A stretch of DNA of 45,505 bases. Origin: a virus. Position 1 is the first letter of the stretch, and each line of letters begins with the position of its first letter. The notes under the pieces are model-generated. The model had not been told where the DNA came from. It saw nothing but the letters and a program-made list of their open reading frames with translations, and did not search any database. Location: the IMG/VR virus record IMGVR_UViG_3300047472_000054, positions 1 to 45,505 of that record; one strand, written 5' to 3'. Shown here in pieces: positions 1 to 45,505 of the stretch. A program made the translations under genes and the position numbers.

Positions 1-622
1 AGCTATTGACCGCACAACTCCAACCCTTCTCCCAAAGGCCGAAATGGTCGCTTAGATGCACGCCTTTGATGTTCCGATATTGCTTGGCATGGTTCGCTAG
101 GTTGGATTCAAACCGGGCATCATGATTACCCAAGGTCCAGATCTTGCGGGCTCGTCTGCTGGCCTTGGCGATGTCCTGAAGATGGTCTTGCGCGGCCTCG
201 ATCTCCTGCCACGGCTCCGGCGCACTTTCCCACATGATCGGGGCGTGCCGGCCAATTGAAGGGAAATCGAGTACATCGCCGTTGAGGATAACGACGCTGG
301 GTCTGAGGTCGTCGGCGAATTTCTTGAAGGCTCTAAGCGCCGTCGAGTTCTGGCCGGGCCAAATGTGGAAGTCTGAGCCCACCAGGATCGTGCCGTTCTT
401 GAGTTCTTGCTGAAGCCGATGAGGATATTTGGCTTCCAGGTAGGCCAGTGTCGGCGTGTGGATCGGCTCATCGTACTTGATTTCTAGCCGGCGCCTTCGG
501 TAGTTGACGTTCCGAACCGTTGTGCCGATGATCTTTGCTGCCTTCATAACCCCATGAGCTTTGACTGTCGCGAGAAAATCGGCGTCCGAGCATTTAGCGG
601 CCGGCAACCTAGACACCTCCAT
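1..622 (-). CDS. Calcineurin-like metallophosphoesterase with N-terminal HTH (partial, 3' end cut by window)
   Basis: The 207 visible codons carry the metallophosphoesterase signature: SDFH at residues 83-86, GDVLD at 115-119 and GNHD at 165-168, which bind the two metal ions in this family. Residues 14-46 (DADFLATVKAHG, then AAKIIGTTVRNVNYRRR) look like a helix-turn-helix. The ATG at 622 overlaps the end of the upstream gene by 14 bases and gives the complete HTH; a later ATG at 547 would cut it. It lies at the end of the late operon, after the lysis genes. The substrate (nucleic acid, nucleotide or phosphoprotein) cannot be told from sequence. The family call is firm, the function is inferred. 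Confidence 0.85.
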   Translation of the reverse strand, partial: MEVSRLPAAKCSDADFLATVKAHGVMKAAKIIGTTVRNVNYRRRRLEIKYDEPIHTPTLAYLEAKYPHRLQQELKNGTILVGSDFHIWPGQNSTALRAFKKFADDLRPSVVILNGDVLDFPSIGRHAPIMWESAPEPWQEIEAAQDHLQDIAKASRRARKIWTLGNHDARFESNLANHAKQYRNIKGVHLSDHFGLWEKGWSCAVNS

Positions 623-986
623 TTTGTACAAAGCACCATACGCCGCCATCGACCCTCAAAAAGACGACAGCGTGCCCCGATGGATTCCCGGCGTCCCACT
701 TGAGCTTTTCCTTCGGGATTTCGAATTCCTCGCCGATCTCACGATGTGGACGACCGAGAGGAGCATCAGGACGATCATCAGTAATCCGACAATACGTCTT
801 GCCATTTCGGACTGAGATATCATCGCACCAGTAAGCATCCGCCTCGCCGCAGCACGAAGCATTCGGGTTGTCCGGCTGCATCAGGGATTTGTACCACTGC
901 CGTATTGATGGATCTGAGCCTTCCCATTGGCCGGTGTCTCTCGCTTGTGCTGACAGGCAAAGAAAAAAGCCCGTGAGGGCCATCAT
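609..986 (-). CDS. Small secreted protein of unknown function
   Basis: 125 residues. It begins MMALTGFFLCLSAQA, a typical signal peptide with a likely cut after AQA, followed by a soluble acidic domain with a CC pair (NASCCGE) and three further cysteines, suggesting disulphides in the periplasm. I chose the ATG at 986 because it forms an ATGA overlap with the stop of the upstream gene at 983; the longer reading frame to 1037 lacks a signal peptide at its start. It sits among the lysis genes, so a periplasmic accessory role is possible, but I do not recognise the family. Confidence 0.7.
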   Translation of the reverse strand: MMALTGFFLCLSAQARDTGQWEGSDPSIRQWYKSLMQPDNPNASCCGEADAYWCDDISVRNGKTYCRITDDRPDAPLGRPHREIGEEFEIPKEKLKWDAGNPSGHAVVFLRVDGGVWCFVQNGGV

Positions 987-1159
987 CGCTTTAAGCACCG
1001 CTTCCCCTTCTCTATGTCCGCTTCGGAATAGCCCCACTTGCGAGCGAGACTGGTCATCTTCGTTTCACTCATGTACCGCGCGTACCAACGCACCTTGCTG
1101 CAATCGATGTCGGCGGGCTGAGTGGCGAGGAGCAGGATCAGGACTATCGATGCAGCCAT
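983..1159 (-). CDS. Small secreted protein near lysis genes
   Basis: 58 residues. The N-terminus MAASIVLILLLATQPADIDC is a signal peptide, possibly with a lipid-attachment or disulphide cysteine soon after. The mature part ends with a helical segment of the type KMTSLARKWGYSEADIEKGKRC. The ATG at 1159 overlaps the stop of the preceding gene, and the longer frame to 1189 adds only residues overlapping that gene. Short secreted proteins of this shape recur in lysis cassettes of rhizobial phages (my recollection of the family). No function is established. Confidence 0.65.
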   Translation of the reverse strand: MAASIVLILLLATQPADIDCSKVRWYARYMSETKMTSLARKWGYSEADIEKGKRCLKR

Positions 1160-1377
1160 TGATCCATCCCGTATTTGATGCCCTGCCACAGAAAGAAGAG
1201 GACGCCAGACGCAATAGAGCCACCGAGCCAGATGTAGGCGGCCGCCTTGCTCTTGAAGTCCTTGAGGACCTCCACCTCGGCTTCCAGCTTCTCAATGTGT
1301 TTCATGCGCTCTTCGATCGCGCCAAGACGCTCGTAAATGTCCAAAAGAATTGTGGTATCCGTCTTGTCGTGGTTCAT
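1144..1377 (-). CDS. Coiled-coil membrane protein, lysis cluster
   Basis: 77 residues. Residues 1-42 form a charged amphipathic helix rich in E, K and heptad leucines (a probable coiled coil). A single hydrophobic span follows at about 46-66 (AAAYIWLGGSIASGVLFFLW) and then a short basic tail. This C-terminally anchored topology resembles small holin-associated or pinholin-like proteins. It overlaps the upstream gene by four bases (ATGA), so the two are translationally coupled. A holin-partner role is inferred from position only. Confidence 0.75.
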   Translation of the reverse strand: MNHDKTDTTILLDIYERLGAIEERMKHIEKLEAEVEVLKDFKSKAAAYIWLGGSIASGVLFFLWQGIKYGMDQWLHR

Positions 1378-1757
1378 CGCTTGATGATCCGAGCAACGTT
1401 CTCGAAGCCGCGCTTCACGAAATAGAAGCTAATGATCAGGTTGGCAGCCCAGAGCGCCCAGCCGGTCAAAGGATCAGTGCTGCCGAGGCCCAAGACCTTG
1501 TCCCAAAGCAAAAGCTTGCTGTAGTAAAACAGCGTGACGTAAGCGAAGAGCTTTTCGACCTCCCAAGGATGCCCGATCTCGGCAATCTTGAGTTGGTTCT
1601 GCGCGTTCGTTTCTGCGGTCTGAGCTGCGATCTCGGTTGCGGCGAGATCGGCAGCGATCCGGTTATCGACGTTGCCTGCTTTGAGCTTTGCCTGGTAAGC
1701 TTCGATCAGCCCCTTGATGACCGGGCCACCAAGGAAGCTGATGATTGAAAGCCACAT
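1374..1757 (-). CDS. Putative holin (membrane protein)
   Basis: 127 residues. A hydrophobic N-terminus (about 1-20) is followed by an alanine-rich helix at about 30-60, then two hydrophobic spans at about 70-88 and 96-115 (WALWAANLIISFYFVKR) and a basic tail. Size, topology and position between the endolysin and the coiled-coil membrane protein fit a phage holin of the three-span class. No diagnostic motif exists for holins, so the assignment is contextual. It starts five bases after the next gene's stop codon and ends in an ATGA overlap. Confidence 0.65.
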   Translation of the reverse strand: MWLSIISFLGGPVIKGLIEAYQAKLKAGNVDNRIAADLAATEIAAQTAETNAQNQLKIAEIGHPWEVEKLFAYVTLFYYSKLLLWDKVLGLGSTDPLTGWALWAANLIISFYFVKRGFENVARIIKR

Positions 1758-1761
1758 CCGC

Positions 1762-2124
1762 TCAGTCCTTCGCCAGGCCGCGGATGCGCGCTAGAAGTGT
1801 GATGACCGAGATGCCGGTCAATGCATAGCCGAGGTACTGAGGATTGTCCTTGAGGATATCCATCACTTGCTGCTTCAGATTCAGGCTCGGATCGCCAAGC
1901 CATGTTCCGACCTGATCAACCAGCGCAAAGGCCGAGCCGATGCCACCGAGGACGTAGCTCCACAGGACCGTGAAGGAGTTGCCGCACATGGCCCAGACCT
2001 TCGCCCAAAAGCCATCCGCATTGTCATAGAACGATTTGAATGCGGGGATCTTGTGCAGAAGCGGACGAAGGATCAGCGCATACCCGACGACCATTCCGGG
2101 GGCGATGAGAATTAGCCAGAGCAT
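1762..2124 (-). CDS. Membrane protein, possible second holin or holin-like
   Basis: 120 residues with a hydrophobic N-terminal span (MLWLILIAPGMVVGYALIL), a second apolar segment around 48-70 and a third near the C-terminus (LGYALTGISVITLLARI). It lies directly downstream of the endolysin gene, with eight bases between them. With its neighbour it may make a holin/antiholin-like pair, but which one forms the lesion cannot be told. The start ATG at 2124 has an AGGAGG-like site (aggaggttttATG) upstream, supporting it. Confidence 0.6.
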   Translation of the reverse strand: MLWLILIAPGMVVGYALILRPLLHKIPAFKSFYDNADGFWAKVWAMCGNSFTVLWSYVLGGIGSAFALVDQVGTWLGDPSLNLKQQVMDILKDNPQYLGYALTGISVITLLARIRGLAKD

Positions 2125-2132
2125 AAAACCTC

Positions 2133-2918
2133 CTAAGCCTTCGCGTATGCGTCGGCGCGTTGCGAATGGATGATGGCGCTATGGATGAAGTAGGCTGCGA
2201 GGCAGATCATGAAGGCGCCGGCAGCACACAGCGCGACCTTGCCGCCAAGCGACATATGCGACCAGTCGAACGTTGGCAGAGCTACCCCAGTCCCGCCGCC
2301 AGACGTTGCGGCGCCGGTCCCGGCCTTCTGAGAGGCCTTCTTGGCTTTGGCGGACTCGTCGTCCAGTTTTTTGCGGGCGTCGGCTCCACTCATCTTGGCA
2401 CCGACTGAGAGCCACATGCGAACCGCAGCGGCCTCTCCCTGCGTGCAGCGTCGAGACCAGCCCTTGCCGAACCGCCAGAAGGTGGAAAGGCCCTGAAGGA
2501 ATGACAGGCGCGTCCGCCAGTACTTCTGGATGGCGGCGACCTTGTCCGGCGCGTCGTTCGCCGGCTTCACCACATCCGCGATGGACTTGGCCTGAATGCC
2601 TAGCGCCTTCCCGGCCCAGACAGGAGCGCGACCGACGCCGGAATTGATTGCGGCGTCAAGCACCGAGTAATCGAAGCCGGCCGGCAGATCATCGTACCGC
2701 ATCGGGTCGGCGTAATGCTTCTTGTAGATAAGCGCCGCGACCGCCTTCGGCATGTTCTTGACGTCGGGCGGCGTTGCATCCCGCTTCCAATACTTTCGAG
2801 CATCGAAAATCGTGATGCCCCAATTGGTTGCCCCACCAGGGTCCACAGGATCGTTCGTATAGCCGCCTTCGTCCGCAAACACGCGAACCATGGCTGCGTC
2901 GTAAGTTGCAGCTACCAT
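2133..2918 (-). CDS. Endolysin, glycoside hydrolase family 108 type, with C-terminal membrane anchor
   Basis: 261 residues. The N-terminal domain shows the GH108 (N-acetylmuramidase) signature: E17 in DEGGYTNDP followed by GGATNWGIT, and later YDDLPAGFDYSVLDAAINSG. GH108 enzymes cut the glycan strands of peptidoglycan, with the Glu of EGGY catalytic. Residues 95-165 match the companion peptidoglycan-binding part. An Ala/Lys-rich linker leads to a hydrophobic span near residues 228-252 (VALCAAGAFMICLAAYFIHS), so this endolysin may be membrane-tethered by its C-terminus, which is less common than an N-terminal signal-arrest anchor. Release would depend on the holin-like genes downstream. Confidence 0.88.
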   Translation of the reverse strand: MVAATYDAAMVRVFADEGGYTNDPVDPGGATNWGITIFDARKYWKRDATPPDVKNMPKAVAALIYKKHYADPMRYDDLPAGFDYSVLDAAINSGVGRAPVWAGKALGIQAKSIADVVKPANDAPDKVAAIQKYWRTRLSFLQGLSTFWRFGKGWSRRCTQGEAAAVRMWLSVGAKMSGADARKKLDDESAKAKKASQKAGTGAATSGGGTGVALPTFDWSHMSLGGKVALCAAGAFMICLAAYFIHSAIIHSQRADAYAKA

Positions 2919-2921
2919 GGG

Positions 2922-2951
2922 TTGACTGTCCTTGTGGTTGTGGTGTTAGAT
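2922..2951 (+). promoter_or_regulatory. Possible promoter for the isolated plus-strand gene
   Basis: TTGACT at 2922-2927 is followed after 17-18 bases by GTTAGA/TTAGAT at 2945-2951. The -35 is good and the -10 weak. It lies in the gap after the endolysin start and reads toward the small plus-strand ORF at 2976. Confidence 0.35.
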
Positions 2952-2975
2952 TCTTCCCGGCACGAGGAGTCCGGG

Positions 2976-3119
2976 ATGAAGTGGGTTATCGATCGCTCTA
3001 TGAATGCGGTGGCGAGGCTGTGGCGATTTTTTGCGCCAAGGGCAGAACCAGAGCCAAACACACCCGCCAAAACCGCGGAAGAAGTAGCGAGGCTGGAGCG
3101 CGAGCACGGAATTTACTAA
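2976..3119 (+). CDS. Small plus-strand ORF inside the minus-strand late operon (possible moron)
   Basis: 47 residues starting MKWVIDRSMNAVARLWRFF, with a Pro/Glu-rich middle and a charged helical C-terminus ending EREHGIY. A GAGGAG ribosome-binding site lies seven bases before the ATG and a possible promoter is at 2922-2951. The gap between the endolysin and tailspike genes holds no minus-strand gene, so this is the only coding candidate there. Its stop overlaps the tailspike stop tail-to-tail (shared CTAA). The amphipathic N-terminus could bind a membrane. An independently promoted gene against the late direction is typical of morons expressed in lysogens, but that is inference. Confidence 0.5.
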   Translation: MKWVIDRSMNAVARLWRFFAPRAEPEPNTPAKTAEEVARLEREHGIY

Positions 3120-4597
3120 CAGTGCGTAACTTGGCCCATCCAATTTGTGGTAAATGAAGCGCCTGGAGTGGCCGCACACCCAACCGCCTGAGCGGCCTGC
3201 GATTGCGACGTCGAGAACGTGCCGCTGAAGGTGTTGCCCGACACGGCCACGGCCGATTGGCCGATCACCGTTGCTACACCATTCGTCACGGTTCCGACGA
3301 TGAAGCGATTGTTTTGCGCCGTGCTGGCTGTAGAAGAACCGAAATCAAACACCGCCGTCCCATTGCCCATATTGACATAGTTTTTGTCGATATTGACTTG
3401 GTTAGCCGCAGCAGCACTGAAGTCCACCATCTTGCTCATGGTGCCGGCTCCAGCGAAGGTATTGCCGACGATGTTGATCATAACCGGATTAGCGGCGCTA
3501 CCATTGTGTTTGATTGCGCCCGAACTTGTGGCGCTGCCTCCGGTGTTGTTGAGCGTGAAGTAGTTGTTGAGGATATCGATTCCGGCGACCGTCCCGCCAA
3601 GTTCGATCGCGAAGGAGTTAGCTTCGTCTTCGATATAGTTGTCACGGAACACAACCTTCGAGGTCGTGTCGAAATGGATGGCATTCGCGGTGTTACTTGT
3701 GCCGGGGTGGCGCTCGAAGCGTGAGTTGGAGACGAAATGACCGCTACCGCTGGTAATGCTCAGGGCCAATGCTGCGTAGCCGTTGAAAAACACATGATCA
3801 ACAAAGATGGCCTGAGCGAACGCAATGCCTTGCGGGTTGATCGACAGACATACAGTCGAGCAGTTAGCTATAACCGTGCCGCCAATGAAGTGGACGCTGT
3901 AGCTCCCGCCGCTTGAAACCGTGTTCGACGTAACGCGCACAGTCTCACTGCCGCCACTCATGTAAACGTTGTTGAAGACAATGTTCTGCTCAACATCCTG
4001 AACCTGGACTATGCGCGAGCAGGATGCCGAGCAGACCAAGCCGATATTCTGGAGAAAGATGCCAGTTGCATTCGCGCCAGATGACGGGCCGACGGTAAGG
4101 CCAATGCTTACGCCAGTGTATGTCAGGATGCTTGAGCCCGGGCCTTCTCCGGCGAAGGAGCACCCTGACGCGGAGATCTGCCCCGCGGTCGCGAACTGGT
4201 AGTTGCCTGCCGGGACCCAGATCAGGCCGGGGTTTAACGCGCACGCGGCAATAGCCGCCGCTATTGCAATCGAATTGCGCTGGGCCGTGTCGGCGCCAGA
4301 CACGGCCCCATACGTCGTGATATTGTAGGTCGGGACCCCGGCTTTGGTGATAGTCGCGACGCCGCTGGCGGCAATCGAAATATCGCCAGTGATCGTCTTG
4401 CACAACGGGTTTGCCGCTGTTTGCCCAATCGGAAATTGACCGCCGCTGCAAAGCAGCGACCCAAACCCCTGCACGCCGGCCCCCTTGCCGATCGCAAAAG
4501 CACGATTGGTGACAGTGCCGCCCTGCTGCGCCTGTACAGGAGCAATAAAAAAGGCCGCCGAAGCGACCAAAGAGACCAGCCTATTTAGAGATTTCAT
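3116..4597 (-). CDS. Tailspike-like beta-helix protein with N-terminal signal-peptide-like segment
   Basis: 493 residues. After residue about 105, NITTYGAVSGADTAQ and then IWVPAGNYQF match the start of the pectate-lyase/right-handed beta-helix fold (D-G-V-x-D-T and P-x-G-x-Y elements) found in tailspikes and receptor-destroying depolymerases. Repeated N-N and F-x-N turns follow down to the C-terminus. The ATG at 4597 gives an ATGA overlap with the upstream gene; the frame continues to 4741 but only as basic, low-quality sequence. Unusually, the chosen start gives MKSLNRLVSLVASAAFFIAP then VQAQQ, a convincing signal peptide, which virion proteins normally lack. Receptor polysaccharide is the likely target. 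Confidence 0.75.
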   Translation of the reverse strand: MKSLNRLVSLVASAAFFIAPVQAQQGGTVTNRAFAIGKGAGVQGFGSLLCSGGQFPIGQTAANPLCKTITGDISIAASGVATITKAGVPTYNITTYGAVSGADTAQRNSIAIAAAIAACALNPGLIWVPAGNYQFATAGQISASGCSFAGEGPGSSILTYTGVSIGLTVGPSSGANATGIFLQNIGLVCSASCSRIVQVQDVEQNIVFNNVYMSGGSETVRVTSNTVSSGGSYSVHFIGGTVIANCSTVCLSINPQGIAFAQAIFVDHVFFNGYAALALSITSGSGHFVSNSRFERHPGTSNTANAIHFDTTSKVVFRDNYIEDEANSFAIELGGTVAGIDILNNYFTLNNTGGSATSSGAIKHNGSAANPVMINIVGNTFAGAGTMSKMVDFSAAAANQVNIDKNYVNMGNGTAVFDFGSSTASTAQNNRFIVGTVTNGVATVIGQSAVAVSGNTFSGTFSTSQSQAAQAVGCAATPGASFTTNWMGQVTHC

Positions 4598-4947
4598 ACG
4601 GCGTAACCAGTTCCTGGCAAAGGGGTAAGGCGGAGACTTCCGTTGCTGCTGGCAATCGTCCAGCTTGTTAGCCCTCCGGGCAAAATGTCTGAGCCAGATA
4701 GAACGATCGTAATGTTGTTGGTGTCGGCGTCGCCTTTCCAATCTGAGATCAGAACGTCGCCTTCTTTCGAGGTTGAGGTTGGCATGACGAGCGTTGTTGC
4801 GCTCCCGACCGTCTTGTTGACGCGGACGGTTCTGGAGAACGTTCCGACAGCGACCGATGATCCTGAGATGATCTCCTGATCCGTGTCTCCACTTGCTGGG
4901 GGGGCACCAACGGCGACAGTGCGCCCAAGGCGGTCTATGATTGCCAT
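4594..4947 (-). CDS. Small virion-associated protein between tail fibre and tailspike
   Basis: 117 residues, rich in T, S, G and V with alternating beta-strand patterns (TFSRTVRVNKTVGSATTLVM and TNNITIVLSGSDILPGG). It starts MAIIDRLGRTVAVGAPP immediately after the tail-fibre stop (one-base overlap) and overlaps the tailspike start by four bases. Composition and position suggest a small tail fibre or spike-base beta domain. I do not recognise the family. Confidence 0.65.
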   Translation of the reverse strand: MAIIDRLGRTVAVGAPPASGDTDQEIISGSSVAVGTFSRTVRVNKTVGSATTLVMPTSTSKEGDVLISDWKGDADTNNITIVLSGSDILPGGLTSWTIASSNGSLRLTPLPGTGYAV

Positions 4948-6029
4948 CAGAGTTTGATCATCGCGTTCAAGTGTACCGTTGGTTGCTCGATTGAAAACGC
5001 TGTGCTCGACCCGCCCTGGGCTGTACCGGCGAAGGTCGATGTCGCCTGCGTGCTTGTGATAGCTGGCGCCGACGTGCCAAACGCACCTCCGGGTGCGCTA
5101 TTGGCGACAACATTGCCGATATTCTTGAGAATGTTCGGGCTACCGCTGTCAGAGGTAAGCGTGCTCGTAATCGCGCCGTTCGTGATCGTTCCTGCCGGCG
5201 TATACGGCGGCAGGTTAGAAGTGCCCAGCGTAGCTGTCTCAGCGCCCGCCGTTACGCCAAGGGCGCGAGAAGTCAGTCCCGACCCCGCGCCAGCAAATGC
5301 TAGGGCTCGCCCGAGCACCTTCGGAAGCGCAATGCGGCAATGGTTGGCCCATGCCGTTGCTGCGTTGACCTGCGCGGCTCGCGTTGTGCCGGCGCCGGCA
5401 CTGGTCGTGATAGCCGCGTTGGCATCAACAAAGTTGTTGTACATCAGCGTGAACAAGGCGAGAGCTGCGACGTTGGCATAGGTAGCGCCAGAACTCGCGT
5501 CTCCAATCGTGCCGTCGTCGAACATCCGCCAGCCACTATCGGCCGCCGTCTTGATAGTGAACTTGATATCGCCGGTCGTGAACGTGAAACTTGCCGCAGT
5601 AACAGCAGAAGCAGCCGCGGCCGTAGCAGATGCCGAAGCAGCAGCCGCCGAAGCTGCGGCAGAGGCTGCCCCAGTCGCCGTGAAGACAATCGACGTACTG
5701 TCAATCGTAATGTCACCGGCAGTCGCGACATAGTATTCGTTCAAGGCGTTCACCGAACCCGACGTGACGAATACCAAAGTCCCCGTCACAACATCATAGG
5801 CGCCGTCAAAATCCTTGGTGCGCAGCCAGTTCCCTGAAGACGCCTCATAGATGCCGTTCTGTGCGCCGTTCGTCTGGTTCTTGACAAGAACACGGTCATG
5901 CTCGGCGACCGTCACGCCATCGATCGCCTGCAATCCAGACAGCGTAATGTTGGCCGTGGTCGCAACGCGGCATGGCGCCTTGACCGCGGTCCCTTCGGCC
6001 ACGGAATATCGTCGGTCAATCAATGTCAT
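4947..6029 (-). CDS. Tail fibre / tail-collar-like protein
   Basis: 360 residues. Residues 1-115 resemble the N-terminal fibre module with GLQAIDGVTVAEHDRVLVKN and NGIYEASSGNW, a common phage fibre domain. An alanine/serine coiled-coil-like stretch follows at about 118-148 (ASAAAASASATAAAASAV), then a C-terminal part ending EQPTVHLNAMIKL, which matches the conserved end of tail-collar fibre domains (Q-P-x-x-x-L-N-x-x-I-K). The typical metal-binding His-x-His of the collar is not evident. It acts at the distal tail in host recognition. Confidence 0.75.
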   Translation of the reverse strand: MTLIDRRYSVAEGTAVKAPCRVATTANITLSGLQAIDGVTVAEHDRVLVKNQTNGAQNGIYEASSGNWLRTKDFDGAYDVVTGTLVFVTSGSVNALNEYYVATAGDITIDSTSIVFTATGAASAAASAAAASASATAAAASAVTAASFTFTTGDIKFTIKTAADSGWRMFDDGTIGDASSGATYANVAALALFTLMYNNFVDANAAITTSAGAGTTRAAQVNAATAWANHCRIALPKVLGRALAFAGAGSGLTSRALGVTAGAETATLGTSNLPPYTPAGTITNGAITSTLTSDSGSPNILKNIGNVVANSAPGGAFGTSAPAITSTQATSTFAGTAQGGSSTAFSIEQPTVHLNAMIKL

Positions 6030-9000
6030 TAATTCAGCTTCGCCCTTTTGGCGTCGTTGGCCTTCTTCATGATCTCAGGGTTCTGCATCATGATCAGGGA
6101 CCGGGCCATTTCGCGCGACTGCGTAATGGTGTTCGTCATCAGTTCCTTGCGTGTCGATTCCGGCATCTGGTCGAAGCCCGGCATGGACACGATGGCATTC
6201 AATCGAACCTTGGCTGTGCGTCCGGCAATGCGCGCGAAGTCGTCGTACTGCTGGTCGGTCAATTCAACGCCGCGGATCTTGCGATCGACCTTACCTGGGT
6301 AATAGCCGGCGGCGAGAAGCGCCTTGTTCACCGGGTCGTTCTTGAGACGGCTTTCGACAATCGGACTCACCAGGTCGGGACCGAGGCCCCCTTCGCGAAC
6401 AACAGGCTCGCCCCAGACATCACGCTTGGGCATCAGGGTCTGAGACAGGCCGGGAATACGGGCCTTCAGGCCGTCCACAACAGTCCGCGCCTCACGCACG
6501 ATCGGGTCAATCGCCTGGGCCGTCTGCGCCGAGATCGCGGGAACGACCGTTCCTGACAGGCTCTTGATGTAGCCCTTGCCGTAACGCTCGGGATCGGTCA
6601 CGGCCTGGATCAGATCGGATGGGCCTTTAAGCGAGGCGCGCTCTAGAATGTTCTTGCTCACCGCCCCGAAGATCAGCGCCATCAGGTGCTGCTTTTCGGT
6701 GTCCTTGGCGCCGGCCGCTTGATTGATCTCCCATGCATCAGCAACTGTGCCGAGGATGATCGAGAATGGGTCGAGGCGATTATAGCGGTAGTACATATCG
6801 CCGATCTTGACGCTGTAGTCCTGCCAGCCATTGGCGCGCATGATCGCCTTCTGCTTGGAATCGGCAGGTCCGCCGCCCGTGATCAGGCCCTGCGAGGCCA
6901 TCTCAAGAGCGGCCACGCCAACCATAGTCCCGAGCGTGATACGAGCGATCTGGGTATCCCGCGCGACGTTGCCGTTCTTACCAGAGAGATTGTCACGGAC
7001 CTCGCGGGAAAACACACCGAGAGGTGAACGTTCGCCGGCATATTTGAGCAGGTTGATCGGCGTGCGAACGAACGGAACAACCAGCTTCGCAAGGATGTGG
7101 CTATTGGAAAAGTTCTGGACCGAACGGCCGACATTGCCGAGCGGCGTTTGGAAGGTCTGGTACTCCGCGACCTTTTTTGCCGCAGCAATCATCTCATCGG
7201 TCGGGTTGGCCGACAACTCCGCGACCCGCGCGTTCATGCGCTCAGTCGGAAGGCCTTCCTTTGAAGCGATGGCATAGGCTTGGCGGTTGATGTCGCCACG
7301 ATAGGCCACCGACTTGAAGAACTCATCTTCCGCCGTCAGCATCCGAAGGGGGATGCGGGCTTGCTCTCCGCCGATCTGGCGTTCCTTGCCGAACAGGTTG
7401 ACCGTTGCAGAAGGCAAGGCACGGGGATTGTACTGCTCAGCCTGTCGTGTCGTGGTAAGCTGACCCTCGCCGGTCTTGTATGCCTTGTAGGCAGCAACTA
7501 CGCCCTCGCGAGAGCCCTGCACCATGCCGAACAGCTCGGCCGCGGCCTCACCCGGCAGAACGCGGTCCTTGGAGCCCGTGATCAGACTTCGCGCCTTGCC
7601 GACCCCCGAAGCCGCCAGCGTCTCCAGCGGGCGCCAGAGGCCAGAGATGGTGTTGCCCATGATGTTGGCGAGGTGGGTCTTTGGACCTGACAGAAGCGCG
7701 GACATCCACGCCTCAATGACCATGTCCTTCAGGCTTGGCTTGATCGTGTCGTTGACGAACTTCGAAACCTGGGCCGGTGTGTCCAACTGCATGCCGAGCT
7801 GGGCTTCGCGCTGCAACTGGAACAGGGTCTTGCCGGTCGCGCCCTTCAGAAAGGCGTCAATCTGGCCCGCTTCCTGCTGGCCTTCAAGCTTACGAAACGC
7901 CCGGAGAGCCCGGCCGGCTTCAGCCGTGAGACCAGCAACCTGTTCCTGGATCATCCGATGGCGCTGCTTGGCTTCGGCATAGGCCATTACGTCGGCCTCT
8001 GCGCCGTTGGCGGCCTTCGCCATGGCGTCGCGCACATGGGTAGCTGATTGGATCAGGAGCTTACGGGCCGCCATGATCTGTTCGGCGTTGAAAGCCTCGC
8101 CCAGCTTACGCCGGTTCAGCGTGCCTTCGTCCATGCCGAGCGCGTCGGCGAGTTCGAGCACCTGCCCGTCCGTCACCACGCCGCGGCGAGCGTCAATGAA
8201 TTCGTTGTTGGCGGTTGCGGCGTCGCGGATGACCTGAGATACATCTTCAGGCGTCGAAAGGTTGTCGAGCCGGATATTCCCGGCTTTATCGACCAGCGGG
8301 CTTTCGGTCTTGAACGGCTCTTGCGCGCTTACCGGGACTTCTGTTCGAGGCTGAGCTGATGGTCCAACGCTTTCTGCCGGAGCTGCACTTCCGCCCTCGC
8401 CGACCGCTCCAGTTGCTTGATCGTTTCCAGCTTCTTGGGGTCGTGCGGCTTCATTGCCATCACGGACAGGTTGCGGACCTCCCGCTTCGCGTCGGTCAGT
8501 TTTTGACGCAATTCCTTCGAGCCGGGCATCATGTTCCTCGGGGATGTGCTGCGCCGCCAGCCTATCACGTTCCTGCTGGATTGTCTCCGCTACAGGATGG
8601 GCGGCTTCCGGCGTCGTGTGCAGCGCATCCGCTTCATGGATGTCCGCAAAGTTCTTCGGCGCCTCTGGCTCGATTTTAACCTGTTCGGGCTTGAGCGCAA
8701 TCAGCCGGTCGAAAACACCCCGGATTTCGTTGTTGACCGGGGATTTCAGCCGATCGACGGTCTGATAGATCTTGGTCAGCCAGTTCTTGAACTTCTCGAA
8801 CACGCGTGCGAGGCCTTGAGTAGGGGCCTTACCTTCCATCATGTAACGCTCGAACCCACGGGCGAACTGCTCATGATGGCGGGTTTTGATGTCGGAAGCC
8901 TTCTCCACCCCGAGCCAGTCGAGGACCGATTTGGAATCCGCCAGCAGGCTCTCTGGAGCTTTGGTGTGCTGAGCATCCCGCATCAGTTCTTCCAGCCACT

Positions 9001-10210
9001 GATGGCCGGTTTCGTGGATGAAGGTGGACTCGTTGGCGTCCTTGAACAGGGTGATGACTGGCTGGACCTCGCCATCCCTAAGGTTGATCTTCCCGCGCTT
9101 GATTTGAGCAAACTCTTTATCGATCGGCGCAGCGGACCCGCCCTCAAGCGGCTTGGGCTCGGGCACCACATCCGACGCTGCCGGCTCGACACCCTTGCCG
9201 GGCTTGATCCGCGCGCCCTCTGCGGCATACAGTTCGTCGGCCGTCCCCAGCGCGCCCTCGAACCGGGCGGCACGGGCCTCATAATGCGAGGCGATGACCT
9301 GACCAGCCGCAGACGCTTCCTCAGCGGGCCTGCCAGCCGCCACCAGACGCCCCGCGACATCCTGCGCAATCGGGTGGGTCTCATCAATGGCGCGCCCCAC
9401 GACCGCCGCAGGCTCGATAGCAGGCACTTCAGCAACAGGAGCCGGAGCGGGCTCGACCGGAGCAGGTTCAGTAATTGGCTTTGCCTCACCCGGCGCGGCC
9501 TCAACCGGCTTTGCTTCGCCGGATTCAATTACCTCCGGCTTGATCGCCGCGGCCTGTTCTTTCACAGTCGGGGCCGGTACTTCCGCGGTCCCCTTCCATC
9601 CTGCCTCACCCGCACCAATCACGCCAAGATCGCGCGCCTTGGCAACCTCAGCCTCAACGGTTGCGATATGCTGAGCCCGGCCCATCTGGGCCACGCCGGC
9701 ACCGGGCGCACCCGTGGGCTGCCTAAAGCCCATCGGGAAGGCTTCCAGAGCGCCAGCGGCCTCACGGCCAAGCTTGGGTTGCCCCAACTCCTCGCCGGTC
9801 TGCGCAATCGCTTCCTGCACGCCCCTGAAGCCCGCGGGTAGACCGCGCATAATCGGATCAGTCAGATATGTTGCTGCACCGCGGACGAGGTTTTCGTTAA
9901 AAGCCTTGATGATCGAACGCTGGCCCTTGTCGTAATCGTTGAAGACGCCGGCCTTCTTCATGGCTTCAACGGACTCGTCGGACAGGCCGTTCGGCTCCGA
10001 GCCCCAGCCCTGCTTTGCGCCCTGCCCGAAATGGTCGAGAATGCGCGCGATCGGGTTAACCTCGGTGCCGCCGAAGATCAGATCCTGGATCGGAGACGTG
10101 CCGAGCGTCTGACGACGATAGCGCTCCCGCTCAACGTCAGCCGGGAACAATTCATCCACCGACTTCGGCTGCTCCGGGAATAGCTCGTCAACGCTCTGGA
10201 GACCCGCCAT
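6029..10210 (-). CDS. Large internal virion / ejection protein with zinc-peptidase motif
   Basis: 1393 residues, the largest gene. The size and place after two other ejection-type genes match the largest T7-like internal virion protein (gp16 position). It starts with a repeated motif, SVDELFP at residues 6-12 and 17-23. An HETGH zinc-binding motif at 399-403 (STFIHETGHQWLEE) marks a gluzincin-like metallopeptidase domain. A Pro/Glu/Ala-rich region at about 205-280 is probably flexible, and long helical segments fill the C-terminal half. These proteins enter the cell ahead of the DNA. The peptidase could process internal proteins or host targets, which is unproven. Confidence 0.75.
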   Translation of the reverse strand: MAGLQSVDELFPEQPKSVDELFPADVERERYRRQTLGTSPIQDLIFGGTEVNPIARILDHFGQGAKQGWGSEPNGLSDESVEAMKKAGVFNDYDKGQRSIIKAFNENLVRGAATYLTDPIMRGLPAGFRGVQEAIAQTGEELGQPKLGREAAGALEAFPMGFRQPTGAPGAGVAQMGRAQHIATVEAEVAKARDLGVIGAGEAGWKGTAEVPAPTVKEQAAAIKPEVIESGEAKPVEAAPGEAKPITEPAPVEPAPAPVAEVPAIEPAAVVGRAIDETHPIAQDVAGRLVAAGRPAEEASAAGQVIASHYEARAARFEGALGTADELYAAEGARIKPGKGVEPAASDVVPEPKPLEGGSAAPIDKEFAQIKRGKINLRDGEVQPVITLFKDANESTFIHETGHQWLEELMRDAQHTKAPESLLADSKSVLDWLGVEKASDIKTRHHEQFARGFERYMMEGKAPTQGLARVFEKFKNWLTKIYQTVDRLKSPVNNEIRGVFDRLIALKPEQVKIEPEAPKNFADIHEADALHTTPEAAHPVAETIQQERDRLAAQHIPEEHDARLEGIASKTDRREAGGPQPVRDGNEAARPQEAGNDQATGAVGEGGSAAPAESVGPSAQPRTEVPVSAQEPFKTESPLVDKAGNIRLDNLSTPEDVSQVIRDAATANNEFIDARRGVVTDGQVLELADALGMDEGTLNRRKLGEAFNAEQIMAARKLLIQSATHVRDAMAKAANGAEADVMAYAEAKQRHRMIQEQVAGLTAEAGRALRAFRKLEGQQEAGQIDAFLKGATGKTLFQLQREAQLGMQLDTPAQVSKFVNDTIKPSLKDMVIEAWMSALLSGPKTHLANIMGNTISGLWRPLETLAASGVGKARSLITGSKDRVLPGEAAAELFGMVQGSREGVVAAYKAYKTGEGQLTTTRQAEQYNPRALPSATVNLFGKERQIGGEQARIPLRMLTAEDEFFKSVAYRGDINRQAYAIASKEGLPTERMNARVAELSANPTDEMIAAAKKVAEYQTFQTPLGNVGRSVQNFSNSHILAKLVVPFVRTPINLLKYAGERSPLGVFSREVRDNLSGKNGNVARDTQIARITLGTMVGVAALEMASQGLITGGGPADSKQKAIMRANGWQDYSVKIGDMYYRYNRLDPFSIILGTVADAWEINQAAGAKDTEKQHLMALIFGAVSKNILERASLKGPSDLIQAVTDPERYGKGYIKSLSGTVVPAISAQTAQAIDPIVREARTVVDGLKARIPGLSQTLMPKRDVWGEPVVREGGLGPDLVSPIVESRLKNDPVNKALLAAGYYPGKVDRKIRGVELTDQQYDDFARIAGRTAKVRLNAIVSMPGFDQMPESTRKELMTNTITQSREMARSLIMMQNPEIMKKANDAKRAKLN

Positions 10211-12303
10211 TACTGGCTCACCGGAACGGCAGGAGCAGCCACGCGAGGCGCCGCCCAGCCCTTGTCAACCGCCAACTGATCAGCAACTGCCTTTGAGACC
10301 TTGCCGCCGCGGTAGGCCGCCACGAGTTCATTCAGCGTTTGGACCTTCGTCGCATCGAACGTCGGCGCCGTAGTCGCCGCTGGCTGATCGCGGATAGTGT
10401 CATTGAACCACTCCGACATGGGCCGCTTGTAGTTCGTGATCGCTTTCCCGATGTAATCGGGGCTATCCGGGTTGAGCAATTGAGCCGGGGCCTTGCCTGC
10501 CTTCTTGCCAGCGTCATAAGCCGGCAGCGCATTGGCAAGGAATTTCAGATACAACTCGTCGCCCTTCGGGTCTTTGATATGCAGCCCTTCATCCGTGCCG
10601 CTGATCTGCCCGCGCGCGGTCTTGAGGAACTGGCTTTTCATCTCGGTTTCGGCAACGCCTTCCGGCGTCTTGCGTGAGTTGATCTCTGCAACCAGCTTGT
10701 CAACACCGTGAACGGTCAGATCGCCATTCGGCCCAACGCGCTCATACAGCACGGATGGATCGGTGATCCGGCCAGGCGTACCTTCAGGCGCATGCACCAG
10801 CTTATAGGCGTCGTAGAACCCTTTGCCGTAAGTCTTGTCGTCCTTGCTGTCGCCAAGAGCCCGGCCAGCAGCCGAAATCATGCGCTCTTTCGCAGCCGGC
10901 GTCAGATGCGGGTCGCTCGCGATGCTCTGCACGTTCATCTTGGGCTGCGGGCTGTAGAGATCCTGAAGAACCTCGTTCTCCCGCGCGTCGGACTGCGTCT
11001 TGACCTGTTCGGCCTGCAACTTGATCTGGCGCTGCTGCTCGATCGAGCCGCCCTCGACCTCCTGACGCGCTGTGTGCAGCATGTCATAGGCCTTGTCCTC
11101 GGGAATGAAATCCACAAGGCCGCCCTTGCCGCGCTGGGCACCGCCCATCTTCCGCCCGGACCAGTCAATTACCGTGTCAGTCGTCTTGCCCTCAAGAACA
11201 GACTTGTTGGCGGCGATCGAAGCGGGCGTCACGACGTCAGAAATCGGCGTCCCAGGAGCGGCCCGGAGCACCTTGGCGGCATCGTTCACGCCAAGGAAGT
11301 GCGCGAGGTAAAGGTTCGTCGGCGTTGGCGCAATGCCTTGATTGCGGAGCACCGCGGCATTGTCGTCCATCAAGTAGCCCGCCATCTCGCGGGCGACCTT
11401 GGGGTCAGCGCGAAGGTCGAGGATTTCCTTCTCGCTGCGCCCCTGCAACAGGTCAGGACGATGGCTCTGGACCATGTCCAGCCACGTTCCCTTCGTGAAC
11501 TGGAAGTTGCCCATCGCGGACGACGTCGAGGAGCGCGCGGCGGGATTTCCCGTTGCGTTCTCAACCTGCCCGATCCGATCAAGGACCGCATCCTTGCCCT
11601 GCACGACAGGACTAAGCGCCTTGACCCGCTCGTCCGGCGGCATCATCTGGATTGCGCTGACCGCGTAATCCTCAGTCCACTTCTTGCGGTGCTTCTGCTC
11701 AGTAACCGGGTCGATGTAGCCGGCCTCTTTCAGACCTGAAAGCAACTGCTGCCCGGCAGTGATGAACTTGGCGCGCTCGGCAGGGTCGCTCGTCTTCAAG
11801 GCCGACTGGCGGATTTCGTCCAGCTTCTGATTTGTGTCCGCGATGGTCTGTGTCTTCTGAAGATCATAGACCTTATCGCCGACCGCGATCGTCTGCCCGG
11901 TCAGGTCGGGCGCCGTCTTGAGGCTCCACAATTCCCGCTTGCGCGGGTTGGAGATCATGCCGGCGGATTCGTCGTAGGCCTGCTGGAACTTCGGCGCGTA
12001 AGTCTTGTCAAGATCGGTCGGGTCAGTGACCGTCGAAAGCTCATCACGAAGCTGCTTGGTCTTAATCAGGTAATTCGAATTAGCGCGGGCCTCATCGAGT
12101 GCATCCGTGTCGGTCTGCTGCTGGTTGACGACAGCCGAAATGTCACGCGATGCAGACTGCGCCCCCTTGCCGACGTCGGACACACCGCCGGCAATCGCCG
12201 CCGCGCCACGCGCATAGCCAGTAACATCAAAGGTCGCAATTGGCCGGCCGGAGTTGCCGGAAGGCGTTCCGCCTAGTGCCGAGTCGTCGGGAAGCTTGGC
12301 CAA
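10210..12303 (-). CDS. Internal virion protein with lysozyme/transglycosylase-like domain
   Basis: 697 residues. Residues about 240-370 resemble a lysozyme-like SLT domain: E248 in IGQVENATGN as catalytic candidate, then SSAMGNFQFTKGTWLDMV (the G-x-x-Q-F-x-x-x-T-W pattern) and NLYLAHFLG. Long helical, Gln/Asp/Lys-rich segments flank it. In T7-like phages such ejection proteins open the peptidoglycan for the DNA channel. In T7 this activity sits in gp16; here it is on the neighbouring gene. Its stop shares bases with the start of the next gene (TAATG). Confidence 0.8.
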   Translation of the reverse strand: MAKLPDDSALGGTPSGNSGRPIATFDVTGYARGAAAIAGGVSDVGKGAQSASRDISAVVNQQQTDTDALDEARANSNYLIKTKQLRDELSTVTDPTDLDKTYAPKFQQAYDESAGMISNPRKRELWSLKTAPDLTGQTIAVGDKVYDLQKTQTIADTNQKLDEIRQSALKTSDPAERAKFITAGQQLLSGLKEAGYIDPVTEQKHRKKWTEDYAVSAIQMMPPDERVKALSPVVQGKDAVLDRIGQVENATGNPAARSSTSSAMGNFQFTKGTWLDMVQSHRPDLLQGRSEKEILDLRADPKVAREMAGYLMDDNAAVLRNQGIAPTPTNLYLAHFLGVNDAAKVLRAAPGTPISDVVTPASIAANKSVLEGKTTDTVIDWSGRKMGGAQRGKGGLVDFIPEDKAYDMLHTARQEVEGGSIEQQRQIKLQAEQVKTQSDARENEVLQDLYSPQPKMNVQSIASDPHLTPAAKERMISAAGRALGDSKDDKTYGKGFYDAYKLVHAPEGTPGRITDPSVLYERVGPNGDLTVHGVDKLVAEINSRKTPEGVAETEMKSQFLKTARGQISGTDEGLHIKDPKGDELYLKFLANALPAYDAGKKAGKAPAQLLNPDSPDYIGKAITNYKRPMSEWFNDTIRDQPAATTAPTFDATKVQTLNELVAAYRGGKVSKAVADQLAVDKGWAAPRVAAPAVPVSQ

Positions 12304-12867
12304 CTAGCCATACCTCACGTCGGGGATCTTGTTATATGTCCGGTATGCCGACCCGGCAGAACCGATCAGTGTGCCGGCTGCGGATAGGTAAGACGCATCC
12401 TTCTTTGCATTACCCTCAGCCAGCGCGGCATCGCCGGACATTCTCGAACCCGTCGCCTGATCTTCCAGGCCACGCGCGCGATTCTCGCCCGTGTACAGGT
12501 CCATCAGCGACTGATATTCGCCACGGCCAGCGATGTCCTGACCAAGCCCGACCACGGTCGGGTCATCCGCGCCACCGCCCGAAGCGGCTGCATTGGCCTG
12601 AAGCGTCGATTGCAACAAGCGGGACTGGCGGTCTTTATCCAGCGCCGTTCGCTGTGCAGCCGCACGCGATTCCTGTGCTGACTGCTCTTCCTGAGCCGCC
12701 TTGAAATACGCCGCGTCCTGCTGAGACTTGCCGGCAGACGCCGCAGCGCTTCCGCCCATCAGCGTTCCAGCCGCAGACAGGGCCCCGCTTGCAACGGTCG
12801 CGACCGTCATGGTGACGGGATCGTGGACCGTAGCCCAGCCTCGGAAATGGTTATAGGCCTTCCACAT
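12304..12867 (-). CDS. Internal virion protein, T7 gp14-like
   Basis: 187 residues. After a short N-terminus there is a Gly/Ala-rich apolar segment (VASGALSAAGTLMGGSAAAS, about 26-45), then a long Gln/Glu/Ala helix and a second Gly/Ala segment (YLSAAGTLIGSAGSA). Small Ala-rich proteins with one or two membrane-active segments just downstream of the tail tubular genes are typical of gp14-class ejection proteins that insert into the outer membrane. The family is diverse, so the call leans on position and composition. Confidence 0.7.
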   Translation of the reverse strand: MWKAYNHFRGWATVHDPVTMTVATVASGALSAAGTLMGGSAAASAGKSQQDAAYFKAAQEEQSAQESRAAAQRTALDKDRQSRLLQSTLQANAAASGGGADDPTVVGLGQDIAGRGEYQSLMDLYTGENRARGLEDQATGSRMSGDAALAEGNAKKDASYLSAAGTLIGSAGSAYRTYNKIPDVRYG

Positions 12868-13244
12868 CAGTTAGAAGCCTCCCACACCCAAGCCTTCTCC
12901 TCATCCACCATCACTTCCTTGAATCCCAATCTCGCGAGCCAGCGCTCCGCGGCGTCATTCGTCTTTTCAGCAAGTGCAACAATGCGGCGATAACCAAGGC
13001 GTCTCGCCTCCTGCATGGCCATCAGCCCCGCCCTATGGAGGGAGACGGCATATTTCTCAGCGCCGGGCTTCTTCATCACGAAGGCGGCGATCGTATCGTT
13101 CGGCTGGTAGGCAAATCCGCCGATGCCGAGCAACTCACCGTCTAACTCGACCGCCCATGCCCGAACCCGCCAAGGAAGCGGCCCCGTGATCATGGCGTCG
13201 ATATCAGCGCGGGTCGCCGGCCTAATCTTCGTTTGTCGTGACAC
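12867..13244 (-). CDS. GNAT-type N-acetyltransferase
   Basis: About 125 residues with GNAT features: an N-terminal KIRPATRADIDAM strand-helix, a central VELDGELLGIGGFAY beta-hairpin, and a C-terminal RWLARLGFKEV motif typical of these acetyltransferases. The acetyl-CoA loop (R/Q-x-x-G-x-G/A) is degenerate, read from SLHRAGLMAMQEARRLGY. I prefer the GTG at 13244; a TTG at 13250 is also possible. It overlaps the end of the tail protein B gene. GNAT genes recur at this place in related phages as I recall. The acetylated substrate is unknown. Confidence 0.75.
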   Translation of the reverse strand: MSRQTKIRPATRADIDAMITGPLPWRVRAWAVELDGELLGIGGFAYQPNDTIAAFVMKKPGAEKYAVSLHRAGLMAMQEARRLGYRRIVALAEKTNDAAERWLARLGFKEVMVDEEKAWVWEASN

Positions 13245-15957
13245 CGACAACCGCCGCCATCACCATGCACGGGCGCGGAGCTGTTCCCCGCAGGCACAGA
13301 CGCGAATCCGTACCCCATTCTCCAGGGACAGTAATCATCATCCCGTCGAAGTCAGACCAGACCGTATTGCTATCTACCTCAGCCCCATCTTCAACCAAGG
13401 GCATGTTGTCCATCACCGTGAACGACTGCCCGTATTCGAGGCCCTGTGCGTGGGTGTTGGCGAGAACGAGACCGATCTTGTCTACCTTCTTGGTCTGGTT
13501 CAACGCGGTCCCGAGCTGCGCTGCATAAGCGAGCTTCGCGGATTTGAACGTCGCGCTATATCCGAGACCAACAACCGCATCAGTCACAGCATCACCGAGA
13601 CCCATAATCTGGCCGCCGCCGACCGTGAATGTCCCGAAATCGCGCCCTGTCGTGGCGGTCGATCCATCGGGCAGCGTTACCGTGAACGGCGTAATCGTGT
13701 TCCAGCCCCACACTACGACTTCCTCGCCTTCGAGATGGTCGAGGCCCGTAATGGTCGTCACTGCGGCGCCTGAGTAGTAAACGTGGCTATCCGCACAACG
13801 CGCCTCGGGGAGCCCGTAACACTGATCGCGCCTTGCCAGCTTCTCCAGGAAACGCTTCGTTGACCCGCCAATGGTCCGGTTGACCGAGTAGTAAACCCGG
13901 TTTTCAAGCGAGCCCGGCAGGATAGCAACCGATTCAACTTCGCCGTTCGTTTCGATCTTCCACCACGCCTCGACCTGATCCTCAGCGTCATGGAGCAGCG
14001 CGGCAACCAGCCCATCGCCACGGATAAAATGCAACTGCGTGTCGGGCTGTCGCTGGACAGCGAGATCGACAAAGCCCTCCGCGCCGATGTCCGGATTGAG
14101 CCTTGTCAGGTCGTTTGCAACGTAGTCCTGCGTATCGACCGAAAAAGCGAGTTCGAACACCCGTCGATTAGACTGCTGCACGAAGACGCCGCGCGTGTCG
14201 ATCTTGACCGCAGCAACAGGAGCTGACCCCTGCGTCGAACAATCCTTCAGCGTGAAGTTCGTCGGCGTCAAGGGCTGGTCGAAACTTCCGGAGCGGACGG
14301 AAGTCTCCGCGCCCTGCCGGCCGACAATCAGGCGGCTGAGATCCAGCAGCCAATTGATCGTATCAACTGGGCCAAATCCAACCGAGCGATTGATCGGGCC
14401 TGCATCGCCCTCCGTATCCGGATCGAAACTCGTATAGGCATCCGAGACTGAGCCCCAGATTTTATCGCGTCCGGCGAACCACAGTCTGCCGTCGTGAAAG
14501 CGTAATGCGGATGGCCACCCGGAGACGTCGGACCAATCTCCCTCATTCCAGTCCGAGGTAGCGGTCAAGCTGGAGAACGCTGACAGAACCTCGATATTGA
14601 CAACGGTCGTCGAGCTGAAGCCCGTCACGCGGGCAACACCAGCCGCGCCGCCGCCCGTGTATGTCAGCGCAACCGTTGCCGTGCCGCTGGTGTAGTTGCC
14701 GGTCTTGATGCCAAGACGATACCAGCAGATCGAGTTGTCCAGAGCGTCGTTGTAGCCGGAACTAGTCGGCGACGTGAAGTTGGCGACATCGATAAAGCCG
14801 GTCGTCGCTGAATCGATCGACCGCTGCAAGGTGACAGTTGCCGAAAACGTTCCGGTAATCGAGTAGTTGAACACACGATCGCCGCCAACTCCCGTCACAC
14901 GAATGGTCGAACCAAACGTGTTTTGTGCGGCGAGCGCGTCACTGGTCGATTGGCCCGAGGAGAATAGGCGGAACAAACATCCGACGTGAGATGTACTGAA
15001 GAGAGCGCGGCTTGCCGTGAGCGTCGTGTTGCCAGACAGAGCGCCCGGCGTCAGCGTGATATCTGTCCCGTTCCCTACCTGGAAAGGACCATCATCGGAC
15101 TTGTAAAGAACAACCGACCAGGAATTGACGCCTCGCCGTTCGATCTGGCGCTGCTGTTGGCCTTGGCAGGCCGTAAAGACAATGTCGCCTGATTGAGTGA
15201 ACCGGACGAAAGAAAGATCATCCTCGGTCCAGCTTGTCGGTAACTCCATCGTGCCGGCGGCTTCAACCGTGATCGAGTCCACGATCTTGGTTTGTGCCGT
15301 GATCGTCTCAAGCTGGATATAGACCGTCGCGCCTGTCGGCGTGAACGCGAGGGAGTGCGTCCCGGTCTCCAATGTAGCCTGCGCAATATGGTCCGTCCCG
15401 CCGTCTGTCGAACCGGCCCGGAAGCGGATGGGGCCGCGCTCGACAACAATGCGAAACGCATGCATTACGTTCTGGTCAGGCCCTGCAACAGTAACCGACC
15501 GCTTGCCTTGCGCTAGACCGCCCGCCGCGGGCGATGCCAGGTTCAACTTGCCGCCCGAGATCGTCGCAGAGGCGCCGGAGCCCGTTGCCGTCAGCGTCCA
15601 GCCAGTTGACGAAGAGAAGTCGCCATTCGTGACAACGGTCGAGACCGAAGGACGAGTGACCAGCGTTTCAGTATCGCCCGAGACCGTCCAGACCCTCAGT
15701 ACGGAATCCGTCAGCTCGATCAGAGCAAGATCGGTATTCGAGAATACGAACGGCACAAGCCGGCACGTCAAATCGTCGTTGATCTCGCCGCACTTCTGCA
15801 AGCCCGGCCGCAGCATCATAGGCCCGAGCACCCACGGCTGCCAGTTGACCTGCTCCTCGGCAGACAACCGCATCCGCTCGACGTCAACGCGGCCTAGCGA
15901 ATAGCGCGATACTTCCCCGCGGTTGAAGGCAAGCAGCGGGGCATTCTGCACGCCCAT
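13222..15957 (-). CDS. Tail tubular protein B (T7 gp12-like, nozzle)
   Basis: 911 residues. The N-terminus (PLLAFNRGEVSRYSLGRVD, then RPGLQKCG at about 51-58) is the typical start of the phage nozzle / tail tubular B family, in which F-x-x-G-E and R-P-G are conserved. Long beta-rich segments follow, and a section near residues 483-493 (PSALRFHDGRLWFAG) is also characteristic. It follows tail tubular protein A directly (one-base overlap), as in T7. It forms the distal tube of the short tail. A typical T7 gp12 is somewhat shorter. Confidence 0.85.
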   Translation of the reverse strand: MGVQNAPLLAFNRGEVSRYSLGRVDVERMRLSAEEQVNWQPWVLGPMMLRPGLQKCGEINDDLTCRLVPFVFSNTDLALIELTDSVLRVWTVSGDTETLVTRPSVSTVVTNGDFSSSTGWTLTATGSGASATISGGKLNLASPAAGGLAQGKRSVTVAGPDQNVMHAFRIVVERGPIRFRAGSTDGGTDHIAQATLETGTHSLAFTPTGATVYIQLETITAQTKIVDSITVEAAGTMELPTSWTEDDLSFVRFTQSGDIVFTACQGQQQRQIERRGVNSWSVVLYKSDDGPFQVGNGTDITLTPGALSGNTTLTASRALFSTSHVGCLFRLFSSGQSTSDALAAQNTFGSTIRVTGVGGDRVFNYSITGTFSATVTLQRSIDSATTGFIDVANFTSPTSSGYNDALDNSICWYRLGIKTGNYTSGTATVALTYTGGGAAGVARVTGFSSTTVVNIEVLSAFSSLTATSDWNEGDWSDVSGWPSALRFHDGRLWFAGRDKIWGSVSDAYTSFDPDTEGDAGPINRSVGFGPVDTINWLLDLSRLIVGRQGAETSVRSGSFDQPLTPTNFTLKDCSTQGSAPVAAVKIDTRGVFVQQSNRRVFELAFSVDTQDYVANDLTRLNPDIGAEGFVDLAVQRQPDTQLHFIRGDGLVAALLHDAEDQVEAWWKIETNGEVESVAILPGSLENRVYYSVNRTIGGSTKRFLEKLARRDQCYGLPEARCADSHVYYSGAAVTTITGLDHLEGEEVVVWGWNTITPFTVTLPDGSTATTGRDFGTFTVGGGQIMGLGDAVTDAVVGLGYSATFKSAKLAYAAQLGTALNQTKKVDKIGLVLANTHAQGLEYGQSFTVMDNMPLVEDGAEVDSNTVWSDFDGMMITVPGEWGTDSRLCLRGTAPRPCMVMAAVVGVTTNED

Positions 15958-16577
15958 TAGCGCGTATTGCCCATGTTGCGGTCACGGCCACCAAGACGGG
16001 ATGTCACCCACGTTCCGCGCGGGGGGAAGCCCGGAGGCTCGTCCATCGCGTCCTTCGAGCGGGCCTGAGCAAGCGCCCGCTTCTCTTCCTTCTTCATGTC
16101 GTCATCCGGGTATTTCCCGGTAATCCGCTTGCAGGTCTTCACTGCCAGCCGATTGGCAACATAATCGGTAAAGGATTCCGACCAGAGCGAGAGATCGCCG
16201 CCGTAGGCAGGATCATTTGAGACGTACTTCGCGTAGAGCGGATCAATGTTGGCAAACCAATAGTTCGGCTCGTCAACAACGGTCAAAAGCGGCGGGTCGA
16301 ACGTCTCGGTCGATCCAAGCGAATAGGTGCGGATGAAATCTGACGGCTTGGTAAAGGCATAGGTATACCCGAACGCCGGAGTGACGCTCGCCGAGCTATC
16401 GGCCTGGATCGCGCGCATCGCGAAATTCCAGAACCCCATTTCGAGGCAGTATGCAATGGCGTCGTCATACGCGTCATCGAGGGCGCGACGAGGCTCACGT
16501 GCCTCGCTCAGGCTGGCAAGTTTCCGCTCGCCCAGAATGAGCAGGGCGGAATTATAAAGCCCGATTTTTGATGCCAC
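15957..16577 (-). CDS. Tail tubular protein A (T7 gp11-like)
   Basis: 206 residues. It shows the hallmarks of the gp11 adaptor family: LYNSALLILGERKLASL at the N-terminus, RRALDDAYDDAIAYCLEMGFWNFA, the YAFTKPSD segment and a C-terminal ESFTDYVANRLAVKTC. Gp11-type proteins form the gatekeeper ring between portal and nozzle. Length matches the family (about 200). It lies just upstream of tail tubular B. Confidence 0.9.
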   Translation of the reverse strand: MASKIGLYNSALLILGERKLASLSEAREPRRALDDAYDDAIAYCLEMGFWNFAMRAIQADSSASVTPAFGYTYAFTKPSDFIRTYSLGSTETFDPPLLTVVDEPNYWFANIDPLYAKYVSNDPAYGGDLSLWSESFTDYVANRLAVKTCKRITGKYPDDDMKKEEKRALAQARSKDAMDEPPGFPPRGTWVTSRLGGRDRNMGNTR

Positions 16578-17039
16578 TTACGCAGCCATCTTCCGGAGAT
16601 GGTCGTCAATCCACTCGATGGCCTTTTCCTTGGACTGGAAGCCAGCCGCGAGAACCTGACCATCCGCTTTGCGGATCACGTCATGCATGCGCTTGCCAAC
16701 GTTCCATTTGGTCGCGAGCGGAGATGCTTCAGAGACTTCGGCAACGGGCGGCTGGTCTTTGTGCTGCAACCGGACCTTCAGGTAGGCCTTGTTGACCTCC
16801 GTGATGATCAGTTCGGCATACAGGCCGGTATCGAGCTTACGCAGTTCGATGATGTCGCCGCGCCCCTTCAGATTGGTCGGGTCGTGACCAATGACCTGAG
16901 GCGCAAGATCAACCCAGAACTCCGGCTTCAGAGCGTCCTCAAGGGACTGCTCCTCCGTCAGCTCAGCCGACCAGCGGTTGAACTTGAAGGTCGAGATGCC
17001 GAAATTGCGTGCCGACATGCGCCGTTTGGGATCGCTCAT
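16578..17039 (-). CDS. Conserved-looking structural-region protein of unknown function
   Basis: 153 residues starting MSDPKRRMSARNFGIS. The ATG at 17039 has an AAAGGTGG ribosome site upstream; the open frame runs on to 17414 but that part is a shadow of other genes. It is charged and mixed alpha/beta, with WSAELTEEQSLEDALKPEFW and a C-terminal helix (KEKAIEWIDDHLRKMAA). It sits between the 89-residue protein and tail tubular A, which suggests a virion assembly role. Family not recognised. Confidence 0.65.
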   Translation of the reverse strand: MSDPKRRMSARNFGISTFKFNRWSAELTEEQSLEDALKPEFWVDLAPQVIGHDPTNLKGRGDIIELRKLDTGLYAELIITEVNKAYLKVRLQHKDQPPVAEVSEASPLATKWNVGKRMHDVIRKADGQVLAAGFQSKEKAIEWIDDHLRKMAA

Positions 17040-17094
17040 GAACCACCTTTGTTGGAGAAAGGGCGGGCAGCCGAAGCCACCCGCCCGACAGTCG

Positions 17095-17364
17095 TTAGGT
17101 AATCGCGGTCGGAGCCGCGACAGTCGCAGCCGCGCCCGAGACGGACGCAACCTGGTATCGCTTGTACTTCGCGGTGCCGAACTGGACGACATCCACAAGA
17201 TCGCCCTTGCGCATACCCTTGGTCGCGCCGTCCGAGAACCACGAGGCACCAACGATGGTGGCGTCGGATTCTGCGGCGGCGTCCGAGTAGAAGAACACTC
17301 GGGGATAAGCCTGGGCACCAACGGGGTTGATGCCAAGCCAGAGGTTGTCAGCAGTGTAAGCCAT
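17095..17364 (-). CDS. Small head-region protein, possible decoration protein
   Basis: 89 residues, beta-rich and Ala/Gly/Val-rich (VFFYSDAAAESDATIVGASW and GDLVDVVQFGTAKYKRYQVA). It lies downstream of the major capsid and HNH genes with a good AGGAATTATCTATG-like start at 17364. Size and location fit a capsid decoration or cement protein, but this is inferred. Confidence 0.65.
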   Translation of the reverse strand: MAYTADNLWLGINPVGAQAYPRVFFYSDAAAESDATIVGASWFSDGATKGMRKGDLVDVVQFGTAKYKRYQVASVSGAAATVAAPTAIT

Positions 17365-17376
17365 AGATAATTCCTT

Positions 17377-17988
17377 TCAGAGAACCCAACCATCGAAGCG
17401 AATCCCCTTGGCACGGTTCGCTGCTTTGGTCAGGATTTGAAGGTTGGTTTCAACGTGGAGGCCGCAGACCGTCTCACCCTGAAGAGGATGGATATGGTCT
17501 ACTTCGTGCTCCACTCCGGTTTGCTCCGTCAGTTCCTTAGCCAAGATGTAGAACTGACGGATTTTGTCGTGATCAGCCCATGACGGGGTGCGCTTGAGCA
17601 GGTTCGCCTTGCGGCGCATCTGGGCAGCGGCGGCGACCGGAAGATTGTCTTTGCGCCATCTGGCAGTCGAGGCGCGGGACTTGTCCCGGTTTTCCTCAAG
17701 CCACTTTCGGGCACGCAGAGCCTGGTTGGCTCGCTCCGTTTCAGAGGTCTGATAGTATGACCTTTTATTGGATCGGACTTTCTCGCGGTTTTTATCCCGC
17801 CACTGCTTTGCTTGCGCGGTACAGATCGGTCGATGCGATTTCTTCCACTCTGAGGAAGCCTCATCATGGCATGTAAGGCACCGATAATTACTAATCAGAC
17901 GCTCCGAGACATGGCCGCGCTTACACGGTTCTCCGGTGAAGTATCGCTTCAAACCCTGAGCTTTGGCCACGTCTCTAGAGACTATCAA
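17377..17988 (-). CDS. Free-standing HNH homing-type endonuclease
   Basis: 203 residues. The N-terminus (KRYFTGEPCKRGHVSER, then CLTCHDEA) is the Cys/His element common to small phage HNH endonucleases. The catalytic part near the end reads EHEVDHIHPLQGETVCGLHV and then ETNLQILTKAANRAKG, giving the D-H / H-P-L / N-L-Q HNH residues. The middle is very basic (WRDKNREKVRSNKR). The likely start is a TTG at 17988 right after the capsid stop, without a clear ribosome site, so expression may depend on read-on from the capsid gene. It interrupts an otherwise structural series, as homing endonucleases often do. Confidence 0.85.
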   Translation of the reverse strand: MIVSRDVAKAQGLKRYFTGEPCKRGHVSERLISNYRCLTCHDEASSEWKKSHRPICTAQAKQWRDKNREKVRSNKRSYYQTSETERANQALRARKWLEENRDKSRASTARWRKDNLPVAAAAQMRRKANLLKRTPSWADHDKIRQFYILAKELTEQTGVEHEVDHIHPLQGETVCGLHVETNLQILTKAANRAKGIRFDGWVL

Positions 17989-17989
17989 A

Positions 17990-18829
17990 TTAGCTTAATC
18001 CGAAAGCCGACCCGTCATGTTTCATTTGCACGATGCCGGTGTTCTGCAAGATCTTCGCGCCGTGGAAGATGGACGCACGAGACCAGGAGATGTCCTGCTT
18101 CTCGTCGTAGCCGATGTGGATCGAATCCTCGCCGACGTTGACCGAGTAGCCGATCGCCGAACGGTGCCACATGTAGCAAAGCTCGGTCGCCGTACCGACG
18201 CCGGTCACACGAGCGGACTGCATCCAGTTGACGCCGGCCCAGCGCAGCATCTTGCGGGTCGGGCCAACCATCGGCTTCACGTCCACATAGTCCGCGCTCG
18301 AAAACTCCGTGGTCTGGCGCAGATACGCCATGAAGCCAGCGGAGACGATCGCGAACATGTTGTCCTCTTCCTCGACCGGGATGTCGTTATTGCCAAGGTA
18401 GCCCTTGGCCTTCTCGACCATCGCAACCGAAGCGGTCGCATAAGCGCCGGTATCGATCGTGGCGTTCGCCAGCTCGGTCAGCACGGTCAGGTCGATGTCG
18501 CGGTTGATCACGTTCATCGAGGCCTGACGCATGATGGCCTTCTGGTCGCCCTGCGAGGCGAAGATGTTGAAGCCGGTCAGCTCGTAGGGAGCGTGCTTCT
18601 CGACCAGGGTCGCAGTGACCTGGGTGTTGGTCGGGTTGCCATAGGGAATCTGGCCGTTGGTGCCGCGAGTGACCGCGGTATCGGTGCCAGAGCCGGCCAC
18701 AAGGAAGGTGGCCTGGTTGCCCTTCATGACGGTTTCTTTGGTGGTGGCAGCGCGAAGGACGGAAACCTTGCCTTCGAACTGATCGACAAATGCCTGCCGG
18801 TATTGTACCTGGGCGGCTTCAATGGACAT
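17990..18829 (-). CDS. Major capsid protein
   Basis: 279 residues. Placed directly after the scaffold gene, it has features of podovirus major capsid proteins: an N-terminal VQYRQAFVDQFEGKVSVLRA, the long E-loop part and a TLVEKHAPYELTGFNIFASQ segment, and a C-terminal core (SAGFMAYLRQTTEFSSADYV, then YDEKQDISWSRASIFHGAKI). HK97-fold capsid proteins of T7-like phages are usually 280-400 residues, so this is at the short end. The start has an AAAGGG site seven bases upstream. Confidence 0.85.
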   Translation of the reverse strand: MSIEAAQVQYRQAFVDQFEGKVSVLRAATTKETVMKGNQATFLVAGSGTDTAVTRGTNGQIPYGNPTNTQVTATLVEKHAPYELTGFNIFASQGDQKAIMRQASMNVINRDIDLTVLTELANATIDTGAYATASVAMVEKAKGYLGNNDIPVEEEDNMFAIVSAGFMAYLRQTTEFSSADYVDVKPMVGPTRKMLRWAGVNWMQSARVTGVGTATELCYMWHRSAIGYSVNVGEDSIHIGYDEKQDISWSRASIFHGAKILQNTGIVQMKHDGSAFGLS

Positions 18830-19016
18830 GGGATGTCCCTTTCATGATCCTTTCGTTTCGGGAGTTGCCTCTGTCCAGGTTGTCCGACAGCGCTCGCGCT
18901 CACGGGTTGGCCTTGCGGCGCCGGAGTGCGTTGTGTCGGGGCTATTCGTTGGCGTGTGCGCGTCTAAGTCAGGGGCTCTTGCGAGGTTGTCCTGCGCCCG
19001 ACGCGGGGCGAATTGG
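18830..19016 (-). other. Gap between scaffold and capsid genes
   Basis: 187 bases with no supported gene. It holds GC-rich imperfect inverted repeats such as CGCCC/GGGCG around 19000-19015 and, next to the capsid start, an 8-codon frame (18819-18845) whose end overlaps the capsid ATG. It may act as a capsid mRNA leader. No convincing promoter or terminator. Confidence 0.4.
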
Positions 19017-19994
19017 TTAGGCCGCCTTCCCGCGCTTCTGCATCTTCAGTTGCGCGTCAATCAGTTCGATCTCTTCAGCTTCGAGCTTCTTGGCGTCCTG
19101 ATTGTACTTGTCCGGATCAGTGCGACGCAGCGAGCGGATCTCTTCCAGCCGCGCATCAACACTCTTGCCGGGGTTGGTCGTGCCAGCCGGCACAAGCGTT
19201 GCCGCCGGGTTCAGTTCTAGCGCCAGCGTGGCAAGCTGCCGAATGAAAGCCGGGTTGTCTCCAAGCTTGCGACCGTTCGGGTCTCGGCCGGCGAGCACGG
19301 CAGATGCGAGGCCTTCCGGCCATGTCGCGATCAGGTTGTTGACGGCGGTCAGGTTGCGGCGGAAATCTGGCCCCTGCCAGTCCTTGCGCAACACGTCCTC
19401 GGATTCGATCTTGAACGCGGCGTCGGCGTCTTCCTGCTTCTGCCGGGCCTGATCCTGGATTTCGTAGTACTTCGCGACCAGGCCATTGAAAGCCTTCGGG
19501 TCGAGGTTGCTTTCATGGGCAACGGCAGCGAGTTCAGCGACGACGGGCTTCTCAGCCTCGCCGATCACAAGGCCATTCGGAAGGGCCAGCTTGGCAACAT
19601 ACTCGTCCGCCTTCTCAGGCAGGCCGTTTTCCTTGCGCCATGTCGCCTTCTCCTCAGGCGTGGCATTTTCAGCGAGCGGCTTGCGATACTCGCCTGACGA
19701 GAGCTTCTGCTCAAGGGAACGGAACGATTTGGCGAAGGTTGCTTCGTCGGGGAAGCGCGCCAGCCGCTTCAGGAAGGCAGCATCATCGCCAGCCATGCGG
19801 GCGCGCCAGTCGGGCTCATTGCCCTTGTCTGCGCCCTTGTCGTCAGCACCTTTATCGGAGCCCTTGTCGTCGCCGCCCTTATCGGCAGCGTCGAGAATGG
19901 TTCCGGCATCCTTGCCAGCGCCGGTATCTGCGCCCTTGTCTTCAAGCTTGGTGTCATCGGCGCCGCCCTGGTCAGCGCCCTTGTCGTCAGCCAT
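19017..19994 (-). CDS. Capsid scaffolding protein
   Basis: 325 residues, acidic. Residues 1-58 are low-complexity D/K/G/A repeats (units like DKGADDKGADKG). The rest is predicted alpha-helical with a pattern seen in T7-like scaffold proteins: FAKSFRSLEQKLSSG, then an ENGLPEKADEYVAKLALPNG segment, and a basic C-terminal tail (KMQKRGKAA) as needed for capsid binding. It lies between portal and capsid genes, as expected. Scaffold leaves or is degraded during head maturation. Confidence 0.85.
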   Translation of the reverse strand: MADDKGADQGGADDTKLEDKGADTGAGKDAGTILDAADKGGDDKGSDKGADDKGADKGNEPDWRARMAGDDAAFLKRLARFPDEATFAKSFRSLEQKLSSGEYRKPLAENATPEEKATWRKENGLPEKADEYVAKLALPNGLVIGEAEKPVVAELAAVAHESNLDPKAFNGLVAKYYEIQDQARQKQEDADAAFKIESEDVLRKDWQGPDFRRNLTAVNNLIATWPEGLASAVLAGRDPNGRKLGDNPAFIRQLATLALELNPAATLVPAGTTNPGKSVDARLEEIRSLRRTDPDKYNQDAKKLEAEEIELIDAQLKMQKRGKAA

Positions 19995-20008
19995 AAAGGC
20001 TCCTGTTG

Positions 20009-20221
20009 CTATTGATAGTATTCGTCATCGCCATTGAAGCGCGATAGGGGCTGGTCCGCCTCTCCGCTCGCAAAGACGACCACATTACCGTCAGCTATTT
20101 CACGCTGCGCCCTTCGGTCCCAATTACGATGAAGAAATGCGGGCGGACCGAAAGCTCGAACGGCGTTATAGTAGCGCTGATCAAACCGCTCAAATCTGAC
20201 AAAATGAACAATTTGCTTCAT
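20009..20221 (-). CDS. Small protein of unknown function
   Basis: 70 residues starting MKQIVHFVRFERFDQRYYNA and ending GDDEYYQ, rich in aromatic and charged residues. It starts inside the end of the upstream gene (ATGA-type four-base overlap at 20218-20221), so it is translationally coupled. It lies between portal and scaffold genes. Family not recognised. Confidence 0.55.
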   Translation of the reverse strand: MKQIVHFVRFERFDQRYYNAVRAFGPPAFLHRNWDRRAQREIADGNVVVFASGEADQPLSRFNGDDEYYQ

Positions 20222-20481
20222 CGCAACACCAATTTCGTCAATTTAACGATCTGCATGCCCACGTGCCGCTTGCCCTCTGCAAACGTCGTGTCGCGGTCAC
20301 TGTCAGGACGAAAACTGAGATCATAGGTCGCGCACGCCGTGTTGATGATCCAAGCCAGTGCGCGTTGCTGTTGGCCCTCGTTTGCCTTGCCGGCTGCGAG
20401 AGCCTTGATTGCGTAGACGTCGGCCTCATCATATGGCGCGGGGTGCCATGGCTGAGGGATGGGAATTTTCTTATTCGCCAT
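20218..20481 (-). CDS. Small head-region protein, possibly Bbp19-like
   Basis: 87 residues with the pattern ALAAGKANEGQQQRALAWII then DSDRDTTFAEGKRHVGMQIV. This R-D-T-x-F-x-E-G-x-R-x-V-G pattern resembles the small conserved protein next to the portal in podoviruses such as Bordetella BPP-1 (Bbp19). Its role is unknown. It is flanked by overlapping genes on both sides. Confidence 0.65.
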   Translation of the reverse strand: MANKKIPIPQPWHPAPYDEADVYAIKALAAGKANEGQQQRALAWIINTACATYDLSFRPDSDRDTTFAEGKRHVGMQIVKLTKLVLR

Positions 20482-20644
20482 CGTCTCGGTTGATCAGATC
20501 AGCAGTAAAGCCAATCGCTTCAGTGCGCTCGTTGTCTTTCTGCAAGCGCGGGATAGCCGGGCCATGATCGGGCACACGCCAGATCGTGCGGCCTTTCACT
20601 TCCTGCTTCCGGATCGGGCGTCCGCTTGGATGTGGGTGTTTCAC
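20471..20644 (-). CDS. Small GTG-start protein between portal and Bbp19-like genes
   Basis: 57 residues read from a GTG at 20644 that overlaps the portal stop in a GTGA, beginning V/M-KHPHPSGRPIRKQEVKG and ending DLINRDDGE. The stop overlaps the start of the next gene by 11 bases. It is charged and soluble. The region would otherwise be an uncoded 160-base gap in a fully packed operon. Function unknown. Confidence 0.6.
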   Translation of the reverse strand: MKHPHPSGRPIRKQEVKGRTIWRVPDHGPAIPRLQKDNERTEAIGFTADLINRDDGE

Positions 20645-22338
20645 GCCGCCACTCCCTGCTGAGCGCCCTGCGCCGCCTGCACAGATTGCGCAGCGGTGCC
20701 CAACTGCTCTACAGCCCCACCAACCTTGGTCGCAACATCAGCCGCGCCAGCCATGGCCTGAGCGGCCTGTGTGGCCCGCTGGATCTGCTGCTCCTGCTCT
20801 TTCTTCGAGTTCGCAACCTCAACCGGGACAACCCAGTTGGCCGGCACGATCGCGCCAAGAGCCTCTCGGAACGCCGTATCAATGTCGAGATCGAACCTCA
20901 CGCCCGGATCAAGCTGGGCGGCCTGCGCCAGAAGCTGGCCGGCCTGATTGAATGCCTCAGCCTTCAGACGAGAGTTGGCCTCTTGCAACGGGCTTTCGAA
21001 CTGCCAGTTGATGTCATGGCCGCGGAGCTGGTCCGGCATGTCCTCGAACGAGCCGAACATGCCGAGATCCAGAGCAACGTTCCAAGTCTGCTCGCACAGC
21101 CCGCCATTATATTCTACTTCCATCGGCTCGAACAACGGCAGCGCGCGGCGGATGTATTCCTTCACCCGCTCCTGCGTTTCGTAGGCCGTCATCTTGTCGC
21201 CGCCCTGCGATTCCGGCAGGTTGATCACATTGAGGAAGAACGCCTCAGTGATCATCTTCTCGATGCGGTCGGAGATCGACTCGCCCCAGTTCAACTCGCC
21301 GGGCCTGTCCATGAGCCGCTCAAGCGCCGCACCAGCTCGTTCATCGTACTGAGCATCAACCCACGTAATGCCACCGGCATAGATATTAACGCCGCCCTGG
21401 ATTGCCTCTGCCGTGGCCTTCATCGGCGGGTCAACCGCCTTCTGTCCGGCCTCCAGCATCGTCAGCGTCATTTGCTGGAGCATGCGCGCATCCGGCAATG
21501 CAACAACGGTCGATGGCGAATAGGCGTATTGAGAGCCCGCAACCGTCACCCAGCGAGGGATGACGTAGTTCAGCCGTTTGGCCGGGACTTCCTCAAGGAT
21601 CGTGTCGTGCTCGACATCGATATAGATCGATGTGAACGGAAGGCGATTCCTGCGGCCCTTCTTCTCAACCGAGAGATCGTATTCGTCTTCCGGGATGATG
21701 ATGTGCCGGCACTTGACTTCGCGGTATGGCTCATTTCTGGCCAGCTTCTTGACGTCGCCCGAGACCTTCTCCGGGAACAGCTTGACAAGCGCCCTTGCCT
21801 CTAGCTGCCAGTTCCGGTGAATGGTATCAATGACAAGCTCTGAGTTCTCGCACCAGGCAACATCCTTAAGATGCCAGTTGCGGTAGAGGATGCCATCCAG
21901 AAACTTGTTCGGGTCAACCGAGATCACGGTCTGGCCGAACGCAACGAAGTCGTTGTCGCCCTGCTTGGTCGCGCGGATAAAGCCCGAATGCTGATCGTAC
22001 ATCGCCCGGCGCATCACGTCGGACTTCGCGTCAAGCCATTGCTTGGCCGTCGCGTCGTTGTTGATCTGCTCGTCACCCGTCCGCGCATGGAACCACGCGA
22101 CGCCGCGAGGCCGCAGCATTGAGGACAGTGCGTTGCCAAGATCGCGCTGAGCCAGCACCGGCCGGCCCGTCATCAGGTTCGAGGCGAATTCATCCCCAAG
22201 CGCGCGGGAGGTCGTGAAGTCGGCGCGGTACGGATAGAAATTCTCGGCCATCGTCTGCCAGAGAGACAACAGCGGCTGCCTCTGGGAGAAGAGCCGATCA
22301 CCCTGTTGGGTTAGTTCCCGAACGCGCGCTTTTGACAC
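20641..22338 (-). CDS. Portal (head-tail connector) protein, T7 gp8-like
   Basis: 565 residues. It has the podovirus portal signature: an N-terminal LWQTMAENFYPYRADF, then NLMTGRPVLAQRDLGNALSS and MLRPRGVAWFHARTG, and a C-terminal Gln/Ala-rich helix (about 525-565) typical of the crown/barrel. Length is normal for gp8-type head-tail connectors (about 530-560). It forms the dodecameric ring through which terminase packs DNA. It is preceded by a small gene and terminase, matching packaging order. Confidence 0.9.
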   Translation of the reverse strand: MSKARVRELTQQGDRLFSQRQPLLSLWQTMAENFYPYRADFTTSRALGDEFASNLMTGRPVLAQRDLGNALSSMLRPRGVAWFHARTGDEQINNDATAKQWLDAKSDVMRRAMYDQHSGFIRATKQGDNDFVAFGQTVISVDPNKFLDGILYRNWHLKDVAWCENSELVIDTIHRNWQLEARALVKLFPEKVSGDVKKLARNEPYREVKCRHIIIPEDEYDLSVEKKGRRNRLPFTSIYIDVEHDTILEEVPAKRLNYVIPRWVTVAGSQYAYSPSTVVALPDARMLQQMTLTMLEAGQKAVDPPMKATAEAIQGGVNIYAGGITWVDAQYDERAGAALERLMDRPGELNWGESISDRIEKMITEAFFLNVINLPESQGGDKMTAYETQERVKEYIRRALPLFEPMEVEYNGGLCEQTWNVALDLGMFGSFEDMPDQLRGHDINWQFESPLQEANSRLKAEAFNQAGQLLAQAAQLDPGVRFDLDIDTAFREALGAIVPANWVVPVEVANSKKEQEQQIQRATQAAQAMAGAADVATKVGGAVEQLGTAAQSVQAAQGAQQGVAA

Positions 22339-22566
22339 TTAGCTGCTACCAGCGCCCAGCGTCGTTGAGCTATAGTCGCCGCCCCGATCCTTCGGAGCCG
22401 TGAGAATCGTGGACGTCCTGCCTGCCCGGCCCATGATATCCATCTGCGCCTTGCGACGCGCCTCAAGCACGGCCGGCGAGTTGGTATCCGGCATCGGAGC
22501 GGGCGGCTTCGGCGCTTCAGGAGCTGCCGCGGCCGGAGCTGAGGGGGAGCCGAAAATACTAGACAT
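22339..22566 (-). CDS. Small Pro/Ala-rich protein between terminase and portal
   Basis: 75 residues: MSSIFGSPSAPAAAAPEAPK, a proline-rich linker, a short helix (AVLEARRKAQMDIMGRAGR) and a Gly/Ser-rich tail. Small proteins of this form commonly lie beside portal genes in T7-like phages with unknown role. It begins seven bases after the terminase stop. Confidence 0.65.
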   Translation of the reverse strand: MSSIFGSPSAPAAAAPEAPKPPAPMPDTNSPAVLEARRKAQMDIMGRAGRTSTILTAPKDRGGDYSSTTLGAGSS

Positions 22567-22573
22567 CGTGTTC

Positions 22574-24139
22574 CTATCGTCGCTTCTTCAGGGCCGAGTA
22601 ACCCAGGTTCGCTCGCGGCTGGAGCGATGATTTGTTCAGTTCACGCTTCACGGCAGCACTGCCCTCACTGAGGCACATCACGCACGCATCACCCTTGCCG
22701 GGCGAGCGGCCAAGCCGCTTACGAAGATCGTCCTTGCTCTCGATCAGGAGCCCGCGCGCCGTCACCTCATAGGTTGGCGCCGATAGATCCGCCCGCAGCT
22801 CAGGATCAGGCGGCAGCGCGATCACAGAGCCGCCCTGCTGATCCGGGTTCAAGGCCTCACGAAACCGCCACCACGCCTCAGCCCGCTTGTTGGCGAACTT
22901 CAGTTGACCGTCGATCGTATGGCCCGTCGCGGCACCCGCTCCGTTGAACCCAACGTGGGGAATGCCGTTATCCTTCAGGCGAAGCGTGACAGCGCCCCCA
23001 TACCCGCCGCCCACGTCAACTACGACAGGCGCCGAATCTCGTCGGTGTGAGATGATGAGTCCGGCAGCTTTCGAGCCGTCCGCCGTCTCCTCTCCCTTTT
23101 CCGAGATCATCTCGGCATACCAGCCGCCATGACGCCGGGCCAGTTCGGCTGCGTCAGCACCTCCGCCAGCGGGGTCAAACGCCATCGCCGTCATCGCGAA
23201 GGCCTTGTAGCCGTCAGGCTTCCAGCGGTGCTGCGCTTCAATCAGCCACTGCGTCGGGATCACCTGGAAGTCGGCATCCTGCCGCGCGGCCATGAAGTTG
23301 CCGTCACGAACAGCAGAGCGAAGCGGCTCAGGCAGGCCGTCGAGATTGGCCTGATAGTTCGTATTGATCAGGAACGGATTGTCCCTGAGCGCCGCGGGGA
23401 TGAAGGTCCGCGACATCGGCTTGAGCTGCTTGCCGTCAAGCTCCAGCGGCTTAGGCCCGTCAACCTCTAGATCGGAGCCATCCGGCGCCGTAACGAACCA
23501 GCGAAGCTCTCCGTGCCTTGCCGGCTTGGGATGGGTGATATCCAGCCACGGCCGGAACATCCCGATGATCCAGTCACCGTCCGCATTAATTGGCGGGTTG
23601 GTGCCGAGCACCGCTCGAACCCTTTGGCCCTCTTCCGTCGATCGCAACCAGCCCAGGTGAAACCTGATCTGGCTTTCCAGGAACTGTGTTGCCTCGTCAA
23701 AGTACTTCAGGTCGAAGGCGTGGCCTTGCCAGTCCTCCTCGTCGCCGGCATGTTGATTGCCTGCGAATTGGATGTACTTCCCATCGTCCGTTCGAAGCAG
23801 CGGCGGAGGAGATCCGTTGTACCCATTACGGGAACCGTTGATCGCGATCGCACGTTCAGTCAATGCCGACAGGTTCGCGTATTTGCGTCGCATGATCAGC
23901 GATCGCTTATGCGCCGTGAAGGCGAGTCCTAGACCCAGGTCGGACTTGCCACCACCACCCTGCCCGCCGTAGAGCAGAACGTCGGCGGGGCAGAAGTACG
24001 CTAACGTCTGAGGCCCCGGATTCGGCAGCCACTTCATGTCTTTCGTTGCCATCACCGCGTCAGCGATGACGGCTTTCTTGTCCGCCTCCGGGAGTGAGCC
24101 TAGCTTGGCTAGCAGCTCATCCAGAAGCGATGAGGACAT
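22574..24139 (-). CDS. terL: Terminase large subunit
   Basis: 521 residues. The ATPase domain has Walker A at 58-66 (GGQGGGGKS) and Walker B near 144-150 (LKYFDEA). The RNase H-like nuclease domain has AFDPAGGG at about 312-319 and VVVDVGGGYGG at about 365-375 with conserved acidic residues. Together these cut and pump concatemeric DNA into the prohead via the portal. The family is firm; whether packaging is cos or pac cannot be told here. Confidence 0.95.
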   Translation of the reverse strand: MSSSLLDELLAKLGSLPEADKKAVIADAVMATKDMKWLPNPGPQTLAYFCPADVLLYGGQGGGGKSDLGLGLAFTAHKRSLIMRRKYANLSALTERAIAINGSRNGYNGSPPPLLRTDDGKYIQFAGNQHAGDEEDWQGHAFDLKYFDEATQFLESQIRFHLGWLRSTEEGQRVRAVLGTNPPINADGDWIIGMFRPWLDITHPKPARHGELRWFVTAPDGSDLEVDGPKPLELDGKQLKPMSRTFIPAALRDNPFLINTNYQANLDGLPEPLRSAVRDGNFMAARQDADFQVIPTQWLIEAQHRWKPDGYKAFAMTAMAFDPAGGGADAAELARRHGGWYAEMISEKGEETADGSKAAGLIISHRRDSAPVVVDVGGGYGGAVTLRLKDNGIPHVGFNGAGAATGHTIDGQLKFANKRAEAWWRFREALNPDQQGGSVIALPPDPELRADLSAPTYEVTARGLLIESKDDLRKRLGRSPGKGDACVMCLSEGSAAVKRELNKSSLQPRANLGYSALKKRR

Positions 24140-24141
24140 CC

Positions 24142-24762
24142 TTAGTGGACGATGACCCGGAAGAAGTCGAGGCGGACCGAGTTCGAGGACGACGCCGCGC
24201 CATAGACGCAGCCAACAGAAACGATCTGATCAACCGTGGTGTCAATCGTGGTCGAGGCAAGAATGTCGTCAACCGCCGAATAGGTCGCTTCGGCCGCCGG
24301 CACCTTCTTGTAGACGCCAACGCCGGCCATGGTCCCGGAAGAACCGATCGTGCGCACTTGAAGTTCGTATTCGCCGTGAAACACGTTGCTGACAACACCA
24401 GCCGCGGCGGTCGTGGTCAGAAGCGCCGTGCCGCCGGTCACAGCCAGCGTCGAGGCTGCAAGCGCGCCGCCAATGGTGAGGATGAACTGGCTCGTGTCCG
24501 TGCCGTTGACTGCGGTCTGGATGCCCTGATAGCGGATGCGGATGACCGAGCCGACCTCCAGCGAGTTCGCCGGAATGGTCGTGTAGGTGTCGAATGCGCG
24601 CTGGGACGTGAAGTTCGACAGAGCGGTAGACGGGCCGGCATTGGTGTTCGGCAGCACGATACCGGAAGCGCCTGCGCCGCGGCCAACTGGGTCCACCAGG
24701 AGGCGGCCATTCGGGGAGAGGCCGAGCCGGCGGCCAAAGACTGACTTGAAGATATCAGGCAT
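24142..24762 (-). CDS. Probable virion beta-sandwich protein between terminase genes
   Basis: 206 residues. The N-terminus (FKSVFGRRLGLSPNGRLLVD) is followed by a long beta-rich domain with PANSLEVGSVIRIRYQG and TSQFILTIGGALAASTL, then a C-terminal strand SVRLDFFRVIVH. This strand pattern is familiar from putative head fibre or decoration proteins in tailed phages. It follows the terminase large start by two bases. Virion location is inferred from composition only. Confidence 0.6.
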   Translation of the reverse strand: MPDIFKSVFGRRLGLSPNGRLLVDPVGRGAGASGIVLPNTNAGPSTALSNFTSQRAFDTYTTIPANSLEVGSVIRIRYQGIQTAVNGTDTSQFILTIGGALAASTLAVTGGTALLTTTAAAGVVSNVFHGEYELQVRTIGSSGTMAGVGVYKKVPAAEATYSAVDDILASTTIDTTVDQIVSVGCVYGAASSSNSVRLDFFRVIVH

Positions 24763-24791
24763 GGGTTTAGTCCTTTGCTATTGCTGATTGC

Positions 24792-25112
24792 TTACGCAGT
24801 GATGATGGACAGCGAAATGCCGGCTGCCAGCGGGATATCGAAATACTCAGGCCCACTCGCCGCAACGAGCTTGATGCCGTTGGCGGTCGTGCAGACATCG
24901 CCAAGCGGGCTCGCCGCGCCGGACTTGTAAAGCTTGAACCAGCAGTCCGTGTCGGTCAGCAGCCTCGTACCGATCGTTGCGTTATCGAGCGCCGCGGTCT
25001 CCGCATGCGTAGAGCTGATCGTGATGTTCTGCGGGGCCTTGCCGGGCAGCTTCGCCACCTGGTTCCGGTTGTTGCCGGAGGCGTAGTATTCCCAAACCTG
25101 ACAGGTCGCCAT
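24792..25112 (-). CDS. Small beta-rich protein between terminase genes
   Basis: 106 residues starting MATCQVWEYYASGNNRNQVA, with alternating hydrophobic residues and a final hydrophobic strand (PLAAGISLSIITA). Like its neighbour it looks like a virion surface or fibre protein and may act with it. Family not recognised. Confidence 0.55.
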   Translation of the reverse strand: MATCQVWEYYASGNNRNQVAKLPGKAPQNITISSTHAETAALDNATIGTRLLTDTDCWFKLYKSGAASPLGDVCTTANGIKLVAASGPEYFDIPLAAGISLSIITA

Positions 25113-25115
25113 TCG

Positions 25116-25598
25116 TTAGTCCTTCGCGGCTTTCGCCAATGTGAATGCAATGCGGCGAGCGGCTTCCGTCTCGCTCAGCTCGCGGGTTTCGATCGGCCTG
25201 CCATCAGGGCCAGAGACTTCCTGCATCACACGTTCGCCGTACTTCTTCGGCGCCATGCGAGCCATCAGCCATTTGCGGGTATCGACCCTGAGACGGGACC
25301 GGCCGATCACCTCATGGTTCTCAACCTCGATCGTCTCGTCGCCGCGCTTGCGCTCCATCCAATCGTTGGAGCCGTCGTCAGCGATTTCTATAATCTCTTC
25401 AGCGTAGTAGTCGGCCTGCGCCTCTCGTGCGCTCGCGTATTGGTCACGGAACTCTTTGTGAGCAGCCAACCATCGCATTACCGTCGTCTTTGACGGCATG
25501 CCATCTTCGGAGCAAATCTCTCTCAGGCTTTCACCCAAGCCAAGCCGAACACAGATGTCGGTAGCTGTCTGAGTGTTGTAGTCAGACGGCCTTGCCAC
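25116..25598 (-). CDS. Terminase small subunit
   Basis: 160 residues. The N-terminal HTH reads TATDICVRLGLGESLREICS then EDGMPSKTTVMRWLAAHKEF, the DNA-binding part typical of phage terminase small subunits (terminase_5/DUF-type). A central YASAREAQADYYAEEIIEIA and a C-terminal half with the segment KWLMARMAPKKYGER agree with this family. It recognises the packaging site and recruits TerL. The large subunit follows after two virion-like genes, an unusual separation. Confidence 0.85.
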   Translation of the reverse strand: MARPSDYNTQTATDICVRLGLGESLREICSEDGMPSKTTVMRWLAAHKEFRDQYASAREAQADYYAEEIIEIADDGSNDWMERKRGDETIEVENHEVIGRSRLRVDTRKWLMARMAPKKYGERVMQEVSGPDGRPIETRELSETEAARRIAFTLAKAAKD

Positions 25599-25815
25599 GA
25601 ATGATCGCTTTCATCTGCCTGTCGTTGACACCCCGCCCATGCGTATAGCTGCGGGAGATCCTGATCTGCTCTTGGGTGAACGTGACGACTGCCTGGTTAT
25701 CCAGCACAACAGTCCAAAAACTATCGTGCTCGCCAGACTCGACGAACAATGCATACCCGTGCCCAAGTGGGGTGTTTACGGATATGACTTCGCGCAACTC
25801 ATGAAATACGGACAA
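25582..25815 (-). CDS. Small protein, paralogue of the next upstream mini-gene
   Basis: 77 residues read from a TTG at 25815; no ATG or GTG is available near the start. Its beginning (FHELREVISVNTPLGHGYA) is closely similar to that of the 34-residue product at 25818-25922, and the rest continues with HDSFWTVVLDNQAVVTFTQE and a basic C-terminus (NDRQMKAIIRGKA). It overlaps the terminase small subunit start by 17 bases. Function unknown. Confidence 0.55.
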   Translation of the reverse strand: MSVFHELREVISVNTPLGHGYALFVESGEHDSFWTVVLDNQAVVTFTQEQIRISRSYTHGRGVNDRQMKAIIRGKAV

Positions 25816-25817
25816 CT

Positions 25818-25922
25818 TTAAGCCACTCGGGCAAATGCGCCATGCATCTTTTCCGCTGCCCGAACATAAGCGTCGCCGAGAGGTGTCTTGACCGGGATCA
25901 ACTCCCGGAACTCGTGGATCAC
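25818..25922 (-). CDS. 34-residue mini-gene, truncated paralogue
   Basis: Read from a GTG at 25922: V/M-IHEFRELIPVKTPLGDAYV, then RAAEKMHGAFARVA. The first 18 residues align with the start of the adjacent 77-residue protein, so this is a short or truncated duplicate. It ends two bases before the TTG of that gene. It could be a pseudogene fragment or a real small protein. Confidence 0.45.
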   Translation of the reverse strand: MIHEFRELIPVKTPLGDAYVRAAEKMHGAFARVA

Positions 25923-25941
25923 GGTAGATACGGGCCGAAGT

Positions 25942-26109
25942 TCAAGCGCTGGTATTCGACGGAGCGAGCGGCACGGGAATGCCGTAACCCCACTCGGGAG
26001 ACCAAACGACCTTCGGAGCCGGCGGGTTCTTCAGTTCGAACTCGGCTTTCTGCTCCTGACATTCCAGCCTGCGCCGAATTGCCTTGAAGTCGAATACGCC
26101 CATGGTCAT
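25942..26109 (-). CDS. 55-residue protein of unknown function
   Basis: Starts MTMGVFDFKAIRRRLECQEQ, continues with KAEFELKNPPAPKVVWSPEW and ends in a Pro-rich tail. The ATG at 26109 overlaps the stop of the upstream mini-gene (ATGA). It is basic then acidic and amphipathic. The overlapping 76-residue frame (25919-26149) looks like a shadow. Role unknown. Confidence 0.55.
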   Translation of the reverse strand: MTMGVFDFKAIRRRLECQEQKAEFELKNPPAPKVVWSPEWGYGIPVPLAPSNTSA

Positions 26110-26192
26110 GCTCGGCGCCTTCGGAAGGGGTTGATGAAGATCGCATCAACGATCACACACAGAAGCGCGAATAGGCTGTAGAGCCCAATCAA
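26106..26192 (-). CDS. 28-residue single-span membrane peptide
   Basis: Read from a TTG at 26192 overlapping the upstream stop (TTGA): L/M-IGLYSLFALLCVIVDAIFI then NPFRRRRA. One hydrophobic span and an RRRRA tail give a clear N-out/C-in membrane topology. Both ends are coupled to neighbours by four-base overlaps, which supports translation. It could be a small toxin, a holin-like or a regulatory peptide. Confidence 0.45.
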   Translation of the reverse strand: MIGLYSLFALLCVIVDAIFINPFRRRRA

Positions 26193-26350
26193 GCGGGGTC
26201 TTTGTCGGGCGCATGGTGGAAGCTTGGCCAGACGAGCGGCAACTCGCAGGCGCGAATCTGGTCAACCAGCCTGTCAGCGAAGCGCCTGACCTCGGCTTCC
26301 TGCTCCTCTTTGCGCTTGAAGTCGCGCATGTGGACGACGTTGTCGGTCAT
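26189..26350 (-). CDS. 53-residue protein of unknown function
   Basis: Starts MTDNVVHMRDFKRKEEQEAE, a charged helix continuing to VRRFADRLVDQIRAC, then LPLVWPSFHHAPDKD. The ATG overlaps the upstream stop (ATGA at 26347-26350). Part of a chain of coupled mini-genes. Family not recognised. Confidence 0.55.
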   Translation of the reverse strand: MTDNVVHMRDFKRKEEQEAEVRRFADRLVDQIRACELPLVWPSFHHAPDKDPA

Positions 26351-26463
26351 GCGACTTTGACCGGCCAAACATTGCCATCCTGCTCAAGCAGCTTCTCACT
26401 GCCGGCCACGATCGCCTTGACCAGCGATTCCAGATAGCGCTTGCGCTGTTCTTTCTTGGTCAT
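26347..26463 (-). CDS. 38-residue protein of unknown function
   Basis: Starts MTKKEQRKRYLESLVKAIVA and ends DGNVWPVKVA. A strong AGGAG site lies seven bases before the ATG at 26463. It is coupled to its downstream neighbour. Basic amphipathic helix; function unknown. Confidence 0.55.
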   Translation of the reverse strand: MTKKEQRKRYLESLVKAIVAGSEKLLEQDGNVWPVKVA

Positions 26464-26594
26464 GTGAGGCTCCTGGGAATGGGATCGGGCAGCACAAAGG
26501 CGTTGCGGACTCGGCGCACGTAGATCGGCGCATCAGCAGGGGGAGCAGTCTCGCGGGTGCTCAATGTGCCGCCCGAACGGTGAATTTCGGGCAT
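26460..26594 (-). CDS. 44-residue protein of unknown function
   Basis: Starts MPEIHRSGGTLSTRETAPPA and ends VRNAFVLPDPIPRSLT, a proline-rich basic product. The stop overlaps the next ATG (ATGA). No clear ribosome site is seen before the ATG at 26594. A second frame at 26533-26652 (39 codons, starting MWFILSAGPAFD) overlaps it and is coupled to the upstream stop (TGATG), so one of the two may be a shadow. Confidence 0.4.
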   Translation of the reverse strand: MPEIHRSGGTLSTRETAPPADAPIYVRRVRNAFVLPDPIPRSLT

Positions 26595-26651
26595 AGAAAG
26601 GCTTCTGGCCTGAACTATCAAAAGCAGGCCCGGCGGAAAGGATGAACCACA

Positions 26652-26879
26652 TCACCGTTGCTCATCATTTGGCACAATTCGAATGGCCTCGCTTGAACGC
26701 CAAGTATCCAATTGGTGCACTAGCCCGCGCAAGATGGCCGCCGATGCCTTGAACGCCTTCCGGTAGGTTTCTCCCCCGGCCTGCGCCTCGATCCGTCTGG
26801 CGGCCTCCTCAAGGGCCATACGAGCCGCGTCAGCGCGCTCAAGCTCAATCACCCGGTCAATGCTGGGCATCTCGTTCAT
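26652..26879 (-). CDS. Small helical protein downstream of NusG-like gene
   Basis: 75 residues, mainly Ala/Glu/Arg helices (RVIELERADAARMALEEAAR then KAFKASAAILRGLVHQLDTW). The ATG at 26879 overlaps the NusG-like stop (ATGA), so the pair is co-translated and may act together. Function unknown. Confidence 0.65.
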   Translation of the reverse strand: MNEMPSIDRVIELERADAARMALEEAARRIEAQAGGETYRKAFKASAAILRGLVHQLDTWRSSEAIRIVPNDEQR

Positions 26880-27280
26880 GCCGCCCTCGCGCGCTTGCTG
26901 GCCCTAGGCTTGCGTCCATTGCGGCGCGCGGCTCTTTCAAGCCCGCTGATGTCCACGTCGTTGTGCTCGCCCGTGATGTGCCCCACCACCAGTCGGTGCA
27001 TTTCCAGGTCCGTAACCTTGCTGGCCCTCTCGTCGTTCGAGATCACATCGAACACGCCATAGAGATTTTTTACATCGGTCCAGCTTTTGGGATTTGGCAG
27101 AAAGAAAAACAAATAGCCCGGCATAAGGGGCCGCTCCCGGCAGAACAGCTTGCCGTCGCTGGCTCTCACCTTGGCGTAGGTTGGCAGAAACGTTCCGTGA
27201 TCCGTCTTTTCGATCTCCGAGCGGACGATGTGTACGCGGCTGGAATACGCTCGGCAAACTGCCCAATGTGCTGTGGTCAT
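26876..27280 (-). CDS. NusG-like (RfaH/NusG-family) transcription elongation protein
   Basis: 134 residues. It matches the NusG N-terminal (NGN) domain: an initial WAVCRAYSSRVHIVRSEIEK, then FLPTYAKVR, RPLMPGYLFFFL and a VFDVISNDERASKV segment, corresponding to the F-x-P and L-F-P-G-Y-L-F hallmarks. It ends in a very basic tail (RRNGRKPRASKRARAA) and has no KOW domain. NGN-only paralogues bind RNA polymerase and act as antiterminators. Its place just before the late gene series suggests it lets polymerase read through the long leftward operon, which is inference. Confidence 0.8.
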   Translation of the reverse strand: MTTAHWAVCRAYSSRVHIVRSEIEKTDHGTFLPTYAKVRASDGKLFCRERPLMPGYLFFFLPNPKSWTDVKNLYGVFDVISNDERASKVTDLEMHRLVVGHITGEHNDVDISGLERAARRNGRKPRASKRARAA

Positions 27281-27304
27281 GTGATGCTTTGCCCCGTGTG
27301 ATGC

Positions 27305-27934
27305 TCACCCGAGATCCGGGATTGGATCGTCGAGAGTTTCCTTCGTGTCCCAAATCTCACTCAACGGATCACTCACAGTCCGACGCACTTCCGTCACGGT
27401 CGCCCCTGGGAAGGTCAGCTTGGCCTTCGCCACGTCAGGGTAGTTCGAGAGCAGCCGCGCGATCTCGTCGAGGGTGTAGACCGCCACCTGCCTGCCCTCG
27501 GCGTTCACCATTGCGGCGCGGGCATGATCCGGAACGATCGCGGCGACGCTGCCGTCGCTCAGTGCGATCTCCCAGACAGCCGGCGGGAGCGGCTGCTTGC
27601 CGGCCTCGGTCGCTACCCGGTCGAGCGCCAACCAGGCATTGACCATCCTCCCCGACTCCCGGCGCACGTCCTCAAGCTCGCCATGCCAGATCGCTTGGTT
27701 GAGCAGATAGCGTTGCCGGTCGAACTTCTCCCGAAGGTCTGGCGGCACCAAGAGCCTCAACCGATCGGCGCCCCACTTAGCTTCCATCTCGCACGCGGTC
27801 TCATCCACGCCATCGATGTAGGACCGGCCGGCGATGTAGGTTCCGTTGGTGCGTGCCCACGAATGGTCTCCCGCCATCATGGCGCGCAGCGGGTGGGTGA
27901 CCTTGTCGTCGTCTACAAACCTAGCCTTGGACAT
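27305..27934 (-). CDS. Hypothetical protein near origin
   Basis: 209 residues starting MSKARFVDDDKVTHPLRAM. A GAAAGG site lies about ten bases before the ATG at 27934; a GTG at 27961 would add nine residues reaching into the repeat region. It is soluble with helical segments (REKFDRQRYLLNQAIWHGEL then VRRESGRMVNAWLALDRVAT). Position next to the candidate origin and NusG-like gene suggests a phage regulatory or replication role. Family not recognised. Confidence 0.65.
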   Translation of the reverse strand: MSKARFVDDDKVTHPLRAMMAGDHSWARTNGTYIAGRSYIDGVDETACEMEAKWGADRLRLLVPPDLREKFDRQRYLLNQAIWHGELEDVRRESGRMVNAWLALDRVATEAGKQPLPPAVWEIALSDGSVAAIVPDHARAAMVNAEGRQVAVYTLDEIARLLSNYPDVAKAKLTFPGATVTEVRRTVSDPLSEIWDTKETLDDPIPDLG

Positions 27935-27957
27935 TTTCCGGCCTTTCAAAAAATCAA

Positions 27958-28165
27958 ACACGCTAACGCTACGCTAACGCTCCGAACGAACGCTCCCCTC
28001 CAGGAGGAGGCGTTCGACGGCTGGAGCGTTCAGCCGATAGTTGTTTAAAGTCAAGGACTTAACATCTGTTTTGGTGTATCGTTCAAAGCACCGTTCAGCC
28101 TGAACGAACGGCCTGTTTTTCGGCCAAAATCGTTCAGCCAAATCGTTCAGGCGATTGTTCAATGA
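27958..28165. other. Candidate replication origin (iteron-like repeats and AT-rich stretch)
   Basis: The sequence CGTTCAG/A occurs at 28027-28033, 28080-28086, 28092-28098, 28131-28137 and 28144-28150, with a variant TGTTCAA at 28156-28162. CGTTCAG and CTGAACG make a perfect inverted pair at 28092-28106. Two tandem copies of ACGCTAACGCT lie at 27960-27981. An AT-rich stretch (28034-28080) sits between. This 200-base block lies directly after the primase-helicase gene. A 71-codon open frame (27974-28189) crosses it but looks like a by-product of the repeats. Repeats are seen directly; the origin role is inferred. Confidence 0.6.
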
Positions 28166-28181
28166 TTTCAATGGGGGCGCT

Positions 28182-30299
28182 TTAGTCATTTTCGCCGTCC
28201 CAATTGATCTCTTTCTTACCCTTGTTGGTAATTCGATACTTATTTCCGCGCTTCTCCAGCAGCTTGTCTTCAACCAGCCGACCGCACATCGCGAAGACTT
28301 TTGACTTCTGGGGATTGCCAGCCGCGCTGATGAAATTGCACTTGATGGCGAGGTCAGCGATCGACGCGTTCTTATTGCCCGCAATGAAATTCAGGAGGGT
28401 GATCTCCTCCCGCTCAGTCTTTGCTTCGGCGAACTGAAGCTTTATTTCCGAGACTGGCTTGGCGACCACGGAGGGCATCTTGCGCCCCTTGGCATCCTTG
28501 ACGCGATCGCTGGATACTGTCTCCATCTCGAAGGTGATCGGTTCAAACTCGGGGCCGCGGAACTTGCCGAGCCAGTGCAGCGTCGTTTGTCGGTCGGCAT
28601 TGGCCCATAGAGTCAGATTGCCATCTATTTCGTTGAGGAACGCGCTGCCACCCATCGGGAGTAGGTTGTCGCGGGCCGCATTCTTGACGGGGTGGCAGTT
28701 GACCAGGACGGTCGGCTTGCCGGGCAAGAACGTGAGCTGGCGCAAAAGCCGGGCGTAAGCCCCCTGTTGGGAGTTGTTGTTGGTGTCGTCGCCGTTGAAG
28801 TATGCAGCGGCAGTGTCCACGATAACCAGCCTAAGATCTGGAATTGTAGCCGCCTCGGCCTGAATGCGTGGGAGCGAGGCCGCGACATCAACCACGCCGT
28901 CGATGAATCTGATTTTGATGTTGCCGAGGTCAAACCTGAACTCGTCGGCCAGCACTAGGAAACGCGCCCGGATATCGTCCGGGTTTTCACCCGCCAGAAA
29001 CAGCACAGTGCCGCCCAGCACTTCCTTGCCGTGCATCGGCTGCCCACGGGCGATAGCCTGGGCAATATACATATCGACGGCTGTCTTGCCGTGGCCCGTG
29101 CGAGCCGTCAGGCTATAGAGATAGCCCCGCTGGATGATGCCATCGACTAGGTATTCCGGCGGCGTGAAGCCGGCTACAAATTGCGAAGCGTTGAGCAGCA
29201 ATGGGAGAGGATCACCCGTCACGGGGTCCAGCTTCACGGGCTGGGGCGCGATAGGCGTCTTTTGGGCTTCCTTCCGCTTATAGACCTCGATCGCCCTGTC
29301 CAGCGTCTCAATCCCGCGGATGTCGCCGCGCTCGAACCTGGCAACCGTGTAAGCACACTTCTGGGCGAACTCTTCGGCACCACGGCCGCCGCGGCTGAGA
29401 TCAACCTTGCGCTCGTACTGAGGCCACGCGGCGTCATACAGCTCCTGCGCGGTCGGGCTGGCACCAGTGCTGCCGATCAGTTCGATCAGGCAGGCTGAGA
29501 TGGTATCCCGCATGTAGGCTTCGCGGCCGTCGTTGATCTTGTCGGAGAGGCCGAGGGAATTGGTCGTGTGGTTGACGTGGCTGGGGGCGGCTATAGAGGC
29601 TGGCCCAGCGATAGGCGGGAAAGCCCGCGCCAGATGCTCGGGCGAATACTCGCAGGCTCCAGGCTCGCGCAGAGGGGCGATAGACGTCAGCTCAACGGTG
29701 CGACCCGGTTTGACCGGCCACGCGATCGTGCCGGCCAGGCGCATGACGCGGCTTGGGTTGGTGACAGTCGAATCCCCGTGCAGCTTGGACGCAAAGCCAC
29801 GCAACAGCGCGGGCCAGTGCATGGCGTCCTTCAGAGGTTCTTCTAACCTCCACCAGAGCTGGGCTCGTGTGTGCGGGGCCCGCCCGGTCACGACAACCAG
29901 CGTAGGCTTGTCGAGGCCGTAGATGTTCTTGGCGTTGGTGGCGGCCTCGGCGTCGTCGAGATCCACATAGGCGCAAGTCAGGGCCCACGCGTCACGGTCC
30001 TGCGCTCGGCCGAATGGCGCGGTGTCGGGGTGGCGCAATGCGGCGCCGATATAGACGTTGCACATGGGTTGCGCGTTCAGGCGCGACGCCTCGTCAACGA
30101 GATCATCAAGCTTGTCCGTGCCGAACAGCTTCGCATTGGCCAGCCGGTAGCGGCCGGCCTGGTCAGGGCGCGTGTCAGTCCAGGAAAGCTCGATCAGGCC
30201 GTCATGGCAGCCGTCGAGATATCCGCCAAAGAGATGTTCGACGTGCAGCCGCATGGCTTCCACGTCCGGCGTAAAAATTGGCTGGACCACGGCGTTCAT
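28182..30299 (-). CDS. Primase-helicase fusion (AEP-type primase plus RepA-like ATPase plus winged helix)
   Basis: 705 residues in three parts. Residues about 1-230 resemble an archaeo-eukaryotic-type primase: VDLDD at 112-116 (metal site), a TLVVVTGRAPHTRAQLWWRL segment and NPSRVMRLAGTIAWP near 183. Residues about 380-600 form a RepA-like RecA-fold helicase with Walker A TARTGHGKT at 398-406 and LRLVIVDTAAAYF as Walker B. The C-terminal 70 residues (NASIADLAIKCNFISAAG, then FAMCGRLVEDKLLEKRGNKY) form a winged helix. It probably starts phage DNA replication by binding, unwinding and priming, with the repeats just downstream as its natural site. Confidence 0.85.
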   Translation of the reverse strand: MNAVVQPIFTPDVEAMRLHVEHLFGGYLDGCHDGLIELSWTDTRPDQAGRYRLANAKLFGTDKLDDLVDEASRLNAQPMCNVYIGAALRHPDTAPFGRAQDRDAWALTCAYVDLDDAEAATNAKNIYGLDKPTLVVVTGRAPHTRAQLWWRLEEPLKDAMHWPALLRGFASKLHGDSTVTNPSRVMRLAGTIAWPVKPGRTVELTSIAPLREPGACEYSPEHLARAFPPIAGPASIAAPSHVNHTTNSLGLSDKINDGREAYMRDTISACLIELIGSTGASPTAQELYDAAWPQYERKVDLSRGGRGAEEFAQKCAYTVARFERGDIRGIETLDRAIEVYKRKEAQKTPIAPQPVKLDPVTGDPLPLLLNASQFVAGFTPPEYLVDGIIQRGYLYSLTARTGHGKTAVDMYIAQAIARGQPMHGKEVLGGTVLFLAGENPDDIRARFLVLADEFRFDLGNIKIRFIDGVVDVAASLPRIQAEAATIPDLRLVIVDTAAAYFNGDDTNNNSQQGAYARLLRQLTFLPGKPTVLVNCHPVKNAARDNLLPMGGSAFLNEIDGNLTLWANADRQTTLHWLGKFRGPEFEPITFEMETVSSDRVKDAKGRKMPSVVAKPVSEIKLQFAEAKTEREEITLLNFIAGNKNASIADLAIKCNFISAAGNPQKSKVFAMCGRLVEDKLLEKRGNKYRITNKGKKEINWDGEND

Positions 30300-30364
30300 A
30301 TTCCCTGCCCTTAATCAAACGGCCTCCTACGCAACTGGACTCGACTGTGATGCTGTGTAAGTTG

Positions 30365-30386
30365 ACCGGGCCGCAGCGGGCCCGGT
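30365..30386. repeat. Strong inverted repeat (hairpin) upstream of primase-helicase
   Basis: ACCGGGCC at 30365-30372 and GGCCCGGT at 30379-30386, arms of eight bases around a six-base loop. It lies in the gap between the ssDNA-binding-like gene and the primase-helicase. No T-run follows on the minus strand, so it is not a classic terminator. It could be an mRNA processing or attenuation site. Confidence 0.6.
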
Positions 30387-30409
30387 CTGTTGTCGTGGAC
30401 TTCCGGGGT

Positions 30410-31090
30410 TCAGCCGAAGTCGTTAGCGCCGGCCATCGCGGTCTGCTGCGGTGCAGGAGGAGGCACAACAGTCGATCCGGTGGCTGGAGCAGATGTCGGA
30501 GCCAGCGTGGCCGTGGGCGCGTGTGAGCCGGCAAGCGGCGCCGGCCGGTCGATCCAGTTCACGATGGCAAACGTCGGCTTGTAGTTCGTGGACTGGCCGG
30601 ACTTGACGGGCTGCACACTGGCGATCTTGACGATCGGCAGCTTGCCCGCCTTGCTTTCGGGGGCCGAGCTGTAAGCATCGTGCAGGGCATCCATGGCCTC
30701 GATCACGCAGCCGGCAGCCGAACCGAACACCCGCGGGGCCCCGCCCCCGCTGGCCTTGTCGAGTAGAAGATTGATCTCGAACCCCTGCTTGAACGCCGGC
30801 TTGCCTTCGGCGTTCTTGTCGTCAGGTCGCGGCGGGATCGGCTCCTGGCCGAGCACCACCAGTTTACGAACCGGCCCCTGCGTCGTGTAGTTGATCCAGC
30901 CGACACGGATGTTGGCGAGATCCATCACCATCTGGACGGTGCTGGTGATCTCCACCTTGTCGGTATTCCACATGCCGTCGCCGCCCTGCGAGCGATCAAC
31001 ACGAAACATGCGGCCAGCTTTTGCGTCATAGTTGATATACGGCTGAATTTCGCCGCCACCACTTCCACCAGCAGACAAACCGAGAGCCAT
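30410..31090 (-). CDS. Putative ssDNA-binding protein
   Basis: 226 residues. The N-terminal Gly-rich start leads into a beta-rich core (MFRVDRSQGGDGMWNTDKVE, then QPYINYDAKAGR) and a segment KLPIVKIASVQPVKSG. The C-terminal third is a Pro/Ala/Thr-rich flexible tail ending GANDFG, like the acidic tails of SSB proteins, though not the classic DDIPF. Location beside nuclease, resolvase and primase supports a single-stranded-DNA role. The family is not certain. Confidence 0.6.
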   Translation of the reverse strand: MALGLSAGGSGGGEIQPYINYDAKAGRMFRVDRSQGGDGMWNTDKVEITSTVQMVMDLANIRVGWINYTTQGPVRKLVVLGQEPIPPRPDDKNAEGKPAFKQGFEINLLLDKASGGGAPRVFGSAAGCVIEAMDALHDAYSSAPESKAGKLPIVKIASVQPVKSGQSTNYKPTFAIVNWIDRPAPLAGSHAPTATLAPTSAPATGSTVVPPPAPQQTAMAGANDFG

Positions 31091-31113
31091 GAGGCTTCTC
31101 CTCTTTCGACAAA

Positions 31114-31134
31114 GCCACCACTAAGGCGGGTGGC
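31114..31134. repeat. Inverted repeat between nuclease and ssDNA-binding-like genes
   Basis: GCCACC at 31114-31119 and GGTGGC at 31129-31134 around a nine-base loop. It lies in the 57-base gap downstream of the nuclease. Possible weak attenuator; no T-run. Confidence 0.4.
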
Positions 31135-31147
31135 GTGCCAGTTGGGG

Positions 31148-31882
31148 TTAGATGCCCCAAATCTCGAATGCCAACTGACGCGCGGACGGGTTCGACCAGT
31201 AGAACGACTCCAGGTCGGGCGCGGTTATGTTGACGAAAAACTTCGGGTCGTCGGAGAGAGACAGGAACGCCTCACAGCGCAGCGCCATCTTGTAGAGGGC
31301 ATTGCGGTGGTCGTTGATGTTCTCGATTTGGTAAGTCGCCTGCTTCTTCGGCGTCACATAACAGGCGCGGGCGTCCGCGTTGTTGGATGTGACGTAAAGG
31401 GAGACCTGGCGAGCGTGGGCGACCTTGACGGCAGACGGCATCTTGTCGCTGGTCTTGAGGTCGATCGTGATGTTGTGGTTGGCCCAATGATAGTCGAGAT
31501 AACCGACGATCGGATATTTCAGACCATCAGGCCTCCATTCTATGAACTTTTGGCACTCAGTCGGGACGCCATAAGGGCGCAGTGCATCAAGGCCAGCCTT
31601 GACCATCGCGGGGATATCGGCGCGGTAGTCTTCGCGTCGTTTGTCGGCCGACAGGGCTGTGATGGTGTCGTATTTCTTGAACGCCACGGCATTGCACTCG
31701 TCGAGCGTTGCCGCGGGGTTCATAAGGCCGTGCGTCACGCCGTCCTCGACAGCAGTCCCGCGATGTGCCGGAGAACCAACCGGCTGCCGATGCCCAAGGA
31801 TCTTCTCCAGGACAAACATTGATGGGCAGCCCGAAAACAGGTTGAGCGATGACGGGGAGTGCCTTTTGAAATCCACGCTCAT
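31148..31882 (-). CDS. PD-(D/E)XK (Cas4/RecB-type) nuclease
   Basis: 244 residues. The N-terminus HSPSSLNLFSGCPSMF is the typical start of RecB/Cas4-like phage nucleases. E46, D130 and the DLK at 141-143 form the catalytic set, with Q159-x-x-x-Y163 as the QhXXY motif that follows in these enzymes. It probably resects DNA ends in phage recombination. It overlaps the RuvC-like start/stop by four bases (31879-31882) and lies beside the ssDNA-binding-like gene, giving a recombination module. Confidence 0.85.
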   Translation of the reverse strand: MSVDFKRHSPSSLNLFSGCPSMFVLEKILGHRQPVGSPAHRGTAVEDGVTHGLMNPAATLDECNAVAFKKYDTITALSADKRREDYRADIPAMVKAGLDALRPYGVPTECQKFIEWRPDGLKYPIVGYLDYHWANHNITIDLKTSDKMPSAVKVAHARQVSLYVTSNNADARACYVTPKKQATYQIENINDHRNALYKMALRCEAFLSLSDDPKFFVNITAPDLESFYWSNPSARQLAFEIWGI

Positions 31883-32346
31883 GCCGCGACCTTCATCAAA
31901 ACTTCTGCCCCGTAGAGCGCGAGCAGCGCAGCCTCGGCTCTGCCGTCATGCTTTTTAAGTTTGAAGCTGTCGGCAACGGCTGGGAACATCCTGATTGCGC
32001 GGAGCCTGGACTGTTCCTTGTCTGCCGTGAGACCGAAATGCTTTTTCCACTTTTGCGGCGTGACGAAGTGCATGGGGACGTCGAGGGCGCTGACGACGCC
32101 GCGGACGTCGCCATAAGCGCGGCCGAAGTTGAACATCGACACGCCGCCATTTCCTGGCATGGCGCCGACGCGCTCGATGACAGCTAATGTGGGTCTGTGG
32201 ATCTTGATCAACCGCGCCAGCTCGTAACCATTGATTTCGCCGCCGGCCACGGGGACGTCATCAACGGAGATGCGCGCCGGCACCATGGGGAAGTAAAACG
32301 CAACTGCGCCGCTGATGCCTGGGTCGATTCCCATGATGATTGTCAT
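31879..32346 (-). CDS. RuvC-like Holliday junction resolvase
   Basis: 155 residues. The start MTIIMGIDPGISGAV carries the first catalytic Asp (D8), followed by E58 in LAVIERV, and D134 with E138 in KKHDGRAEAALLALYG, the four acidic positions of RuvC nucleases. The intervening VTPQKWKKHFGLTADKEQSR also matches phage RuvC-like proteins. It cuts four-way junctions formed during recombination or before packaging. The ATG at 32346 overlaps the preceding stop by four bases; the longer frame upstream is not needed. Confidence 0.9.
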   Translation of the reverse strand: MTIIMGIDPGISGAVAFYFPMVPARISVDDVPVAGGEINGYELARLIKIHRPTLAVIERVGAMPGNGGVSMFNFGRAYGDVRGVVSALDVPMHFVTPQKWKKHFGLTADKEQSRLRAIRMFPAVADSFKLKKHDGRAEAALLALYGAEVLMKVAA

Positions 32347-32714
32347 GCCGCCACCTCTAATGCAGTTGTAGCTTGTGCGGCTGTCACTGAGTGGTGACCC
32401 GGCATCCGGGCGATTCCGGATGAGCGCCACTCGAAAATCCATTCGCCATTGTCAAAGCGAGCAAGCCGCCAACCGAGTTCGTACCAAGCGGGCACGTCGG
32501 CATAAGGCACCACGGCGCTAGGGTATTCAGCAACTTCGGGCTGCTGCCAGACTCTGCAATTATGGTGGACCCACGCGCGGACCGCGTCTGCGTTCCTCCC
32601 GAGCGCCGTTGCGATTTCGCTGTTGCTGAATCCGGAGGCATATAGCCTCTTAGCTAAGGTGCGGTCGGCGTCGGTCCATTCACGGCGGATGCGTTTGGTG
32701 CGGTAGATCCTCAT
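32343..32714 (-). CDS. SANT/GcrA-like HTH DNA-binding protein
   Basis: 123 residues. The N-terminus (WTDADRTLAKRLYASGFSN then SEIATALGRNADAVRAWVHH) is a Myb/SANT-like three-helix DNA-binding domain, similar in plan to the alphaproteobacterial cell-cycle regulator GcrA. A C-terminal part (PAWYELGWRLARFDNGEWIF) follows. The ATG at 32714 overlaps the preceding gene (ATGA). It lies in the early leftward series and may control middle or late transcription. Confidence 0.7.
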   Translation of the reverse strand: MRIYRTKRIRREWTDADRTLAKRLYASGFSNSEIATALGRNADAVRAWVHHNCRVWQQPEVAEYPSAVVPYADVPAWYELGWRLARFDNGEWIFEWRSSGIARMPGHHSVTAAQATTALEVAA

Positions 32715-33103
32715 GCCGACACCGATTGCTTGCGGTCGAGAGCTGAGTAGCCTGGCGGCGGGTCGCCGCAGACAAAGCCGGTCAGGGAGCGTGGCGCTGA
32801 CAGGCGAACGTTGCGCTCGACGAACACTTCGTCTGGGATAACGATGGGACGCACACAATCAGAGCCGCGCTCCTTAAAGCCGGAATCGCGGCGCCGTCTT
32901 TCGGCCCGATATGTGCGGGCGCGCTCGGAGCGGCTTTCGCGCTCCTCTTGCTTGATATTCAGAAGCCGCCAACGATGAACCGTGCTACACCATGTACGAC
33001 CTATCTCGGCGGCGATCTTCCTAAACGAAGCGCCATCAGCTTTCATTCGTCGAAGATTGTCGTCTTCCTCGGGAGTCCAAAGGTTAGTGCGCTTGCTAGT
33101 CAT
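32711..33103 (-). CDS. Second SANT/GcrA-like HTH protein
   Basis: 130 residues. The start MTSKRTNLWTPEEDDNLRRM, followed by KADGASFRKIAAEIGRTWCS and TVHRWRLL, gives a Myb/SANT-like domain (W-T-P-E-E-D). A very basic linker follows (RSERARTYRAERRRRDSG). An AGGGGGG site lies just before the ATG at 33103. It resembles the neighbouring 123-residue protein in domain type but has a different tail. Probably a phage regulator. Confidence 0.7.
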   Translation of the reverse strand: MTSKRTNLWTPEEDDNLRRMKADGASFRKIAAEIGRTWCSTVHRWRLLNIKQEERESRSERARTYRAERRRRDSGFKERGSDCVRPIVIPDEVFVERNVRLSAPRSLTGFVCGDPPPGYSALDRKQSVSA

Positions 33104-33147
33104 GCCCCCTGCTCCATGTTTGCCCGCAAAGGTGATGCAGCGGGCGG

Positions 33148-33405
33148 TTAGTCTCGTCGCGTTATCTCGAACATGATGGCTGCGAGCACGACACCAGGCG
33201 GCTCGAACTCGCCAGATAGCCAGCGGGAGCCGGTGCGCTCGTCTTTTCCTGCAATGCTCGCAATGTGAGCGGCCGTCTTGATTGGCCATAAGGCCTTGGC
33301 GACAATTCCGAATTTTCCCACGCTGACAATTTTGTCAGTGCCCTGCTGAATTCGTCGTTCGGTTTCGCGAGCTTGCGCTGCTCGGCTTGGTATGGTCCCA
33401 TGCAT
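33148..33405 (-). CDS. HTH-containing early protein
   Basis: 85 residues. The C-terminal half reads WPIKTAAHIASIAGKDERTG then SRWLSGEFEPPG, a helix-turn-helix pattern known from small rhizobial phage and prophage proteins (from memory). The N-terminus is charged and may be flexible. It is the second gene in the leftward early operon after the Cro-like gene and may be a CII-like or accessory regulator. Confidence 0.65.
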   Translation of the reverse strand: MHGTIPSRAAQARETERRIQQGTDKIVSVGKFGIVAKALWPIKTAAHIASIAGKDERTGSRWLSGEFEPPGVVLAAIMFEITRRD

Positions 33406-33475
33406 GGATACGCCCCCACTTCACTCAACGGTTTCACTTGAACTTGCTGCATTGCTGCGGAACGCTTCTCTATGG

Positions 33476-33673
33476 TCACGCGGCGTCCGCGTCGCGTTGA
33501 CGGATAAACTCGTGGACACGATCAACGATGCCGAGACCGGGAAGCCGGCCAGCTCGGAGATCGCTGATAAAATTGGGGTCGTTGAGGGCTGCCTTGCCAA
33601 AAGCTGTCGGCGACATGCCACTACGGCTAAGGAAGGCCTCGACCTCGGACAGGAATTGCTGGGAATGCGTCAT
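33476..33673 (-). CDS. Cro-like repressor
   Basis: 65 residues: FLSRSGMSPTAFGKAALNDP then NFISDLRAGRLPGLGIVDRV, a compact HTH of the Cro/phage repressor class. It is divergent from the CI-like gene with the three-operator gap between them, the standard position for Cro in a lambdoid switch. The ATG is at 33673 with the promoter at 33682-33710. Confidence 0.8.
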   Translation of the reverse strand: MTHSQQFLSEVEAFLSRSGMSPTAFGKAALNDPNFISDLRAGRLPGLGIVDRVHEFIRQRDADAA

Positions 33674-33681
33674 GGTTTGTG

Positions 33682-33710
33682 AAGTTAATAGGACTATTCC
33701 TATTCGTCAA
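33682..33710 (-). promoter_or_regulatory. Leftward early promoter (cro side) with embedded operator
   Basis: On the minus strand TTGACG (33705-33710) and TAACTT (33682-33687) are 17 bases apart. The spacer is almost entirely the palindrome at 33688-33703. It should drive cro and the leftward genes and be shut by CI. Confidence 0.7.
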
Positions 33711-33751
33711 GAGGCAAACGCCTATTTGCCAGAAAATAGGGAATTTCCTAC
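33688..33751. promoter_or_regulatory. Three CI/Cro operator copies in the cI-cro gap
   Basis: Site 1 at 33688-33703 is ATAGGACTATTCCTAT. Site 2 at 33710-33725 is AGAGGCAAACGCCTAT. Site 3 at 33736-33751 is ATAGGGAATTTCCTAC. All share the half-sites RGG...CCTA with dyad symmetry; starts are 22 and 26 bases apart. The layout resembles the lambda right operator triplet. Two more copies lie before the right early operon. Confidence 0.75.
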
Positions 33752-33754
33752 AAG
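33726..33754 (+). promoter_or_regulatory. Promoter of the CI-like gene (PRM-like)
   Basis: TTGCCA (33726-33731) and TACAAG (33749-33754) are 17 bases apart, with operator site 3 in the spacer. Transcription would begin about at the ATG at 33762, suggesting a leaderless repressor mRNA as in lambda PRM. GAGGG lies only a base or two before the ATG. Confidence 0.55.
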
Positions 33755-33761
33755 TGAGGGT

Positions 33762-34499
33762 ATGGATCCCGTCCGAAAGCTGATTCTGGAGAAGGTCGAG
33801 GAGACCGGAACCAACCTGAAAGCCCTATCCAAGGCGATCGGGAAGAATGACGCTTATATGCAGCAGTTTATCCGCCGCGGGGTGCCGCAGGTTCTTGACG
33901 AGGATATACGCCCTACGCTCGCTGAGAAGCTGGGCGTTGATCCAAATCAATTGAGGATTGGTTCCGCTCTTGGGAACACAGCCTCCAGTAACCATATCGA
34001 TAAACCAGTAAAAGCCACGATTGCGTCAAACCCTTTAGCGCAGGTTAATGGCAACCTGAAAGGGCAGCCACTTGGAGCGCTCACGCCTGGGGAGCAGCTC
34101 GTCGGCGAGGCCGATCTGCCAGTATTTGCCATGGCCCAGGGCGGCCGGGGTGCGTTAATCGTGACAGAGAATGCGGTTGACTGGGTGGTGCGCCCTGACC
34201 CTCTACTCAGGGTCAGGGATGGTTATGGAATGATCGTTGCGGGCGATTCTATGTCGCCCAAGATCGATGCGGGATCAACAGCGCTGGTAAACCCCCATTT
34301 ACCACCCCGCACGGGAGATCTTTGCATCTTTCGGCGACACGCTGATGACGGCCTGGTCGAGGCTTGCATTAAAGAGTTCGTTCGGGCGACGGATGACCTC
34401 TGGTATGTCAAACAGTACAACCCAAAGCGGACCTTTTCGCTGAAGCGGGCCGAATGGCAGGTGTGCCACGTGACTGTTGGAACCTATTTTAGCCGCTAA
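33762..34499 (+). CDS. CI-like phage repressor (HTH plus S24 peptidase-like domain)
   Basis: 245 residues. The N-terminal HTH spans about 17-60 (LKALSKAIGKNDAYMQQFIR then LAEKLGVDPNQLRIG). A linker (68-115) is followed by a LexA/CI-like C-terminal domain with S163 in GDSMSP and K204 in ACIKEF as the catalytic pair, plus GDLCIFRRH. Such repressors dimerise and may self-cleave during the SOS response; the usual Ala-Gly cleavage pair is not obvious (AQGG near 125). It maintains lysogeny by binding the operators on both sides. The ATG at 33762 is chosen because earlier codons lie in the operator region. Confidence 0.9.
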   Translation: MDPVRKLILEKVEETGTNLKALSKAIGKNDAYMQQFIRRGVPQVLDEDIRPTLAEKLGVDPNQLRIGSALGNTASSNHIDKPVKATIASNPLAQVNGNLKGQPLGALTPGEQLVGEADLPVFAMAQGGRGALIVTENAVDWVVRPDPLLRVRDGYGMIVAGDSMSPKIDAGSTALVNPHLPPRTGDLCIFRRHADDGLVEACIKEFVRATDDLWYVKQYNPKRTFSLKRAEWQVCHVTVGTYFSR

Positions 34500-34541
34500 A
34501 AAGTAGCGTGAGCCTTGCTGACAGATTTATTTCTGCGCCAA

Positions 34542-34585
34542 GTAGGATTTTGCCTATTGACTGGATAGGAATAGTCCTATAGATT
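34542..34585 (+). promoter_or_regulatory. Right early promoter with two operator copies
   Basis: Palindromes at 34542-34557 (GTAGGATTTTGCCTAT) and 34565-34580 (ATAGGAATAGTCCTAT). The second is the exact reverse complement of site 1 in the cI-cro gap. TTGACT at 34557-34562 and TAGATT at 34580-34585 are 17 bases apart, so the operator fills the spacer. This drives the plus-strand early operon beginning at 34612. Confidence 0.75.
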
Positions 34586-34611
34586 TCTCCCATCAGATCG
34601 GGGAGCACCAC

Positions 34612-34920
34612 ATGGCCGAGCCAGTCTACTTCGTTCAGTGCCAGTTCAAATCAGGCCGCGCATGGATCGAGCGCGACCCGGCTTCGATGGACTTCAATTC
34701 GACCGTTGACGATCTTGCTGATGGCCAGATCGAGGACATGGTGTCCGTCCTCGAAATCACGGACGGCGCCGCGCTTGACGTGACCGACAAGGTGTCACGC
34801 GCCGTCAAGACGAAGTGGGCTCACGAAGGCGAGCCCCTCACCCACGCTCAATACGAATTCGTTGAGATGCACGTCGGCACCCGCGCCGCGCGTAGTTTCC
34901 TGCGGCATGAGGTGGCGTGA
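34612..34920 (+). CDS. Early protein of unknown function
   Basis: 102 residues starting MAEPVYFVQCQFKSGRAWIE, acidic, with a C-terminal THAQYEFVEMHVGTRAARSF. It is the first gene behind the CI-controlled right promoter, with a GGGGAGCACC site before the ATG. The first gene of such an operon is often an antiterminator or regulator, but nothing in this sequence shows that. Confidence 0.65.
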   Translation: MAEPVYFVQCQFKSGRAWIERDPASMDFNSTVDDLADGQIEDMVSVLEITDGAALDVTDKVSRAVKTKWAHEGEPLTHAQYEFVEMHVGTRAARSFLRHEVA

Positions 34921-34921
34921 C

Positions 34922-35131
34922 ATGGCAACCCACATCATCAACGGCGTGAAGATCCACACCAACTTCGATTATCCGCCAATCCCCGTTCGAGACATGGACT
35001 GGTCCGCCGTCACCGACAATTACGACTGCGATTGCGATCAGGATGGGTTCTTTAGCACAAGCCCGTCCGGCCACGGGAAGACGGAGCAGGAAGCCATCGC
35101 TGACCTTCTCGCTCAGTTGGAGGATGCGTGA
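34922..35131 (+). CDS. Early protein of unknown function
   Basis: 69 residues starting MATHIINGVKIHTNFDYPPI, with an acidic centre containing two cysteines (DNYDCDCDQDG) and a helical C-terminus (TEQEAIADLLAQLEDA). It follows the previous gene by one base. Family not recognised. Confidence 0.6.
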   Translation: MATHIINGVKIHTNFDYPPIPVRDMDWSAVTDNYDCDCDQDGFFSTSPSGHGKTEQEAIADLLAQLEDA

Positions 35132-35310
35132 TGCCGACATTTCTTGCAACCATGCGCGTCGTCCACGTCGAGACTTGGGAAGTCGAGGCGGAAACCGCAA
35201 AGGAAGCCCGAGAAAAGTTCAGCAAGCTTACCGAGGACGTGATCGACGACGATAGCGGCGGCGAAGTCGTCGATTGGGAAGTCTCCTCGATACAGGAGGC
35301 GCCACAATGA
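35131..35310 (+). CDS. Early protein of unknown function
   Basis: 59 residues starting MPTFLATMRVVHVETWEVEA, with TAKEAREKFSKLTEDVIDDD and VVDWEVSSIQEA. A beta-alpha-beta shape (small single-domain protein) is likely. The start overlaps the previous stop (TGATG). Confidence 0.6.
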   Translation: MPTFLATMRVVHVETWEVEAETAKEAREKFSKLTEDVIDDDSGGEVVDWEVSSIQEAPQ

Positions 35311-35393
35311 TCCCCGAGAACCGCATCGATCTTTTCTGCGCCTGCCTCATCGCCTTCATGGGCACGTTCGCAATCGCAAAGTGGGTGATCTGA
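35307..35393 (+). CDS. 28-residue membrane peptide
   Basis: MIPENRIDLFCACLIAFMGT then FAIAKWVI: one hydrophobic span with short ends. The ATG overlaps the previous stop (ATGA at 35307-35310), and the stop is one base from the next start. An AGGAGG site lies at 35294-35299. Function unknown. Confidence 0.5.
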   Translation: MIPENRIDLFCACLIAFMGTFAIAKWVI

Positions 35394-35394
35394 C

Positions 35395-35679
35395 ATGGGA
35401 CACATGAGCGAACTCGACATGGCCCGCCAGGAAATCGAAACTCTCGAAGCCGTCCGCAAGGAAATGGCCGGCGAGCCCGCAGAGACGCAGATCGAATACC
35501 GGATGGACTGCGTGCTCCGCGAACTCGACGAGTTCATGGCGCTGGCGGCCAATCCAGAGACGGTGGGTCTGATCGAGAAGCAGCGGATCATGGTCGGCCA
35601 GATCATGTCGCGGGCGCAGCTCATCGCGTCGTTCCTGATGTCCCGTAAGCCGGGGCCGACACTGGTTTACCGCCGATGA
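35395..35679 (+). CDS. Early helical protein of unknown function
   Basis: 94 residues, mostly alpha-helical: SELDMARQEIETLEAVRKEM, then ELDEFMALAANPETVGLIEK and IMSRAQLIASFLMS. Part of the coupled early series. Family not recognised. Confidence 0.6.
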   Translation: MGHMSELDMARQEIETLEAVRKEMAGEPAETQIEYRMDCVLRELDEFMALAANPETVGLIEKQRIMVGQIMSRAQLIASFLMSRKPGPTLVYRR

Positions 35680-35903
35680 CCCCCACCCCCTGCGAGGACT
35701 GCGACAACGTGCACGGGGAAACCCGCAAGCAAGGTCCATCTCGTTGGGTATGCGTGAAGTTTCCAAGGCTGGAAGGGCTGTCACCGATTGCCCCAACGGC
35801 CTGGGTGGACAAAGAGCCGTACATGCGATGCGCCGGCATCAACGGCGGGTTCTGCCCGATGTTTGTAAGGCGCCGCGATGGACAGAAAGACAACGGCGCT
35901 TGA
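35676..35903 (+). CDS. Small zinc-ribbon-like protein
   Basis: 75 residues with CEDCDNVH near the start, a single Cys in WVCVKF and CAGINGGFCPMF near the end. Four to five spaced cysteines suggest a zinc ribbon. The ATG overlaps the previous stop (ATGA). Possibly binds DNA or protein; role unknown. Confidence 0.6.
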   Translation: MTPTPCEDCDNVHGETRKQGPSRWVCVKFPRLEGLSPIAPTAWVDKEPYMRCAGINGGFCPMFVRRRDGQKDNGA

Positions 35904-36081
35904 GTACGCCAGCGCAGCAACGATCGCGCTGCGAATGGCGAAGACGGAAAGCGATCTCGTCGAATGGTGGAATGAGGAGAAGCAAAACCGAGACCTGTTG
36001 AACATGAGTCCGGACACATCGCCCGGCCTCGAACTCTATCAAGCACTCAAGACATACCGCAACGAACTCAGAAAGTCATGA
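35878..36081 (+). CDS. Early helical protein of unknown function
   Basis: 67 residues: ALEYASAATIALRMAKTESD then LVEWWNEEKQNRDLLNMSPD, an Ala-rich helix and an acidic/aromatic one, followed by ELYQALKTYRNELRKS. It overlaps the previous gene by 26 bases. Family not recognised. Confidence 0.6.
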   Translation: MDRKTTALEYASAATIALRMAKTESDLVEWWNEEKQNRDLLNMSPDTSPGLELYQALKTYRNELRKS

Positions 36082-36082
36082 C

Positions 36083-36472
36083 ATGAAAATCTCCGAAGAG
36101 TTTCCCTCACAGTACCTCAAGGCCCCCGACCTCCAAGGGCGCGAAGTGCGTCTGACCATGGGCCGCGTTGACCGCGAGGAAATCGGCCAGGACAAGAAGC
36201 TCGTCCTTTACTTCAAGGGCAAGGAAAAGGGTCTCGTTCTCAACAAGACCAACGCCAACGCTATCGGCGATGCTTACGGCGATGACACGGACGAATGGTT
36301 CGACCAGCCCATCATCTTGTTTTCGATCAAGACCGAGTACCAGGGCAAGGTGGTGGATGGCATCCGCTGCCGCGTTCCGACCGCTCGCGACAACAAGCCG
36401 GCGGCAAAGCCCGACCCGATCTCGTCTGGGCCGATCGCCAATGAAATGCCCGCAGACGATATCCCGTTCTGA
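36083..36472 (+). CDS. Early protein with SSB-type acidic C-terminal tip
   Basis: 129 residues. The core (about 1-98) is beta-rich: EVRLTMGRVDREEIGQDKKL, VLYFKGKEKGLVLNKTNANA, a YGDDTDEWFDQPIILFS segment and KVVDGIRCRVP. This pattern belongs to a recurrent phage family without an assigned role, as I recall. The C-terminus ends ADDIPF after a flexible Pro/Ala linker, the same last residues as the SSB tail that binds many repair and replication proteins. It could be a phage ssDNA-binding protein or a decoy for host SSB partners. Confidence 0.7.
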   Translation: MKISEEFPSQYLKAPDLQGREVRLTMGRVDREEIGQDKKLVLYFKGKEKGLVLNKTNANAIGDAYGDDTDEWFDQPIILFSIKTEYQGKVVDGIRCRVPTARDNKPAAKPDPISSGPIANEMPADDIPF

Positions 36473-36474
36473 TC

Positions 36475-36942
36475 ATGAATACGCCAGCGGCATTCAAAGG
36501 AACTTACGCAGACTGGAAGCTCGTCAAGACGCGAGGGGTTGTCCAGATCGTATTTGAGGTGCCGCTGGCGGAGTCCGACCACGCTTATGAAATTCTAGGC
36601 GGGATGCCTAACTACGCCAATGAGAGGTGGTTCGGCATCGCTGCGCTCAAGAGCGGCAAGGTCGAGGCCATCGTTGATGTGCCCCAAGAGAAGCAAAGCA
36701 AGAATTGGCGGGATCTTCAGCCGTCAGCACAAGCCGGCATTAGATGCGCAGAGCCGCTGTTCTGGGCGTTCCTGCGGGAAGAATTGAATATGCGAGACGA
36801 AGGAAGTGCGGACAACGCCGCGTCCTTTGTCCGCGATCACTGCAAGGTCAATTCGCGGGCGCACTTCAACACCAACCCGGCAGCAAAGGCGGTTTGGACC
36901 TCGCTCGATAACCAATTCCAGGCATGGAAGGCGATCCAGTAA
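36475..36942 (+). CDS. Early protein of unknown function, possible recombination partner
   Basis: 155 residues starting MNTPAAFKGTYADWKLVKTR. It contains VVQIVFEVPLAESDHAYEIL and, later, SFVRDHCKVNSRAHFNTNPA with AVWTSLDNQFQAWKA. It resembles hypothetical proteins that recur in rhizobial phages next to an HNH/DUF968-like gene (my recollection). No catalytic motif recognised. Confidence 0.6.
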   Translation: MNTPAAFKGTYADWKLVKTRGVVQIVFEVPLAESDHAYEILGGMPNYANERWFGIAALKSGKVEAIVDVPQEKQSKNWRDLQPSAQAGIRCAEPLFWAFLREELNMRDEGSADNAASFVRDHCKVNSRAHFNTNPAAKAVWTSLDNQFQAWKAIQ

Positions 36943-37283
36943 TGAGACAGCGCCAGCCCCGCGTCCACAACGAAGCGCATCTCGACTTCATCCGAGAGTT
37001 GCCCTGCATCTCCTGCGGCAATGACATCGAGACCCAGGCCGCGCATCTTCGATCCGAAAACCGGATGTACGGCAAGACTACAAGCGGCATGCAGATGAAG
37101 CCGGACGACAAGTGGACGCTTCCGCTGTGCGGGCGCTGCCATGACGTCCAGCACAAGGGCAACGAGCAGAACTTCTGGGCCAACCTCGGAGTGAACCCGT
37201 GGGTTCTGGCGCTGAGCCTTCATGCTGCAAGTGGAGATCACGAGCTAGCGCATGAAGTCATCAACAGACAGGTGAAGCGATGA
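36942..37283 (+). CDS. HNH/DUF968-like (Ref-type) nuclease
   Basis: 113 residues: PRVHNEAHLDFIRELPCISC then GNDIETQAAHLRSENRMYGK and LPLCGRCHDVQHKGNEQNF. The C-x-x-C, A-A-H, C-x-x-C-H and H-x-x-x-N-E residues are those of the DUF968/RecA-dependent (Ref-like) HNH family, which acts in phage recombination. Length fits. The ATG (36942) shares a base with the previous stop. Confidence 0.75.
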   Translation: MRQRQPRVHNEAHLDFIRELPCISCGNDIETQAAHLRSENRMYGKTTSGMQMKPDDKWTLPLCGRCHDVQHKGNEQNFWANLGVNPWVLALSLHAASGDHELAHEVINRQVKR

Positions 37284-37486
37284 CCGACCTCCCCAACGGC
37301 CTTCTCGGCAAAGCCTACGTAGTGCCGGTCTTTGTCTTTGCCGCGATCGTCGTCACGATCATCGGCGTACTCATCGTGGCTATGCCGTTCTGGCTCGTCG
37401 CAAGCATCTTCGCCGCAATGATCCTCGTCCTGCTCATCTTCATCGTCTGGGCTGGAAGGCAGCCGACGACGGGATACGGGCAGTGA
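37280..37486 (+). CDS. Two-span membrane protein
   Basis: 68 residues with two hydrophobic spans: VVPVFVFAAIVVTIIGVLIV (about 14-33) and LVASIFAAMILVLLIFIVW (about 39-57), and a short basic tail. Four-base overlap with the previous stop. Possibly superinfection exclusion or a membrane anchor, both speculative. Confidence 0.6.
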   Translation: MTDLPNGLLGKAYVVPVFVFAAIVVTIIGVLIVAMPFWLVASIFAAMILVLLIFIVWAGRQPTTGYGQ

Positions 37487-37513
37487 CGATCACTCTCCAA
37501 CAGGGCAACTGAG

Positions 37514-37804
37514 ATGAGCAAGCTTCTCAAGGACGCGCTGCGAAGCGCTAGGGATATGGATGAATATCTTGAGGTGCATTCAGCCCAAGAAATTATTGAT
37601 CATGTGAAGGAGCTAGATTCAGCCGAATCGCTCAGGGATCAATTCGCAATGCAGGCTGTTGCGGGCGGCCTCGCTCGCACAACCTTACCTGAATATGACC
37701 TCAGGGCAATGTTTGGAGATCGTTGCGGCATTACACGCGAAGAAATCCTCGCGGCTGATGCCTATCGCATTGCCGACGCCATGCTCAAGGCGAGGAAGCC
37801 ATGA
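37514..37804 (+). CDS. Early protein of unknown function
   Basis: 96 residues: KDALRSARDMDEYLEVHSAQ, then EIIDHVKELDSAESLRDQFA, and ILAADAYRIADAMLKA. Helical, acidic. An AACTGAG-type leader precedes the ATG. Family not recognised. Confidence 0.6.
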   Translation: MSKLLKDALRSARDMDEYLEVHSAQEIIDHVKELDSAESLRDQFAMQAVAGGLARTTLPEYDLRAMFGDRCGITREEILAADAYRIADAMLKARKP

Positions 37805-37938
37805 CCACCCGCATCCAGGTCACCATCCAGCCGAACGAGTCCGCGAGGATCATCCGAGAGCCAGAGCCTCGCAAGAGCCAATTCCAGATCATCGAAGAGA
37901 TCGCGAAAAGCCGAGAAGGAAAGACCCGATGGCGATGA
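37801..37938 (+). CDS. 45-residue basic protein of unknown function
   Basis: Starts MTTRIQVTIQPNESARIIRE and ends AKSREGKTRWR. The ATG overlaps the previous stop and the stop overlaps the next start, so it is coupled both ways. Family not recognised. Confidence 0.5.
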   Translation: MTTRIQVTIQPNESARIIREPEPRKSQFQIIEEIAKSREGKTRWR

Positions 37939-38150
37939 GTTCAGACTTTCGCAGATCCGCTGAGAGTTGTGACCAGGGCGAAAGTCCATTCGGACGGCAG
38001 CGCCAAGTTGTCCGCGTCGATCTCACCGGAGATCTTCGGGACGTCGAACACTACATGGCGATCCTCCGGAAGGCCGCTGAACGCTCCGGCGACAATACCC
38101 AGCGCATGGGCAATCAGTTCAAAATCTATCCGAGGGCAAACAATGACTAA
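37929..38150 (+). CDS. 73-residue protein of unknown function
   Basis: Starts MAMSSDFRRSAESCDQGESP, with VVRVDLTGDLRDVEHYMAIL in the middle. Overlaps both neighbours. Family not recognised. Confidence 0.5.
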   Translation: MAMSSDFRRSAESCDQGESPFGRQRQVVRVDLTGDLRDVEHYMAILRKAAERSGDNTQRMGNQFKIYPRANND

Positions 38151-38373
38151 GCCTATTGAGGCTTGCCACATCTCTGTCGGCGTCCGCATCCGGATGATCC
38201 GCGAGACGCTTGGCCTGACACAGGACGATCTTGCAAAGCGGGTGGGGCTCAAGCGCGTGTCCGTCACGAATACAGAGATCGGCCGCCAGCGGCTTTTGCT
38301 GGATGGCATTGAGCGCTACGCGACCGCGCTCGGGACAACTCCAAAACATCTTTTGAAGGGAATTTGGTGGTGA
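38143..38373 (+). CDS. XRE-family HTH regulator
   Basis: 76 residues. The HTH spans about 13-60: VRIRMIRETLGLTQDDLAKR then VGLKRVSVTNTEIGRQRLLL, with L-T-Q-x-x-L-A and V-S-x-x-E typical of XRE/Cro-type domains. This is a second regulator, separate from the CI/Cro pair, inside the right early operon. Confidence 0.8.
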   Translation: MTKPIEACHISVGVRIRMIRETLGLTQDDLAKRVGLKRVSVTNTEIGRQRLLLDGIERYATALGTTPKHLLKGIWW

Positions 38374-38987
38374 CCGAGAAAAATCACATGAGCGATGTTG
38401 CCCAACCAGAAAAAGTGAGGCTGGCGACAATCGATGAATGCGCGAACCTATTGGCTCGCGAGTACCCCGACAACGCGAACACGAATGCGTTTTGTGCTGC
38501 CATTCGCTCGCTCGCCGCCCAGCCGCCGGCCACTCCGGTTGAGACGGGGCACTACTGCCAAACGTGTTGCGGTGACGGCAAATACGATCGCCGCATGTGC
38601 GGCCTACCGCCGGAGGCAGACGACACATGCGTCGATTGCAACGGAACGGGCGTCGAGCCTCCTCCCAGATCCTCTGCCGGGACCGGCGGTGACATTTTGA
38701 GCAAGATCACGGCCGCGCTGACCAGCGATAGTGACGCCCGGCGCGACGAGGCCCTTGACGCTGCTTATGTCGAGATCGAGCGCCTCCGCATCGAGCACGA
38801 CAACAGGTCAAAACTCAATCACGCCCGCGCCAAGATCATCGAAGAATGCATGGACATGCTGGCGGACGTGCCCGGTGATGGCCTAGTTGCGAAGCTTACT
38901 GACTACATCGGCAGCTACATGGCCTTGCAGATCAAGGTCAGCGATGTACCGCAGACATTGAACAAGACGGAGGCCGACCATGGCTAG
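38370..38987 (+). CDS. Zinc-finger-containing early protein
   Basis: 205 residues from a GTG at 38370 that overlaps the previous stop (GTGA); an ATG at 38388 is the alternative. CQTCCGDGKYDRRMCGLPPE then CVDCNGTGVEPPP forms a DnaJ-like CxxC...CxxCxGxG zinc-binding pattern. The C-terminal half is helical. Role unknown. Confidence 0.6.
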   Translation: MTEKNHMSDVAQPEKVRLATIDECANLLAREYPDNANTNAFCAAIRSLAAQPPATPVETGHYCQTCCGDGKYDRRMCGLPPEADDTCVDCNGTGVEPPPRSSAGTGGDILSKITAALTSDSDARRDEALDAAYVEIERLRIEHDNRSKLNHARAKIIEECMDMLADVPGDGLVAKLTDYIGSYMALQIKVSDVPQTLNKTEADHG

Positions 38988-39261
38988 ATCTCCCAGCGCG
39001 TGGCAGTCCGGTCTTGATGCCAGCCGAGAAGAGAGGCGCGCGGAGCGCGTTGCTTCCGAGCTAAGGCCGTTGGAGCCGCTTTTGCCCGGTGAAACTCGGT
39101 CTGAATATCTCGCCCGCGTAGACCGGGACGAGAACGAGGCTTGGCTTGATTGGTTCGGTCGAGCGCAGCCATTTGACGGAGTAGAGGAAGCTTTCCGTGC
39201 GGGTTTCCGTGCAGCAAGGCGGGCATCATCATCCCCACTGCCGCGCCCAGAGCATTCATGA
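38980..39261 (+). CDS. Early protein of unknown function
   Basis: 93 residues, charged: SREERRAERVASELRPLEPL and AWLDWFGRAQPFDGVEEAFR then AGFRAARRASS. The ATG is eight bases before the previous stop. It ends convergent to and overlapping the RHH gene on the minus strand. Confidence 0.55.
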   Translation: MARSPSAWQSGLDASREERRAERVASELRPLEPLLPGETRSEYLARVDRDENEAWLDWFGRAQPFDGVEEAFRAGFRAARRASSSPLPRPEHS

Positions 39262-39411
39262 TGATTTGCGCCGCTTCAGCTTGCGCTCGATCGCATCCCG
39301 TATCCAGCTCACGCGATCCTCGCCCTCTTCCCGGTCGGCGTCGATCATCTCCAGGGTATCGGTTTTCAGCGGTAGCAGAATCCGCTCATCCCAAACTTTC
39401 TTCCGGCCCAT
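39256..39411 (-). CDS. Ribbon-helix-helix (CopG/Arc-type) repressor 1
   Basis: 51 residues: MGRKKVWDERILLPLKTDTL, then EMIDADREEGEDRVSWIRDA and IERKLKRRKSS. The short beta strand (ERILLPL) followed by two helices and a basic end is a ribbon-helix-helix DNA-binding domain. It is the only gene on this strand in the area and is divergent from the gene at 39489. The perfect 10-base inverted repeat between them is its likely operator. Probably autoregulated. Confidence 0.75.
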   Translation of the reverse strand: MGRKKVWDERILLPLKTDTLEMIDADREEGEDRVSWIRDAIERKLKRRKSS

Positions 39412-39421
39412 CGCTCTTTTC

Positions 39422-39463
39422 CGTATATATGCTATTGACTATGGGAAACATATATACGATAAA
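39422..39463 (+). promoter_or_regulatory. Divergent promoter with RHH operator (perfect 10-bp inverted repeat)
   Basis: CGTATATATG at 39422-39431 and CATATATACG at 39449-39458 are exact inverted arms 17 bases apart. The plus-strand promoter has TTGACT (39435-39440) and, 17 bases on, GATAAA (39458-39463), so the repeat overlaps both elements. Likely target of the RHH protein at 39256-39411. Confidence 0.65.
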
Positions 39464-39488
39464 TGGGTCATCAGCAAGGGAGATCGAC

Positions 39489-40259
39489 ATGACCCAGCTT
39501 TTTACCCGCCAAGGTTCAGCCCCCACCGCTCCGGTCCAGACCGATGTCAAGGGCAATTCGTTCTTCGTGTGTCCGCGCATGTGCAACCGCTGCGGCGGCG
39601 CCGGGAAGTCTGACCGCTGGATTCGCACGGGTCTGGTTTGCTTCGATTGCGGCGGCGTTGGTTCCAAGGGTGAGCAGACCGTTAAGCTCTACACCGCCGA
39701 GAAGCTGGCGAAGCTCAATGCGACCAAGGCGAAGGCGGATGCCCGCCGGGCGGCTGAGCACCAGGCCAAGCGCGAGGTTGAGGCTGCGGCAACTGCGGCG
39801 CGCTCTGCTGCCTTCTTCGAAAGGCACGGCGACCTCGTTGAACGCGCTAAGGGCTATCAGGACACCTTCATCCGGGACGTTATTGATCGGGCTGTTCAGC
39901 GCTGCGAAATGACGGACAATCAAGCGGCTGCCGTTGCCAGCGCGATTGACCGCAAGGTCGCCGAAGCTGCGGCCCGCGTTGCCTCTAAGCATATCGGATA
40001 TGTGGGGGAGCGCCTCTCCCTCGCCGTGACCGTCGAGCGTGTGGCCAGCTTCGAAAAGCCGGCCTTCAACGCGCCCTGGACGACAGAAGTCGTCAACATC
40101 GTCACGATGCGCGATGCCGGCGGCAACACGATCGTTTCCAAGGGCCGCTTCTACGCAGAGAAGGGCGCCAAGATCACGATCAAGGCGACCGTCAAGGAAC
40201 ACACCACCTACAAAGAAGAGCGCCAGACGCTCGTCCAGCGGATCAAGGAGGCGGCCTAA
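39489..40259 (+). CDS. DnaJ-like zinc-finger protein, RHH-controlled
   Basis: 256 residues. The N-terminus carries CPRMCNRCGGAGKSDRWIRT then GLVCFDCGGVGSKG, a DnaJ-type C-x-x-C-x-G-x-G zinc motif. An Ala/Lys/Arg coiled-coil-rich middle follows (TKAKADARRAAEHQAKREVE). The C-terminus is beta-rich (RVASFEKPAFNAPWTTEVVN then GRFYAEKGAKITIKATVKEH). A strong AGGGAG site precedes the ATG. It resembles phage hypothetical proteins with this finger. Confidence 0.7.
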   Translation: MTQLFTRQGSAPTAPVQTDVKGNSFFVCPRMCNRCGGAGKSDRWIRTGLVCFDCGGVGSKGEQTVKLYTAEKLAKLNATKAKADARRAAEHQAKREVEAAATAARSAAFFERHGDLVERAKGYQDTFIRDVIDRAVQRCEMTDNQAAAVASAIDRKVAEAAARVASKHIGYVGERLSLAVTVERVASFEKPAFNAPWTTEVVNIVTMRDAGGNTIVSKGRFYAEKGAKITIKATVKEHTTYKEERQTLVQRIKEAA

Positions 40260-40306
40260 GGGCCGCATAACCAATGTCTTCGCAGAAGTATTCAGGAGAA
40301 TAAATC

Positions 40307-40564
40307 ATGAGATATCCAATCATCATGAACGGCGACCACGCTGAGTTCGAGCGCGAGCACGCCAACACGAAGCCCGAGGATCGTCCGGATTGGCCGCTGC
40401 CGTCCTTCGACGCGCGGGATTGGGCGAAAGCATTCTGCAAGGCTAACCCAGATTTTGACGAAGGAGTCGCCTTGGCCTGGTTCGCCAACGCCCTGATGCG
40501 TGGCTATGATGAGCGCACGGCGAACGAGCACATCATCGTTCCTGTGGGAGGAGCGGGCCAGTGA
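40307..40564 (+). CDS. Small early protein of unknown function
   Basis: 85 residues starting MRYPIIMNGDHAEFEREHAN. It contains WPLPSFDARDWAKAFCKANP and ALAWFANALMRGYDERTAN. An AGGAGAA site precedes the ATG. Family not recognised. Confidence 0.6.
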   Translation: MRYPIIMNGDHAEFEREHANTKPEDRPDWPLPSFDARDWAKAFCKANPDFDEGVALAWFANALMRGYDERTANEHIIVPVGGAGQ

Positions 40565-40893
40565 CCGGGAACCGCGAATATTTTACGCTCGTTTTCAAGG
40601 GCGACATCGGTAAGTTCAAGCTCAACCCGTTGAACACAGAAACAGTGTTTGGCCGCCCCGAGGCCGCCGGGAGAGGCGACGCATTCGAAGAATGTGAGAA
40701 CCTGCGCGAAGAAAACGAACGGCTGCGCAAGGCACTTTCTTTCTACGCTGATGGTCGGCGATACCAGGGCGCCAACCAGCGGCCCATCTCTGACGATCCA
40801 TTCGCCAAGCCAGATGCGGTCTACATCCTCGACGTGACCCGCGATAACGGTTCGATCGCCACAGCGGCATTGGCTTCAGAGGACCGCCAGTGA
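40561..40893 (+). CDS. Early protein with coiled-coil segment
   Basis: 110 residues from a GTG that overlaps the previous stop (GTGA). ECENLREENERLRKALSFYA is a short leucine-zipper-like coiled coil, as in several small phage DNA-associated proteins. Ends VYILDVTRDNGSIATAALAS. Family not recognised. Confidence 0.6.
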   Translation: MTGNREYFTLVFKGDIGKFKLNPLNTETVFGRPEAAGRGDAFEECENLREENERLRKALSFYADGRRYQGANQRPISDDPFAKPDAVYILDVTRDNGSIATAALASEDRQ

Positions 40894-41141
40894 GCCGCGA
40901 GCGCACCACTGGCGAAGTGGCGAGCGAGATTGGCGTTTTGCCAGATGTCTTGCGCAAGTGGAAATATCGTGGGCTGCTGAAGTTAGCGCCGGGCGGCGTC
41001 GCTGGCCAAGGTCGGTCGGTCGAATGCGTGTGGTCTGAAGAAGCGTTCGCTGAAGCGAAGGCCCTGTCAGAAAATCAGGATCGCAAGAAGTTTGGGCCGC
41101 GACCAACACGCGCCCCTCAATCATTCCCCTCAAACAAGTGA
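40890..41141 (+). CDS. MerR-type HTH protein
   Basis: 83 residues from a GTG overlapping the previous stop (GTGA). ERTTGEVASEIGVLPDVLRK then WKYRGLLKLAP is a winged-HTH pattern of the MerR/excisionase group. The rest (VWSEEAFAEAKALSEN, then basic) may finish the domain. Possibly a regulator of the integration genes that follow. Confidence 0.65.
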   Translation: MSRERTTGEVASEIGVLPDVLRKWKYRGLLKLAPGGVAGQGRSVECVWSEEAFAEAKALSENQDRKKFGPRPTRAPQSFPSNK

Positions 41142-41151
41142 TGGACTGAAA

Positions 41152-42153
41152 ATGAAATTCTATCACTGCTTTTACACGGATCTTCCTGATCAGTTCGTCG
41201 AGGCGAACGCGGCTGCTCTCATCAAGTGGGCGGACGGTTGGCAGGACAAGAACCGCTACTACCACCGGCAGCGCATCATCGACGCCGTGGTTATCGACTT
41301 CTTCGGCAATGCCAAGAAGGAAGATTGGCCGCGCCTCATGGTTCAATCGAAAGTCCTGCTCGAACGCTGGACCCAAAACAAAGGAGCGAACTACAATGGC
41401 CGATATTGGGAATCCCTTGCGGAGGATCAACGTGATCCCGATCGAAAGTCCGGTCTCCCCGGGGGAAAAGATGCCGGCCTCGCTGCCTGGCTCAGACCCG
41501 GCTCCATCTACCCCCTCGCCAGTTCGGCAGCCGGACAAGGCCCCAGCCTAACCTTGGCGCAGATGGATGCGCTATACCGTTCCATGCTGCAACAGGCGGC
41601 CTCGCCAACATCGTTCTCGGCTCTGCGTAACGTCATGCTCTATGGAGCAGATTTTGCCGAGCCGAGAGCGCCGCTCAAGCGTGAAAGCGTCGTGGCTGGC
41701 GAAATCGTCGGCTATCGATGCTGGAAACTCGAAAAGGGTCTGCTCCGTAGCGTCTACCAGAAAGATACTTGGATACCTGGCCAAATTCTGGAGGGGCGTG
41801 AGCTTGGAGACTGGGACTCGCGTGGCATCCATGCGTGGAAAGATAAGGGCTCAAAGCAGTATCACGACTACATTCGAAGCTATCTCAATCAAGCCGATGA
41901 CCCGTTTGGGCGTAGCCTGTACTTCATGGGCGGCACCGGCGAGAGAGAGGTCGTATCCCGCCCAGCAATGGTGACAGGAACAGTTTTCCTTTGGGGAGAT
42001 GTCGTGGAACACGAACGCGGATGGCGCGCCGAGTTCGCCCGCGTGCGCTCGCTTGACTGGCTCTATCCCGACGAGACCATGATGGGCCGCGAGCAGGAAG
42101 CTTTGTCCGGCCTCCGCGCCAGATACTCACTGTCGTCGAAGGAGGCAAAGTGA
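41152..42153 (+). CDS. Large early ORF, possibly two genes fused or overlapping
   Basis: 333 residues in one frame. Residues 1-80 (FYHCFYTDLPDQFVEANAAA then WADGWQDKNRYYHRQRIIDA) form a soluble domain. Residues about 82-135 are low-quality and lie opposite another frame (41396-41551) that looks genuine. The C-terminal half (GEIVGYRCWKLEKGLLRSVY, then TGTVFLWGDVVEHERGWRAE) resembles conserved phage proteins of unknown role (a GTVxLWGxVVEHExGxRAE pattern). A second start near 41554-41563 could begin the C-terminal gene separately. The reading frame is open throughout. Confidence 0.6.
   Translation: MKFYHCFYTDLPDQFVEANAAALIKWADGWQDKNRYYHRQRIIDAVVIDFFGNAKKEDWPRLMVQSKVLLERWTQNKGANYNGRYWESLAEDQRDPDRKSGLPGGKDAGLAAWLRPGSIYPLASSAAGQGPSLTLAQMDALYRSMLQQAASPTSFSALRNVMLYGADFAEPRAPLKRESVVAGEIVGYRCWKLEKGLLRSVYQKDTWIPGQILEGRELGDWDSRGIHAWKDKGSKQYHDYIRSYLNQADDPFGRSLYFMGGTGEREVVSRPAMVTGTVFLWGDVVEHERGWRAEFARVRSLDWLYPDETMMGREQEALSGLRARYSLSSKEAK
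41396..41551 (+). CDS. Small overlapping gene inside the 41152 ORF
   Basis: 51 residues: MADIGNPLRRINVIPIESPV, then SPGEKMPASLPGSDPAPSTP and SPVRQPDKAPA. A strong AAAGGAG site lies about ten bases before the ATG. The IG-NPxRRIxVIPIExPV start and Pro-rich end fit a small family I recall from rhizobial phages. If real, the overlapped part of the larger frame is not under the same protein constraint, which would split that frame into two genes. Confidence 0.55.
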   Translation: MADIGNPLRRINVIPIESPVSPGEKMPASLPGSDPAPSTPSPVRQPDKAPA

Positions 42154-42524
42154 GCCTCATCACCCTCGCCCAAGCCGCAACCGAGATCGGCGTATCGAAG
42201 CGCTGGCTGCAATATTGGCTGGCCGAGAACCCGGTGGATAGCGCTGGCCTGCCGTTCTATGTTCCCATCGGCCGGAATAAAAGGTTCGACGTTGCCGATC
42301 TCGGTCGGATCAAGGCTGCAATTCGTGAGGGGGAGCGATGCCGCTTAAGCTCTATCGGCGTAAAGGGATCTACTATTGCCGCGGAACAGTTGGCCCGACT
42401 GGCAAGCGACGCCGCATTAATCTGTCGCTCCACACCGAAGACAAGGACATCGCGGCGCGCCAGGCTACTGAGCTCGAAAGCGGATACTGGAAAGGTCATT
42501 TCGATGGACCCGAGGCCATCCTGA
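42150..42524 (+). CDS. Excisionase-like HTH protein
   Basis: 124 residues from a GTG that overlaps the previous stop. The N-terminal TLAQAATEIGVSKRWLQYWL then IGRNKRFDVADLGRIKAAI is a MerR/Xis-type winged HTH. It precedes and overlaps the integrase. Residues from about 63 on overlap the integrase start in another frame and look like a shadow, so the true protein may be mainly the N-terminal 60 residues. It probably directs excision. Confidence 0.65.
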   Translation: MSLITLAQAATEIGVSKRWLQYWLAENPVDSAGLPFYVPIGRNKRFDVADLGRIKAAIREGERCRLSSIGVKGSTIAAEQLARLASDAALICRSTPKTRTSRRARLLSSKADTGKVISMDPRPS

Positions 42525-43348
42525 CCTTCGCGCGAGCTGCGCAGATTTACCGAGCGGCCGGCAAGTCCACGACATTCCTCGATCCGGTCGAGAAGTACCT
42601 AGGCCAGACGCTGGTGCGAGACATCTCGGAAGGAACAATCCAGTTGATGGCGAAGGACCTGTATCCGAACGTCGCCAACGCCAGCCTCAACCGGCTGGTG
42701 ATCGTGCCGACGATGGCCGTGATCAACCACGCCGCCAGATCCAAGCTGTGCTCCCGCCTGACGGTCGAGCGCTACGAGGAAGATTCCAAGGTCAAGGAGC
42801 CCGCCACGTTGGAGTGGGTGACGAAGTTCCGCGCCGCTGCCAAGCCCCATCTGGGGGCCATGGTGCTGTTCATGTGGTTTACCGGCGCCCGTCCTGGCGA
42901 GACCGTCGCGGTCCAGTGGGATGATCTCGACCTGCAGCGGGCAACCGTCCTAATCCGGGAGAGCAAGGCCAGCAAGGAGCGCCGGGCGCATCTGCCGGCC
43001 GCCCTGGTTGCGGCGCTAGCGAACCTACAGCGCGTCGAGGGTCGCGGGGTATTCATCTATGGGCGCCTCAGCTCGCTCAAGGACTCGTGGGCGACCGCCT
43101 GCGAGAAGGCCGGGATCAAGCGCCTCACGCCGCACTGCTGCCGCCATGGCTTCGCTACGGGCCTCCTGCGGCGCGGCGTGGACGTGGTGACGGTGGCATG
43201 GCTGGGCGGCTGGAAGAGCGCCGAGCAGGTCCTGAAGACCTATGGGCACGCAATCAAGAACCCGAAGTTGACCGACCTATTATCTGGTCCAGAGTTGGCG
43301 CACTACGCGGACGAGACACCAGAAACCAAAGTTACTGCAACGGCTTAG
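42338..43348 (+). CDS. int: Tyrosine-type integrase
   Basis: 336 residues. The N-terminal part binds DNA arms (LKLYRRKGIYYCRGTVGPTG then KRRRINLSLHTEDKDIA). The catalytic domain shows R185 (GARPGE), a Lys at 210-213 in ESKASKERR, H266 and R269 in HCCRHGFATG, W292 in place of the usual His (GGWKS), and the nucleophile Y302 (TYGHAI). It catalyses integration and excision at the attachment sites. Overlap with the excisionase-like gene is 187 bases. A GGGGGAG site lies close upstream of the ATG. Confidence 0.92.
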   Translation: MPLKLYRRKGIYYCRGTVGPTGKRRRINLSLHTEDKDIAARQATELESGYWKGHFDGPEAILTFARAAQIYRAAGKSTTFLDPVEKYLGQTLVRDISEGTIQLMAKDLYPNVANASLNRLVIVPTMAVINHAARSKLCSRLTVERYEEDSKVKEPATLEWVTKFRAAAKPHLGAMVLFMWFTGARPGETVAVQWDDLDLQRATVLIRESKASKERRAHLPAALVAALANLQRVEGRGVFIYGRLSSLKDSWATACEKAGIKRLTPHCCRHGFATGLLRRGVDVVTVAWLGGWKSAEQVLKTYGHAIKNPKLTDLLSGPELAHYADETPETKVTATA

Positions 43349-43509
43349 CTGAATTACGAATTACCTTGGGCAGGAAAGCGCGAAAGAACCGTAGCAAGGA
43401 AATTCCCCTTTAATTCAAGGCGCTAACCCATGACAGATTTGCGACAGGGTGCAAGAGGATGCATGAACGACTCGCGAACATGCACACAAAGTGGTGCAAA
43501 ACTGACGCA
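43349..43509. other. Gap after integrase; candidate attP region
   Basis: 161 bases without a gene, between convergent integrase and RHH genes. It holds short repeats such as GTGCAA (twice) and ATGCAT-like palindromes near 43459-43485. No tRNA-like 3' end or obvious terminator is seen. A phage attachment site often lies beside the integrase, so this is the best place to look; the core is not identified. Confidence 0.3.
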
Positions 43510-43716
43510 CTATGTTCTGGAGACGTTCGCGCCCTTCTCCCGCCGCTTCAGCTCGCGCTCGACCGCATCGCGGATGAAGGCGGCCATGCCCTGCTCTCCC
43601 ACGATCTCGCGAATCCGCTCCCGCGTCTCTTCCGAGAGGCGGACTTGTGTCGGCTTGATCCCCAGCGGCGGCCTTCCCATCCGCCGGCCAGTATCGAGTA
43701 TCGGATTATTTGTCAA
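43510..43716 (-). CDS. Ribbon-helix-helix (Arc-type) repressor 2
   Basis: 68 residues from a TTG at 43716 backed by a strong GGAGGAG site three bases upstream; an internal ATG at 43680 (MGRPPLGI) lacks such a site. The domain reads IKPTQVRLSEETRERIREIV then GEQGMAAFIRDAVERELKRR, a clear ribbon-helix-helix. Its counterpart at 39256 has the same plan and also begins MGR. It is divergent from the gene at 43800 with a long inverted repeat between. Probably an autoregulated repressor of the right-end cluster. Confidence 0.75.
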   Translation of the reverse strand: MTNNPILDTGRRMGRPPLGIKPTQVRLSEETRERIREIVGEQGMAAFIRDAVERELKRREKGANVSRT

Positions 43717-43727
43717 AATCTCCTCCG

Positions 43728-43772
43728 TAAGCGGTATCGGTTATTGACACAATAACCGGTATCGCTTATAAA
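43728..43772 (+). promoter_or_regulatory. Divergent promoter with long RHH operator
   Basis: TTGACA at 43744-43749 and TATAAA at 43767-43772, spacing 17: a near-consensus sigma-70 promoter. An inverted repeat with 18-base arms (43728-43745 and 43751-43768, 16 of 18 paired, five-base centre) covers it. The unit GTATCG recurs at 43691, 43698, 43734 and 43759, reaching into the RHH gene. Likely operator of the RHH protein. Confidence 0.8.
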
Positions 43773-43799
43773 TTCAATATCAGATCACGGGAGACGGGC

Positions 43800-44009
43800 A
43801 TGACCTCAAACATCATCGTAACCGAAGCTGGACGGGCTTGGAGCAGCGGCACTGCCGAGATCAATGGGCGTTCCGTCCGCTGGGAAGCCTACCGGAAGAA
43901 TGAAAGCGAGATCAGGGTCATGCTCGCAGAGGGCAAGAAGTGGTTGCAGGGATTATCGGCCGCCCGGAATGAGATCTCCCCGACCGCTCGCAAAGCTATG
44001 CGGCCGTGA
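43800..44009 (+). CDS. First gene of the RHH-controlled right-end cluster
   Basis: 69 residues: VTEAGRAWSSGTAEINGRSV then RWEAYRKNESEIRVMLAEGK, ending SPTARKAMRP. A beta-alpha mixture, basic. A GGGAG site precedes the ATG. Family not recognised; control by the strong promoter upstream suggests it matters early. Confidence 0.6.
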   Translation: MTSNIIVTEAGRAWSSGTAEINGRSVRWEAYRKNESEIRVMLAEGKKWLQGLSAARNEISPTARKAMRP

Positions 44010-44278
44010 GTGAGGAGGTCCGCAGCGTGGACGATGTCGAGGCGGCCCTGCGTAGGGCTGCTGGTGTCGGAGCGCGACGGGACCCTTGTCCAGCCTTCGG
44101 AGGCAATTGGTTTTACGCTGACCTCGGATGCGGCGCCCGGGTTGAATTCGGGAATATTGATGGGAAGTTCGTTGGGTCCGTCTCCCTGTTAATCCCGCGC
44201 CTAACCCCAGAGGCGGCAGAGGCTATTCTGAATCTTTTGAGGACGCGTAATGAGCCGAACAGCATCTACCAAAGGTGA
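44006..44278 (+). CDS. Small protein of unknown function, right-end cluster
   Basis: 90 residues from a GTG that overlaps the previous stop (GTGA). SVDDVEAALRRAAGVGARRD, then GNWFYADLGCGARVEFGNID. A mixed alpha/beta domain. Family not recognised. Confidence 0.55.
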   Translation: MSEEVRSVDDVEAALRRAAGVGARRDPCPAFGGNWFYADLGCGARVEFGNIDGKFVGSVSLLIPRLTPEAAEAILNLLRTRNEPNSIYQR

Positions 44279-44285
44279 TCACCCC

Positions 44286-44537
44286 ATGACCGACTTCACC
44301 GAAACCCGCTCCATGCTGAAGAAGGCCGCCATGGCCGAGCCCGGCCAGACAGCAGAGCGGAATGGCTATCACAACATGCTGGAGCAGACCGAGGCCTTGG
44401 GCAAGCCGGCCCAGCCCGACGAGTGGCCTCACCGGAGGTCCCATCTCGCGGCTTCGCTCGATCAGCAGCAGAAGCGGCTCGCCAAGATCAAGGAAGATCC
44501 TTCATGGGCACTCGGCCCGCGAAGGGCCGGAGAGTAG
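44286..44537 (+). CDS. Small helical protein, right-end cluster
   Basis: 83 residues: MTDFTETRSMLKKAAMAEPG, QTAERNGYHNMLEQTEALGK, and a tail with SLDQQQKRLAKIKEDPSW. The ATG at 44286 is eight bases after the previous stop and follows AAAGGTG; an upstream ATG at 44250 adds twelve residues. A perfect GGTGATCACC palindrome (44274-44283) covers the ribosome site. Family not recognised. Confidence 0.6.
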   Translation: MTDFTETRSMLKKAAMAEPGQTAERNGYHNMLEQTEALGKPAQPDEWPHRRSHLAASLDQQQKRLAKIKEDPSWALGPRRAGE

Positions 44538-44539
44538 TC

Positions 44540-44749
44540 ATGGAGATCCTGAAGCAGATCCTCATCGTCTACTTGATCGGCGCCTTTCTGACCGGCGGCA
44601 TTGTCGCCTCAATGGAGAAGGTGAGTTTCAATGTGCGCGGCAAGCCGGCGCGCTTCCCTCGCCTATTGGCTGGCTCCGTTGCGGCCATGATCTGGCCCGC
44701 CGTCATTTGGCAACTTCTTGTGCCTCGCAACCGACAGACGGAGAAGTGA
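44540..44749 (+). CDS. Two-span membrane protein, right-end cluster
   Basis: 69 residues with spans ILIVYLIGAFLTGGIVASM (about 7-25) and LLAGSVAAMIWPAVIWQLLV (about 43-62), joined by a basic loop. Possible superinfection-exclusion or inhibitory membrane protein; no direct evidence. Confidence 0.6.
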   Translation: MEILKQILIVYLIGAFLTGGIVASMEKVSFNVRGKPARFPRLLAGSVAAMIWPAVIWQLLVPRNRQTEK

Positions 44750-44750
44750 G

Positions 44751-44948
44751 ATGGTCGCTAAGAAAGCCCGCGATGCCAAGGTCCAAGCATTTCTCGACAA
44801 GGCCCAGGCGCGCGAGGATCGCTACCGCGCACAGCGGCTAAGCAAGATCAAGCGGGCTATTGCTGGCGCCGAGTTCATGGACGGCGAGCTGTCCATGCTT
44901 GAGGAAATCGTATTCCTCGCCTTCGGTCGGACCAAGCTTCAGCGCTGA
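44751..44948 (+). CDS. Small basic helical protein, right-end cluster
   Basis: 65 residues: AKKARDAKVQAFLDKAQARE then DRYRAQRLSKIKRAIAGAEF. Very basic and helical, ending FLAFGRTKLQR. One base after the membrane protein stop. Possibly nucleic-acid binding. Family not recognised. Confidence 0.55.
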   Translation: MVAKKARDAKVQAFLDKAQAREDRYRAQRLSKIKRAIAGAEFMDGELSMLEEIVFLAFGRTKLQR

Positions 44949-44964
44949 GCAGGGGAGATCATCC

Positions 44965-45228
44965 ATGAGCAAGAAATCTGACCGGGGCGCGCTGCTGCAA
45001 TTCGAATTCGACCGCGCTCGGGTCAAGGCAATGACGCGGGAAACGCAGCACGGCATCAATACGACAAAGCGGCCGTTCTTTCTGGCTCTGGAGATCGTTC
45101 GCGGCGCCCTGCAAGACGTGATCGAAAATGGCGGAACGCTAGTCGTCGTGGCGTCTGAAGAGACCATTACTGTCGTCCAGCGGCCAGAAGCTGAAGACCT
45201 CGAAACCAAACAGGCACCGGGAGCGTGA
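44965..45228 (+). CDS. Small protein of unknown function, right-end cluster
   Basis: 87 residues: RGALLQFEFDRARVKAMTRE, RPFFLALEIVRGALQDVIEN and GGTLVVVASEETITVVQRPE. A helix-then-strand plan. An AGGGGAG site lies before the ATG. Family not recognised. Confidence 0.6.
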   Translation: MSKKSDRGALLQFEFDRARVKAMTRETQHGINTTKRPFFLALEIVRGALQDVIENGGTLVVVASEETITVVQRPEAEDLETKQAPGA

Positions 45229-45229
45229 C

Positions 45230-45505
45230 GTGAACCTATCTTTATTGGGATCTGAAGAGGAAATCAGCGCCGCCGTGAATCGCGTTCAGGCGGCGGACGC
45301 AATCAACTGCGTTGGGAAGAGCGTCCATTTTTCCGTTCATGCCGTTGGCAACACGGTATCGATCATCGCTCACGAAATTATTGCTGGCGACGCCCCTATC
45401 ATCGGGGTCATTCGCCTTGCCCCCCATCAGTGGGAGCAGTTGAGAGACTGTCTCGACCCGCTTGTGGAGCGGCACGCGGCGGTCTCATCCACACTGCGAC
45501 AGGGA
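45230..45505 (+). CDS. Partial ORF running off the right edge
   Basis: 92 codons from a GTG at 45230 to the window end, one base after the previous stop: V/M-NLSLLGSEEEISAAVNRVQ, then SVHFSVHAVGNTVSIIAHEI and LAPHQWEQLRDCLDPLVER. No stop in view. Family not recognised; mixed alpha/beta. Confidence 0.55.
   Translation, partial: MNLSLLGSEEEISAAVNRVQAADAINCVGKSVHFSVHAVGNTVSIIAHEIIAGDAPIIGVIRLAPHQWEQLRDCLDPLVERHAAVSSTLRQG

Follow-up and report, generated by a model that had tools for sequence, protein, structure and literature searches.

The question raised by this locus is whether a group of short palindromes around a phage repressor gene works as a lambda-like genetic switch, as the initial annotation proposed. 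The locus lies in a viral sequence of 45,505 nucleotides, the whole of which was analyzed and is hereafter called the window. Its operator type is a 16-bp palindrome, ATAGGA-N4-TCCTAT, and five copies flank an S24-type repressor gene. We consider it very probable that the locus is a temperate-phage immunity region of the lambda type, in which CI and a divergent Cro compete for the five operators.

Operator palindromes and the genes beside them

The operators and the genes that adjoin them are as follows:

33476-33673, minus strand: cro, a 65-aa helix-turn-helix protein with relatives at the same place
33688-33703: O_R1, inside the P_R spacer, an exact inverted copy of O_L1, ATAGGACTATTCCTAT
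33710-33725: O_R2, the weakest site, abutting the P_RM -35 box, its position kept in relatives, AGAGGCAAACGCCTAT
33736-33751: O_R3, within the P_RM spacer, ATAGGGAATTTCCTAC
33762-34499, plus strand: cI, a repressor of 245 aa with an N-terminal helix-turn-helix and an S24 domain
34542-34557: O_L2, GTAGGATTTTGCCTAT
34565-34580: O_L1, within the P_L spacer, the exact reverse complement of O_R1, ATAGGAATAGTCCTAT
34612-34920, plus strand: first gene of the P_L operon, function not assigned

When the sequence was re-read, all five palindromes were found exactly where they had been annotated, the two outermost were indeed exact reverse complements of each other, and cI lay between the two operator groups with cro to the left, as first described. 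A search of the whole 45,505-bp record with the 16-mer also upheld the expectation that exact copies would be confined to the switch, as they occurred only at the two outer sites, and tolerating up to 3 mismatches still returned those two sites only (4 matches over both strands, with 0.02 expected). The exact 16-mer was not found in the literature searched.

In order to score the individual sites, a matrix was built from the relatives described below, with the window left out. Both outer sites scored 27.5, O_R3 21.2 and O_L2 20.5, the highest score among 20 shuffled genomes being 18.5. The score of O_R2 (13.7) was below the shuffle maximum and not significant by sequence alone, and this site was therefore accepted because its position, about -52 relative to the start of cI, recurs in relatives. 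When the two intergenic stretches were shuffled, a mean of 0.14 sites reached at least 9/12, and none of the 5000 shuffles contained five sites; the five palindromes as a set thus exceed chance. To regard them as chance palindromes in AT-rich intergenic DNA, one could point to O_R2, which alone scores within the chance range, but the number of sites, the perfect inverted repetition of the outer pair and the recurrence of the layout at 16 other loci speak against such a reading, which is refuted by the comparison and left with a negligible probability. Elsewhere in the record, the pattern ATAGGANNATTCCTAT with 2 mismatches gave a single weak additional match, at 20459. This solitary operator-like sequence outside the switch (20459-20474, ATGGGAATTTTCTTAT) has a matrix score of 13.9, about that of O_R2, and is probably a chance occurrence.

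The start codon of cI is backed by alignment with relatives, and its product matched PF00717 (8e-9) and the PHROG 4 repressor family; searches of genomes and viral contigs with the single CI sequence gave only distant S24 matches. The CI structure model had a pLDDT of 64 overall and about 80 in the N-terminal domain, with the linker unmodelled. Searched against the PDB, the full predicted model matched lambda repressor best, and the modelled N-terminal domain resembled P22 c2 and 434, with a TM-score of 0.81 (target-normalised) to the P22 c2-operator complex. The architecture of a lambda-type repressor, an N-terminal helix-turn-helix joined to a C-terminal S24 domain, is therefore present in CI. 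The catalytic dyad, Ser163 and Lys204, is kept, and the Ala-Gly cleavage position reads A-Q-G-G (residues 125-128, at about 34134-34145 of the window), as it does in nearly all relatives. Since A-Q-G-G replaces the Ala-Gly bond that is cut in lambda CI and LexA, SOS induction is uncertain, and induction governed by this CI may take place outside the usual SOS route.

A small divergent helix-turn-helix gene, cro, adjoins cI as in a lambda-type switch. The AlphaFold model of Cro (pLDDT 89) shows a small helix-turn-helix protein whose Foldseek matches, to helix-turn-helix proteins of the lambda family, were weak, and no family match was obtained for the protein; given both points, Cro would be only a presumptive ligand of these operators. 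No stretch of the Cro alignment was conserved enough for scanning. The second gene after cro (33148-33405, 85 aa) is a positional candidate for a CII-like regulator, without family support. Integrase is encoded at the distal end of the rightward operon. No Rfam match and no tRNA were found.

Conserved layout and co-variation of operators with CI

When viral contigs were scanned for the exact 16-mer, 31 were found to carry it. In five of these an inverted pair of the 16-mer, spaced 0.87-1.4 kb, encloses an S24 repressor gene; most of the 31 have no operator cluster, look like chance matches and were discarded. Further loci were found from an alignment of the repressors of those five contigs. 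A plasmid search gave no near DNA match to the window, and added a 46.6-kb circular record named as a Bradyrhizobium plasmid (NZ_CP094518.1; L135 and L138) that carries the same switch and that, because it has portal, capsid and integrase genes, we take to be a phage genome deposited under a plasmid name. The same layout was present in 16 other phage or prophage loci, and judging from these relatives the host of the window's phage probably belongs to the Alphaproteobacteria.

Detailed comparison covered the window and 15 relatives, plus L132, which is without the O_L side. Across the compared loci, the left operators are found close to positions -75, -52 and -26 relative to the start of cI, and the opposite strand carries the cro start at a distance of about 88 nt. 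The rightward operon is preceded by two operators, usually near +780 and +803, and at up to +1330 in loci with additional DNA. In L123, L127 and L131, cI and O_L2 are separated by about 0.4-0.5 kb of additional sequence containing an open reading frame, where a lysogeny gene could be located.

The outer sites are mostly matched within each locus. Read in promoter orientation, O_R1 and O_L1 differed by 1.4 mismatches within a locus versus 3.6 across loci, and none of 20,000 permutations was as good, although relatedness among the loci makes them less than fully independent as samples, so that permutation figures overstate their independence. Exact O_R1/O_L1 matches were also present in loci that had not been found via the 16-mer, with GTAGGAATAGTCCTAT in L134, AGAGGAATAGGCCTAT in L135 and ATAGCAATCGTACTAT in L129. 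The exceptions to the matching are L123/L127 and L125/L126, with 4-5 mismatches.

Differences between operator half-sites correlated with differences in CI residues 27-36 (0.55), as opposed to 0.14 for the rest of the CI N-terminal domain and 0.15 for the C-terminal domain, and a partial Mantel test of operators against residues 27-36 gave 0.53 (P about 0.002), in each case for a helix window that was chosen after the data had been seen. A simple residue code, in which a change from HA to ET would go with ACAGGA operators, was dropped, given that L095 has ET with ATAGGA operators.

These comparisons bear on the proposal that the palindromes are mainly operators for Cro or another regulator, with CI at some of them only. 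In its favour, the Cro of the telomere phage PY54 uses a single site (PMC4488713), and changes in Cro coincide with changes in the operators: in L128, L129 and L133, where the operators differ, the recognition helices of CI and Cro both differ, that of Cro being NLYRHL. Against this, operator changes follow the CI recognition helix and not the rest of CI, and in L115 both the N-terminal domain of CI and the operators are the same while the S24 C-terminal domain is different. We therefore hold a mainly Cro-directed operator set to be quite improbable, and retain CI as the likely principal ligand in what follows. Taken with the predicted fold, the layout and the matched outer sites, the co-variation of helix and operator supports the original description of a lambda-like switch with a CI-like S24 repressor.

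Promoters, the P_L hairpin and the proposed working of the switch

The promoter elements, and a hairpin at the start of the rightward operon, were assigned as follows:

33682-33687, minus strand: alternative P_R -10 box TAACTT, spacing 17
33685-33690, minus strand: putative P_R -10 box TATTAA, spacing 14, the likelier by comparison across relatives
33705-33710, minus strand: P_R -35 box TTGACG, first T common to O_R2; TTGAC or at least TTG in relatives
33726-33731, plus strand: P_RM -35 box TTGCCA, directly after O_R2; compare TTGCCT in Pc of phage 16-3
33749-33754, plus strand: P_RM -10 box TACAAG, 7 nt before the cI ATG
34557-34562, plus strand: P_L -35 box TTGACT, first T common to O_L2; TTGAC in nearly all relatives
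34578-34583, plus strand: putative P_L -10 box TATAGA, spacing 15
34580-34585, plus strand: alternative P_L -10 box TAGATT, spacing 17
34587-34605, plus strand: hairpin CTCCC-ATCAGATCG-GGGAG, straddling the predicted P_L start

P_R and P_L are built to the same plan, with O2 followed by a TTGAC whose first T overlaps O2, and O1 as the spacer. Of the twin TTGAC(T/G)-N17 promoters originally proposed, both -35 boxes held, but the -10 boxes at N17 are weak (TAACTT, 3/6; TAGATT, 4/6). A recurrent -10-like element across the relatives begins with the TAT that ends O1, at a spacing of mostly 14-15 and up to 18, which makes the N17 spacing uncertain. In a scan for consensus promoters only P_L passed, as one match versus 0.9 expected.

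A third predicted promoter, P_RM, with O_R3 within its spacer, had been missed in the initial annotation. In most relatives a TAYAAR-like hexamer lies 6-8 nt before the cI ATG. Since the P_RM -10 box of the window is 7 nt before the ATG, much as in Pc of phage 16-3 (6 nt), the cI mRNA is probably leaderless, and the cro mRNA probably nearly so. In phage PY54, the cI and cro mRNAs were both found to be leaderless by RACE (PMC4488713). It could be argued that the set of three and two operators is real but that cI is expressed from elsewhere, with O_R3 only a Cro site or a leftover, as O_R3 is degenerate in L129 and L133 and the P_RM -35 box is poor in several relatives. The recurrence of the -10-like hexamer before the cI ATG, and its match to the annotated 16-3 Pc, count against this, and we regard it as unlikely.

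With P_RM as the promoter of cI, the switch would work as follows. In the prophage, CI would bind first to O_R1 and O_L1, the best sites, and also to the adjoining O_R2 and O_L2, which would shut P_R (leftward, to cro and the replication genes) and P_L (rightward, to the early genes with integrase at the far end). From O_R2, which lies against the P_RM -35 box and is centred near -44, CI could activate cI. Because O_R3 fills the P_RM spacer, excess CI bound there would shut P_RM off again; the predicted geometry of P_RM fits both activation from O_R2 and repression from O_R3. We infer that looping between the two operator groups, over about 0.85 kb, may contribute. Cro would presumably act on the same sites, and thereby tip the switch to lysis.

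The hairpin at P_L suggests a further layer of control. The first P_L gene has its ribosome-binding site in the 3' arm of this hairpin, and the 5' arm is placed after the -10 box and ahead of the predicted P_L start (about 34590-34593). The view that the hairpin is an ordinary 5' leader structure was set aside, since the 5' arm is at or before the predicted start; RNA initiated at P_L would thus be without most of this arm. As cI reads straight towards P_L, and a scan of the interval between them found no terminator-like site on the plus strand, a read-through lock is plausible, by which RNA reading through from cI would be untranslatable at the first P_L gene and RNA initiated at P_L would be translatable. 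Given that it depends on predicted starts, we put this lock forward tentatively, at somewhat below even confidence. A hairpin is found at the same place in L120-L135, L095 and phage 16-3 (L118), before different first genes; in the relatives it comes immediately behind O_L1.

The tests of the hairpin were chosen after the data had been seen, and the leader start codons and both start-site estimates were assigned in this analysis. Fixed 38-nt segments folded with a mean z of -2.45 in 16 loci versus -0.04 at 94 other gene starts, and the ribosome-binding site was predicted to be unpaired at 11% in read-through RNA versus 35% in P_L RNA (17 loci, paired P 2e-5). Ribosome-binding sites of other genes of the operons were predicted to be 37-40% unpaired. 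Pairing of a hairpin arm was stronger with its own partner (-11.8 kcal/mol) than with the partners from other loci (-8.7 kcal/mol), a result that no permutation in 100,000 equalled and that speaks against base composition as the sole cause. In the window, the hairpin belongs to the weaker examples, with z 0.1 for the fixed segment and rank 5 of 18 for pairing. The same principle operates in IS10 transposase and T4 gene e; an earlier report of such a lock in phage switches was neither confirmed nor excluded by a literature search. If the lock is true, it would prevent the prophage's repressor transcript, which is aimed at the early operon, from turning on a lytic gene.

Comparison with known phage switches

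By sequence, the closest characterised repressor is the C repressor of Rhizobium phage 16-3 (DQ500118; 28% identity over 96%, E 1e-10), so that the description of the locus as lambda-like holds for its working and not for the nearest repressor sequence. The identity is mostly in the S24 domain, and the N-terminal domains differ. Phage 16-3 likewise has its repressor gene between OR and OL and an annotated Pc beside OR1 (TTGCCT, with TATAAG 6 nt before the ATG), and the ribosome-binding site in its P_L leader has a pairing partner in a 5' arm behind the -10 box. In contrast to the window, its annotated operators number two and two and are of the ACAAT/ATTGT type, and no recognisable Cro homologue was found at the place of cro. 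In phage 16-3 an unannotated small open reading frame (L118, about 3363-3449) comes after the P_L hairpin and a ribosome-binding site reading GAGGAG.

The arrangement of the sites is that published for the telomere phages N15 and phiKO2 (CB/Cro), to which PY54 is related, with three OR between the repressor gene and cro and two OL, although those phages have other hosts and other operators and are linear plasmid prophages. As regards lambda, in which CI at OR1 and OR2 represses P_R and activates P_RM, OR3 represses P_RM and OR-OL loops form (PMC3708714), the likeness extends to the predicted CI fold, and both lambda-type features, three related operators between cI and cro and a second group at the other early promoter, P_L, are present. 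The best two sites are likewise those at the O1 positions, and integrase is at the far end on the P_L side. The differences are that the window has two O_L sites instead of three, is without the Ala-Gly cleavage bond, and has its operator groups about 0.85 kb apart versus 2.3 kb in lambda, where a loop of about 2.3 kb has three sites on each side (PMC5880393).

Together, the window and its relatives define a lambda-type switch family of alphaproteobacterial phages. Its operators are clear, its twin promoters are matched and it includes natural variants of specificity, which makes it useful for the prediction of immunity and for orthogonal repressor-operator pairs. The O_L1 and O_R1 of lambda are likewise nearly identical, so the principle of matched outer sites is not new, and the switch described here is a new but ordinary example of the lambda plan.
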